From assembly GCA_038503035.1 (NCBI GenBank), contig JAVSML010021635.1, positions 1-64,000 on the forward strand: a stretch of DNA of 64,000 nt. Direction: 5' to 3'. Source of the stretch: Crocodylus rhombifer (Eukaryota > Chordata > Crocodylia > Crocodylidae). Position 1 is the stretch's first letter. Every line of letters begins with the position of its first letter. Positions 1-64,000 of this stretch are shown here, one piece after another. A program made the translations under genes and the position numbers. The notes under the pieces were generated by a model. That model did not search any database and was not told where the DNA came from. It saw only the letters and a program-made list of their open reading frames with translations.

Positions 1-414
1 AAAAAAAAATGGCCTTTGCAATCTTGGGCAATGGCTGTACCAGTTGTATGTGAGGAGTATGAAAGGACAAAAAATCCTGAAAAAATCACGCTGCCCCATG
101 TCATGCTTTGTGGGATGGTGAGAAATAAAATGGAAACAGGTTTGAAAATTAGATAGATTGGGCTAATTACTGCAAAGCTCATTAAGCCATTCCAAGAAAT
201 GTTTTCCTTTGAGTACCTCCCTGACAAGGTGTAAATATAACTCCCAATATCTCAAGGCATCAATATAACTATTTTTCAACCCAGAGACAAGATCATAACT
301 CAGAACATAAAACAGAGGCAGGCAAAATACAATCCGCAGGCCACCAGGCAATTCCATCTGACCTGTGGGGCCTTTCTATAAACCCCCTGTAAGCCCTGGT
401 CCTTGTTGACCCTT
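1..414. other. Unassigned non-coding sequence
   Basis: AT-rich sequence opening with a 9-base A run. I see no repeat signature and no conserved reading frame. Confidence 0.4.
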
Positions 415-421
415 TGCAAGC

Positions 422-446
422 CTGCACCTCCATGCAGGAGGTGCAG
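422..446. repeat. Short perfect hairpin
   Basis: Arms CTGCACCTCC (422-431) and GGAGGTGCAG (437-446) are perfectly complementary around a 5-base loop. It lies at the left edge of the GC-rich block that leads into the minisatellite. Function unknown. Confidence 0.6.
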
Positions 447-614
447 TTTCAACTGCTAAGCACCTCCAACCCCAGCCAGGTCTGCCTCACCCCCAGCCCC
501 AAGCCAAGGGGTGCTAGAAACAGGAAGCTTCTGCCTGGCAGAGGCCTTTACCTGGCCATCCTGAGGCTGTTTCCAGCCTCCTTGTGGAACTGGGAATTGA
601 GGCATGGGCACCAC

Positions 615-1095
615 AGGGCTAGGGCCAGGGACTCCCACTGGAGGAAAAGGGGTGGGAGTGCAGGGAGCCATGCGCTATGAGGCCAGGTGGGATTGGCCCC
701 AAATGCTGCCACCATGTACGACCAGGGACTCAGGTGGGAGTGCTACTGGACTGGGTGGGGCTGGTCCCACATGCTACCGCCATGTGCAGCCAGGGACTTG
801 GGTGGGAGCTGCATGTTATGGGGCCGAGTGGAGCGGCCCCGCACACTGCCACCATCTGTGGCTGGGGATTGGGGTGGTAATGCAGGACCTGTGCATTATG
901 GGGCTGGATGAAGCCGGCTCCACACCCTGCCACCACATGTAGCTAGGGACTTCGGTCAGAATGCTCCTGGACCAGGTAGGGCTGGCTCCACATGGTGCCA
1001 CCGCCTGCCATCAGGGACTGGGGTGGCAGCACAGGGAGCTCTGTGATATGGGGCCGGGCAGGGCTCACTCTGCTCACTGCCACAACATGCAGATC
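615..1095. repeat. Degenerate GC-rich minisatellite, about six units of 68-82 bp
   Basis: The motif CTGCCACCATGT or a close variant recurs at about 705, 774, 846, 927, 995 and 1077. Each copy is followed by 'CAGGGACT(C/T)GGGTGG' and then 'GGGGC(C/T)GGGTGG(G/A)GC'. Spacing varies from 68 to 82 bases, so the units have drifted by indels. The open frames read through it on both strands, up to about 130 codons, are by-products of the GC-rich repeat and look like no protein family. It could be a stand-alone minisatellite or the tandem-repeat core of a larger DNA transposon. Confidence 0.7.
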
Positions 1096-1109
1096 CAGGG
1101 ACTTGCACA

Positions 1110-1300
1110 CTCTGGGCATCCCCACCACACATACCCACTCACAGCCTCCCACACACCTCACCTCCCCCCATGCCCCCAAAATACACCCACACCCACCCAC
1201 AGCCCTCCACACACTGCTACCCCTCACCATAACCCCACAGCCCCCACACATACTTGCACTCCCCACCTCACCATACCCACACATACACACACAGAGCCAT
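1110..1300. repeat. CA/CCCA-rich low-complexity tract
   Basis: The + strand is almost free of G and made of irregular CACACC, CCCCAC and ACACAC runs. It directly follows the minisatellite. Its complement is strongly G-rich. Confidence 0.65.
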
Positions 1301-1309
1301 ACCAGTCAA

Positions 1310-4300
1310 AACATATACTTTATGAAAGAACAAAAAAGTAAATTATTTGGAAAGCTAATGATTAATAATAATCTCACTTGCTTGGCCATGTTCTGAGCAG
1401 TAAGGGACAGTGACTTGAATCTCATATCCTTGGGTCTGCAGTTAGTCCTCAAAGAAATGGTAATATAGACTACAAAGACAGTTCAAACAATCTGTAATGA
1501 AAAATAAATATGCTGATATCTCTGTCCAAGATGTTTGATGATATAATGCCAAAGGAAACATTTAATTTGTGGCCAATTAATAATTCCTCACTTTTAAGGT
1601 TATTTTTATCCTAGAATATTATTAAAGTTGTTGCTGTGGCACTCTTCTTGCAAACACCTGAATTGGCATTTCTTGAACATTGTTCCTTCTCACTTGACTT
1701 CTCAAATTTAGCACAGCTAGTTCCAAACCTCAGTAGCAACATAAATTCTCAGACACCACGTTGTGAGGGGGAAAGGAGAGGAGGCGTACACAAGGTACCT
1801 ATAGATAGAAATAGGAGGAGGGTGGTGATAATGAAAAGGAGGGAGATTTGGGTTGCATAAACAGAAATAAAAACATGAAAGAGTAAATGGGAAGAGGTTA
1901 AGTAAATAAAAAGAAAATATAACTGGAAAGGAAATAGAATTAACTAAAAATTATACAGGAGCACATTCTCATTCAAGTCAAGACCCCTTTAAACCATTGT
2001 GGCAATGTTAAGGGGGAACATATTATATCTATGCATGGGTTCTACAGGAAGAACAAAGAGTCCTTTGTGTAAATGACAATTTAAATTAGAATTTTGAGTA
2101 CTTTGATAGGCCCATGGCCTTAGATCATGCCTTTGATAGGCCCATGCTTAAAAACTACTTTTATTGTCACCTAAGGAAATATGTTCAAATGCAGAGTGGG
2201 CTTTTTGAAAATGTATGTATTTCTTCAGAAGAAATAATAATCAACTGCTACTAATGATGATAAAATAATTCAACGGTTTGGTAATAGGCTATAACATATT
2301 TTGCTTCTATGTCAGTGGTTCAAATCTTAGTCAAGATGAAAGCAAAAATGTATAATATGAGTAAGCTCTTTTTTCTCTTTTGCAAATTATCTGCACAAAG
2401 ATTGTGATTTTTACTAATATGTTTTGGGCCTGTGAGCTGTTCCTGAACTGTCTGTTGCAAGTGTTCTTTTGAGTAGTTGGTATTGGAACTGACTAGTTAA
2501 GTGGAGTGATTCTCTTTAATTTGTGATACTAAAAGGTGGATTGCATGAATTTCCACAAAAAAACCCACCACCAAGTCCCAAAACAACATACAAAAAGGTA
2601 ATGGCCATGATAAGAACAAATCACAAACCACTGGTCATTCCTTTTACATTGCTATCAGTTTGTCATCTTCTAACGACTGTTTGATGTCTATGATAACATG
2701 AGGCTGTATTCTCATCACAAAAATTATCATACTGAAAATAATTGGTACCTGTTTTGTAACAATGGCAGTTCCAAGTTGGAACACGTTGTCCTGAAGTGAA
2801 GTCTTTGATGTCTCTCTCAATTACGTAAGTGTCAAAGGGGATGGACATTGTTATTTTCAGGACTTGTTTCCCTACTTTCTATATTGAATTCAGAAGGCAC
2901 GGTTCATTACTGGAATGGCAGATGGGAAAATCTGGTCCAGAGTTCTGTCAGAATTTCAGAGGTGGATCCTTGCAAAATCTTGATCAATGTGAAAAACAAA
3001 TTGGCATGATTGAATAAGCTTCTACAAAATTTCCTTCTGTTATTTCTAAAATCTAGTCAGTCAGTGCAAGGTCCAAAATCTACTGAAGTGAAGTCAATGA
3101 AACCTCACCTAGTAAGTGTGTGTGTGATATGCCCCAGGTTTGGTTTTGTTCTTTCTCATGAATAAGGATTATAGAGACTCCATTGAACGTAATGGGCATT
3201 TTAGCCACCTCACGGTAGTTTTCATAGTACTTAATGTAGCATGTCCTGTGGGAGGATCAGATATATAATATGGCACACCATGAAAAGGTTTCCTGTTGAG
3301 ATGTACTAAAAATCTATTAACACACTAAAGACTTTTTTAAATGATAAAATCGGGTACCCCAGAACCATCATTAAAAAGTCCTCTTAATAGGAGAGGGAAT
3401 CTTTCATTCAGGGGGAAAGAAGCTAAAGTGGGTTTTAGATACATTTCAGATTTCATTCATCACACTGTGCTTGAAACTAAAGTGTCTGTGCTGTAATCAC
3501 ATCCCTGATCTATTACAGGGAGAGTTAGAAGTAAGTCAATGCCTTGTGACTGGTTAGCCAGTATAACACTACTACAGTAAGATTAAAGGCATTTGCAAAA
3601 GTGAAACCACAGCTAATCATCTTGTTCACACATGCTGATTTTTCCCCCCCTGACTAATTTCTCTTGTAGTGGGAGTAATTACCTTTATTAGTAACACTGA
3701 CTACACTGTTACCTTCAGGCAAATACTGATAGAGCTGCTTATTAAGTATCACCTAGTTTCACATACACATTGCTACCCCGAACACTTACTCCAGAATGAA
3801 ATGCCTGCTGGATAAAGGGCGTCTGCTTCAATTCCCCTTTTATAAAGAAATGATTCAGATTAACATAGGGAATTTGAGGGAAACTATGGAACAAAGGTCA
3901 AATCCAGAACAGCCTTGTAGGTGCATTTATTTAGGCTTCAGCCTGCCTAAATAATAATGGGTGCCTTGCCCAGAGAAAGTGATCCAATCACACGGGGTTA
4001 GGTACCTAAGTGCCTGTAGCTGGCAGAAGCTTAGAATTAGCCTTTAGGGAGCTCAACATAGAGAAACACTGGCGGGCTCTTGCTCATCCTTATACCTCAC
4101 TCGGGGCCTGAATATGAGCTGTCTCTGTTCATTTGGGCTCCAGGACACATAACTGAACGGTAATTGTGCTACCCATGTCTAACATAATATCCTATGAACT
4201 GGAGCACTTCCCCACAAAGTGAGAGACCTGTGGCTAAATCCTATTTTGCTTTATGCTGCTAAATGTCACATATGCAGTCACATAACTGCAGTTTGGGTCA

Positions 4301-4379
4301 CTTATGCACTGTTTCAAATTTCTATTTCTCACTGTTGCTAAATAAAAATCCCCTGTACACATACCTGCCACAAGTAAAT
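1310..4379. other. Unassigned AT-rich sequence
   Basis: No coding exon or clear transposon is seen. The stretch 3900-4260 has short 'TTTAGG' and 'AGGTACCTAAG' motifs of the kind found in reptilian foldback MITEs, but I could not place ends. Confidence 0.35.
2101..2146. repeat. Two-copy direct repeat, period 30
   Basis: CTTTGATAGGCCCATG occurs exactly at 2101-2116 and again at 2131-2146. This is a small tandem duplication typical of replication slippage. Confidence 0.7.
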
Positions 4380-4700
4380 TGGATGTGTGCCTCGGGATCT
4401 TTTAGCCCACTAGTCAAGTGGGTAGGGTACCTGCTGAGGAAGTGGGAGAGCTAGGTTCTAGCCCCCACCAAGAGAGGTTTGAATATATGTCCCCTGCTTT
4501 CTAGTAAGGCATGCTAACTCCTAGGCATTGCCAAATTTCCAGCCCTTCTCTTGAAAGTAGCCCACAGCACCTTGTATTCAATATTCACTGTCTAAACTAA
4601 ATAAAAAACACAGAGAATATTTCTTCCCTACAGAAAGCAGGGACTCAGGTCCCTTTCCCTTTGGGGAAGCATCCATCTCACTGAGCCACAAACCTTCTGA
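4380..4700. repeat. tRNA-SINE-like foldback repeat
   Basis: The left part carries a tRNA-like layout ('TAGTCAAGTGGGTAGGGTACC', then 'GGTTCTAGCCCCC', like a Pol III B box). The complement of 4460-4505 matches 4630-4660 ('AGAAAGCAGGG...'), so the unit folds back on itself. It may be a SINE inserted as an inverted pair or a palindromic MITE that carries a tRNA-like sequence. Boundaries are approximate. Confidence 0.4.
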
Positions 4701-4804
4701 CTTGCTCTCCTCTTCCTGAACCCACATATCTCCCTCTCTTGGTTATCCATTGGGTTAGCTTCACGGGAGGTCTGGAGAAAGATCTGGCCAATTCCTTTTT
4801 GATG

Positions 4805-4852
4805 CCAAGTGCTCAAACTACAAGGCTGAGGGCTTGTAGTTTGAGTACTTGG
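4805..4852. repeat. 20-bp stem hairpin
   Basis: Arms 4805-4824 and 4833-4852 are complementary over 20 bases with one difference, which would be a G-U wobble in RNA, around the 8-base loop GCTGAGGG. It looks like the centre of a palindromic element rather than a microRNA precursor, because the stem is short and no flanking pairing continues. Confidence 0.6.
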
Positions 4853-4859
4853 TGACAAG

Positions 4860-4945
4860 GAGTCACAGATTCAAACACTCTCTGAATGAGTGGCTTAGAA
4901 CCTGGGCAAGTGCCCTAACCACTAGATCATTTGGCTAAAAGGTGA
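4860..4945 (-). repeat. tRNA-SINE-like fragment
   Basis: Read on the minus strand it gives 'AGTGGTTAGGGCACTTGCCC' followed by 'AGGTTCTAAGCC', which resembles the A-box/B-box head of a tRNA-derived SINE. Short and diverged. Confidence 0.4.
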
Positions 4946-5128
4946 TAGGAACCCACACTAATGGACATTTTTTCTGCAACTAAAACAACATAATTTGCCC
5001 ATCTTTTTACCTTTATACACGTACCTAAATGAGTCCAAAGCTTCCTGGGCTGACTGCAGCCTTCCTAAGTAAACTCTGTGGACTCATACATGCAGAGCTG
5101 AATCAGTCTGCACCTAAGTGTCAAAAAC

Positions 5129-5175
5129 TGCAGTTACACCATGATACAATACAATTGTATCATGGTATAACTGCA
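5129..5175. repeat. 22-bp stem hairpin with 3-base loop
   Basis: Arms 5129-5150 and 5154-5175 are complementary with a single mismatch, and the loop is ACA. This is a cruciform-capable palindrome. Such tight palindromes are typical of the fused centre of a MITE. Confidence 0.7.
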
Positions 5176-5504
5176 AAATACAATTTAGTGCCCCTCCTCA
5201 CTTTGGGTTCAAACCCACATCACTTATGAGAACCCTAAGCATCAGCCTATAGAATAGGCTGGGTTGGAGGAAACATCTATCCCTCCAGTTGAAGCACAGT
5301 CAGGAATATGAAAATAATATGGGTGGAAGGGGAATAAGCACAAGACAGCTTGATTCTATAACCAAGTGATGAGGGCAATATCCTTGGAACAGCCTTACTC
5401 CCAGGGATTTTCTTTATTCTTCTCATCCAATGACTACCCAGTTTAAAGTATATAAAGAATGTGAAGAACAAGTCCCCTCCCCACCCAAGCAATTCAGACC
5501 TTGG

Positions 5505-5625
5505 TTGTTAGGGCATTCGCACAGGACGAGTGGTCTCAAGCTGAAGATGGCCTAGAATGGAGGACTTCCATTTCCTGGGAAAATGTTCTAACCACTAAAC
5601 TACTATGCAAAAAGTGAGCAGTGGT
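5505..5625. repeat. Foldback tRNA-SINE-like fragment
   Basis: 'TTGTTAGGGCATTCGCACAGG' on the + strand and 'TGTTCTAACCACTAAACTA' near 5590 (the complement of a 'TAGTGGTTAGAACA' head) face each other. This resembles the same family as at 4380 and 41700. Confidence 0.35.
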
Positions 5626-5649
5626 GGCTCATCCTCTCTTGACTGTAAT

Positions 5650-6845
5650 TTTTGAGTGAGCGCACCATGAGTACTATTCTTTTTACTGAATTCAATGGTG
5701 TCAGTGTGAATTAGGAGTGTCCTGAGCACACCTGATATCGCAAGCCTGAGGCAGAGTTCAGTTGCTTCCCCAGTTCCAGTCTGGATTGCAGTCCAGAAGT
5801 TGCATACTTACCAGCTGAAACTTCCAGGTGCCAAGGGATGTTCTAGGTGCCTAGGGATCTTTACAAGCCAAAAGGTAAGTCACAAAGTAATTTAGGCCCA
5901 TTAAGGGGTTTGCAGCTGCTAGAGTCACTTGATCTGGATCTTTTTGTTGTTGTTGTTATTTAGAAGCCTAGCTTTCCTTTTAGTCCTGTATAGGTGTCTA
6001 CTTCACTAATTCAAAACTAGCTCATAATCCTAACTTCCTTGCACAAGAAAACTAATGCTTGATTCCAGCCAGCTTTTTGATTTTGTGAGGACAATAAGAA
6101 TAAAAACTTTAAAATAATCCTTAAGTAGACTCTGTTATTTGTGTACAGTTCAATTTTAAGTTAGTTAGGCTCCATATGGGTTCAGGAATCCACCCATATA
6201 GGTGTGAATGTGGAACTTTGACCTAGATTTCCATCTTGCCTAGCTGCTCACAAACAGCAACAAGTTATTCAAGCCACTAGACAAGCCTACGAGTGATGCA
6301 GTGAAACCATGCCCTCTGTAGGGTGGAAGTCTAGTGCAACTGTGTTCCCCACAGGAACTTTAGACAAGACCCTGCTAAGTGAAAAACTTTGTACCTATTC
6401 TGAATGATCATGCCAATGAATACTTTCTCTAAGCAAATGAAGCACTGTCAGGAGCTAGATTGCTGTGAGATTACAAAACAAATGTGACATTTAAAGGAAA
6501 GAAGGTCATGTACCCATTCATTAACTGGGCATTACAGTGCTAACTACAGTAATATGTGGTGATAGTCAATCAGAAGTCCAGATTCAGAGGTGGTGTAAAT
6601 GGCGGTAAGTTAGATGCCACCTATAAATCATTGCAAGTTCAAGCTGTCATCATTGACAGTGGTGATGGTGGGGTAGAGCCACTGCTGAGAAAATGACTAA
6701 TAGGAACACAGAAGGACAGATTCAACAAATAAGTTCCTTACTGCTTTTTAATACTGATGGTATGTACTTTTCCTGCTACAACTCCGTAATGGGTTAGTTA
6801 TGCCACAGTGACACTTTTTATAATACTCCTAAATTTGCACCCAAA
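5650..6845. other. Unassigned sequence
   Basis: Mostly AT-rich. It includes a short (GTT)4 run at about 5945. No gene or clear repeat boundary seen. Confidence 0.3.
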
Positions 6846-7520
6846 GGCCACATCCACACAAGCAGAGACATGCATTTACAGTAGCAAAAATAATAGTGGC
6901 ACAAATTTGTGCTGCAGTGCATGCCCCTGCCTGTGCGCTTTGCAGTGGGACAATGTGCCGCAGGTGGGGGCTGGCTGGGGCACAGTGCCTCAGTACAGGC
7001 CTAGCTGGCAATCAGCCCCTGTGCTGAAGCACCCTGTACCCCAGCCACCTGGATAGTGGCATGTGGAGATGTGGGAGCAGATAGCCCCAGGCTGGTTCTT
7101 CTCCTGTCTCCGTGTAAGTCAGTGCTGGGGCTCCACTGCAGAACCCCTGCAGTGAGGCACACTGCATGCCAACCAGCCTCAGAACAGCTGGCTGGGGCAC
7201 ACTGTGCCTTGAGACACAGCAGCAGACAACCTAGGGCTGGCTGCTCCCCTATCTCGAGGCACACTGCACCCCAGCCAGCCAGGGAGTGGCTAGCTGCCTG
7301 CTCCTCCATCTCCATGTTTGTCATGGCACACACCACTTTGGCATACTCTGTGCCACTTTTTATTTTGCTACCAGGAAATCCCAGTAGTAAACTTTGCCCC
7401 GACATTGCAAATTAGTAGCACCGCACACAGTTTAATGTGCAACATGTGCAGTTTGTGGCCTCACGAAGTGGTTTGTGCACTACAAACCGCATGTGCCTGC
7501 ACATCTGGATCCAGCCGAAG
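6846..7520. mobile_element. GC-rich foldback DNA element (MITE-like)
   Basis: The left end (about 6846, 'GGCCACATCCACACAAGC') and the complement of the right end (about 7518, 'CGGCTGGATCCAGATGTGC') are similar. Inner arms also match: GTAGCAAAAATAATAGTGGC at about 6880 against the complement of about 7350-7375. The core has degenerate tandem units built on 'GGCTGGGGCACAGTGTGCC'. Open frames through the core on both strands arise from this structure. No transposase is visible. Superfamily undetermined. Confidence 0.5.
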
Positions 7521-8620
7521 ATTTCATTCTTGCCTTCTACTAAAGTTAAATGAAGCTTTCCCTAAATAAAAGCAAATGACTAATGCTATGGAACAAAACA
7601 CATTTTTGGAAAATATGATTTAAATATATATCTAAGCTTTTCAATTTCTAATGATATATAAATTTTAAAAATTCAGGAGACAACTTCTAAAGAGAAGTTT
7701 CACCTATAAACACCACAACTGGTAGACTGACTGAAATCTATATCATAATCTGGATGAAGTATCTTATAAAAAGGGTGAGTGAAATAACTTGGCCCCTGCT
7801 GTGTTTGATTTGTGTCGTTTTAGTAGCTCAAAGGATAGCATGTCTTTCTTCACCAGTTGGCAAAGAGTTCACCAAGCAATGCAGAAGTCGTTGATGATGG
7901 AGCACCACTGCAGTAGTTTCTACACTAACATCCCTCCCACCCCACATGGTCTTTGGCACAATGGGCACGTCAAGGAAAGGACATGACTGATATGTCCCTA
8001 CGCACTATAACTCCTCACCTGTTGGAGTGTCTCTTCAGGGCTGTGAGCTGTTGGCATTATTTACAGCAGTCCTAAGGGCATTAAAGCATGTAGTGTCTGG
8101 CTGGCTCTGTGATTAGGGAGCTACAAAACTGGCTAAAACACCTTTGCTTCCCACCTCTTTCACAATGCTAAACACAACTTATATGCAGCACAAGTGGTAC
8201 CATGCTATTTATAAAGAAAAGGTGTGTGGGTCAAGTTTATAGTATGTAAATAATAATGAGTCCAAAGCATGGACTCATACTATGGGTCATATTTTATCTC
8301 TAAAAAGATTTATTCTTTTACAGGACAGGATCATCTCCAACTATCCAAGGAACACCATTTATTTGATAAGATATCTGTACACCAAATAACTAGCTCTAAC
8401 TTTTTCCCTCAAAAGTGTTATTCACTGAGTTGAACTTCCCAACAATTCTGGAGGAAATCCAGCAAGCAGAATGTAAAGCTTTTCCATTTAAAATTTTTCA
8501 AAATGAATCATTTTCCAGTCTCTTAATTTGTACCTGAGTAGCTGTTGCTTCTAAATAGTTCTAGTTATAAATGCATGCACACTGGACATGGCACTACCTT
8601 TGACTCTGGTTGGGTGTGGC
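7521..8620. other. Unassigned AT-rich sequence
   Basis: No exon, RNA gene or transposon signature recognised. Confidence 0.3.
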
Positions 8621-8624
8621 ATAG

Positions 8625-8900
8625 TAATACAGAACAAGGAACTGGGTCATTGAGTCCAGTCCTCTGGCATTGCAGGCAACTACATCCTCTAATCCCATTA
8701 ATATCTTTTAAACTCAATAAATCACATAAAACCCTATCTTAAAACACAGAATCTCACTGCTCTAAAGGTGAAAAATGTTCCCTGGACTTGAAATCTAAGT
8801 GTATTTGTTGGAGGTTTTTACCCATTTGTTTTTAAGCCAATGTTGTCCTTTAGTTTTAAATAGTTCAGAGAGATCACAACCTCCTTTTTCCAAACCTTGC
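8625..8900 (-). mobile_element. Old CR1 3'-end fragment
   Basis: On the minus strand the segment at 8635-8670 reads 'GAGGACTGGACTCAATGACC', which matches the conserved CR1 3' block (GG-CTGGACT-GATGACC). Upstream on that strand are drifted traces of the ORF2 tail. Heavily decayed. Confidence 0.5.
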
Positions 8901-8904
8901 TCAG

Positions 8905-10046
8905 GGACATTGTTGTGCAATGATTAGCAAAGGGTCAGGCCCAACCTACACACACTTCTTGTAAGCATAGTACAAGGGATGAATAGGTATTTTCCACCCA
9001 ATACATTTTTTATTTTAATTATGAAACTAAAAGTACAAGTTATATAACAAACTTTCAACATCATCTGACTTTCCTGTTCTTCTTTCTTTAGTGCTTATTA
9101 TTAAAGGGCAAATTTGTTCTTTGGTAAACAAAGCAGATAACTACTTAACTCTTTCAAAATTACTGGGATATCTGGCCTACCCACAAATGCATTTAAATGG
9201 GCCACATGTAATAGAATGGTTCTAACAGTTACAATTTTTATGTGATTATGGTTGCAGACTGTAAAAACGCCTTGCCTTGGTATTTGGGTTGATCCTTTCA
9301 CACCCATGATTGAGCACACAATTCTAACCAGAGCAAACTAGTGCCAACTGGTTTTAGATACAGTATCTTAATCTAACCCAACCAATTTATTTTTTCACAG
9401 ATTGATGCTAATTCAGGTTAGAAGACAATAATGCTAGGCTAAGTCTTGCTGAGTTTACCAGACAACAACTCTCATGTAATTCAATGATAAGATGTATATA
9501 CAACAAACAGGACTGAGCATTTTCCATTTAATAATCAAGTTTATCTCCAGCAATTACGTTTCTAATTCTACAAGAAGTGTTCAATAAAAGGATCCTAAAG
9601 CCTGCACAGATTAGCTAGTGGAATCAATTGCTTGCAAAGCTGTTTTGCCATTTTTTCAACATCTAGATGCTCTTTGCTTCTATAGAGGTCTTCCTGATCA
9701 TCTTCTTTGGTAAAATCATGGTGGCAAAAGTCACTCCAGCCAAAAAAAACCCTTCCCTCCATGCTTCAGATAGTAAAGCCCTGGAATCAGTATGACTGAA
9801 AATAAGGAAAATAGCCAGCTTCAAAGACTGGCTTTACTTGTATAAGGTGTTTACCTGAGCCACCCCCACAACACACATACATGTATACTTTACTTTGCAG
9901 TGGCTGCATACCAAACACCAAAGAAAAAGCCAAGAAAGGGGCAGTCTGCTTCCTAGATTGGCTCTGTTTATGGAACAGGCAGCAGGAAAATGGGCAATAG
10001 ACAGAGGTGGTGGGATACGGAAGGGTCTGAAGTAAAAAGCAGGAAG
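8905..10046. other. Unassigned AT-rich sequence
   Basis: No recognisable gene. It ends at the target duplication of the hAT-type element that follows. Confidence 0.3.
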
Positions 10047-10054
10047 TTGTGGGA

Positions 10055-10824
10055 TAGGACTGTGTGAAGCTTCAGTCCCTGATTCGATTCAGCAGAGATT
10101 CAGCCAAATTTGGTGACCATATCTCCTAATCTGAATTGAATCAGAGGACCCTTTAATCCCCTTGAATCAAATCAGAACCCACAGAATTGATTTGGAAAGA
10201 TTCAGAAAGATTTGGCGATTTGGATATAGACACAGCTTTAAATGTTCTTTCTACATACCCCTAAGGATCAGGCAACTTATGAGTGCTGCAGTGCTGGGGC
10301 GCATGAAGTGTCCCACAGAAGCATGGGTGGCTCCCCAGCATGCTCAGCAGCAGACCCAGAAGTGGACCAGAAGCACTTCCAGGTCCTCCAGGGAGCACAC
10401 TGGGGGGCCCCCCGCACCCACCTGGCTTAGTCACTGGTGTCTCCTGGGTCTGGGGGGGCACAGGGGTCCCCCCATGGCCAATCACCAAGCTGGGGAGGTG
10501 TGGGGGGAGCCCCCAAAGCACTCTCTGGTGGACCCAGAAGTGGACCAGAAGTACTTCTGGGTCTGCTGCTGAGCTCCTGTGGGATGCTCCATGCACCCCA
10601 GCACTGCAGCATTCACTAGCTGCACTGGTACCTTGAGGTATGTAGAAAAAACTTCTAAAGCTGTGTCTGCGTCTGAATCATTGATTCTCCAAATCAGCAT
10701 CAAATCTTCAGATTCGGATTTGGCCGAATCAAATCAGGGACAGTGATCTGAATCAGCAAATCAAATCTCTGTCCCCGTTTTGGGCCAAATCTGAATCAAA
10801 TAGGGTCTGCTCCGCACAGCCCTA
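10055..10824. mobile_element. hAT-type palindromic non-autonomous element, copy 1
   Basis: The element is flanked by a perfect 8-bp duplication TTGTGGGA (10047-10054 and 10825-10832), the hAT signature length. Left end TAGGACTGTGTGAAGC and complement of the right end TAGGGCTGTGCGGAGC form terminal inverted repeats. The two halves are long imperfect inverted copies of each other. For example 'TAGACACAGCTTTA', 'TTTCTACATACC', 'GCTGCAGTGCTGGGG' and 'CAGCAGCAGACCCAGAAG' occur in the left arm and, complemented, in the right arm. The GC-rich core produces open frames on both strands that are not genes. No transposase is encoded. A relative lies at 19187. Confidence 0.75.
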
Positions 10825-10832
10825 TTGTGGGA

Positions 10833-12495
10833 TTGCCGCTGGTGGACTTGTGCTTCTCAGCTAAATTACCCTGGTGATTTCTGAGCACATTGCATTGATA
10901 CTGTGTACTGGAGTTAGCAGAGTAGGCCAACTTTTAGGTCTACCCAAGACTGAAGGCTCTTCCTATACTGGGAATGTTGTGGATCTTGACTACAATATTT
11001 GTAGTCCTTAACTGAACTGGGTTGGAAAATGCTAAAAGCCCTTTTCATCTTCAGTGGAAGGCCACAATAGAAATAAAACAGGGAAAGGTGTGCAGGTCAC
11101 AGGGATCCAGAAGTGGATACTGAGCAGGGAATGTCCAACAACAGCCACTGTTCTCTGAGGGAGTTGATGACACACTGAACTGAGAGATGAGCCAGAAAGA
11201 TGTTCAGACTTGGGCCCTAAAATTCAACAGAGCTTCTGAGAGTGAATCATAGTGCTCCCCAATTTTTAGCTAACGTATTTTCAATATCAAAATGAATGGG
11301 TATGAAGGCGGTTCTAAACAGCTATATAGACCTACACTTTGACTTCCTCTGACTGATGAATTAAATTCTTCTTTACATTTTAAAACTCTACGTAATGGGG
11401 AAAGAAAGTTGAAAATGTGTCCACTGCAATTTCACAAATATAATCTCCCAATCTGAAGTTGAATTATCAATATTAATACTGCTCAAAATTTTTGAATTTT
11501 CAAAATGTCAGTGAAAGAATCTCCCGCAAAAATTCTCATCATTTTTGTCTGGTTCTAACAGCACCATCATTTCCTCCTTTAGGCATTCAGAGAAGCAGAG
11601 GCCAGAGAAAAGTCCTATTTAAAATCCTTCTTGTTTTATTAAATTAACTTGGATTAATTTTTAAGATTAAATTTACAAAATTTACCTGTTATTATGAAAC
11701 TAAAAGTTTCTTTCTACCTAGGTGTTTTTAAAACATCCATCATCATGGAATCTGATCATTAGTGTAATTAAACTATGTAAGGAACATTGACATTATTCAT
11801 TCATATTAAATGAATATACTAAAATACTGACAAATGATTCCCACATACAGAGCCAGCATATGTGACTGCTTGAATTTGCTATACTTGACATTCAGGTTCT
11901 TTGCCTTTTTTCTATATTTCTTTAATAAGCTTGGTATTAGGCTTCCTGAACATTTCTGCTTTCCCAGAACCTGTTTTAATAATCAGCCTGGAAATTCTGG
12001 GCTTCAGTCATTGAACATTAAAAACCAGTTAGACCAGTTTTCTTTAAGTCAAAAGGTGTAATTACTTAGGTGTACCAATGTGGGGCAAGAGTATCTGAGA
12101 GAAGAATAACTAAAATGTTTTGTTATTGCTCAAAAGAAGTAAGTTCAAGCCCTGCTCTAGACTTATGCTGAAAGCTGCTTCCAGTATGAACCAGAAGTAG
12201 ATGGCTACCAGTCATTCTGGCTGGGCAGTCAAAGGAAATCAGGTGTGATACTAGTCATATCTCTCTTGTGTGCGCTCTAGCCTTACTAGCCCATAAGACC
12301 TTTGACCCTTTGTAACATGGGGAAAAAGCCCAGAATAGTTGTTCCACAAACAGCTATTGCAATAGCTACCCATGTGCATGTTCTTTGGCCTAAGTTAAAC
12401 CACAAAGAGGTACTGAAGGGTTAATAATAGGGTCTCCACTAGGAGCTAGTGAAGAGAAGGCATTGAGTTTTAAGATTACACTTGAACTTATTATA
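10833..12495. other. Unassigned AT-rich sequence
   Basis: No coding exon or repeat family recognised. Confidence 0.3.
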
Positions 12496-12499
12496 CAAT

Positions 12500-12888
12500 A
12501 GGGGCGTGTCTACAAGTGCTTTTACGCATGCCTAAACTTAATGTATATTTGCCTAATACGCATTAAGGTGATGTAGGTGCGTATCTACTCATGCACATGC
12601 TAAGGCGCATTAATGCAGTATACAGATCAACTTGGGACTAAAGTTAGTTCCAAGTCAGTCAACATACATAGCATTAATTCTCCTTAGCAAATTTACACAT
12701 GCATTAAGGCGCTTTAACTATTTGCACCTAAATTTGATACCTGCTTTTGCAGATGTCAAATTTAGGCTCAAATAGCTTAAAATAGCCATTTTTAAGGTGC
12801 ATTAAGGGCATGCACGTATAGATCCACACCCTTGATGCACCTTAAAATGACTAATGTGCCTTAAATCAGTACACATAGATGCACCCTA
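12500..12888. mobile_element. Chompy-like foldback MITE
   Basis: The ends GGGCGTGTCTACAAGTGC (left) and GGGTGCATCTATGTGTAC (complement of right) are related inverted repeats. The interior is built from 'GCATTAAGGCG', 'TTAAGGTGCATTAAGG' and similar arms that pair across the middle. The end sequence and style match Chompy MITEs known from crocodilians; the family name is from memory. No coding capacity. An extra internal end-like segment near 12815-12840 suggests an internal duplication or nested copy. Confidence 0.55.
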
Positions 12889-13509
12889 GGTTCCCTTATT
12901 TTCTATATCACCATTTTTAACATGAAAAACTCAGTTAACTTTTAATAGAACCATGAAATTAGAATGAAACTAAAGCTCCCACATCAAGCCAATCCATCCA
13001 ACCTTGTGGGCCAGAGAAGCAGCTTGGAGATAGCCTGCAGGCCAGATCCAGTGCAGGGCCAGCATGTGGGGCTGATCTACAGGTGCATCCCCACACATTG
13101 GCCCAACCCCATGGGCCAGATCTGATCAAGGAGTGACTCCAGGTGCTAACCTGGCCCTGCACCCCATCCTGGCCCTCTGTGGTAAATGCAGTCACAAAGC
13201 AACTTCACACATTGAATCCAGCTATAGCCCAACCTATATATCAACCTAACCACCCATGCTGGAGCAATCTGACAAGCAAGGACATGTCATCCAGGCCCTG
13301 GGGCTTGTCATGGGTTTACAAATTTGGTGACATGGCAGAAGTGGCCGTGTGAATTCCCACAGCTCCCATGGCCACTAAAAGAGCTTCTAGAGCCATCACA
13401 ATTAACATGTGTGCTTACTCCCTCTCCACCAAATTTCTGTATCTGTGGAGAACCTGTGAAATGGAGGGAACAGCTCCCAGGGATGGATCTGGTCTACAGG
13501 CCATAGGTT

Positions 13510-13640
13510 GACCACAATTGATTTAGATCACCTTTCTCCCAATAAAACATTGTTCCCTGTTGTTTTAAGTACTTTGTCAAATCCAATTTTAAGTGACTGC
13601 AAGAATGAACTTCTAGCAGTTTCTTTTGAAGAGGACCTTA
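13510..13640 (-). mobile_element. Possible old CR1 fragment
   Basis: The minus strand reads like a drifted CR1 ORF2 tail ('AATTGGATTTGACAAAGTAC', then 'GATCTAAATCAA'). Weak and without a clear end. Confidence 0.3.
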
Positions 13641-14003
13641 CAGCATAATAGACTTCACTGGGCCCAACTACATGGACAGGTCTTTTCTGACCCTACTGCA
13701 CAATAGTGATGAGCTACTACATGCTAGTAGTATCAATGTCATGGTTTGTGCTCACTGACACTGTGTCATCATTGCTTGTTGCTACAGAGACATAGCATCT
13801 CATACAGACACTCCCACTGTGAAGAAGCTTGTCTTGGGTATCATCCTAAATTTGCTTGCTGTGTCACATTACACCTAGCTTTGTTTTCATTAGGGAAAGG
13901 CTGCTTTGCTAACTTTGCAGAATGTGTTTGAAAGATCAGGGCGTTGGGGCTACAGGCAGTCCGCGGACTTACGACACTATTGGTTTCTGTGTATTAGCTA
14001 GCA

Positions 14004-14290
14004 CAGGGGTTTTCAACCTTTTTTAATAAGTGGCAGCCCCCTTTTTAGTAAGTGTACCCTGGAGGGGGGGGAGGTGGCAAGTGGCCGGGCACAGTGTGGT
14101 GGGGGTGGCAAGTGGCCAGACATCGAGCTATGGTGGGGGCACCATCTGTGTAGCCTTGCTCTTGCCCCAGCCTGGCCCTGCTCCTGTGAGGTAGTGGCAT
14201 GGGGTGGAGGTTCTCAGTCCCTGCCTGTCCCCATGTACCTCCTGGGACTTTTCAAAGTACCAAGGTGGTGGAGTGAGGAAAAGTTGTGAA
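14004..14290. mobile_element. hAT-type element, left end plus GC-rich interior
   Basis: CAGGGGTTTTCAACC at 14004 is a typical hAT terminal sequence. The interior carries a repeated 'GGTGGCAAGTGGCC' motif (about 14073 and 14105). I could not find a matching right end, so the element is probably truncated. Confidence 0.4.
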
Positions 14291-17200
14291 TAGGTACCTT
14301 GGGACTTGGAAATTATTTCATAGTCATAATCAGCTATAGCATGCCTGCCAGAGTGAAATGGTAAATTCCTTATAAATAAAACCAAAGGAATGTTGCATAC
14401 CTTTAAAGTCATCCCAGCTTTTCCCATTCTTGCCAGTTCCCTGTTTCACAGAGGAAACCCCTCTCTTTTGCCTTTTTTCTGCCCTTCACTCCTATTGCAG
14501 TTGATATAATCTAATACACTTTAATAGGGTTCAAGGAACAGCCACATTAATTCCCTAAATGACTTTAATAGCTTTCAAATGTTTCTATCTACAGCCTATG
14601 CCTTTAGTAACAAGAATGTGGAAGTATTTGTAGTCTGTAAAATAAAAGGAAAAATTGGCTTCAGACGCTAGTTTTACTGCCAATAAAATTGTATATAATC
14701 ATTTGCCCATTTATTAACATAGAGGTACTGGTAATACAAAATCTAAATATACTCTGAAAAAAAACCTAGTTTTGTCCTCTTGCCATCTTTGTCCTCTATC
14801 ATGATGAGGTGAAGCCTAATAATGCATCTTTTCACTGATTTCCTAGATCTACCTTTTTAGCTCTCTTTTTCCTCTCTGGTGGAGGATAACTGTCCTTATC
14901 AAGAAGTCATGTTGAAAGTCGATCACAAGCCCTTTGATGTTACTAAAGGAAATATGGCAAATGCCAGCTCTAAGCTTATGTTCAGTTTTCACCTTAGAGA
15001 CCAACTGGAATGTTCTGAACTGGGATTAGAACTGAACAGGTTTTTTATAATAATTAATATATCTAATGGATTTAATTTCCTTTTCTGCTTTTTCTTTTGC
15101 TGTTTTTTCTGACACTTCAGTTACCAAATAATAACGTCTTTGAATGTATGAATGATTCAAAACTATGTAGTGAATTATTTTCCTTTTCGTAAACTTTGTA
15201 GCTGGATCATAATCTGTCTTCTGGAAGTATTTGATATTGTCTATTCAAGACCTGCATTGGAACTAAATCACTTGAAATTGTTTCTGTTCCTTGATTAAAT
15301 GATCATACAAACATTTCTGGCATGAATTCTCTTAAGTGCAAATGTAAAATTTCATTCAAGCAAATGAAATGTGGTTTGAATATGGCTAAAGCTAATCTAT
15401 GTATAAGTTCAAACAGATACAAATGGAAAGTTTTTTAAGACATTACTCGTTTCTAATTTAGAAATATGGCATTTTCACACTCCTTTTTAAAGCGGTTTGC
15501 TGTAAAGATAGGTGCAATCTGCAGTGTTTCAATCTGAATTTAAGTCTCATCTTTTGCAAAGTTGTTTGGATCTGGGTTTTGATTAGAATTCCTTTCTAAT
15601 GAAAGCAGGATGCTGTTTTAAAATATTTCAGCTGAAATAGGACAGCAGTAGACTTTCTGGAATGTCATGTAAATTATTTAAGGCCCTATCTGATAGTGGA
15701 AACCATTATCATTGACCCATATCATCTCTAGCTGCCAATCACACTAGGATATCTGAGCCATACAAAAAACATATTTCACTGGGGGCATTCCACAATCAGA
15801 ACTGAGACTTCCCCATTCAAGTATAAATAGTCAAGAGGTGTCTACAGAAAAAAAAATATAATGCTAATACCTCCATCTCAGTGAAATCCCAAAGGAACAA
15901 ATATCCACACATTTCTTTGCATAAAGCAGAATCTCAAAAAAATTTTCATTGAGATTTCACTGAAATCTAAAATGTAATTTTATGTACATTGTACGTGCAT
16001 AATCTGGATATACCAATGCTGGCTATGCATGAGCTTTCTGAAAGCATTCTTGAGACATGTGGCTCTTCACAGCTTCTTTCCTAGCTAAGCATCATCACTA
16101 CAGCCTGTCTATTATTGGCCTAATGGAAAGTTAGGCCACTAATAGACCTTACTATCCATTAGTTCTATGGAAAGTAAGGTCCATACTTTCCATGGACCTT
16201 ACTGGAAAAGTCCATGGAAAGACCTTTGAAAACAACTTCTACTTCCTAAGATTGAAACCAGGTGATCAACCCAAGTCTATATTAAAAATCAGTGTTCCAT
16301 ACCAGCCAATATTCCCATTGAAAACTACTTGTGAGCACTAGAACACTGGAGCCTTTTGAATAATTTAGGAGAATTTCTTTTATCATTTTTAAATTAAAGA
16401 ACAACAATCCTTGTCTTAGCAAAGGCCCCTGGCAAGATACTACAGATGCATTCTTTTGTAACAAAATAAAACAGGACAGTGCCAGTGGTGTGAGGGCATT
16501 GTGCAAACTTGCCAAGGAAGAGATTGGAACCTGAGAATAGGAATGGAGTATTGTACATTATAAATCAGATTAGATAATAATACAAGGCAAGAAGCCCGAA
16601 TGTTCCTCACTGCTGTTTAAAGAACTTGAATACCCAATATCATTTTTAATTCGAGGTTTACCTTATTGCCCCCTCACTACCTTTGTTCATTAAAGACAAA
16701 CAAAAGACTTTAAAAGAGGAGAACTTCCCAGCTCCAACAAAAATAGGTGATGAAAGTGAATTGAATCCGTTAATCATAGCAAGGTATGACCTTGTCCTCT
16801 GATGAAAGGGAAGATGAGAACATAGTTGACCTTTCCATAAACAAGAGATTTTTTTTAAAAAATTACCTGAACTTATCAATCCCAGCCTTCATCTTTATTT
16901 TTAAATATTCCATGGTTTCTTTCATCCCCTTTAAATAGTTGCCACATCTTGAATACTTTTCCATCTTAACAACATTTTTCATGTGGGAATATGGAGCTGA
17001 GAACTGCACTATTCTACATCATCTGATTTGTTTAAAGCTGATTTTGAGACAATAGTATTTCCCTTTTGACATTTGTTTTCCTGTTATAGATAATGTTGGA
17101 ACCCATGACATGACCACATCCAGCTGCATCAGACACATCACAATCAGTGACAGGATGGAACCAAATTAGTAGGCCTTTTTGTGGCTGTGGAACCATGGGA

Positions 17201-19178
17201 TGCCTCACAATGCAAGATGACAATTGAAACATTTTCAAATTGCAGTTTAAACCACAGCAAAGAAAACCTCAGAACTCAAGATCAGAGTGAGCAAGAACAA
17301 ATGAGCGAGGGAGAGAGGTGTTTACAAATTCTAAAAGAGGAAGGGATTTAGTTCACTGCCTCTTCACAGGTTTGCCATCTCTGTTTTGTTGCCAACTTCA
17401 AAGCGGCTCTGACATCTGCAGGGCATTATAAAAATCTGTAGGATTCAAGCACATGGGAGAGAGAAAAGGTGTCACTTGGGTGCAGATAAAAGAAAATAGT
17501 TGAGTTTTTCTACACAGGCAGCAGCCAAAGGTGGCAGGACAAGCATCCAGTATCTGGACAGGCGCAGGTAACCAAGCATCTGAGCTGTGCTTTTTGTATA
17601 CAGGGAAAAAGAAAGGTGGAACTACAATGAAAGATAGGAGAAGAGGAGCATTCTGGCCAGCGCTCTGTCAGAACAAACAAGATGTAGTCACCCTGATGGG
17701 TATAAAAGTAGACCATTGAAGTAAACTAAGCCTTCATAATATGCATGTGTAGTCATCAGAGATAGGACCTGATTAACTCTTCTGTATGGTTAAATTTGGT
17801 GAAGTTGCCAAAAAAAAGATCAAACACCAAAATGTTCCCTTCTCAACTCAGAACTGATCATTTTTTAAAAGAATTTTGTTTTTAGATAGGCTGGGCTAAC
17901 ATCCAAATTCTACTGTGAAAACTTACTGTAAAAACTCATTTTGCCTATTGTGTCTCAATGATCTCCAGACCAAATGCTCACAGTTTTCAGTGAACAAAAT
18001 GATTTTTTTTCTTGTGATCAGCTCTGCAAACTCACCTGGGGAGCTGAAAGTCAAATTTTGCTATTCGTGACCTGCAAGTTTATTCCCCGCTAATTAAGAT
18101 TCCACAGATCAAGTCTTGTCATTGTTTTCAAGCCATTACATTGTTTAGCTATCTATCTTTGCCTTGGCTTCTGTGTTCCTGCCTAGCTCTCCTGCTCCAA
18201 ATAAGCTGCTAGCCACGATGCCACCTTCCTATCTCATTCCTCCTTGACAGCTTCTATGCATAGTCCAATCCAAAAGGCCTCAAACTGCCTTTCTCACCTC
18301 ATTCTGTTCAATATAGATAGTCACTTCTGTATCATCAGCAATGAGAAGTGATCCACACTCTTAACATTTCTGGGAAGAACCTGCCTCACTTTAATTGCTC
18401 CAGAATAATTAATAATAACAGTCTTTCTTGATTCTTCTCTGTTTCAACTATTCACACTATTGCGTGAACAATTTCAACACTGCAGACCCATTGTAACTGA
18501 GGTCAGGATTGGGCCCTGAATTTAGAAATTAGACCCTGATACTGCCAATCCTTTGTTGGCTCAACGCTCTAATTAGCAATGTTGGGCTTATGAGAGCCAA
18601 AAGAGAACTACTTTCCCTCTCCCAAAGCAGTCTTGTCTCTGCAGGGATAACTGAGAGGGATGAAAAAACAACCAAGTAAGTTCATCTTTGTCTCTAGCAG
18701 TGATGATTCACAGACAGAACAGGCTTCTTAAGTACATAGCCACTTCTCAGCATAGAATCACCTCTCAAAAGATTAATTTTGAATTGGCAGCCATATGTTT
18801 CAAGAGTAAAGATCCCTATAACCTATTATATTATCACTTTGAAAAGAAAGATCCATTCAACAGGTTTGTTTGAGAGTGTTGCTGGCACGGAAAGCTGCTG
18901 CATTCCTCCTCCAAGATAGTGATGTCTGATTGATCCCATATGTCTGCAGCACAGTGAGAGCTTGGGAGCTCTGACCATGAATGATTTGCTATGTAAAGAT
19001 TTTATTTTGGGTATTTTACTCACCCCCAAGGCAGAGAAGTTTACCTTGGTAAGAAACAGAGACAGGAGTTGAAGTTGAAGACCCTGGAGGTTGGACTCAG
19101 CTGGAATTATGCCGCCATGAAGATACACAAGATAAGAGGACCTAAGGATTTGGAGGAAAGCCAAAGGTCATCACACAA
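14291..19178. other. Long unassigned AT-rich stretch
   Basis: About 4.9 kb without a recognised transposon or exon. Frames here are short and lack any family resemblance. The only structures I can point to are the double hairpin at 16167-16203 and short A/T runs. Confidence 0.35.
16167..16203. repeat. Overlapping, mutually exclusive hairpins
   Basis: ATGGAAAGT (16167-16175) pairs with ACTTTCCAT (16185-16193). AGTAAGGTCCAT (16173-16184) pairs perfectly with ATGGACCTTACT (16192-16203). The two stems share bases and cannot form together. Neighbouring partial copies of 'CCATGGAAAG' and 'GACCTTACT' suggest repeated local template switching. Confidence 0.65.
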
Positions 19179-19186
19179 ATAGTTAT

Positions 19187-20004
19187 TAGGGCTTTGCGAA
19201 GCTTTGGTCCCTGATTTCATTTGGCCAAGATTCGGCCTGATTCGGTGGCCAAATCTCTGAATTCTAATTGAATCAGGAGACCCTTTAATCTCTCTGAACC
19301 ATATTGGAACCCTCTGAATTGATTCAGAGAGATTCAGAAAGATTTGATGATTCAGACATAGACACAGCTTTTAATATTTTTTCTACAGGTACCAGGCAGC
19401 TCATGAATGCTGTGATGGTGGGGTGGATGCAGCATCCCATGGGAGTGCAAGTTGGGGGATCCCCAACACGTTCAGCAGCAGACCGGGAAGTGGACCAGAA
19501 ACAGTTCTGGTCCTCTTCTGGATCTGCTGGGGAGCACATGGGGACCCCCCCCGCATACTCCCTGGCTCGGCAACTGGTGCCTCCTGGGTCTGGGGGGCGC
19601 CCAGGGTCCCCCCATGGCCAATTACTGAGCTGTGGGGGGGCATGGGGGACCGTGCATGCTCTCCAGAGGACCCAGAAGTGGATCGGAAGTACTTCTGGTC
19701 CACTTCTGGGTTCACCACCGAGCACACGAGGGGGCCCCCCCATGCTCCTCTGGGACACCCCATCAGCCCCAGCATTGCAGCATTAACAAGCTATGCCTGG
19801 TACCTTGAGATATGTAGAAGAAACATTTTAAGCTGTGTCTATGGCCAAATTGCTGATTCTCTGAATCAGCATTGAATCTTCAGATTCAGATTTGGATTAA
19901 TCGAATCGGGGAAAGTGATCCAAAAAAAAGTAAATCAAATCACTGTGCTGGATTCAGGCCAAATCTGACTCCAGATTGAATACGGCCCATTTCGCACAGC
20001 CCTA
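19187..20004. mobile_element. hAT-type palindromic non-autonomous element, copy 2
   Basis: Same family as the element at 10055. The left end is TAGGGCTTTGCGAAGC and the right end TTTCGCACAGCCCTA. The flanking 8-mers ATAGTTAT (19179-19186) and ATAAATAT (20005-20012) agree at 6 of 8 positions, consistent with an aged hAT target duplication. The outer arms are rich in 'GATTCAGA' and 'AATCAG' motifs. The inner arms carry 'CAGCAGACCGGGAAGTGGACC' and its complement around a GC-rich centre. Frames of 120-160 codons on both strands follow from the palindromic GC-rich core. Confidence 0.75.
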
Positions 20005-22399
20005 ATAAATATGGCTTCCACCTGATCCCGCTGCAGATCTGGGAGGTAATCCGCAGGTTCTGTCTAGTTCTGCAAAGGAGACAAGTTCCACCCACCCAAT
20101 GGAACAAATGAAGGGGAAAATGCTGCAGAGAGAACTCGTGGCCTCTTTCTAATGGAAAAAAAAAGGAATTTGGCCCATTATTCATTTTCTCTCTTATTAT
20201 TTATATAGCACAATGGGCACTTGATACACCACCTACCTTCATTATGCTGCTTATTTATTTTGCTCAATATATTTATCTATATTTTTCCCTCAAGATCAGC
20301 TTAATAGCTTTAAAAAACACCATTCCAAACTCTTGAATCAGTGGGAGGGATGCTGATAAGTGACTAAAATGATTATAATCACCTCACTTTCACCAAGGTA
20401 TGTCTATGCCTCTTGGCTACAACCACATATTGTCATCTTAGCTTTTTTTAGGGGTAGGAACCATTTTCTTTTGTTATGTGTTTGTAAGGTATCAAGCACA
20501 ATGGGGACTGGGCCTTTCACATGACTGCAAGAGTGTACAGATAATAAATAGCAACAAATGGTAAAGCTAAATTAATTTCAATAGCAGAGACAAAACAAGT
20601 TCTTTCAGCATCTGGAGTAAGGGGGGATTTGCGCTGACCACTGGAGATGGGAGGGAGAAGGAACAGACAAGGAGAGGAGTCTTACCCACCATGGCTCTCT
20701 CCACTTGAGGGGCTGCTGATGGGCTGCTGCAGCTGAGGGATAGGCAGAACCACTGACTGTCTCCCCCCACCCTTGGGGGCAGGGCTGTGCCTCCCATGGT
20801 GAAGTTTCCAGGGTGGGGTCATTTCATCCCTCCTCCAAATGCACTGCTGGGCATGGTACTACACCAATGCCCTTAGTTGGCACCTGGGTTTGATTTTCCT
20901 CTCACCCCACCCTAGTTATGCTACTGCTTGGTATCACTGTACTTCTGGGGATAAAATTCACTGCTATGTATCACATCCATGCAACTTAAGTCCTGTTTTA
21001 AGGTCTTACATGGACCTAAGTCCTCAAAATAGCCTTTTACACAGGAAAGAATATAATCTGTGAGCACAAGAAAGCAGAATCATTTAGCTCACATTCTGTG
21101 TATGCTGTGTGCAGTCAGAGCACTGTCTTTTATTTTTTTATAGGAAGGCAGTGTGCCAGATTCTGATGTCAGAACACATAAATCAGAAGAAATTCCCCTG
21201 ACCTCTAGATAAAAGCTGTGTTAAGCCCGGGGCCTTTCTAAAGCAAAGAGATATAGTCAATAATTATATCAGTGGATCGCAAGGTATGTTCATACCAGAA
21301 GTGATGTTTCTTCACAGCCTGGGTAGATAGACCTGACAATCTCATTGTAACTAGCTTTGGTTAACAATGACTGGTACCTCAGCAGATCTAGTTTCAGTGC
21401 AGGCTCTAAAAGCTCACCATGGACTCTGACTATTTTCTGGATGACCAAATATTTTCTGGGTGTTGCTGTGAGTTCACTGCCATTGTTACTGCTGGATTAA
21501 AGTTTGCTTGGGTAAATCTAACATGCTGTAATCATGTCTCCCAAGTGCAGCAGAGATACAGCTAGGGTAGCTGGCTGTTCTGAGCAATGCTTACTGTGTA
21601 TCTTACCAAAGAAATGTACATACTTGAGAAATTCATCAGGTAATTTCCAACAAGTTTAATGATACTGTAGATGATAAACTCTTTCCATAGACAAGAAGTT
21701 TCAGGGGGGAAGCTGGGTTTTTTTTCCTTCTGTCAACCAAATGATCTGCAGGATGGCTTTGTTTCAAAATCTGGAGCAGATATGGTGAGGATTGATTCAT
21801 GGCCTTTTTATTAAGGGTTTGGCAGTCTGTTTTCCAAAGTCTCTGTTCCAAGGACCTGGTACAAAACGCACTGAAATCAATTGAAAGACTTCTATTGAGT
21901 TAAGAATACGTGGATCAGACCCCAAAGAAATACTTCAGCTGTCTGTCTGTGTACAATATTCTGCTCACTGCAAACACATCTCAAACAAACACCAAAATGT
22001 TCTAACACGGGTGATCCTGCCAACATTTTGTTTCCAGTTTGCGCTCATTTTTCATCAGCTCAGTACACCTTGGCCCTCCTTACCTCTGTGGACGGAATAT
22101 GTCCCCTGACCCTGTAACCAAGTGATCTTGCTCTTCTCCTTTAAATCTCTTCTCACAAATCCCTTAACCTTCACAGGTTATTTAAACACCATTATACAAT
22201 GTAATAAAAATGAACGAGCATGATGTGCATGTCATATGAGTGGATCTTATGGTCCATGACTGTTGCAAAAATTCAAATGAACACACTCCCATAGAACCAG
22301 ATTTAGTTCCTCCCTTTGCCTAAGAGGATTTGAGCACTTCCCTTCCAGGACAGTACCTTAGCTACCACACTATATCATATTCTGTGGTAAAGCCACTTG
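20005..22399. other. Unassigned sequence with a possible LINE/SINE tail
   Basis: At 20440-20560 the segment 'AAGGTATCAAGCACAATGGGG' followed by a run ending in 'ATAATAAATAGC' resembles a common amniote retroelement 3' tail. A similar 'ACCAAGCACAATGCAG' occurs near 23530. A GC-richer block at 20600-20830 is unassigned. No gene seen. Confidence 0.3.
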
Positions 22400-22760
22400 G
22401 TTTCACTTGCTGAAGCTGTTCCACTTTAGACAAATAATTAAACCTTCACTGGAGCAGGGCTTCAAACCCCTCTGTCCCACTTCCCAGGGGAATTTCCTAA
22501 CTGCTATGCCAGTCATTCTCACTCTCCTTCCCTGTGACTTTCGTGAGCATCCTAACCACCAGCTCATAGGGTCTTCTGAGATGCGTTTCCCTGGGTTTCC
22601 TCTTGTGGAGTCTATTCTACTTTTCTAAAATACTTGAATAGTCACAGGAGAGGAGAGTGAGAATGACTTCCTGACATGGTGTTAGAAAAATCCCCTGAGG
22701 GAGTGGGAGATGTGAGTTATAGTTCCTGCTCCAGTGAATGCTTATTTATTTGTACAAGTG
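22400..22760. repeat. Foldback tRNA-SINE-like pair
   Basis: The segment 22446-22531 ('TTCACTGGAGCAGGGCTTCA ... TCATTCTCACTCT') is an inverted copy of 22652-22740 ('AGAGTGAGAATGACTTCC ... CTGCTCCAGTGAA'). About 120 bases separate the arms. The arms carry a tRNA-like 'CTAACTGCTATGCCAG' or complement plus a degenerate B box. This may be an inverted SINE pair or a palindromic MITE. Confidence 0.5.
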
Positions 22761-23786
22761 GAACAAGGACAATGGGAGAACACTCCCAGAATATCCTATA
22801 GCCCCGTGTCTTCGACACTCTCCTAAGAGGTGGGAATTCTCCTTAGGCAGAGAAGGGTGTTAAACGTTGGTCTCCCACATTCTAGATGAGTGTTTTCACT
22901 TCTGAGTTACTGGTGAAAGAGGTTCTCTGCCTGCAGCAGTTTTGTAGAGACAGCTCAGTGTCTTTTTTTCCAGCTGAAACTATACAACAGATCTGACCCA
23001 AATTCATGAATATTTCCAGGGTGACCATGGACAGATCCAGAGGGCTCCTAGAAAGCTCACTGGCTGCCAGAGTCTGTGTTGGTATGACTCCAGAACACAG
23101 GGGCAAACACCATTTCCCCTTTCCCTCTGTGCCCCACTGAATTTGATGACAAGAAAAAAGTAGGGGGTGAGCAGAGAATGTGTTCTGGAGCTGTGCTTAC
23201 AGAAATCTCACTGCATAGGCAACACACTCCCCACCCTCCCCTGGATCTCCCACTAAGGCTAACCAAAACTAGACTTTCTCCAATTGACCATTCACAGACA
23301 ACACTTCACTCAGCTCTCTGAAAGCCCACAGAGGTGCAAGTCCAAAATATTTGCTCAACAACACAAATTCTTTGTTAATACTTATTGAGTGATGGCAGCA
23401 GGACTACTGGTCTTATCCCCACCCTATTTTAATTTCTGTTTCAGTCAAAGGTAAAAGCATTTTCCAGTGCTTTGAGTATTATGTCAGGCTATTTTAGAAT
23501 ATGCATGGTTATTTACTGTTGCTCATACAATACCAAGCACAATGCAGTCCTGCCCCTTGAAAGGAGCGGCTAATCATTGCTTCAATTTAAATAATGAACA
23601 TGAATAAGCATTCAAAATATATTTCAGATAATGATCCAGATTCTTTTTGTTCCAGCTGAGGTGTTGGAGAGCTCTAACTAGGCATAGTGGCAGCAGCCTC
23701 CCCATCACCTTCCTGCCCTAATACCCAGTGCAACAAAGTAGGAGACAGGGAAAAAAAAGTGTTTCCCTTACGATTTGTTGCTGGCT

Positions 23787-23842
23787 GGCATAAATTAGAA
23801 TAGCCCATAGGCCAGATGGCATAAATTAAAATAGCCCATAGG
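23787..23842. repeat. Two-copy tandem repeat, period 31
   Basis: 'GGCATAAATTAGAATAGCCC' with ATAGG at 23787-23811 recurs with one change at 23818-23842. Confidence 0.75.
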
Positions 23843-23904
23843 TTGCTTAATTTATGCTGGAGCCAGTAGAGAAGCACTATACAAATCAGAGAGCTGTTAC
23901 CACG

Positions 23905-24178
23905 GGCCAGATTCCACTTAGGCATTATGTGGGTTTAGGTACCCACATGCAATTCTATTCCACCCTGTTCAAGTCCCTGAAAATCTAGCAATGCATCTAT
24001 TTTTGTAATTCACCATCAACTTTCCTTTAAGACTGGGTTACAAAAAAACCCAAAACCCAGCATTAACATGTTTGCATTGTTTTTCAGGGATTCAAACAGG
24101 GTGGACTAGAATAGAATAATTCTAGGCACCTACCTAAGTCCACTTATGCACATAATAGGTGGAATAGAATCTGTCACC
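23905..24178. mobile_element. Foldback MITE, copy A
   Basis: The two halves are inverted copies: left 'CAGATTCCACTTAGGCAT' and 'CCACCCTGTTCAAGTCCCTG' against right (complement) 'CAGATTCTATTCCACC' and 'CCACCCTGTTTGAATCCCTG'. No coding sequence. A second copy lies at 26781-27045. Superfamily not settled because I cannot define a target duplication. Confidence 0.65.
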
Positions 24179-25587
24179 AAATGCTTAACAGTCCCCTCTC
24201 TCAGTCCAAAGGGAATCTGAACTATAGTGCCCAAAGATAAATCACATGATAAGCTGGAACTATTAAAGCAAAACACAAACTATCAACTGTTGTTTTCATC
24301 CTCTGGAACTTATTGGATATTTGCAAACTAGTAAACATTGTAAAAAAGATGCCTGCTCATTTTCAAGTGCCCAGATAACAGTCCAATAGTTTCTGCTTTC
24401 TTTGTTCTAACTCTAACTTCTAGGAGCTAGAAACATGTGGTGGAAATGATGTTAGAGATAGGCTTCCTCAAGTTTTATGAAGATGTTATAAGCAAATATG
24501 TTTGGACTGTAGAATAGTCAGGGTCAGTGGGGCTCAAGGTTTTGGCCCTCTGGGTCAGATGAATGGCACAGAGCCAGTTCACAGCCTGGATCAGGCCCTG
24601 AGCTGCTCCACAGACCAGCATCAGGCTTCAGGGCCCTGTGCTGGCCCCACCTGGCCCCACACACCAGGATTCCCCTCCAGCCCCATATGCTGGGATTGGG
24701 CCCTATGCCACCTTGTGCATCCAATTTAGCATGCGAGGCTATGGCCCACAGAATTCCTCCCAGATCCATGGTGACTTCTCAAACATGATCCAGAAGGTTC
24801 AATGGTTGCCTAAGAGTTTTAGGCAAAGCAGAGAATTTTAGATTCTTAAACAATCAACCTGATCAGGGGTGCTGAACCCTTAGTCCGTGGCCCAGATATG
24901 GCCCCCAACGCTGCCTCATCCTGACTATTTCTATTGAGTGGATATGAAACCTTCAGCAGGGGTTGGAATAGCAACTGTAGGGGGACCATGGATGAGCTAT
25001 TCACTGTATTTATTGTATGCATCCAGATAATTTAGATGCAAGCACTTCTCCTGAGCTACATCTATGGAGGGTGAATGGCATTATTATAACAAACATTGGA
25101 TCAATTTTCAAAGTCTTTTCAACTGCAGTTTGAACTTAACTTTTGTCAGGTTGCTCTTACTGAATGTAGAACCCAGTTTAACCCAACTTTGACCTTAACT
25201 GTAGGAAAATAATATTTCCATTGAAATGCTAATTTTTTTGGTAACTTCCTTGTGAAATACTTTCAACCTGTTTATATGAATCCTAATTTAAAAAAAAAAT
25301 GCAGCATACCATCAAGAGTCATAAAATGACCTAAACTGGTGGTGTGGCTCTGCTCTCTGTTTTGACTTCCAAAGCTGATTTTTTTTTCAGCTGGGTCTCT
25401 GAGCAGAAGAAATCCAGCATTGCAGATGGTTATAATTACAGGCAACTGGAGGGGAAAAAAGCAGGCTTCATCTATCAGCTGGGGTTTTATTTTTGTTTGT
25501 ATTTGATGTGATACCTGGTTTGGGCTTTCTATGCAGTTGCACAATAGCAGCTTTTGGGAGATTGTGTTTCATGGTTACAGAAAAAGC

Positions 25588-25630
<43 letters not shown>

Positions 25631-26050
25631 GTTTTTAAATAGATTTTCACAATCCTATTATCTACTTAACCTTCCAGCATCATTACTCACCTCATTGCAA
25701 GCCCTAGCAAAGAAAACATAGGGTAGGGTTTATGCTGAGTTCATAACAAAAACTCTTAACAATAACTGGGGTTATAGTCAAACAAGCAGTGACCTTGACA
25801 ATTCCAAGTTATTCCTATCAGTGAACATCAAGCTGTAAGGACTGATCCTTTCTTTGGCAGAGAGGCTCTTTTCCCATTCCTTTTCCCTTCTACATGTCTG
25901 GTATTCTGACTCCAAACTGCAAGATGTTGAGTAATTCCCGAGATGCTGAAAATAGACTCCTGTTGTCTTAAGTGTAGGTTGAGGATGCTCAGCACCTCCA
26001 CATTCTGCTCAGAGCCACGCAAAATTAAGCCACTGATATAGATAGTGTAA
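24179..26050. other. Unassigned sequence with hAT-like scraps
   Basis: A GC-rich block at 24505-24770 ('GGGCCCTGTGCTGGCCCC', 'CACCTGGCCCCACACACCAG') is typical of the interiors of reptilian hAT MITEs. At 24865 the sequence CAGGGGTGCTGAACCC is a hAT-type left end without a visible partner. The rest is AT-rich and unassigned. Confidence 0.3.
25588..25631. repeat. A-rich (GAAAA)n microsatellite
   Basis: A 16-base A run grades into GAAAA units (four or more). It could be the decayed poly(A) tail of a retrocopy, but no retrocopy body is recognisable upstream. Confidence 0.8.
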
Positions 26051-26059
26051 CAGTGATGT

Positions 26060-26200
26060 TATTATGATAGTCCAGAAATCGTGTCAGCGGCAAGGATTTC
26101 TTAAAGTGGTATCTTTTATTGGACCAATTACATAGCATTAATAGAGTGAGAGGCAAGGCAGTCTTAGGGTGCTATCTTTCCCTGGACCAACTATAGTATG
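26060..26200 (-). mobile_element. Possible Penelope-type 3' tail, partly duplicated
   Basis: The minus strand reads 'TTGGTCCAATAAAAGATACCAC', close to the 3' tail of the Penelope-like element at 43090-44310 ('TTAGTCTAATAAAATATATCAC'). A second, poorer version ('TTGGTCCAGGGAAAGATAGCAC') sits about 80 bases away in the same orientation, so the tail appears twice. Confidence 0.4.
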
Positions 26201-26780
26201 TAGATATCACCCCCAAAAATTCTTTCCATTGATATAAGAAAAAATAATCATAATATAAAAATACAGTGACATGGGTAATTAGCTGGGGTAACTGTGCCTC
26301 CACCAACATCAAAGACTGAATTACAGCAGTGAAAGATCTGCCCCAATGTATGAAAATGCTAGTTCTGTTCCTTAAAAGTAGTAGCACCTAGCATAGTCAG
26401 ATTCATGGTGTTTCCTACCAGGCTTCTAGATTTTCTTGGATTATCCATTCCCCAGTGTATTCATTCCCCAGTAATTGTCCTGTCCATGACAGTGGCTGGT
26501 AGCCAAGAAGTATACAGAATGATGCTCCAACCCAGCTGAATGGAGTACCTGCAGAAAGGATTAACAGAAAAAATAGACTGAGAACAGAGAGAAGTGGAGT
26601 ATAGGAGGCAATCCTATTGATGTGGACCTGCTCCAGCTTCAAATCCTCACTGGTGTTTTCCTACAGATTTTTTGACTGTCTTCAGAGTCAAGATGGTGCT
26701 TGTCAGATGGTGACAAGCTTGGATGTGTTCCTGAGGTGAGAGAACTACAGCAATTTGAAGATTCCTGCTATAGTTTTAAG

Positions 26781-27045
26781 GTCAGATTCTATTCTACCTA
26801 TTGAGCATCCAAGTGGACTTAGGCACTGAGGTCCAATTCTGTTCTACCTTGCTCAAATCACTGAAAATCTATTAATTCAGGATGTAGCAGTCATCCTACC
26901 CTTCAGATTGAGTTACAGAAAGCTACAAAGTTAATACCTTCTGTATTAAGTGTTTTTCAGGGACTCCAGAAGGGTGTAATGCAATCACACTTAGCCACCT
27001 AAGCCCACTCATATGCCTAATATGTGGAATGAAATTTGGCCCTTT
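26781..27045. mobile_element. Foldback MITE, copy B
   Basis: Same family as 23905-24178. Left half 'CAGATTCTATTCTACC', 'AAGTGGACTTAGGCA', 'CTCAAATCACTGAAAATCT'; right half has the complements ('TTTTTCAGGGACTCCAGAAG', 'TAGCCACCTAAGCCCACT', 'ATGTGGAATGAAATTTGG'). Non-coding. Confidence 0.65.
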
Positions 27046-27479
27046 GTCTCTGCACTAAAGGGAATACAGGAACTGTGCCTTTATGCAGCCTTGTAGGAAC
27101 CATGCCCCAAAGTGGAACAGTAATAAGAAGATAAAGTCATGGAGTGGGCTTACCACAGTGAGAAAACAGGCATGAGCAAGCTAAAGCACACAGCCTGCAC
27201 AGTTCTAAGTACACAACAAGCCACTCGGGAAGAGACTATGCTTTTAAGCCAAATCCCTCTAGCAACTCCCAAGCTCAGTGCAGTGTGGCTAAGTGCCACA
27301 GTTTGGATGGTACATCTAGAAGCAAAATGGGCATTTAGATTTATAAAAAAAAAATCAGACACATTATGGTATGTAGACTTTGCATCACGATGGCAAATGC
27401 ATGTTACTATTACATTTTAAAAACCCACCGGACTGCAGTATAAACCAGATTCAACATTTAATATTTATTTTAATGAATT

Positions 27480-27580
27480 TCCTATCATTTATCTTCTGGG
27501 TGACTCCCAGCAGTCTCCTGGAGATTTATATCTAATTCCTGAAGACTCCAGGGCAATCCTGGAGGATTGGCAACCCTAAT
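27480..27580. repeat. Reptilian repeat fragment ('GGATTGGCAACCCTA' end)
   Basis: The stretch 'CCAGGGCAATCCTGGAGGAT' followed by 'TGGCAACCCTA' matches a repeat end I recognise as common in turtle and crocodile DNA. It is probably a DNA-transposon MITE fragment. Confidence 0.4.
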
Positions 27581-27731
27581 GTGATTGTGGAGAACCTTGT
27601 TACTGCCATTGTCTATTCTGTATGCACAGTGAGAAGCATTCAGTCTGAAGAACTGTCCATCTCAAGCTGTTTCTGCTTATTTGTACTCAAAATAAATGTA
27701 TATTCCTGATCCTAATTGCAAAACATAAGAA

Positions 27732-27926
27732 CATAGGTGCCAAATTTTTTTTTTGAGTGCTTTGGGATTTTTTTTACATTTCTGCGCCAAACCCTGTGCA
27801 TGCCCAGAAGAGGCAGAGTGTTATTTTAAACTGGCTCACCCAATGTGGCTCATGGGTGCTAAGCACCCAGTAATATTTTTTGGTGGGTGCTTGAGCCCTG
27901 GAGCACCCATGGAGTCAGCACCTATG
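27732..27926. mobile_element. Small MITE with CATAGGTGC ends
   Basis: Left CATAGGTGCCA and complement of the right end GCATAGGTGCTGACTCC form terminal inverted repeats. Inside, 'GTGCTAAGCACCC' and 'GGGTGCTTGAGCCCTGGAGC' are typical of a non-autonomous hAT-like family in reptiles. No clean target duplication seen. Confidence 0.5.
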
Positions 27927-29210
27927 CATGGGAAAGAACCCACGCTGCATCCAATCTTAATAGGAATCTACCTTGCACTGTCAGGAGAGTGGGTTAATTC
28001 CAGAAAGGATGGTAGCAGGCAAAAATGTTCCCGTCTTTCCTCAAAACAGTAGGCAAGATATATCTATCTATAGGTTAATCATGCAAATACTTTTCTGTCT
28101 TCTCTACATAAATAAGCTCTTAAAGGGTTATAAAACTTAATTAGCAGAGCACAAATTAATCTGAGCTTGAGGATAATATAGCAAAAGTTGGAGCATGTTG
28201 GAATAATTACATTTTTCTTTACTGTCATCCTATTTAAAATGTGTCACAAGGCAAAAAGGCAGTAGTCTACTGGGATCCTTCATGATAAAGTGGAGGAATT
28301 TCAACATGACTGTGGGTCAGTTTGGGGGCCATAGGTTTTTTTGCCACTGGAGCAAAATAGGTGGATTCTGGCTAGACAAAATTGGGGAAAGAGATTGATT
28401 CTCTTATCATTTATATCTAGAATAACTCCACTGGAAGATCTAAAGATTAAAGCAGAGCCAGGCTTCAGCATACCATTCTCAAACCTACTCCAACAATCTT
28501 CCTGGCAGGCAGACTCTCCTTGGGAGGCACTATGGATTTTGCTGGTTGAAATCAAAATTTATGAGTAGCAGACTTTACAGCATCTGCTGAGCCAGATGTA
28601 TCCCTGCACCAGTAACTTGTCACTGTCTGTGCCTGTACCACAAAGGGATGGGAATCCATAACAACTCTGAGCCACAAACCATTATGTTTTACCTTAACAT
28701 GTAGCACCTGCTTTGGTTCTGGAAGTTTTTTCCAAGACAACAGACAGCACACTCAGAGGAGCACAAAGATGAAAGGTAGGCACACTATTCTTTAGCCCCA
28801 TGGCCAATGGAACCCCTGGTGCCAGCTACGGTGTCCCTGGAGAATACCCTACCTTATATCACTGACACAATGTTGTATTATATGAATAACATATGGAGAA
28901 AAATTCTGGTTCCATTGGAATAAACAACAAAGTTCCCATTCATTGCAGTGGATCTACATTTGACCAATGCTCACTCTTAACATGGCCATATTTTTTTATG
29001 CAGATGTCTCAGAACTTGGTGCATTTGCAAGCTGAAGGATAGCAAATTAAATAAACTTTAGACAATTGAAAGAAAAAAAATCTCAATATGCCTAGAAGTG
29101 ACATACGAAGATTTTATTAATCTACTGACACTTTGTTGCTTTATGACATGACATAGAGAACATAAACATTGCACACTCCTATGCTTAATATGACAAACAG
29201 CTGATGGAGA
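27927..29210. other. Unassigned sequence
   Basis: Mostly AT-rich. Around 28895-28960 a 'TTCCCATTCATTGCAGTGGA' motif resembles a short palindromic repeat widespread in amniotes (compare 33955-34015, 34515-34560 and 63590-63650). Confidence 0.3.
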
Positions 29211-29218
29211 CTCTGCAT

Positions 29219-29517
29219 CAGAGGTGGACAATGTTTTTTGGCTGGAGTGCTGAAAAAACCACAATGTCTACCTTGGAAGATGCCAGAGTGCCAACATGCT
29301 GGAGCCTGGAGCAGATGTTTGTAGCCTCCTGACTGCAGCCAGCCCATGGGTCCCGCTCTGTTTGCAGCAGGGCTTGCAGCCTCCCAGCCACCTGCTAGAA
29401 GCAGCCTGGGCTCCATGGCTGGCAGCAGCTGCTTAGAGGCTGGGCTGGCCATGGTGGGCTGAGCAAAATGGTTTTGCGTGCCATGCTTGGTACGCATGCC
29501 GGGGTTGCTGATCCCTG
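29219..29517. mobile_element. hAT-type MITE with target duplication
   Basis: Flanking 8-mers CTCTGCAT (29211-29218) and CTCTACAT (29518-29525) agree at 7 of 8 positions. The ends are CAGAGGTGGACAA (left) and CAGGGATCAGCAACC (complement of right), the usual CAG-start hAT style. The interior is GC-rich and non-coding. Minus-strand frames here are by-products. Confidence 0.7.
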
Positions 29518-29727
29518 CTCTACATTATGGAAGAGGCAACTATATTATTGTAGTATGCATTTACTCAAAATGGCCCTGATCAGAATTAAGATCCAATAAT
29601 AAAAAATGAAGAGACTGATTTTAGCATCTAAATAGTTTTATGCTTTTTTCCTACAGAAAGATCAGTATCCTTTTCTCATCCTAATCACCTTAATGAGATC
29701 AGAGCTACACAAACCAAATTAAATAAT

Positions 29728-30096
29728 TTAGTCTAGAGAAGAGGAGACTGAGAGGAGATTTAATAGCAGCCTTCAACTACCTGAAGGGAGTTCCAAAGGG
29801 GACGGAGCTAGACTGTTCTCAGTGGTAGCAGATGGCAGAACAAGGAGCAATGGTCTCAAGTTGCAGCAAGGGAGGTTTAGGTTAGATATTAGAAATAATT
29901 TTCTCTCTAGGAAGGTAGTAAAATGCTGGAATAGGAGATGTGGTAGAATCTCCATCTTTGGAAATTTTTAAGAACCAGCTAGACAAAGCTTTGGCTGGGA
30001 TGCTATGATTGGGAATGGCCCTGCTTTGAAAAGGGAGTTGGACTACGTGACCTCCTAAGTCCCTTCTAACCCTAATTACCTATGATTCTATGATTT
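29728..30096 (+). mobile_element. CR1 LINE, 5'-truncated 3' end
   Basis: The sequence aligns by eye with the ORF2 carboxyl tail of CR1: 'GAGACTGAGAGGAGATTTAA' encodes the RRLRGDL block. Then comes the 3' UTR block 'GGAGTTGGACTACGTGACC' and the terminal repeat 'TATGATTCTATGATT'. The ATTCTATG-type tail differs from the TCTATGAAA tail of the 61-kb copy, so this is a different and older CR1 subfamily. Reading frames are broken. Confidence 0.85.
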
Positions 30097-31924
30097 AATT
30101 ATTAACGTTCTTACACACAATCTAATGCTTTCTTTTTCCCCTCCTCCCTCCATTTTACTTTAAAAGACAATTGAGTGCAAATCACTGAACCAGGGAGCCT
30201 GCTGAGAGGATAAATCCTGACAATCCTCAGCCATGACTAGCCCCAATCATTTTAAGGGACTGACATAGGCTTCTACGGACCAGTAGTTAAAACCTGTCAT
30301 AAACCTTCCTCTGAATTTACAACACACTGTAGTTACAACTTGAAGATGGTACATCTCAGGTTCTAGTGGGAAACTGCAAAGCTTTAAAACTTTTCCACAC
30401 AGTGATGACTTGTACTTGTATACAACCTGCATTTTTATGGTATACTTTTGAAAACAAACACATACATTGAGCAAGAGACAGCAATGGGAAATACTTCCAC
30501 TGTACAACACAGCCAAGAGAATGTTTCTATAGGAGCCAGAGCTTTCCACTCTTTAGTAATATTTATTTTAAATGAGCAACTTCAATGTTGCATTAATATT
30601 TTTATCTTACACTGCTCTGCTTAATAAAAAAGCTGCTCCCAGCTACTTCCAGCAGAGACCCCATATTAGGCAACAGGAAACAGGTAGATTACATTGTCTG
30701 ATATGAAAAATATGGGACTATCTGCCACTGCACTGCTTGTCCGTTCCCTGATCTGCTGCATGCCATACACAGTGGCTGCCCATGTCATTTGTGGCATGTG
30801 TCACAGGTAGCCATCCGTGGGTTAATGAATTCATCATTGATACAATACGCATAAATGATTTTTATTCCCTAGAAACAATGACTTTATAACTCTATTTTTA
30901 AGTGTCACAAAAGCCTTTGAGTAGTGTCGGGTGTGCAGACCTCCGAGTAAATCTGAGGATTTACTAAATGGACTAAGGGGAAGGGCAATGAGTACTTGAG
31001 AAAATTCTAGCTCCTTCATTTTCTGGGTAGGAGTGTCAATAAGCAACATGTGTCAACATCTAACAATTCATTTTTTTTTCCAGAAAAGCTGCTTTACCAT
31101 GCCAGATGACATCATTTTTGCATACAGCACACATGTGTCTCTTACAAAAGTATAAACACAGATGCAAACCAGGATTCTTTGGCTCTGTCTCTTGGTAGTG
31201 ACACCCGTGCAGCGATTGTAGCTAGAGAGAGTTTTCTTTCTAAAAATGGTAGGGGATGTGCCAAAAGGAACTCTCTCCATGGGGAAGCAAGACTAAAATG
31301 TTTCTGTGGTTTTTATTTCTTTAGGCATTTTGTCTACAGTCAACTGTGCAGAAGGTCAGGATACATGATTTCTTTCTAGCTAAGCATTACCAGCCTAAGC
31401 TGCTGGAAGGATTAACTGAGACTCAGGTCAATTCATTAAGGTTTCTATGTATCTTATTAAGATATTCAAAAAATTTCAGTAGTGAAATGGTGCTTTAACT
31501 TTCCACTGAAACACCATTCTTGTAGATGAAGACTGTTATTCTACCAATGAGCATTTTCCACAAGTCAAGAAAAGAAATCTATGTATCAAGATCCAGCTCT
31601 TGATTAGCTTCAAAAAGCCCTAAGCTGACACTGCTGTCTGGCACAGCACTAACCAGAGCCAGCATGCGGTCTGCTAGCTAATGCTGAGCTGTCTGTTTAA
31701 GACAAAAGGGTCAGGGGATCCCTGCTTAGCAGGGAGTGGCGAGGGGAGGGGGAAAGCAGGAGGAAGGCAGGCAGATGCTGCTGTGCCTGCAAGTCTCTGC
31801 CGGAGCTGCAACCAGGGAGCAGAGGCGAGGGGCCATCCCTGCTGTGGCGCAGACAGCCCTGCCCAGCCCAGAGACCATGCCGAGATGCTGGAGGAGTCTG
31901 GTTTATCTTAAGCCAGCAAGGGGT
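30097..31924. other. Unassigned sequence with a GC-rich block at 31690-31900
   Basis: The GC-rich block ('GGCGAGGGGAGGGGGAAAGC', 'GCCGGAGCTGCAACC') sits next to the motif-rich segment at 31925 and is probably part of the same MITE. No exon signature is seen. Confidence 0.3.
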
Positions 31925-32110
31925 CTTGGACAGATATTGTGTAATCCCATTTGACCCAAATCAGTTAAGTCTGATACTACTTTCAACCAGATTTATCTCA
32001 AACCAATTTCAGTCATTTTCAAACTGATTTATGTGCACTGAACATACATACACTGGTACAGGTTTAAACCAGTTTCTGATCAGTTAAACCAGTTTATGCG
32101 TAATGCCTGT
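31925..32110. repeat. MITE half with repeated AAACCAGTTT-like motif
   Basis: AACCAGATTT, AACCAATTTC, AAACTGATTT and AAACCAGTTT (twice) recur through the segment, which ends in 'TGCGTAATGCCTGTCCCTAG', a reptilian MITE-like end. Only one end is recognised. Confidence 0.35.
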
Positions 32111-35100
32111 CCCTAGCCCAAGAGAGGCACATGAGTGGATGCCCCATTGTCCATTCCCTCTACATGGGGGAAAGTATTGTCTTCTCTCACTATCTTGTGG
32201 TGATTGTTTTAAGATTAATGCTGAAATCTCTCCCCTATCTCTCCATCATCCAGCCAGCATACTATCTGCAGAAACTACTTTGGTGTGTCTTGTGAGTCTT
32301 ACTGCTTCCAGAACTGTCTGAAATGTTATGATCTTGTTCTTTACCTATGGCATGTTTTAGTTTTGAGAAGTCTGCCTTCTATTTGTGCTCTGGTCTGATG
32401 CAGGATGTTACAGAGGAGACAAACATACACTGGGTTCTATCAGTGAGACCTTACTTTAGTTCTTCCACCTTGCTTTTTCTCTTAATTTAAAATAAACTAC
32501 TTAAAATGGAAATAGCCAGTTCCTCTTTGTGTACAGAAAACATACCACAGAGTCCCTAAGAAATTTAAGGAGTAATTCAGTGGGGCAGGAAAAGGTGAGA
32601 ATTTTTTATACAATCTTTATTGTAAGATCAGTGTTTGCTAGACCATTATGGTTTGTCCAGCACAGGGTCTTTTTATTATTTTCCTCCACACCCTGGTTCA
32701 GATTTTTGTGTCAATCCAGAGGCACAAATAGGCTGGATTTCAAAGGTTTTTAAGTGCATAATTTCTAAATCGATAAAATTGGGAGTTAGGTAACTGAGCA
32801 TATTTAAATATCTGGGCCAAACGAACTGTAAAGCCAGCTAAACCACGTATTTGAGATATCTCCTGGCATGGGTGGAGTCCCTGAATGGCATAGAATTTGC
32901 ATAGCCTAAGCTAGGCTGGAAACACTGCTGGGCAGGGCCTGTCCTTTCAATATGAATCTGTTCAGGGCCTTGCATAATGGGGCCCCAACCCTTGACTGAA
33001 GCCCTTAGGTGCTACTAGCGTGCTAATATTACTAACAATATTAGCAGCAACTTTATCTTGCACATACAAACACCCTAGCTGTAGCTTCAGTATGGCAAGC
33101 TGTAGCTAACTATACAGAAACTCTAAAGGTTTGCAGCACTGGAAAAAAAACTCTTGTGGCCATGGGCAGAAATTATTAAACACCCTACAATGGTTGATGG
33201 GCCCTGGAAATACTGAAAGCCCTCTTTGTCCCACCATGTGTCAATCACCAAGGTCTCCCCAAATTCAAGAAATTAAGCCTGTTCTAAGGCATAACTCTGT
33301 AGAACAAAGTCTGACAAAGCATTTCTAGTGCTTTTAAACATGAATTATTTACTACAATAAGAATGAATACACTGTCCTGCACTTTGAAGTGAAGTCTTTG
33401 GAGAGAATCCTAGGTGCCTCCCTTCTTGTAATGTCCTTTTTAAACAGACTTTTCATGCTTTTTTCAACTGAGCCCAAATATACCAATTTTTGGTTGGATT
33501 TTAAATTTGTGATCTCTGTTTTGGGCAGATACTCTCTTTGCTGTACTGCAGGTGTGAAAGAAGCACCATGGAAAGCCCACATCTGTAGGAATATTGGGGT
33601 TATCCTATTTCTGTACACAGCCAGCAACTCTACAAACAAAATGAACCCATACTCAGCCTTCTCCAGATGCAAAATCTACAGATTTCCTAGCTATGGTGTA
33701 AGAACAAGTGGAGAAAGGAAGTGGCAGTTACTTTAAGTCTTAAACCATCTTTGTACATCCTGTAATCTGTGAGTAGCCAGGGCCCTGATGTCTTAAAGGC
33801 TGCTCTAAATTATGCTTGTTGTGATTGCTGTTGCCCACTAGAGGCCATAGGCTTACAGGATCAGGCTCTCTGCCTACATCCCCTTTTCTCTTCTTCCCCT
33901 AGCATTTCCCTATGCTGTGGCTCCAAGAGTGTCTGTCATGCTGCCTACTCAAAACTGCAGTGAAGTCAAAGGGAGTCTTCCCATTTACTTCAATGTACTG
34001 TGGATCAGAACCCAGGATGGGGCATTCTGCCAGGTTTGTCAGCCAGAGAACAGCCTTCTGCCAAGCATGTTCATAGCAGAGACCTAGTCCATTTAAGATC
34101 CCATGGCATGGCATAAAGGAATCATCAGACAAGGGAGAAACCAGCCCTTATTGTTCTCTATACTGTTCATTTCAATCACATCAGTGAATACTTCCAAAAA
34201 ATGTCTTGTCTCCATTGGCAGCAGATAATTTGGAAGCAGGAAGCATCTACAGTGAGAGTACTGGCATTGTAATCTAAACTCTTCTCCCTTTCCAAGTCTA
34301 GGTGTGCTGAGATAGTTAATGAAGAAATATAAGGAGAGGCTGGGAAAAGAAAAATCTATGTAAAGAGCCAAGGATTCCAGAGGGAAGAACACAGACAATA
34401 AAGGATGTGTTCCTGAAATCCTTCAGAGGGTGTTAACTCTTATAGTGATAATAGTCATGCCCCCCTTAAGATAATAATGCCACTGTGAGTTATTAAAGTG
34501 AATGTAATGGGTCAAATTAATTGCTGAAGTCATTCCACTGAAGTCAAAGGAGTGACACCATTTATGACTACAGCCAAACAACCAGCCAAAGCTACTATAA
34601 GAGTCACATTTGAACACACCATGGCACAGCTACATTATAGCACAGTATTTCCTTGCTTGCATGGATAAAAAAAAAAAAACTTACTACAACCAAGTTAAGG
34701 AACTATGTTTCAGCTAATTGTTCATAAGGGCTAGAACAAGGCTTCTTATTAGACAGCCAGATCACCCTTTCTCTGGGGAAACTTACAGGAGGGTTGGGTA
34801 TACCTTAATATGTCATTCCCAGCTTTCTCTTCCTGCTTTCCGTCCCTTCATTTTGGTTTTCTCCTCTCTTATTCATGCAGCACTTGGAAGTTGGCCTATA
34901 TTTGGAAGGGAAACCATTAGACAAATGAAAAGCTGATAGGGACATGCCCTCTTTGTTCCCATCCTCAGGAGCTGCACCTACATTTTCCATAAGGCAGTTT
35001 CCCCTAATTATATTACATTTAAATAATGAGCCACTTCATGGGTTAGAAGCTGTTTTCTGCTGTGACTGTATTTGTCCCTTTCCCTATGATGTAAAAGAGA

Positions 35101-36580
35101 TTGCAGGGTCTAGCCTGCACACTAAGGGAGATACTTGGTGGATTTTTTTCTTCAAAATAGAACTAACAAATGATTTTTGTGGGAGATCACAGCAAGAATA
35201 AATGACGACTGAACCAAGAGTTAAAGTTGAAACAGGGCCAAGAGCAGCAGGTTAAGAATAGCTGAAATTCATGGAGATGCACCAATGTCTGTGGGTTGTA
35301 ACAGGGGAGCTGTATGCAGTTCCAAAACCATCCCCTTTGTGTTTCTGGAGAGAAAAAGAAGAAACGGGTTATGTGCTTTGCAGGTTTTGGCTTAGAACTG
35401 ATTTTCAGATAGAAACACATCTCTTCTTGTTCTCTCAGCAGGTCATCCAAATGCTGCCAAGCACCAGATGTTTAAAGTGGCAAACTGTTTGGAGATCTTT
35501 GTTCGTTTGATGTTGCTCTGTTTCTGATAGGTCCTTTATTGTTTTTCTTCTATAATTATTTTTTGGAATTTTTTCCTAAACAAAAGTTCAAGTTCAGCTG
35601 AAACTTTGCCCTGGCGAAGTGGGAGTGAATGTCTTGTGGGGGTGGGACTTTCTCTGCAGTTGTGTCCTAGATTTTCAGAGAGATTGCATTCTGAAGACTC
35701 AGAGTCGGCTCACATTTTCATGTTGGAAGCCTGACTCATGTCTTCCCCTCCAGGGCAATGGAAGGAAGAGGCAGTGTCAGAAGGAGGGACAAGGAGTATT
35801 CTCTGGGCACTGACTTATGTAAATGGGTATATGCATTCTCATGACTGTCCTCAGATACCATCAAATTCTCCTATTTCTTCATAGTCCTGTGACCTGTTAA
35901 CGTAACCTTGCCTGACTCCACATGAAATTTGTATTTCCCAATTCCTCAACTCCGGCAGACCTTTATAAAACTAGCTGAATCTCCTTAAAATAATCACTTT
36001 AAAGACAAGCCAAATGTGTTAGATATAACCTGAACACATGACCTTTCCACCCCCCGAAAAATTATAGTATCTGCAGTAATTATTCCAATGTTATTCCCTG
36101 TGAATTATGTCTTTAAATTTCTACAAAGTCTACAGAGTCAGCTTGTGGTACAAGGACAACAGCCTTTTTATGAGTTAATGTTAATATAGCATGTTACAAA
36201 GAAAATACCCAACAAGCTGTATGCCAATGCCTACATTTTCAACCACCTGCTTCTTTCCTAGTCTAGACAGCACCTTGGGTATTGACTACAGGGGGAAAAT
36301 TGGCATAAATTTCAGTATCATTCATCTATTTCAAAATAACTCCCTCATGTGGATACTCTGTACTGAAATAATAGTAGTTTTATTCTAGTAGCAGAAGAAA
36401 TAACAACTGCAAGGTAAAAGTGGGTAGGCCTTTACTGTGCATCAGCTGATATACAGTAAAACCTCACCCATTTTATCATGATGTAACTTGTTTGCCCATA
36501 CATCTCCTCAGCAGATTACTTATTCCAGAATAAAGATATTTTTCGTACAGAGTAGTGTGTCTTATTCCTGAATAGCTTCA
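32111..36580. other. Long unassigned stretch
   Basis: About 4.5 kb. The frame pair at 33352-33736 (about 106 codons on one strand and 115 on the other) is the longest open sequence, but it shows no domain, no splice context and no family resemblance. Short 'GAAGTCAAAGGGAGT' motifs at 33960 and 34540 belong to a widespread amniote palindromic repeat. Confidence 0.3.
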
Positions 36581-36582
36581 GT

Positions 36583-36975
36583 GTGGTCACGTTTACACAT
36601 GCATTTACTGAACATTAAATTTACTGTACAGTAACTTACTGTGCAGTAAGTGGAAATAGGCTGGCATCTACATGTGCAGGCATTAAAGTGGATTAATGCT
36701 GTGTGTGGTCTGAATTGGGGCTCAAGTTAGTCCCAAGTTAGTCCGCACACACAGTGTTGCTGCACAGTAAAGTGTCTACACATGCACTACTACTCAATAA
36801 CTAATTGGGCATCATGCAGGTAGCAAATTTATGCCAAGGCAGAATAAGTCACCACAGTAACTGCACAGTACATGTATGCCTATGTAGGCGCATGCCTGTA
36901 CTGTGCAGTAATTTTTGGTTACTGCACAATAACCTATATTACTGCACAGTAAATGTACATGTGTAGATGCCTCCT
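36583..36975. mobile_element. Chompy-like foldback MITE
   Basis: Left end 'CACGTTTACACATGCATTTA' and complement of right end 'GGCATCTACACATGTACATT' are matching inverted repeats. The interior repeats 'TACTGCACAGTAA' and its complement several times. This is the clearest Chompy-style element in the window. Confidence 0.65.
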
Positions 36976-37508
36976 GTGTATAGTTTATTCCACAACTGTT
37001 ATGCCGGGCAGTACTGTATGTAAAGAAGGCCTTACCACAGGCATTCTTCAGAGATCCTATCTTAGGGAAATGTAGTGGTCTTAAACATGTTATTTTTATG
37101 ACATTAATTAACTCATTTTTAAACACTAGTTAAGCACAATGAAAGCCATGTTTAAAAATGACTGCATCTACTGCAGACACAGTTTAGCACTTTAAAAATG
37201 CATTCACTTTCTAGAATCAGCCCTAGAATGCCTCCATAACTAATCACCACCAGCTAACACATTTTAAACACTAAATCTTTGCTTATATTGAACAATATAA
37301 AATCCTGTTAGCTAATGCATATTTTTAAAACCTTATTTCTTGGCCTACAAAAGCTGTCAGGTAACAGGTAGCATTTGTCTGTCTTTGGCTAAGTCATTTT
37401 TTGTTAACCATTCCTTATCAAGAGTACTTAATGTAGTGTATAAGCCAATTCACATGTATAAGGACTTTTGCAGAGGAAGCCTTGTTGACAGCCTTGGTAA
37501 GACCAGAA

Positions 37509-37510
<2 letters not shown>

Positions 37511-37539
<29 letters not shown>
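37511..37539. repeat. Compound (TG)n(AG)n microsatellite
   Basis: Five TG units are followed directly by nine or more AG units. Confidence 0.9.
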
Positions 37540-37759
37540 TAATTATGTAAAGCACCTTGCTGCAAGAGGAGCTTTGGGTGTGCCAGGGGAGCTAAATTCA
37601 GTTAAAGAATGGGCTTTGTCTTAGTCTTCTATCTCTCAAATGAATCTTTTGGCATCATTGCTTAACCTTTTTTTTTAATAACCTTGCCAGTATCTTAAGG
37701 CTCTATATCTTCTCAAAGGGCATGTCCTTTTTCAATCAATTGCCATAGCTCTAAGTAAA

Positions 37760-37895
37760 ACAAGTTATTGGGTGTAATACAGGGGTTGCTTGGGTAACAC
37801 AGAGTAATTTAATCTCCTGTGCTCCTAGGGAGGTCAGATTAGATGGTATAATGGTCTCTTTTGGCCTTAAATGTTGTGCATCTGAGTCTATAATT
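37760..37895 (+). mobile_element. CR1 3'-end fragment
   Basis: 'GAGGTCAGATTAGATGGTAT' and 'AATGGTCTCTTTTGGCCTTA', ending in 'TCTGAGTCTATAA', match the conserved CR1 3' UTR and terminal repeat. Only the last 130 bases or so remain. Confidence 0.65.
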
Positions 37896-37975
37896 TTAAT
37901 TCACAAATTAAAAATTCATACTTCCCCAAATGAACACACCTCTCAGAGTCAACAGAATTATTTGTATGTGTAAGG

Positions 37976-38162
37976 CAGGGGCGGGCAATTATTTCAGGCA
38001 GAGGGCCACTTCCTGAGTTTTGGCAAGCCATTGAGGGCTGCAAGACAGGCAGTCGGTAGCAGATAAATATTAATTTTCTAAATTTTTTAGGGGCCCTGCA
38101 GGCCAGATAGAATGGCCTGGCAGGCTGCATCCAGCCCACAGGCCTCATTTTGCCTGCCCCTG
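37976..38162. mobile_element. hAT-type MITE with target duplication
   Basis: Flanking 8-mers GTGTAAGG (37968-37975) and GTATAAGG (38163-38170) agree at 7 of 8 positions. Terminal repeats CAGGGGCGGGCAATTAT and CAGGGGCAGGCAAAATG are hAT-like. At 187 bp it is non-autonomous and non-coding. Confidence 0.8.
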
Positions 38163-38269
38163 GTATAAGGCGTATATTATATTCATAAATAGATTTCTCA
38201 AGGTCTGGGTAATAAAAATTTAATCTCTGGAATATTGTTTAGGCTTATTCCCTTCTATATGTCTGTATA

Positions 38270-38462
38270 TTTGCTTGTTAATCCTCAAAACAACTCCTGA
38301 AGTGGGAAATTGTAAGCATTCTTTTACCCACTTTACAGGTGGAGAGTATGTGTAGTGACTTTAAGTGATTTGTCAGAGGCTGCCCAGCAAATTTATGTAA
38401 GAACCAGAAGCACCTGAATTCTGCACCATAGGTGAACCCGCTGTATCATACTACCTCTGAAA
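38270..38462 (-). mobile_element. MIR SINE (CORE-SINE), near full length
   Basis: Read on the minus strand, the order matches MIR: tRNA-related head with 'GGTTCTTAC'-like B-box remnant, then the CORE block complementary to 'TTTACCCACTTTACAGG', ending in the block complementary to 'TTAATCCTCAAAACAACTCC'. The order and spacing of these blocks are characteristic. MIRs were active in early amniotes, so survival at about 190 bases with clear identity fits a slowly evolving genome such as a crocodilian or turtle. Confidence 0.8.
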
Positions 38463-39387
38463 TGAATGTCTAAAGTGGCAAATGTCCATTGTAGACATTA
38501 AGTGCCCCCACACTGGCCATATATTCACACTCAGCTACGTATATGCCAAGAATTTGTTAACCTAAGAAAGGCATGCTAAAACATGTCCATTTGAAAATTT
38601 GAACCTAATACTTCATCAAATGATACAAAATGGGGTTTATATAGGCAACATGTAAAACTTTTACATAACCAGTCACTTCCAACAGAAGCCTAGAGGACAA
38701 AATACCCTGTACTTTGTCAACACATGTGAAAAAGGATATATTTTTAAAACTCAGTGTTTTCCTGTACAAAATTTGGTTTCTGAAGAAATACATAAATTAA
38801 CTGAATTCAAGAGCACAGAAAGTTTCTGATTCTCTAGCACATCATGAGAAGTGAGACTGGGTTCTTATCCTATATCATAGAAATGGAAATACATGTCATC
38901 AGACATTTAAAAGAAATACAATAAGCTTTTAGACATTCATTGAACTTTTCTGAACATCCACTAGCAAGGTTGTTTTATTTGCTACATGGTAGATAAGATG
39001 ATAGTTTTAACTGATCCAGTAGCATTTGGGATTTGTGTTTCTCTAGGATTTGTAGAGTTTTCTTTTACCAGTTGTACAGTCAAAGTACAAATCACAAAGG
39101 CTTTGTTTTTGTAGTTGTCCTGTCAGTACTTGCCAGAGTGTATATTCATTCATTTCAGTCACTAAAGAAGAGACTGATTTATTACCTACAGGAAATGAAA
39201 TGCTTCAGTTGCTGCTTTTTGTCATATTTTGCACATGAGCTATTACTGATGGATGCTGAAAAAGCCAAGAAAGAATGAAAATGGCAATGGAAGGGAGGGT
39301 GACATTTCCTCTCTCTCCATAACAACTTTCCCCTTTCTTCTCCTCATTTGCTTGCATTCCAGTGTTCATAAACTCTCCTGCTCAACA
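38463..39387. other. Unassigned AT-rich sequence
   Basis: No gene or repeat boundary seen. It ends at the 5' truncation point of the CR1 copy that follows. Confidence 0.3.
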
Positions 39388-40560
39388 GTAAAGCTGGCAA
39401 GTCAGTCAGCAGCACTGAAGTCCTTGACTTCAGGAAAGCCGATTTTGACAAGCTAAGGAGGCTTGTCAGTGAGGCCCTAAGGGACCATGACCCCAGGGGG
39501 AGGGGAGTTCAGGAAGAGTGGTTGCTTCTCAAGGGAGCGATCCATAATGCACAAGCTAATTTGATTCCATCTCAGAGGAAAGGCAGCAAGAGGGTACAGC
39601 AGCCCCCCTGGCTCTCCAGGGACCTAGCAGATCTCCTGAGGCTAAAAAGAAAAGAAAAGCTTACAAAGGATGGAGGATGGGATTCACCTCCAAGGAGGAA
39701 TATTCTGCACTGGTCCAGTCCTGCAGGGAGCAAACCAGGAAAGCCAAGGCTGCAACCGAACTCCAACTAGCTCTGAACATCAAGGACAATAAAAAGTCCT
39801 TTTTCAGATATTTGGGGAGCTGGAGGAAATGCAAAGGCAACATTGGACCCCTGCTGAATCAGATGGGACAACTGACGCCCGGGAAAAATCCAGCCTATTA
39901 AATGGGTACTTTGCGTCCGTCTTTCATCAGTCCCATGGGATGCCCATGCACGCTACAGGACAGGGAGTTCTGGGTGAGGGACATCCCTTGCCCTCCATCA
40001 ATGCTGACCTCATAAAGGAACATCTTGAGAGGCTGGATGTCTTCAAGTCAGCTGGCCCTGACAATCTACGCCCCAGGGTACTCAAGGAGCTGGCGAGCAT
40101 CATAGCCCAGCCTCTGGCACAGATCTTTGAGAACTCCTGGCACTCTGGTTTAGTGCCTGAAGACTGGAAGAAGGCCAATGTGGTGCCTATCTTCAAGGAA
40201 GGGAGGAAAGTGGATCCGGCAAACTAAAGGCCCATCAGCCTGACTTCTATCCTGGGGAAGATCTTAGAAAAGTTTATTAAAGAGGCCATCCTTAATGAAC
40301 TGGCCAACGCCAACATCCTGAGGGATAGCCAGCACGGGTTTGTTGCAGGTAGGTCTTGCTTAACCAATCTCATTTCCTTTTATGACCAGGTGACCTATCA
40401 CCTGGACAAGGGAGAAGAGATTGATGTCCTATATCTTGACTTTAAAAAGCCTTCGATCTGGTATCCCATGATCAGCTGACTTCCTGCCCTTTGGGTGGGG
40501 GGCTGGACTCGATGATCTTTCAAGGTCTCTTCCAGTCCTAATGTCTAGGAAATCTATGAA
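39388..40560 (+). mobile_element. CR1 LINE, 5'-truncated with internal deletion
   Basis: Homology to the 56-61 kb CR1 begins at the position equivalent to 58800 and runs through the end of the endonuclease-RT linker and the first half of the RT. At about 40474 it jumps from the equivalent of about 59888 to the 3' UTR (equivalent of about 61002), removing the RT catalytic core and the ORF2 carboxyl domain. It ends in CTATGAA without a long terminal repeat. Identity to the large copy is roughly 85% by eye. Confidence 0.9.
39391..40473 (+). pseudogene. CR1 ORF2 fragment (linker and RT amino part), broken
   Basis: The reading includes the conserved linker ('LDVFKSAGPDNL', 'VLKELASIIAQPL') and RT entry motif ('VVPIFKEGRKVDPAN'). 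Damage visible: an in-frame TAA at 40225-40227 replaces the Tyr codon of the NYRPISL block. Frame changes occur near 39650-39900 (the frames at 39522-39770, 39677-39901 and 39829-40227 each hold a part). A missing base near 40448 lies in the block encoding the first catalytic Asp. The region with the FADD box is deleted. It cannot make an RT. Confidence 0.85.
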
Positions 40561-43085
40561 TGGCCACTCAATCAACTCTGTCTCAATAGCACAGATCCTT
40601 CCCTAGTCTCTCAATATCCATGTTTCTTCTGTTTTGGATCACAATTTCATCTACTTTAACATAACCTACTGGCTTACCATCCAGATAGTCCATAATTTCC
40701 AAATATTCATTGTCCATAAGTCGTACCAATACCTCAAAAAATACTGGGATGTAGTTATATTATGAAGAGGGGAAAAACGGAGATTTTAGTTGTAAGAGTA
40801 AGGGGAAACTTTCCTGGAAACAGGGTAACTAGTAGCAATTTTGCAAGGTAGGCTTCTTAACAAGGTGCTCTAACTGCTTGAAACTCCCTCCCTGAAATAG
40901 GCTGCCTATAAATGTGATCATTCATGTTCTAATTAAAATGATCCAGCGTTGCATCACTGTTACATGTATTAAGTCTGCCTCCCTCCTGCCCCGCACCTGT
41001 TTCAAACAAGCGAGTGAGCTTTACTTAAAGCATCCCTGTGTCCATTTTAAAATACAGGGGGGTCTTAATACACATGACAGTGAGCCATCTTAATTAGAGC
41101 AGCTGTCCAGGATCCACTCTAATTAAAATACCCCATTCCCACCTTCGAGCACATGTATAGCCAGCCATCAATTCGAGACTGCACTATTCAGAAAGTCTTC
41201 AAGTGGCAGTCTTCTTCAAAGTACTTCTTCATTCAGGAAAGGCTTGTTGGAGGACCTTACCCAGAATTGCTAACAGGAATGTTACTATGTTTTAAAAAGG
41301 GAAAGGATAACAGGTGGGTTCCTCGCCATCACTCTGGGTCATGGGCGACCAGGAGGACAAACTGAGAACTGGGTCTGGGTGAGGCTGAGCTGGCCAAATA
41401 GTCAGCTGGAGAGTAGCAGGCTGGTATGAGTGAGCAGGTCAACGCCTCAAGTTCAAGACTGCAGCTTAACACTAGCTAAAAGCAGTTGACTCTCTCCATT
41501 CTCAAATTTCTCCTGGAATCACACTTCTGTGACATCTCTTCCCATACCAACAGGTTACTCAGAAGGGAGAAACAGGCATACCAATTACTGGTAATCAGCT
41601 TCCTTTCAGATCACCTTGTGTTCTGCAGGCCAGAATCCCCTCTCACTCGCACAGATGCAACTCCAAATGAATGGATTACTTCCCTGTAGTTACAGTTGCT
41701 TTCAGATAGTTCTGGTCCATATCTTGTTGGTTAGGACACTTTACTAGTATATTAAAAAGAATAATTCTAGGGTTGAACTCCCTGGAGCCTGTGGGATGGG
41801 TGTAGAAACAATGTCTTGGGCATGTGTTCTAACCACTCAACTATTGGAGAAAGAGCACCTTTATGATGCTTTCTGTATAGATGTCAACCTGCATAGGTCA
41901 GAAGCCCCACTAAAATACATATACAATCAGGAACAAGTTGAATTCAAAGTGCAGAGAGCCATCCTTGCATGGGTTAAAATTCAAGTGAATTTCTACTGAA
42001 ATGAATGTAGAGACACACAGCTCCTGGGCAACTGGCAATCCGTCTCTGGAGGCATCTAAATACTTCCCACTGAAATGAATGTCAGGGCTAATTAGAAGGC
42101 AGTTGTAGGAGTGTAGTAAATTGGTGCTGAAAGTATAGAAGAGTCACACATCTGCATAGGTGAAGTACAGTGCCTCCTTAATCCTGGTTGTGTAAGCCAG
42201 GACTTTACCCACAGTTACATGCTAGATGTCTAATGGGTAAATTGGAATGTAGACCTTATTCCTGATCAGGTTCTGCAAGATTCAGTTTTAGTGATGAGTG
42301 ATCAGTTGTTATTTAGTTATACCACTTGAATCAAAAAATAATTTCCAAAAACAACTGGTACTGTTGTACTGGGCCTCAAAAACTCAGATGAAATGTTCAA
42401 TAGTGAGCATCATATTGGATTTTTTATTTTATTTTATTTTCTGTCTTCTGCTTTCAACTGTATGCACATCACATTCTTTTAAGTGTCACTCAGCTCTGTG
42501 TGGAGAATGTCAGTTTGTGGGTGTGCCACCAAAATTAATTATTACTTGACTGACCTGATTTAGCATTACAAAGTCTAGTAGAACTGGCTCTATTCTTGCA
42601 AAAGGGAGCTATTTCTTCTCCACTTCCCCCTGGTTTAGAAAGCTCACTGTTGGGAATCTGAATCTCTTGATCATCCAGATACAGGGTTCATGATCAAAAT
42701 CAATGATAAGTCCCCCAATCATTAGTTATATATAATGGTTATAATGTTCCTGGCCTTGTATCTTATTGGTTGAATATCTTGTCACTGAGTGGTGGATCCC
42801 TGATGCTGGACAGCTAGTGGATGGATTATTTCCACTAAGATGAGTCTTTTCTTTTCCACCTCATTGCATGGCTTTAATTAGTGCTATGCAAATAATTGCT
42901 TATTCAGTGTCTCTCAACTGTAAAAATTAATTTGGGGTCAACCCAAAATTACATTATTTTTTGGTTTACACAGAAAACAAAATTGTTTAGAGTGCACCAA
43001 AACATTTCATTCAACCTAAACTGAAATATTTCATTTTCAGGTTTTTCTTCCCCAATATAACATGTTAGGATTAAATTTAGGCAAA
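40561..43085. other. Unassigned sequence with possible MITE scraps
   Basis: 40905-41160 has 'TTAATACACATGACAG' and 'GAGCACATGTATAGCC' motifs, suggestive of a degraded Chompy-like MITE. 42420-42440 is a short (TTTTA)n run. No gene seen. Confidence 0.3.
41700..41850. repeat. Foldback tRNA-SINE-like fragment
   Basis: 'TTGGTTAGGACACTTTACTA' faces 'TGTTCTAACCACTCAACTA' about 100 bases downstream, an inverted pair of the same tRNA-like head as at 4860, 5505 and 22400. Confidence 0.4.
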
Positions 43086-43089
43086 TTTT

Positions 43090-44310
43090 GAAATAAAACA
43101 ATGGACCAACATACATATCTACACAGAACCAGCAATCACCCCAAACACACCAACAAAGCTGTAATATACAGCTAAGCCCTCCTATACCATTGAATGTGCA
43201 CTGAGGAGAACATCCATGATTGTCACGTTGCAAATCTCAAAACTCAGCAAGGACACTATTCCAGAGAGATAGATTGCACTTTTGAAAGAGCCACCTGGAT
43301 ACCATGTAAAGAATTGCTGCAGTACAAAAAGAAAATCCCCATGAATCGCATACTATTAGTTATGACATACCATCCCTCCCTGGAACCTATACGAAAAATC
43401 CTCAACCAATTGTACCTCATACTAGAGGACCCAATTCTTAAAGAGATTTCCCAGAACCACCCATTCTAGCCTTTAAACAAGCACTGAACCTTGACAACCT
43501 CATCACCAGAAGCAAACTTCCTATGGTCCAAAGCACACCAAATGGATCCAGACCATGCTGGGATAAGAAATGTAAAACCTGCTAACACAGGTTTGCCAGC
43601 ACATCTCCACCACTTCCACAATAACTGCACCCCGGAACAGAACCATCACCATTCCTGGATCTTACACCTCCACCTTCAGAAATGTAATACATTTCATGCA
43701 GTGCCCTGAATGCCCTAATGGAAAATATGTAGGAGAAACCAAACAACAACTGCCAGAATGAACTCACACTGAAAATCTATCAAAGACAAGAATACCCAAT
43801 TACCTGTGGGTGCACACTTCTCACAAGACAACCACTCTCTCTCCAATCTCTCCGGTGTAATCCTCAAACAGAATTTACAAAACACCTTTCACAGAAGATC
43901 CTATGAACTTCACTGCATAAAATTCCTGGGTACAAAAAATCATGAACTAAATATAGACATTGAATTTATGGCACATTATAAACTGCCTGCCATCCAATAA
44001 CCCCAGGTAACCTGTCTGCATTTTACCAGCTACATTCTATCCCCAGATCAACATTTCCCCCTTTCCCCATCCCACACCTGCACATGTATTGTTTCCCATC
44101 CCCTCTGGTCCTCACTGCCATGCATTTGCATTTTCACAGACTTGCATTTTGCATATTGGTTTCTATTCCATCCAGAACCCAAAACACCAGAAGATTCTCC
44201 CAATGCCTGAAGAAGGGTGTTTGTGCTTGAAAGCCTGTAAAGAACAATTTTTCCAAATATTTTGTTAGTCTAATAAAATATATCACATTTACCCAGCCCT
44301 GTCTGCCATT
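43090..44310 (+). mobile_element. Penelope-like retroelement, 5'-truncated
   Basis: The 5' part encodes the end of the RT region, with the block TYHPSLEPIRKILNQ characteristic of Penelope-like elements. It is followed by a Cys-rich linker and a GIY-YIG-type endonuclease. The 3' end reads 'GCCTGAAGAAGGGTGTTTGT' ... 'TTAGTCTAATAAAATATATC', a tail I recognise as common behind such elements in reptiles. Everything upstream of the late RT is missing. Confidence 0.75.
43194..43999 (+). pseudogene. Penelope-like RT end and GIY-YIG endonuclease, frameshifted
   Basis: Pieces of one protein lie in three frames. The RT end, with TYHPSLEPIRKILNQ, is open to a TAG at 43467-43469. The linker Cys motif C-x4-C-x2-C (CWDKKCKTC, 43556-43582) is in another frame and runs into a stop. 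The GIY-YIG core (CPNGKYVGET, ending at 43740) is in the third frame, with a stop soon after, at about 43757. The carboxyl block (VGAHFSQDNHSLSNL, 43806 on) is back in the first frame and continues to the natural-looking end DIEFMAHYKLPAIQ at 43999. The GIY-YIG endonuclease nicks target DNA during insertion in this family. This copy is dead. Confidence 0.75.
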
Positions 44311-46654
44311 TGTTTAAAAACAAACACTCAAAAGATTTTATCTTAAAAATATTTAAAAGAATTTTTTACAACTTTCTCAAAATTCAGGACACCCTGGTAC
44401 TAACAGAGTCCATTCAAAGGAAGTGTTACTGTATCATAGTCTTTAAAAAAAAACCACGCACTTCTTTCTTTTGCATTTCTCATTGTACTGCCTTCTGACA
44501 GTGTTGTCACAATCACTGTCCATCTTCCTGTGCCTGCCTTTTTATTATTTTGTTACTTCTCCCTTAATTGTACATACCAGTGGGACTGTGGAAGGTTAAC
44601 ATCTATGTATCCTTTCTTGTTCTCATAATTTGCATTCCCAGAAGTGGAAAAAAAAAAGAGTGGGTGCTTGTTTAAACATTTCCATTCAAACATTTGTCAT
44701 ATAGTTCATAAGATGATAAGGTCTGTGGTAATTTTTGGAATGAGTTCCATTGTCTAGATCTGGTTCCTATGAATATGGCCCCTCCTACTTTCTTGAGGTT
44801 GTCCATTATTAATTCCCATAACACTCAAGAACATACCAAATTTGCACAACCCCCCTAAGAAAACATTAAAGAGTACTGCAGGTCATCATTTATCCAAAGC
44901 CTCCAAATGCAAAAAATTAACAAGAGATTTATATAAAATACCTTCCCTATCTTAGTTGTATTGCCATTTACCATTTTCCTTTGAATATAAGGAAAAGGGA
45001 AATGAATGCATTTTTTTTTATAGAGTTGATCCTTTGCCTCCTGCCTGAGAAAAAAACAATTCAAAACATGGGGGCTACAAAGTTTTTAGCCCTGAATCTG
45101 AAAGGAAAAAAAAAATCTTTTCTTGGGCCCCATATGTTCTCAAATGTGTCAAATATTTGCACAATCACTGCTATCTGCCCATGTAACTTTCAAGTGTCCA
45201 GTGGAGTGAAATCACTAGAGAGCCACAGACTAACTGAAGATATGAACTATTTCTGCTAGGAATCAGGTTTGCATCAGATGAAGTTAGTTGCAAGCAAAAA
45301 GTCCAGTCCAGCATCAGGTGTTTTCATTGACTTAGAGCAATATCCACTGTATTCAGTCATCTTTATAACCATCTGAATTCATGGTATGCTGTTTCATTAC
45401 CATCAGAACATGTTATGCTGAGTAGTCATTGCCACAGATATTTAGCATACTCTGGAATTCTTTGCCAACAGAAATTTCCACTTGTTCTAATGGGAAACTT
45501 GCCTCTTTTCCTTAGACTTGGCAAAACACACTGATTATCAGATTATGGCATGTCTTTTGTAAAATGTAAATGTAAGATGTCTGGACATGATAACTCACTC
45601 TATAAACTGAAGCTTCTGACAGCAGTGTCATCAAAATCAAGCGTCATTGGAGTTGACCTTGAAACCCCTTCCATGTTCATCTGGATTACGAACAAGGTTA
45701 TTAGAGAGAAAATAGTAGAACTTTAAAGAAGGCATTTCTTAAAGGCAGTGTTAGTAGTGAGACCATGGTAAACACTGAGAGCCATTTTCTACTGACTAGT
45801 AGCCAAACATTGGATTTGAATTTGTACATGTGTACTGAAAAATCTACTGAGTCATATGACTTTCCTTTTTCTGTTTTTAGGCTACATCAGAAGATTCAGA
45901 ATAATTCTCTACAGCAAGAATGGCAGAAACTCTCTCACAAAAGACTCCTTATGCCCATTATTTATAATGTTGTGTAACTCTTACAGCAATATGTTCTGTA
46001 AAAATAGATATGTAAAGACAATACATGTGTGTATTACATCTCACCTACCCACCTGACTGCACAAATGTGCGGACAGTATCATCAATAGTGCAAAAATAAC
46101 AGTGAATATTTTCTGGGAACATCTTTACTGTGTCAGCAATGATATTTCAATCACAAAATCATCAGAAGCCACAAAATCTGATCTAATGCATCCTCGTTGA
46201 TTATACAACCATTCAACTGACTCCTGGAATGAGGGAAAGATGACTGAAATTCTAGGCAGATATAGCAAAGCAGATATAACCATGACTTCCAATTACTGGA
46301 TTATGATAGCCAAATTCAATAAGGTCATTAGGGAAATGTGTTTCAATGAGGTACCTTGATGACAGGTACCACTATGTAACAAACTACAATATCTTTTTTT
46401 TCTCACAGGAGAAATAGGAAGCCACTAAAACAGTTATAGTGCTACTGTGAAAACACTACGAGAAGATAAAATGGTCTTTTTACTGTTAGGTGCAAAGACG
46501 GAATCAGAAACTGTAACAAAAACAGATCAGATCTGGGAAATTGGCCAATGAAGAAGATGAAACAGGTTTAACCAGAAAATGTTCTGGGTAATAGGGCCAT
46601 CTTGGAAGACCAGCAAATCTAATCAAAATTTTCCACAAAAGGAGAAAAAAACTC
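44311..46654. other. Unassigned AT-rich sequence
   Basis: No exon or transposon signature recognised. Confidence 0.3.
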
Positions 46655-46930
46655 CATCACTATTTAACTCTTCCTCCCATCCTATACCCGATACCTCTAT
46701 TCTTTTCTATTCCCCTTTATCTTTCCTGTTCTTTCAGTCTCTTTCCTCTTCCCCAGCATTCACTCATTTCCTTTATTGGCTCTCATGCCACTGGATTCCA
46801 ATACTATCTCATCTCTCTTTCCTATGTCTACTGCCTTCTTTCTCAGTCTCATTCGTTTTCATTCTGTTTCCTCACTCCACCTTTCCCCCCTCTATCACTC
46901 ATTTATTTCTCCTGTCCTATTATTTACAAC
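46655..46930. repeat. Pyrimidine-rich tract
   Basis: About 275 bases in which the + strand is dominated by C and T (for example 'TTCTTTTCTATTCCCCTTTA', 'TCAGTCTCTTTCCTCTTCCCC'). It is not a simple repeat. The 121-codon frame across it is a by-product of low purine content. Such tracts can form triplex DNA and can also act as splicing signals, but no exon follows. Confidence 0.65.
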
Positions 46931-49900
46931 TCCTTGCCCCATGAAGTCTTATGGCCTGAATTGTAAGAAGCTCCATTAGGATAGATCTAACCTGTACTAA
47001 TGGATGTTAGCTCCTAAACAGCTGCTTTACTGCCCCAGGATCATAAGGCCACATTGCAATTTTACTCTACTCCACTTTTCATCGCACTTAGGCTTGGCTC
47101 TGATACTCTTCGAGGGTATATATACACCGGAAGAGATGGGGGAAAATCATGAAGCAGCCCTTCCTCTCCTCCCCTCCGATCCACAGAGCCCCTTGTAAAG
47201 GTATTCCCTGCTTCAGAGGGATAACTTGGACCAGTCAACTGTCCTACTCCCTGTATGTGTGCACTTCTAACCCTAATGGAGGGTATGGTAAGGTAACTTA
47301 CAGGGAGCAAATGATCTGGCCTATCATTTATTGGATGAGCAGAGAGATCATGTTTTCCCAACTTAAAGGGAAACTACTGACCATATGTATAATAAAGTGA
47401 AGCTTCAAGGAAATATACTAAAACTTCATGGAAAGATAAAACAAAAATGCATTCCTAAAATAACAGAAACGTTTCCCTGATTATAAGTCACCAGATTTGC
47501 CCATCTGTGGAAACAATGAGTTGGAAGTTGACCACACTGAACATTTCAATAGGAGAAGTCAAACTTCAGTGAGTTAGTCTTCTATATTTTCCCAAAGCAT
47601 GTTCTCTGAATCAGTGATGGGTGAAGTCTATGATACACCTTACAAGCATTCTTTCAAAAAACAAGAGGTGTGCATGGAGGTCTGATGACTCAGATGATTC
47701 ATCTGTGGCTGTTGATAGCTTTAAATCATTTTGCTATCATAGATTAGGAAAGTGTCTAAAGTTTTCCCATCTTAAATTACATCTTGCAACCTACATGCAA
47801 AATGACTTGGAAAACAATTGAATTTCAAGTATACCGGTATTGTTGCAGCAGTGTAAAACTAAGATGCAAGGTTTAGAAGTTAGAGAGAAACAGTCCAGGG
47901 AGATCTATGATATAGATCTGCGCTTGGGGTGATTATAGATTTTTTTTCTATGGTAGTCCACCATTGCTAACCTCAATGCAGTTCTACTAGAGACAGTGAA
48001 ACCCACTAATCAGTGTATGCTGGCTATCTCCTGCTGAAACTAAACCTAAATGGAATGATACTGTTACCATCCTTAGCAAAAAAAGTATGGTCCTTTAGCT
48101 AGGGTTAAAAAAGCTTGTACCTTTGTCTGGAGGGCCTTGGTTCAATTTCTGGTATCAACCAAGGTAGTTTCCAATGCAATAGCAGGTGTGGGAGTCTTAC
48201 AGACAAATCCTATTCACTCTGTGTGCCTAAGTGGCATGTATGCAGCCAAATAATTACATTTGTTGGCACTGGAGACCAGTTGGAGGTTTAGTTCTGCTCA
48301 CATAAGCCTGCATATGACCACAGAGCATGCTCAATAGACTTGTACTCCAGCTGGGCAACCATATGTAACAAAATAGAATTGCTCAGGTATGCCATAACAT
48401 TTTGATCACCGAAAAATAACATCATGCGAGTGTTAGCTGGCGGGGGAGGAGGGGCCCTTCTACCCCATAGCCCCAATGCCTAGGAATTAGGGTACTTTCC
48501 TAGGGAGTAGGAGTCCCAGGTTCTAGGCTTCCAACACAGAAGTAGTTTAAACATGCATCCCCTCCTTCCCAGCAAAATACTCAAACCTGTGTGCCTTGAG
48601 GCATTCCCCAGGTCCCTCTCCAGCCTCCCTCTTGTAGCTGGCCCATTGGGCAGTCAAGAAAGGTACATGCTTGGGGTCATCCATCTGCCATGACAATCCA
48701 TGTGGGTTGTCATCCATCTACCCTAGGTAAGAATTTCCATGAAGACAAGGTACCACAGGCTTCAGGTCTTGGTGGGCTTGTACATGCCTCTGCCACTGCT
48801 TCTTCAGTGCCATCATTACCAGGCTGGCTAAATCAAAGCAGCTGTCACAACTCCAATCACTTTGAGTTACCCAGGGAAAAGGAGAAGCTCTAGGAGCAAA
48901 GTGAGGAAAAATCACAACAAATACAGGGTCTGCCAAGCTAACACTTCTGGAACACTAGCAGCAGAAAGGGGAGCTGAAGTGTGACATACCAGACAAAGAC
49001 CTGCAGCAGCAAAGTGATTAAAAACATGAGCCTTATGCCACCCGCTCCAGGAAACAGTTAGGTTTGGGTTTGAGTCCTATGCTGAAGTGAGGCTTAAGCA
49101 TTTAATATATCACCATAATGATAGGTCCACACAGAAAGTAAGAGCATACTTCTACTACCAGCTGGTTCAGTTGCTTTAGCTCAAATGGTAGTGCACATAA
49201 AGGTCTCAAGCTTTCTTTCTGCTCAGTTCCCATCACAAATATTAGCTTGCTGAAACTAGAGAAATAAAAAGGCTCCAAGTTTGAGTTTTTTTATTTGTTT
49301 TAGTTTTTCATGCCATAACACATAAACTAAGCTACTTAAGTTAGACAAATGTATCTTCAAGTACATTCTGAGTAATTGTATGTTTGTCAAATACTTCTGT
49401 GTGTTTAGAGCAAAAAAGCCTTTATTTCTCTAGGTGTTTCTCTGTATATAGCCCTAATTTATTGTCTTATAGTGGATTTGAAACTGTGAGAAAAAAAATT
49501 ACATTGACTTTACAGCTATAATTTATAAGGAACATAATGAGTCATTGTCACAGACTGTTTGCCTTTGTTCTCTTCTACTTCCTTCTTTCTAAAGGGAATT
49601 TTCTTAGAAAAAATATTCATTTTTATAGATAGCTTTTCTGGACTGATCTTATGATAAAATAGGAACTTTTGCTGGAAAATAATGTGAGTCAAAGCCAAGG
49701 GTATAGCAAAGAACAAATGCATAATTGATGTGGCCCTGCTGGTAAAACACTAAATAAGAGTTGTATAAAAGGACATTACACATTTCTTAAAATCACAACC
49801 ACCCACGCACACATACACCCATTGCCTAACAATAGCTCAATTCTTCTAGTAGTGAAAGTAGCAAAGTATAGCTCACAGAAATGTTTACACTTTGCAATGC

Positions 49901-51344
49901 TTGGAGGTTTGTCTATTAAATTTAACTTGAAGAATGATTCAACAAGTACATTTCTCTTGAAACAAAATCTCTTAAACATTTTTCTCTTAATAGTTTTTTA
50001 ACTTACTTTCCAAACATACAAATTATTGAGGGAAAATAGGATAGCTAGTATTACTTTAAACCCCTTTGAAAAACAAAGTCAAAACATAAGTAACTGGTAT
50101 CAAAATGGTCATAACCTGGTAATTATTTAGATCATTTAAAGCCTGTACAATGACATGTACTTGTAAATCCACACCCAGTACAATAAATATCTTGTTCTTT
50201 CGCAAAATACTTTTCCTGCTTTCTTTGCTTTCTTTGCCTTTAGAAGTTTTGGGAAAGAATACAGTGTGACAGCTAAGGTCAATTCTTCAAATCCTTTCTA
50301 AGCAAGTGCTAGGACTATCACCAATAAAGGCACTAAAATGCTAAAGACCCTGGTCTGCTTTTGTAGCTCAGCTGCTGAACTGGCACTGACAACCCTTAAA
50401 GTAAACTGCAAGATTACTTACATGTCGAAGCACGCCTAAGTCCTTAGCTGAACTATGGTCTTACTTGGTTTCCTGTATTTTATTGTGTTGACTGATAATA
50501 ATGCAGAAACAACTTAGGATAAATATATTAGCTCATCAGAAACCTTTGTGTGTCTGGAAGAAATAAAAAACATGCACAATGAAAGAAATGACAGGCGAGT
50601 GGGAACTACTTCTGACAATAAGGCCTGGTCTACATGAAGTTTTCATACAACTCTCACAGCTTTGGGAATAATTTTCTACTGGAAAAGGGGAAAAAAACCT
50701 GCAGTATAGTCCCTAACACAGATGTAGTCCTAATTACGCTGATATAAAGGCATATACAGTTACACTAATTCCTCATTCACTTATGGAAATTGCTATACAT
50801 ATATGAGTGTATTTATGAGGGAATCATGTCATTCATAGTAAGGGAAAGGAGAGTGTACTGCTTTAACTATACCCATCTTGTTAAAGCGGTGAAGCTTGGG
50901 TGTGTAGTTAAGACATCAGAAGGATCTGTTTTTGGTTCTGCTGAAACCAGCCATAAAACTCCCATCAACACTCATGATGCAGAATATGGTTTTAGTAGCA
51001 TCATCCTTCTTTACTGTAACAAAACTTGCAGTCTGGACAGCATGAGAGTAGCATTTTTTATCTTCACAGTCTGCGACAATCTCACACATAGAAAGTAAAA
51101 GCATCTTTAGCAGCTGTTAAAAATAGTAATGTGGCATCTATTTCTTTCTGGGAATGCCTGGTCATGCTTTTGATTCCAGCAGCACAGCTCTCTGTTTTTC
51201 TGAGAAAGGTGATGTCAGAAGGTTGCAAATAGTATGCATTGTCTACATACAATAAACATGTTCTGATTTTAAATATTTAGAGAAAAACTAGAGTTAAAAT
51301 GAAGATAACTTTCTGGGGTAAAGGGTTAGACTTGATCCAATGCC
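46931..51344. other. Unassigned stretch with a SINE-like fragment
   Basis: 48460-48660 has a tRNA-like arrangement ('TTTCCTAGGGAGTAGGAGTC' and 'CCAGGTTCTAGGCTTCC'). At 48670-48715 'GTCATCCATCT' occurs twice. At 50630 'GGCCTGGTCTACATG' is a typical start of a reptilian MITE with no clear right end. No gene seen. Confidence 0.3.
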
Positions 51345-51945
51345 ATGGAAGCATAGGCAGACCTAGGATTTTGAAAAGGGGTGCAGGAGATGGCACTGCA
51401 GCCACACATCCCCAGAGGCAGACATTACCATAGCTGCAGCTACTGAGGACTTTTTTGAGCACCCACCCCACTCTGGACACCCCTCCAGTGCTCAGTAGCA
51501 ACTCTCCTCCCCTTCTCCAGCAGGATTTGTCCCTGGCATGGCAAGCAGGCACCTGCCTGCTGCTGCCACTCTCCCTAGCTGACCGAGGGTAAGGAAGCCC
51601 CAGGGCTGTTCCTGCCCCATCCCAACTGGGGGCTTCAGTTAGTGGCTGTGGGCTCAACCTGGAAAGCTGTACTGGTGGGTGGGTCCCCACTTCCAGCAAA
51701 ACCCTAGTAGCTGCTACCCACAGCTGAAGCCTCCAGGATGGCAGGGGAAAACCAGGGGAATGTGGACCCACCAGCTGCCACTGAGCCGAGCACCCCATGC
51801 AGCCACTCCCAGCAGCCCCTGGATGGAGTGTGGCATGATTAGCTTGGGTCTTCCCTACCCCTGCCCAGTCAGGGACAATAGCCATGGGGTGCAGATTCTT
51901 AACAACACCTGCTTTACACCCCCTCCAGGCATCTATGGCCATCGC
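51345..51945. mobile_element. GC-rich MITE-like element
   Basis: The left 'GCATAGGCAGACCTAGGA' and complement of the right 'GCCATAGATGCCTGGAGG' are related inverted ends. The 5' part ('CCTAGGATTTTGAAAAGGGG') is typical of a reptilian hAT-like MITE. A 249-codon frame crosses it on the minus strand (51277-52026), but its composition (Trp, Gly, Ser, Pro, Cys-rich, no domain) and extension past the element ends argue against a gene. Confidence 0.45.
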
Positions 51946-53418
51946 AAATGAGCTACACTGTTGAAGAGAGGTCTGACCATGCTGCTGCACCATCCTCCCC
52001 CACCATCCCCGCAAATCCACTTCCACAGTGAAGTCAGCAAGAATCTTGTAATGGCAATCAAAGTGCTTTAGATCAGGCCCTTATATCCCAATCTAAGAAA
52101 GCACATAAATGCATAGTTGAAACTAAAACTAAAGCATGTGCTTAAAATGAACACATTCTTCTTAAAAGTGCTTTCCCACGTTGGGTCCTTACAGAACAAC
52201 TTGCGTTTGTGCAGAAAAGATACTACATTCTTCCCTAATTCCCAGGAATGGCTTAAGTGTATATACATATAATGCGATCATGGGTTTATGATTAGTTGAT
52301 GTTGACTATCTGAGTGAAGACAACAGTAGGATGAATCACAGCCACAACATAAGTTGCTCAAGGTCAGGCTTGTTTTATGTAGTTTTCTTCTTTCATGATA
52401 GAACTTTTGTTCAAGGACACTCGATAAAAATATGAAGAAACAGAAAACAGTGCTTATGCCTAATTTGTATAAATGCAGAAGCAAACTTTCTTTGGACAAA
52501 AGAACAGGCATGTTATTTACCTAGAGGAAATTTCACCTTTTTTCTGTATAATGCCAGGCACCTGTCAAGAGTGTACAACTTTCTCAGGTGAAAAAGGAAA
52601 GAGCTCTTTTTTTCAATTTCAGACATAACATAAATGACACATCAAGTGCACACTTTATGACTTCCATGTCATATTGTATAGAACTGAAATATACTGAACA
52701 GAAGAAAAGGAAGAATATATTGTTGTAGGCATGATTCAGAGATTACCATCATAGTGTAATTCAGGAGTACAGCTATGAAAATCAGTATACTACAGTATCA
52801 ATGCAATGTAAATAAATCCAGAATCAAGCCTCATTCAGTACATAGGTACTGCAGGTTCGTGCAATTAAAAAAAATGTGGAATGGGAGTGTACACTTAAAA
52901 ATAAAACATTGCAAGTGGAAATACCATCTTCATTTTTAAGAATTGAAGGGGTTAAAAGCAAGGGATTTCATAGAAAGGGACATATACATAACAGTAGTGA
53001 TATGTACTAAAGTTAATATTATATCAGCATAACTTCAGAGTGCAATGTAAGATCCACATCAGCCCCAACAAGCCTAGAAGAAAACATCCTTAGATGGCTA
53101 TATCATGATTTCCTTAAAAGAAAATGTGTCCATAATCATTTGCATAAAGGCACAGATGCCCTTTAGTTAAACTAGAACTACATCAGCTGACACCAGTGAG
53201 GATATATGACAAGAAACCAAGGTTTCCTGTCACCTCAAAGCACTGACCTCCAGCATTTAAGGAACTAATAACTCTTTAATTTGGGGAGTTATTTTTCTCA
53301 TGGAAGCCATGGCAGCTGGTTACCTGTTTAATGTACACAAATTAATTTGTAACAGCAAATGGGATTAACATGCTAAAAGATGAATTAGTGATAAAATATT
53401 TGTAAACAGTAACATAAT
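51946..53418. other. Unassigned AT-rich sequence
   Basis: No recognised features. Confidence 0.3.
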
Positions 53419-53681
53419 GGGAACATCTACATGTGCCACTATGGCGACTTAGTACTTCCTTCCAAAAGGAAATACTAAATCATAGTGCAGTAACAGCCCA
53501 TACTGCACCATACATGTGGCACACAGTTATTTTTAGCAGCTACTTTGCTGTAGCAGCACACCATACCAGGAGATCATGTCACTGTGGCGAAGAAGCTACT
53601 GGTCATGTGTAGATGTCCGCAGACACCACACTGCTGTAGCACATTGCTATGATGACATAGCATCATGTATAGACACGCCTA
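53419..53681. mobile_element. Foldback MITE (GTCTACA-type ends)
   Basis: Left 'GGGAACATCTACATGTGCCA' and complement of right 'GGCGTGTCTATACATGATGC' are inverted ends of the same style as the Chompy-like MITEs. An internal 'CATGTGTAGATGTCCGC' near 53613 looks like a further end, suggesting two nested or tandem units. Confidence 0.5.
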
Positions 53682-53724
53682 ACAGCATACTGTTGATAAG
53701 GAGCTGCACTGGGAGTAAAAAGAC

Positions 53725-54372
53725 CTAGGACCTTTGTACACACCACAAAATTGGCCTTTAAAGTGGCTTAAATGTCCTTTTACAACACTTAATGGTGTTG
53801 CTGTTTACACTGTCGGTGGTGTATTGTGCATTAAATGACTTTGGGACGTAGCAAAATAAAACATGTCCAAGGTGTTTTAGTTTGCTACCTTAGTAGCCAG
53901 GGAGGGAAGCACCAGTCCCTGTGCAGCTCAGTGGCTGTGCAGGCAGCCCATGGATTCACCCCAATGGCAGCCTGTGCAGGCAGGCTCCACTGAAGGAAAA
54001 AAAAAAGCTGATTTTTTTTTTTCTGTCTTCCTGGAGCCTGCCTTCCTGAGCTGCATAGGGGCCCGGTGCTTCCCTCCACAGCTGTGGTGCCCCCTGGGAC
54101 CTTCCAGACCAGATGCCTGTGGGCATGTGCTGCCTAGGGGCCACCACCATGGAAGAAAGCATCAGCCACCCTTCTCCTACCCACACAACTCAAGGAACAC
54201 TCGGCCTGCTGGCAGCTGGCCATATTCCCCTGCCACCGGAGAGACAGGTAAGGCTCAGGTGCCACTGGGGTTTACTTCAGTTTAAATTGAAGCAGATTTT
54301 TAAAAACCCACCATTTCAATTTAGGAAGAATTAACCCAAAGTAAACCCCTGTGGCATGTACAAGCAGCCCTG
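53725..54372. mobile_element. Large foldback element with A10/T10 hairpin centre
   Basis: The ends 'CTTTGTACACACCAC' (left) and 'GCTTGTACATGCCAC' (complement of right) are inverted repeats. The centre is a strong palindrome: 'AGGCAGGCTCCA', 'GAAGG' and ten A on the left, GCTGA, then ten T, 'CTTCCTGGAGCCTGCCT' on the right. Outer arms 'GGGAAGCACCAGTCCCTGTG' and its complement at about 54060 continue the pairing. About 42 extra bases in the left arm are unpaired. Non-coding. Confidence 0.6.
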
Positions 54373-56365
54373 GACTCTATTTTCAGCTCCATCACTGACC
54401 AATCCAGTGGTGCCCAACAAGTCACTCCACTTTTTAGTACCTATCTTTCCCCTCTCACCACTTTTCTGTCTTTTTTCTAAGCTCTTTGAGGCAGGGACCA
54501 ACAGGAGTGAATCTAACTCTAGGTTCTGCCCATTGAGTGCTGAAGATGTTATTCTTTGTGCTTCACAACTCCAGCAATGTGTAGACATAAAAGAGACATT
54601 GAGCATGTCATGATTATACATGGTTGTCAGGTACAAACATCATCAGAAAGTGCTTTGTCTTTTCCCTATAGACAACAATTCTGAATATGGAAGTCAAAAT
54701 GAACAGAGTTCTTACGCTGTCCCTGGAAATGGGAGGAGCAAGGTGACAGTGTACACTGCCTGAGGTCACCTCAGATGACTGTTTTTCACTTGAGATGTAA
54801 GGAAGTTTGTGTACTGGGGCATGAACCTACCATGGACTCTGATAGTCACAGGAACTGTCATACTGGGACCTGAACTTAAAAAGTTTCTCAAATCCAGGAA
54901 GGAATTTCAGGTTACAATTAGACAGAGGACAAATACCAGAAGAGCAAACAGTTAGGGGCAGGAGTGTAAATGTATGGTGTGCAGGCTGGATGTAGGCCTC
55001 AGAGCTGTGTCATCTGGCCAACAGGGTTCCTAGAGGGGCTAGGAGTTCAAAGGTGGGGCATGTGGAGATAAGCCCGCCACTGAAATATGTGGCATGGAGG
55101 CCTGCTGGGCACACATGTTGGTGGTGGGTGGTAAGCAATGGCTGCATTAACCCCTGCAGTTCACTGACACCACTTGCCCCACCATTGTTCAACCTGCCAC
55201 CAAAGGTTGGTCCAGATCCAACCAGCAAAGAACCCCATAGTCTGGGTCCAGCCTAAGGGAACCAGCTTCAGGTCTCTGATTCAAGTCAGGAACTTGTATC
55301 TGGGTCTCCGCCATCCCAGTTGAGTGCTCTCTCATCCTCTTTTTTTTAATATTTCAAAAGGTTTTTGTTTAATTCCAATATAGAACTAGAAAGCTGTCAA
55401 AAGCTGAGAATGTTTCTCAGAAAGGGAAAGCCATTTCCTGCCCAGCTCTAATAATATCTAATAAAACTGATTCTTATCTCACTTGCAAAAATGGTCTTAC
55501 GTTGCTGTAACCACAAATAACTTCTGCAGAATTATTCCTGTTTTCTGCCATTACAGATGCTCTCAGGGGCAGGCCTTTTCAATGAATGACATATAGTTTA
55601 CCATTAGGATAAGCTAGATGGCCTTTTCTAGTGTCACTCATCTAGAATTGTCTAGCTCCATCTCTGCTCAACATGTTTATTGTCCAAATTTCATCATGGA
55701 TCCCTTCAATCTGCATTTTTTTTATCTAGCTAGAGGATCAATCCTGTAAGGTAGTAAGAATTTAGCCTTCAGTCCAGGAAACCACCAAGACATAAATAAG
55801 TTGAGCTTCTTGTGTGCTTAATCATTTGCTTAAGTGTTTGCATGAGACAAATCAGAATGAGTACAGGCAATGGAGAAGTTAAAAGTTGATGAACTCACAC
55901 TGGACATATCTACACATTCAATGAATGTGACTGAATAAACACCAGTGCAATTTGAGCCAAAGTAAACTAATCCCAACATCACCTTCTACACATGCATTTA
56001 AGCACTGTAATTTATTCCACTGTCAGATAGTATCTATGTCTAATAGAATCATCCAATGGTGCTGTAAATTAGTCTACACCAACCCAATTCCTACACGCTG
56101 TTGTGGTACCATGCAGCATGGCCACAGCCCATGCCTACCTGACATCTTACTCACATATGCCTTCAGAGCACCAGACAGCACCACCACCCCCACTCTCTGC
56201 AACTCCTCTCTTGCCCACCACAGCCTAATGGTCTTTAACTTTTAGGAGCTGGATGGGTGGGATGGCGGTGATCCTGGCAGGTCCTTTCTGAGGGGTCTCT
56301 TCATGGGGCTCATACCACATCCTGGATGATACCCGTCAGGGTCTGATTTGGGTCCCCAAGATCAT
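54373..56365. other. Unassigned sequence flanking the CR1
   Basis: 54965-55260 is GC-richer and resembles the interior of a hAT-type MITE ('GCAGGCTGGATGTAGGCC', 'GTCCAGATCCAACCAGC'). 55900-55980 has a 'GACATATCTACACATTCA' motif, a probable MITE fragment. No gene seen. Confidence 0.3.
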
Positions 56366-56370
56366 TCTTT

Positions 56371-56404
56371 TATGTACTTATGTACTTTATGTACTTTTAT
56401 GTAC
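56371..56404. repeat. Four TATGTAC copies with growing spacers
   Basis: TATGTAC occurs at 56371, 56379, 56388 and 56398, separated by one, two and three T bases. It sits immediately upstream of the CR1 5' end. Confidence 0.8.
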
Positions 56405-56415
56405 TCTTTAATAAA

Positions 56416-56436
56416 CTCAGGCCCCCCTGGCCTGAG
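56416..56436. repeat. Perfect 8-bp hairpin at the CR1 5' edge
   Basis: CTCAGGCC (56416-56423) and GGCCTGAG (56429-56436) pair around CCCCT. It lies where composition switches from AT-rich host DNA to the GC-rich CR1 5' region, so it may mark the element start. Confidence 0.5.
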
Positions 56437-57007
56437 AAACCAGCCTTCCCTGACGGCAGGCCCACTGCGTATGCACGCAGTTTAAAAGGGCCGCCAAACA
56501 GGGAAAAAAAGCTCAGTTAGGCTCCGGAGCGGTAAGAGACATGTGGATGAAGCCCGCTGCGCCCCCACTCCCCCCGAAACCTCCCAGACACCCCCTCAGC
56601 AGCCGCAGAGCCCCCTGCCAACTCCCAGCACAGCCGGAGGTAAGTGGGCTCGTGGTGGGAAGGAGTTAACTCCCTCCTCCCTGGGAGGAGACTGCTGCCT
56701 GGAGCCGGGCCAGGTCAAGCCCCCGCCCAGGCCCCTACTTGTCCCAGCCCCCCAGGGAGCCACGCGACTGGAGCCGCGTGAACAGGCTGCGTAAACAGGC
56801 GCTCGAGTTAGCGTGGAGTTCACACAGGAGAGGGCGTGGGAGGACACGAGACCCTGCCTGCGAACCCCCCAGAGTAGTCAGCCCCAGCCGTAGCCAGCCT
56901 ACCAGAGGCACGACACGGATGGGCATGCGTCGCACCCCGAGGGTCCCCTTGGGCTCTGCAGCCCCCCCCCCTCAGGCACCTCAGAGACGGCCACCCAGAC
57001 GGAGCCC

Positions 57008-58000
57008 ATGCTTCCCGGCTCCATGCAGACGGAGCCCCTGGCTCTTGGCTGCGGTGGCTGCCTGTCCCTTTTTCAGGCTCTGGGGCCCGGGAGCATGGCC
57101 ACCTCCCCTTCCGGGGTCTGCTCCCTACTGGGGTCTCTGGCGCGCCAGCTGGAGGAGCTCCAGGCCACAGTCCAGAGACTGCATGCCTTCACGGACTGCG
57201 AGCAGGAGATAGACTCCTACTGCCAGGCCCTTCTCCCCCGGGAGCCGCAGGGTAGAGCACCGTCTCCCTCCAGGACTAAGGAGGACTCTGGGACCTCCTG
57301 CTCTGCCCAGTCAGGGGCATGGACCAAGGTGGTCAAGGGCCCTAAGGCCCGCCGCACCAAGGCCCCTCCCTCACCGGAGCTTAGCAACAGGTTCGCACCT
57401 CTTGCAGCCCCAGCAGAGCCTGCTCAGTTGCCAGCTCCTGCAGGCAACCCAGGCTCAACCACAGCTACTGGCCCCGCTTTCCCCAAGTCAAAGCGAAAGG
57501 TGTTTGTTGTGGGAGACTCCATCCTGCGGGGGACTGAGGGGGCAATCTGCTGCCCTGACCCCTTAGCCCAGGAAGTCTGCTGCTTCCCGGGGGCCCGCAT
57601 CCAAGACATTGCAGAGAGGATCCCAGAGCTCCTCCGGCCCACAGACCACTACCCCATGCTCCTTATTCATGTGGGCACCAATGACACGGCTTGGAGCACC
57701 CCCAGCCAGGTCATGAGGTGCTACAGGGATTTGCTTAGGGGTCTGGGAGCTCAGGTGGTGTTTTCATCGATCCTCCCAGTCTCGGGCTATGGGCTGAGGA
57801 GGGAGAGGAGGATCCACGCAGTGAACCAAAGACTGCAGAGCTGGTGTCATCGGGAAGGCTTTGGCTTCCATGACCACAGCCCGCTCTTTGGAGAGAGAGG
57901 CAGCGAGCTGCTGGGAAGAGATGGCCTCCACCTCTCCCCCCTGGGGAGGAGGCTCTTCTCAGCCAGGCTGGCTGACCTGCTCCACCGGGCTTTAAACTAA
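57008..58000 (+). CDS. CR1 ORF1 protein with SGNH hydrolase (esterase) domain
   Basis: Intact 330-aa frame. ATG at 57008 is the first in-frame ATG after a stop at 56891. Residues 1-80 carry a short hydrophobic/Cys-containing stretch and a helical segment (about 43-75, LARQLEELQATVQRLHA, then DCEQEIDSYCQALL) of the kind preceding the esterase in CR1 ORF1. Residues 80-160 are a Pro/Ser/Lys-rich linker. Residues 163-330 form the SGNH domain with all four blocks visible: VVGDSILRG (Ser171), CFPGARIQD (Gly195), HVGTNDT (Asn225) and DGLHLS (Asp305, His308). In the family, ORF1 proteins bind the element RNA; the esterase may act on lipid or acetyl esters, but its role is not settled. The last sense codons are TTA AAC before TAA, forming the slippery site. 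The 10-base C run at 56962-56971, upstream of the start, could hide a frameshift from a longer amino end. Confidence 0.9.
   Translation: MLPGSMQTEPLALGCGGCLSLFQALGPGSMATSPSGVCSLLGSLARQLEELQATVQRLHAFTDCEQEIDSYCQALLPREPQGRAPSPSRTKEDSGTSCSAQSGAWTKVVKGPKARRTKAPPSPELSNRFAPLAAPAEPAQLPAPAGNPGSTTATGPAFPKSKRKVFVVGDSILRGTEGAICCPDPLAQEVCCFPGARIQDIAERIPELLRPTDHYPMLLIHVGTNDTAWSTPSQVMRCYRDLLRGLGAQVVFSSILPVSGYGLRRERRIHAVNQRLQSWCHREGFGFHDHSPLFGERGSELLGRDGLHLSPLGRRLFSARLADLLHRALN
57991..57997 (+). promoter_or_regulatory. Candidate -1 ribosomal frameshift heptamer T TTA AAC
   Basis: In the ORF1 frame the last codons read GCT TTA AAC TAA, which gives X-XXY-YYZ phasing of UUUAAAC, one of the most efficient known eukaryotic -1 slippery heptamers. 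Shifting back one base puts ribosomes on TTT AAA and then CTA AGC, the ORF2 frame. That frame is open from 57976 (after a TGA at 57973-57975) to 60132, so the two frames overlap for only 25 bases and the heptamer lies inside the overlap. The expected product is an ORF1-linker-ORF2 fusion. Function is inferred from architecture and not tested. Confidence 0.65.
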
Positions 58001-58002
58001 GC

Positions 58003-58067
58003 CTGCTGGGGGATGGGGGGAATACTGCCACTGCTGGCCTGCTGAGCAACCCTTGCAAAGCCAGCAG
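58003..58067 (+). promoter_or_regulatory. Candidate frameshift-stimulating RNA structure
   Basis: CTGCTGG (58003-58009) starts 5 bases after the heptamer and can pair with CCAGCAG (58061-58067), 7 bp. Alternatively CTGCTGGC (58031-58038) pairs perfectly with GCCAGCAG (58060-58067), 8 bp, enclosing a small GCAA/TTGC stem (58046-58049 with 58053-58056). Two G runs (58008-58012 and 58015-58020) lie in between. Spacing of 5-9 bases is typical for stimulators. The fold was found by eye only. Confidence 0.4.
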
Positions 58068-58116
58068 ACCAAGGCACTTAAGGGATCCCACCCCTGCCCC
58101 AGCCCTGGCACAATCT

Positions 58117-60132
58117 GTGGGCAAGGCAAGAGCCCCCAAGGGGATACTTGCCTGCCTGTACACTAATGCCAGGAGCCTGGGCAACAAGCAGGATGAGCTC
58201 ATCCTCCTGCTCAGTGCTAAGAATTATGATGTCATTGGGATAACGGAGACCTGGTGGGACTCCACCCATGACTGGAGCATGGGTATAGAGGGCTATACCC
58301 TGTACAGGAGGGATCGTGTTGACAAAAGGGGTGGGGGTGTAGCTCTCTATGTGAAGGAAAGTTACATGTCCCTGCAAGCTGATGTTGGCAACTGGCATGG
58401 ACAGCTAGAGACCCTCTGGGTAAAAATTTGTGGGGAATACGGCACAGGGGACACAACGGTGGGAGTCTACTACAGACCTCCCACTCAAAGTCCTGAGCTT
58501 GACCAGAAGCTCGCCCGGGAACTGACTGGGGCCACTTGCTCCAGGACCTTGGTTGTCATGGGTGACTTCAATTACTCGGACATCTCGTGGGAAGATCACT
58601 CAGCAAAATCCGAGCGGTCGCAAAGCTTTCTCTCGTGCGTGGATGACCTCTACCTGACTCAAGAAGTCTATGGGCCAATAAGAGGCAAAGCACTGCTTGA
58701 CCTGGTACTGGCTATGGGGGACGACCTAATCGGCGACCTAGTGATCGATGGGAAGCTGGGTGACAGCGACCACGAGCTGATCACCTTCACCATCCGCCAT
58801 AAAGCTGGCAAGTCAGTCAGCAACACAGAAGTCCTTGACTTCAGAAAAGCTGACTTTGACAAGCTCAAGAAGCTTGTTGGTCATGCCCTCAGGGACCATG
58901 ACCCCAGGGAGATGGGAGTTCGAGAAGAGTGGTTGCTTCTCAAGGAAGCAATCCTCAATGCACAAGCTAAATCTATTCCAACACGGAGGAAAGGCAGCAA
59001 GAAGGCACAGCAGCCCTCCTGGCTCTCCAGGGACCTAGCGGACCTCCTGTGGCTAAAACGGAAAGCCTACAAAGGATGGAGGACAGGATTAACCTCCAAG
59101 GAGGTTTATTCTGCACTGGTCCGGTCCTGCAGGGTGCAAACCAGGAAAGCCAAGGCTGCAACTGAACTCCAACTAGCTTCAAGCATCAAGGACAACAAAA
59201 AGTCCTTTTTCAGATATGTGGGGAGCCGGAGGAAAAGCAAGGGCAGCATTGGACCCCTGCTAAACCAGATGGGGCAACTGACAACTGATGCCCAGGAAAA
59301 AGCCAACCTATTAAATGGGTACTTTGCATCAGTCTTTCATCAGTCCCATGGGACATCCATGCCTGCTATGGGACAGGGAGATCCGGGTGATGGGGATCCA
59401 ATACCCTCCATAAATCCTGACCTCATGAAGGAACATCTTGAGAAGCTGGATACCTTCAAGTCAGCCGGCCCTGACAATCTGCACTCCAGGGTACTCAAGG
59501 AGCTGGCGAGCATCATAGCCCAGCCCCTGGCATGGATCTTTGAAAACTCCTGGCGCTCTGGTGTAGTGCCCGAAGACTGGAAGAAGGCCAATGTGGTGCC
59601 GATCTTCAAGAAAGGGAGGAGAGTGGATCCGGCTAACTACAGGCCCATTAGCCTGGCTTCTATCCTGGGGAAGATCTTAGAAAAGTTTATTAAGGAGGCC
59701 ATCCTTGAGGGACTGGCTCAGGCTAACATTCTAAGGGATAGCCAGCATGGGTTTGTTGCACGTAGGTCTTGTTTGACCAATCTCATTTCCTTCTATGACC
59801 AGGTGACCTATCACCTGGACCAGGGAGAAGAGATTGATGTCATATATCTTGACTTCAAAAAAGCTTTTGATCTGGTATCCCATGATCATCTCTTGGCCAA
59901 ACAGGCCAGTTGTGGCCTTGGCTTCACCACGATCTGCTGGCTGGGAAATTGGCTCCGTGGTCAGACCCAGAGGGTTGTAATTGATGGCAGTGACTCATCG
60001 TGGTGCCCTGTGACCAGTGGGGTCCCTCAAGGCTCTGTCCTTGGTCAGCCTGGATCACCCGCCTATCTTCTGGCATGGATGCTTTGCCCCAAAGTTTGGT
60101 GTCATCGGCGAACTTGGCCAGTCCACTCCTGA
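58117..60132 (+). pseudogene. CR1 ORF2 (endonuclease-RT), interrupted in the RT core
   Basis: The frame is open from 57976 to 60132. Position 58117 is a GTG and not a credible start; the first ATG codon is residue 55 (58279), inside the endonuclease. Counted from 58117, residues 10-230 are an APE-type endonuclease with TNARS (Asn17), ITETWW (Glu44), YYRPP, GDFN (Asp150, Asn152) and SDHE (Asp218, His219). Residues 449-643 are RT: SAGPDNL, NYRPISL, HGFVARRSCLTNL, IYLDFKKAFDLVSHD (first catalytic Asp, 579) and SGVPQGSVLG. After residue 643 the sequence jumps into antisense material and stops at 60132 before the FADD box. The endonuclease nicks target DNA and the RT copies element RNA in the nucleus. 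Here the EN looks intact but the RT is incomplete. Confidence 0.9.
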
Positions 60133-60264
60133 CTCCAATGTCCACATCATTAATGTTGAACAGTACGGGTCCAAGGACAGAGCCTTGAGGGACCCCACTG
60201 GTCACAGGGCACCACGATGAGTGACTGCCATCAATTACAACCCTCTGGGTCTGACCACAGAGCC
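59951..60264. repeat. 94-bp inverted repeat inside the CR1 RT domain
   Basis: The left arm 59951-60044 (sense strand, encoding LRGQTQRVVIDG to VPQGSVLG) and the right arm 60171-60264 (its complement) are both 94 bases long and differ at two positions that I can see. The loop is 126 bases. The arms are far more alike than separate CR1 copies in this window, so the duplication is recent or arose on insertion. Confidence 0.85.
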
Positions 60265-60371
60265 TATAAGGATGCTGCAGGTTTTTCCTCCCAAGGTGGA
60301 GAACCTTGCATTTTTCAGTGTTAAACACCATCGGGTTCTCGTCTGCCCATTTGCTGAGCTTGTCCAGGCTC
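60045..60371 (-). pseudogene. Antisense RT-core patch of CR1 ORF2
   Basis: On the minus strand this segment encodes the parts missing from the sense ORF. 60371 down to about 60265 gives LDKLSKWADENPMVFNTEKC and on to HPYRL. 60264-60171 repeats GQTQRVVIDGS to VPQGSVLG. 60170-60045 gives PVLFNINDVDIGVRSGLAKF followed by ADDTKLWGK. The catalytic FADD box lies at 60101-60112. The order is therefore later part first, then the duplicated block and the catalytic part. A 242-codon minus frame (59924-60652) runs through it but is an accident of the rearrangement. FNINDVD is two residues shorter than the usual FNIFINDLD form of this family. Confidence 0.85.
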
Positions 60372-60998
60372 GGCAGTGCTACGTTGGATAGCACTACAGA
60401 AAAAAGAGACTTGGGGGTCATCATTGACCACAAGATGAACATGAGCCTGCAATGTGATGCTGCGGCTAGTAAAGCGACCAAAACGCTGGCTTGCATCCAT
60501 AGATGCTTCTCGAGCAAATCCCGGGACGTCGTTCTCCCCTTGTACTCGGCCTTGGTGAGGCTGCAGCTGGAGTACTGCATCCAGTTTTGGGCTCCACAAT
60601 TCAAAAAGGATGTGGAGAAGCTTGAGAGAGTCCAGAGGAGAGCCACGCGCATGATCGGAGGTCAGGAAAACAGATCTTACGATGATAGGCTGAGAGACAT
60701 GGGACTCTTTAGCCTGGAAAAGCATAGGCTCAGGGGTGATCTGATGGCCACCTATAAGTTATTCAGGTGTGACCACCAGGATCTGAGGGAACGTTTGTTC
60801 ACCAGAGTGCCCCAAGGGATGACAAGGTCGAACGGTCACAAACTCCTGCAAGACCATTTCAGGCTGGACATAAGGAAGAATTTCTTTACTGTCCGAGCCC
60901 CCAAGGTCTGGAACAGTCTGCCAGCGGAGGTGGTTCAAGCGCCTACATTGAACACCTTCAAGAGTAAATTGGATGCTTATCTTGCTGGGATCCTATGA
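60372..60998 (+). pseudogene. CR1 ORF2 carboxyl domain, cut off from its RT
   Basis: The sense reading resumes at 60372 (GSATLDSTTEKRDLGVIIDH) and runs without a stop to 60996-60998. It includes blocks diagnostic of CR1: LVRLQLEYCIQFWAP, LERVQRRATRMIGG, GLFSLEKHRLRGDL, FRLDIRKNFFTVRAPKVWN and SLPAEVVQAPTLNTFKSKLD. An ATG at 60306 opens the frame, but its first 20 or so codons are antisense patch. The domain is thought to help RNA and target recognition in this clade; that is inference. Confidence 0.9.
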
Positions 60999-61072
60999 CC
61001 CCAGCTGACTTCCTGCCCTTTGGGCAGGGGGCTGGACTCGATGATCTCCCGAGGTCCCTTCCAGCCCTGATG

Positions 61073-61099
61073 TCTATGAAATCTATGAAATCTATGAAT
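61073..61099 (+). repeat. CR1 3' terminal repeat (TCTATGAAA)3
   Basis: Three 9-base units TCTATGAAA, TCTATGAAA, TCTATGAAT end the element. CR1 elements end in short tandem repeats that help prime reverse transcription. The older copy at 29728 ends in an ATTCTATG-type repeat instead. Confidence 0.85.
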
Positions 61100-62440
61100 C
61101 TCCCAGTTCCTCGGTTAATCGGCTCCTTTCAGTCTCTTAAGGATCAAAAATCAAATAGATAGCAAACCAAAGTAAATGAAATCCAAACCTCCCAGGTTCC
61201 AGAGTTAATCAATTCAGGCTGGTCCCAGCTCTCATTGACTCCGCTGCTTTAATCTTCGTCCAGCCATCCTCGGGAGATTCTCTTCATTGGCACACCCCAA
61301 AGCTCATCAGTGGTCCTTCAACCACTCAGACCAGTGAATCTGCTGCCCTTACCAGCAGGTGGCCATGGGACACTGTCAGCAGAGGAGGTCTCCAGTGTCA
61401 CCTCAATACACCAGATATGGTCCCTCTCTGGCTGCCCCTCTCTGGGGTCAGAAATACCTTCCTGAATCTTCTTCCCACCTATCCACAGGGAGCACATGCT
61501 GTGGAAACATGGCAACGTGTTCCCCGCTCCAGCCAGGCCTCTTGGTATATCTGAAGCAAGTGTTCTCCACATGGGTCTTTTGGGGCTTGTTTCTTGCCCC
61601 ACTCTTCTCCCCTCTGTAAAAGAGAACAAGAACACAGGGGAAAACTCACTGTAGGGAAAGAGGAACCTGTAAAGGGAGAGATGTCAACAACAACAAGATT
61701 AGGAGTGCCCTGGGAGTTGCTGTTTTGGAGCAGCTGCTTTGTCTGGCTAGAGTGGCCTCAGGGAAAGGAGAGGACAATGCATGTGCCAGAAAGGAGACTG
61801 AATGGAGAGCCAGGGAGTGGAGAAGTACATCCCAGCACAGGAGATGTTAGGTGGGACCCTCCCAGTCCCAAGGAGCTGGCAGGGAGCTGGAAAGAGAGCT
61901 CCAGAGAGCAATATTGAGGCCAGGAGACACTGGCAGTAAGGATGCCCCAAGGCAAAGTAGCACGAGCAGCAGGGGACTCCATCAGAGATGCGCTGGCCTT
62001 GAAACAAGCGGCCAGGCCCTAAACAACTGTTTAACTCTTTTAAAAGATTTTTCTGTTGCTTTATTCAACCTGGGCAGGCAAGGGAAGGGTGCCAGTCTGG
62101 CAGCAACCCTCCTGAGGAGACTAGGGAGAGTGAATGACTGATCTGGTCAGTTACCCCCAAGAACCCCAGGGAAATTTTTGTTTCTGTGAATTTGATGATT
62201 TTCATGTATTTATTTTTGTTTATCCTGGAAGGGGCATGCAACCCCTCTATGTGGGAGCAGTGGCACAGAATTAACATATTACCTGTGAGACTTACCTGTG
62301 ACTGAGAGAAAGTCCAGGAGTCTGCACTATTTCATTCTGTCAAAACTGTCAGTAGAGATGCTCATGAGCCTATAAGAGAAAAAGAAAATACAATAAAGAG
62401 AACAGATACAGATTGCTCAGAAAGACCTATGAGTGTGAGC
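61100..62440. other. Unassigned moderately GC-rich sequence 3' of the CR1
   Basis: 'CTCCCAGTTCCTCGGTTAATC' near 61098 and 'CTCCCAGGTTCCAGAGTTAATC' near 61189 form a diverged direct repeat. 61640-62130 is purine-rich with short frames of no recognisable family. It may be a transposon fragment, but I see no terminal repeat, primer-binding site or protein motif. Confidence 0.3.
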
Positions 62441-62719
62441 AAGCAGTGGCATAACATCTGGGTGGCACTAGGATGGGGTGTAGGGGAGGTTGGAGCCCCA
62501 GAAGAAAGTCCTAGCAAATCTGCCACTGGCCAGCTGTGGTGCAGAATAACACCTCCCAGTTGGTAACATCACAAGAAGAGCAAGATCTGGCAGGAAAGAG
62601 TCGGGCCTCGCCACAGTGAATATCAGGCAAGTGATTGCAAGACCAATGGACCAGGCAGGGAAGGTACCGACCAGCCAAGCACATAAACGTAACCAGGCTA
62701 AGCCCCAACATCTTCATAC

Positions 62720-63000
62720 ACCAGAGATGACCCAAGCAGGGTGCAGGGCCCGGGGCAAATCAGCTCATGTGGGGCCCTGCCCCCACCCTGATCCCATGAA
62801 CCTCAGATGCAAAGAAGCTGCTACTATCGTTGGCAGTGGCAGTGGCAGTGGTGGCAGGGCAGTAGCAGGTGGCAGGACGCGAAGCCAGCGGTGGCAGTGC
62901 ATAGTTGCCATGACCACTCTGCCCTGCTCCATGGGGTCCCCCAAAGCACAGGGCCCAGGGCAGTTGCCCCAATTCACACACCCCCAGGGATGGTCCCACA
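62720..63000. mobile_element. GC-rich MITE-like fragment
   Basis: 'GGGCCCGGGGCAAATCAGC' (about 62748) and 'GGGCCCAGGGCAGTTGCCCC' (about 62951) are end-like blocks common in reptilian hAT-like MITEs. The centre is a GGCAGT-rich tract. Ends not resolved. Confidence 0.35.
62832..62876. repeat. GGCAGT-type short tandem repeat
   Basis: GGCAGT occurs three times in tandem, followed by GGTGGCAGGGCAGTAGCAGGT variants. Confidence 0.7.
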
Positions 63001-64000
63001 CACACATATAGACAGTGATACTTTACTGTGCAGTAAATTGGTCTATTATGCAATCAATTATACATTATGGTAGAATCCAGTAGGACTATTCCATTGTGTA
63101 AAGTTATTCAAACATCCACATTTTTTTCACATTTGTAAATTTTTTTTGGATACTGACCTTCATTCAGCTTATCTCAAAATAGTTTAAGAAGCTAAATAAA
63201 TAAAGCTAACGAAGTTAACATTAAAATAATAAAAAATCATAGCAAAGGAAGAAAGAAGCCAAGGGAGAAAAAATATGTTTCCAGGTGAGATTTCAAAACA
63301 GATGGAAATGCTAATATGGCGTTTACATAAATAGTAGATTAAGCTACATTTCAGTAATTCAGCCAGCATCAGTAAGCATAAGTCTGCCAAAGTCTGAACT
63401 CTGATCTTTCTCAGGGGACTCTTTCCTAGTAAAACTACAATGATGTTAAGGTTTAGAAATCTCACATACTATATATATAAAGGAATTCCAAAGCAGTAAT
63501 AACTGAGGCAGTTCCAGACAGTAGGACTAGTAGCCTAAGGGTAAAAAGCTTTTTGCCTGATTCTTCTCTCACAATCTCACTTACACTAGTTTCACATCCC
63601 TTTAACTCCACTGGCTTCAATGAAATTACTTCTTAAACACGAGTGCAAATGAGATCAGACTCACTTAATACCTCTGATTTTCTTTGTAAAATTATAGCCA
63701 GTTACAATGTGAGGACAAAAAAAACCCACCTAATGCAGTTTCTGTTACTGAGGGAGTTTTAAAATGTGCAAGTTACTGAGACTTTTTAACTCGGTAAAGA
63801 AACAGCTTCTCCCTCTGGGAAAATGAGTGAAAAAGGGCTTCTGCCAACATTCATTAGGACATGAGGTCAGCTTAGCTAATTAAGCTCCCAGAAGAAATAC
63901 TGTATTATTCTTAGTCATAACCAACCCTGTTTGAAACCCAAAATGTGCTTTGAAAAGTTGCTTTTAAGATGACCTTGGGCATCCAGAAAGTCAAATAAGG
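63001..64000. other. Unassigned AT-rich sequence
   Basis: 63020-63060 ('ACTTTACTGTGCAGTAAATT') is a scrap of a Chompy-like MITE. 63590-63650 carries the 'CTCCACTGGCTTCAATGAAA' motif of a widespread amniote palindromic repeat. No gene seen. Confidence 0.3.

Follow-up and report, generated by a model that had tools for sequence, protein, structure and literature searches.

A conserved slippery heptamer at the ORF1-ORF2 junction of crocodilian CR1 retrotransposons suggests a -1 frameshift route to the endonuclease-reverse transcriptase

The window (the whole 64-kb stretch of Crocodylus rhombifer DNA that was analysed) contains a near full-length CR1 copy at ~56.9-61.1 kb, with the following features.

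56894..58000, plus strand: CR1 ORF1 frame, 368 codons, SGNH/GDSL esterase, ending ..ADLLHRALN-stop (ORF list)
57976..60045, plus strand: CR1 ORF2, -1 frame, coding for the endonuclease and the initial part of the reverse transcriptase (ORF list, Pfam, CR1 homology)
57991..57997, plus strand: putative slippery heptamer U UUA AAC, in ORF1 phase (sequence; common to other copies)
57998..58000, plus strand: ORF1 stop UAA, abutting the heptamer (sequence)
57998..58112, plus strand: candidate stimulatory RNA structure, G-rich right after the site, without covariation support
58165..58281, plus strand: endonuclease motifs, NARS at 58165 and ETWW at 58246, followed by the earliest ORF2 ATG in frame (58279-58281)
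60044..60406, minus strand: inverted internal CR1 piece interrupting ORF2 (CR1 homology)
60270..60998, plus strand: CR1 ORF2 3' end in direct orientation (ORF list, CR1 homology)

The ORF1 product matches the Pfam family Lipase_GDSL_2 (E 3.7e-12) and is 84% identical to the Alligator protein P0121. The best solved-structure match to the ORF1 family profile is the ORF1-encoded protein 4c1b (E 1.9e-36), which we take to be the ZfL2-1 ORF1 protein. ORF2 carries the Pfam domains RVT_1, Exo_endo_phos, and Exo_endo_phos_2, and part of it is 86% identical to the Alligator protein P0067. Its best named matches are turtle, bird, crocodilian, and lizard proteins, and we presume from these matches that their clade is CR1. 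An ORF2 with an APE-type endonuclease and reverse transcriptase (RT), preceded by an esterase ORF1, classifies the window element as a non-LTR retrotransposon of the CR1 clade. CR1 ORF2 sequence is also present in two gene models that bear host protein names, P0184 (crane nucleobindin-2) and P0067 (Alligator cyclic GMP-AMP synthase isoform), which are probably annotation chimeras or cases of exonisation.

The window copy is rearranged, and its ORF2 is broken at ~60.04 kb. CR1 homology in the ORF2 frame stops near 60042-60045, where the inverted piece follows; the stop at 60132 is therefore not the natural ORF2 stop. The initial annotation had described the -1 frame as open to 60132, and there is indeed no stop from 57976 to that position, but the end that it gave belongs to the rearranged copy. 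An upstream ATG at 56919 lies in a frame different from that of the long ORF1, suggesting to us that the N-terminus of ORF1 has been shifted in this copy. Toward the 3' end of the element, a ATCTATGAA-like run is visible by eye at ~61070-61100, a candidate for the short terminal repeat of the CR1 clade. A second CR1 fragment in the window, at 39372-40529, comprises ORF2 only, and its best segment has 84% protein identity to the copy studied here. An Rfam scan of the 64-kb window returned no match.

The 3' end of ORF1 reads GCT TTA AAC TAA (57989-58000), exactly as initially annotated, with the stop codon at 57998-58000. The -1 frame is closed by a TGA at 57973-57975 and overlaps ORF1 by 25 nt, and the overlap contains T TTA AAC at 57991-57997, in agreement with the earlier description of a 25-base overlap with a phased heptamer. 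The window thus has an X-XXY-YYZ heptamer in the upstream phase inside a -1 overlap, the arrangement of a -1 frameshift site, whereas stop-codon readthrough would require ORF2 to share the frame of ORF1. UUUAAAC is the frameshift site of coronaviruses. The heptamer is the only phased X-XXY-YYZ sequence across the 368 codons of the window ORF1 frame, and a phased heptamer arose within the overlap in 83 of 20000 codon-order shuffles and in 284 of 20000 synonymous shuffles. Its leucine codon, TTA, accounts for just 2 of the 42 Leu codons in ORF1.

The first in-frame ATG of the window ORF2 lies at 58279, downstream of both the NARS and ETWW motifs, and the ATG at 58013 shares the frame of ORF1, where it opens only 10 codons; both points had been made in the initial annotation and hold in the window. 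No stop-start overlap or adjacency of the UAAUG or AUGA type, as used in termination-reinitiation, is present at the junction, there being no ORF2-frame ATG until 58279. The first in-frame CUG codons of ORF2 are at 58003 and 58006. In bird, turtle, and lizard ORF2s an in-frame Met precedes the endonuclease, at ~31 codons past the slip site in lizard P0032 and ~82 in stork P0046 (hand count).

A search of the same genome gave 3351 first-look candidates for the window junction, of which 40, window included, were scored. The 39 other copies are young and were selected by similarity; what they establish is that the window has its subfamily's sequence, and they are not a measure of constraint. GCTTTAAACTAA is intact in all 40 (the 40 scored among 3351), and the ten heptamer and stop columns contain 0 changes, against a mean of 0.59 changed rows per column. 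The ORF2 frame is open over the 218-225 nt read in 40/40 of the young copies listed, and 38 of them have no in-frame Met over that stretch; the ORF1 end of two copies (L069 and L071) does not keep phase over the sequence read. The absence of an ORF2 ATG, regarded initially as a possible conserved trait, therefore holds in 38/40 young crocodilian copies up to 58200 but not in birds, lizards, and turtles.

Conservation of the junction anatomy is seen at the DNA level across diverged crocodilian copies. Twenty 10-kb contig ends were examined (L029 and L031 are nearly all N, and L016 is partly N), and five exact GCTTTAAACTA sites were first seen in them. Searches that were independent of the heptamer, run with the ends of ORF1 and the starts of the endonuclease, recovered these five junctions again and in addition L022, which was not counted because a deletion removed its junction. 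The six junctions, window included, are 48-86% identical in pairwise comparison, and GCTTTAAACTA followed by A or G is kept in all six; the ORF1 stop is UAA in four and UAG in two. In every one of the six, the ORF1 phase ends in LN-stop and the ORF2 frame gives FKL. The codons GCT TTA AAC are present in 6/6 despite up to ~50% divergence, and GGCTTTAAACTA, invariant in 6/6, is the longest invariant run (12 nt; the next is 5 nt). A 12-nt run came up in 4 of 100000 column shuffles; with the 183 columns around the junction, none of 100000 reached it. Conservation of the heptamer beyond its surroundings is apparent over the six junctions and is not visible within the window's own subfamily alone, where the invariant run among four copies is one of three of length 14; the signal therefore rests on the distant copies L016r and L020r. 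ORF2 is open through the entire stretch read only in the window and L020r. The first ORF2 AUG is past endonuclease motif I in four of the six junctions; in the other two it lies before motif I but after an in-frame stop. A further pattern search (GCN-YTN-AAY, 64 variants) was spaced one N too short between its flanking codons and sampled an odd subset of sites; GCTTTAAAC was present in 37 of its 51 matches (34 distinct upstream sequences), with 0 in the reversed-pattern control. Aligning the junctions of other copies had been proposed at the outset as a check on the frameshift claim, and the alignment comes out in its favour: the heptamer, the adjacent UAR stop, and the -1 ORF2 frame are common to crocodilian CR1 copies of different subfamilies.

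Proteins extend this check beyond crocodilians. The ORF1 homologs, by their source names, include Alligator, four turtles, two lizards, a snake, a frog, and a stingray. LN stands at the stop in 20 of the 30 homologs (ALN in 17) and in 19 of the 22 top-scoring ones, and 10/30 matches lack the LN end. The three non-LN proteins among the top 22 (P0138, P0139, and P0142) stop short of the end or diverge there, and their ends were probably altered by gene-model splicing. In the ORF2 frame, 33 of 36 bird stretches contain FKL, 30 of the 33 coming from one stork genome and one each from ibis, duck, and crane; the exceptions are a weak godwit match that reads LKL and two stork proteins without the motif. 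The lizard protein P0032 also has FKL in the ORF2 frame. ALN-stop overlaid with [GS]FKL fixes TTTAAAY. The heptamer, stop, and -1 frame are thus implied by LN at the ORF1 stop in turtles, squamates, frog, and ray, and by FKL in the ORF2 frame in birds and the lizard; the bird evidence comes from ORF2 alone, as bird ORF1 ends were not found. The openness of these frames is not counted, since protein models favour open frames. An alignment (A2) with L-N invariant in 15/15 was discounted, its 14 of 30 homologs having been picked after the ends had been seen. A more distant GDSL esterase ORF, P0144 (181 aa), has YLN at its stop, which would fit the presence of this heptamer beyond close CR1 relatives.

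The candidate stems that had been annotated as starting 5 bases downstream of the site fared less well. The 113 nt after the heptamer in the window fold with a z of -2.17, and 6 of 200 shuffles were as good; the 100-nt fold after the site ranks 69th of 338 within the element (99th of 338 after GC correction). The fold energies of the six junctions span -26 to -54 kcal/mol, and in a consensus fold built from four copies the covariation term was unfavourable (+1.19), with 3 of 30 pairs compensated. Sliding folds, the six single folds, and the four-copy consensus fold gave no support for a conserved downstream stem, and we do not accept one. The adjacent stop and the G-rich stretch are only candidates for stimulators.

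We also compared more distant LINEs. For relatives from genome contigs, one search gave none and another gave three (L001-L003). Viral contigs contained none apart from one distant RT (L004, 25% identity), which was not used; no relative was matched among phage records, and plasmid records gave one 25% match. L001, on a contig in a Bathyarchaeota bin, has 37% identity to the window ORF2, and we take it to be contaminating animal DNA. Its esterase ORF1 ends CG[T TTT TTA] GTG TAA, with ORF2 at -1. This heptamer, U UUU UUA, is the HIV-1 frameshift site (PMC4373837). It is the only phased heptamer in the 163 codons of the L001 ORF1, and its occurrence by chance (785 of 20000 codon-order shuffles and 1205 of 20000 synonymous shuffles) is less unlikely than that of the window heptamer. 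An in-frame ORF2 ATG lies at 522, and a local hairpin (z -1.19) was discounted as evidence. This distant element thus has a phased heptamer of another kind, likewise with ORF2 at -1.

Five further LINEs come from Poribacteria bins or the same phylum and would be sponge DNA. All five have ORF1 and ORF2 in one frame, separated by just one UGA codon; the next codon is CUA in four of them and CUC in the fifth. The UGA codons are placed as follows.

L002, 1475-1477: UGA between ORF1 and ORF2
L003, 1228-1230: UGA between ORF1 and ORF2
L008, 3295-3297, minus strand: UGA between ORF1 and ORF2
L009, 1088-1090: UGA between ORF1 and ORF2
L011, 1438-1440: UGA between ORF1 and ORF2

The L011 junction was read by eye and the others by script. 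The endonuclease motif starts 6-11 codons past the UGA in four of these LINEs, and the first ORF2 Met is at codon 274 in L002 and codon 116 in L003. L002 and L003 share 51% identity in ORF2 and 43% in ORF1, and L008, L009, and L011 are 39-51% identical to L003. UGA-CUA is a leaky stop context in viral and cellular readthrough, and the single UGA followed by CUA or CUC looks like a stop-codon readthrough site. L002 ORF1 (2-1474) also contains a 2A-like motif, GDVEVNPGP, after a leucine-rich stretch.

The most economical account of the vertebrate junction is -1 frameshifting that yields an ORF1-ORF2 fusion, and we consider it likely that CR1 of this lineage makes its endonuclease-RT in this way by programmed slippage. 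The fusion of the esterase ORF1 to ORF2, proposed in the initial annotation, is supported by the conserved heptamer, stop, and -1 frame; the same site in birds, squamates, turtles, and frog is suggested by their proteins, and the slippage event, its rate, and its stimulator are what we infer from the anatomy. On reaching the end of ORF1, ribosomes would meet U UUA AAC immediately before the stop codon. The majority would terminate and release the esterase protein, whereas a minority would slip one base back to UUU AAA and continue into ORF2, so that ORF1 protein and fusion would be made at a fixed ratio, like Gag and Gag-Pol.

It is unlikely, though worth weighing, that ORF2 is started separately just past the ORF1 stop, by termination-reinitiation or independently of AUG, a mode proposed for L1 and reported for SART1, with the heptamer being incidental or a coding feature of ORF1. 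Reinitiation is the route described for other LINEs (PMC5972666). The CUG codons at 58003 and 58006 could serve such a start, and the Met ahead of the endonuclease makes ORF2 initiation possible in birds, turtles, and lizards. However, a separate start leaves unexplained both the common -1 phase and the heptamer as the longest invariant run; a UAAUG overlap is lacking, the ATG at 58013, though close by, opens the wrong frame, and the first AUG of the six crocodilian junctions falls either past motif I (four) or after an in-frame stop (two). It is quite improbable that the terminal Ala-Leu-Asn of ORF1 is kept for the function of the esterase protein, with the nucleotides merely following. The frequency of LN and ALN at the ORF1 stop (20 and 17 of 30) agrees with this reading, but it predicts codon variation, yet GCT TTA AAC is found in 6/6 junctions and TTA is rare among the ORF1 Leu codons; the FKL in the ORF2 frame of several bird lineages and a lizard also speaks against it. 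Least probable of all, and very doubtful, is that ORF2 becomes joined to other exons, either by splicing of CR1 transcripts or by read-in from external sequence, and that ribosomes do not use the junction. In many database gene models, unrelated upstream sequence does run into the ORF2 frame close to the site, but we read these models as automatic, as they have different upstream exons for each copy; moreover, a spliced RNA would not transpose as intact CR1, and splicing does not require the heptamer.

Returning to frameshifting, a broader proposal, which we hold to be evenly balanced, is that Gag-Pol-like recoding is the general way of joining ORF1 to ORF2 in CR1/L2 LINEs, by U UUA AAC in vertebrates, by U UUU UUA in another animal lineage, and by UGA-CUA readthrough in the LINEs from Poribacteria bins; the type of recoding would change while the fusion is kept. 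There is no agreed account of ORF2 translation in LINEs, and CR1 is one of the major repeats in birds and reptiles. A functional frameshift site at the junction would set a fixed ratio of ORF1 to ORF1-ORF2 protein in CR1, and the endonuclease-RT would bear an N-terminal esterase, so that the particle would be pictured differently. CR1 copies might in that case make up a very abundant class of frameshift sites in vertebrate genomes, given 3351 first-look candidates in the genome of the window, 40 of them scored.

The window CR1 can be compared with several known systems. SART1 and L1 are similar in that the second LINE ORF is reached on a bicistronic RNA (PMC5972666); their ORF2 is a separate product started near the stop or at an AUG, whereas a fusion is what the CR1 anatomy suggests. 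HeT-A of Drosophila telomeres is, like CR1, a non-LTR element, and its gag gene needs a frameshift, but unlike CR1 it encodes no reverse transcriptase of its own (PMC5009743, in the portion available, which makes no mention of CR1). ZfL2-1 and other esterase-type CR1/L2 LINEs have an ORF1 esterase of the same family as the window ORF1, and the accessible part of PMC3905857 does not discuss ORF2 translation. Frameshifting at -1 and CR1 are each known; their combination was not found in the literature searched, partly as excerpts, and an earlier mention in the 1997 or 2003 CR1 papers is possible. The LINEs from Poribacteria bins share the UGA-CUA readthrough context in four of five cases, with UGA-CUC in the fifth, but they are only distant relatives of the window CR1, and their readthrough is predicted from sequence. 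Compared with retroviruses and coronaviruses, CR1 is a non-LTR retrotransposon in which no conserved stem or pseudoknot was found and frameshifting is predicted from the nucleotide and protein sequences. It nevertheless resembles retroviral gag-pol and coronavirus ORF1a/1b in the type and phase of the heptamer and in the -1 overlap, and, in the crocodilian copies, in having an enzyme-bearing downstream ORF without an AUG of its own.
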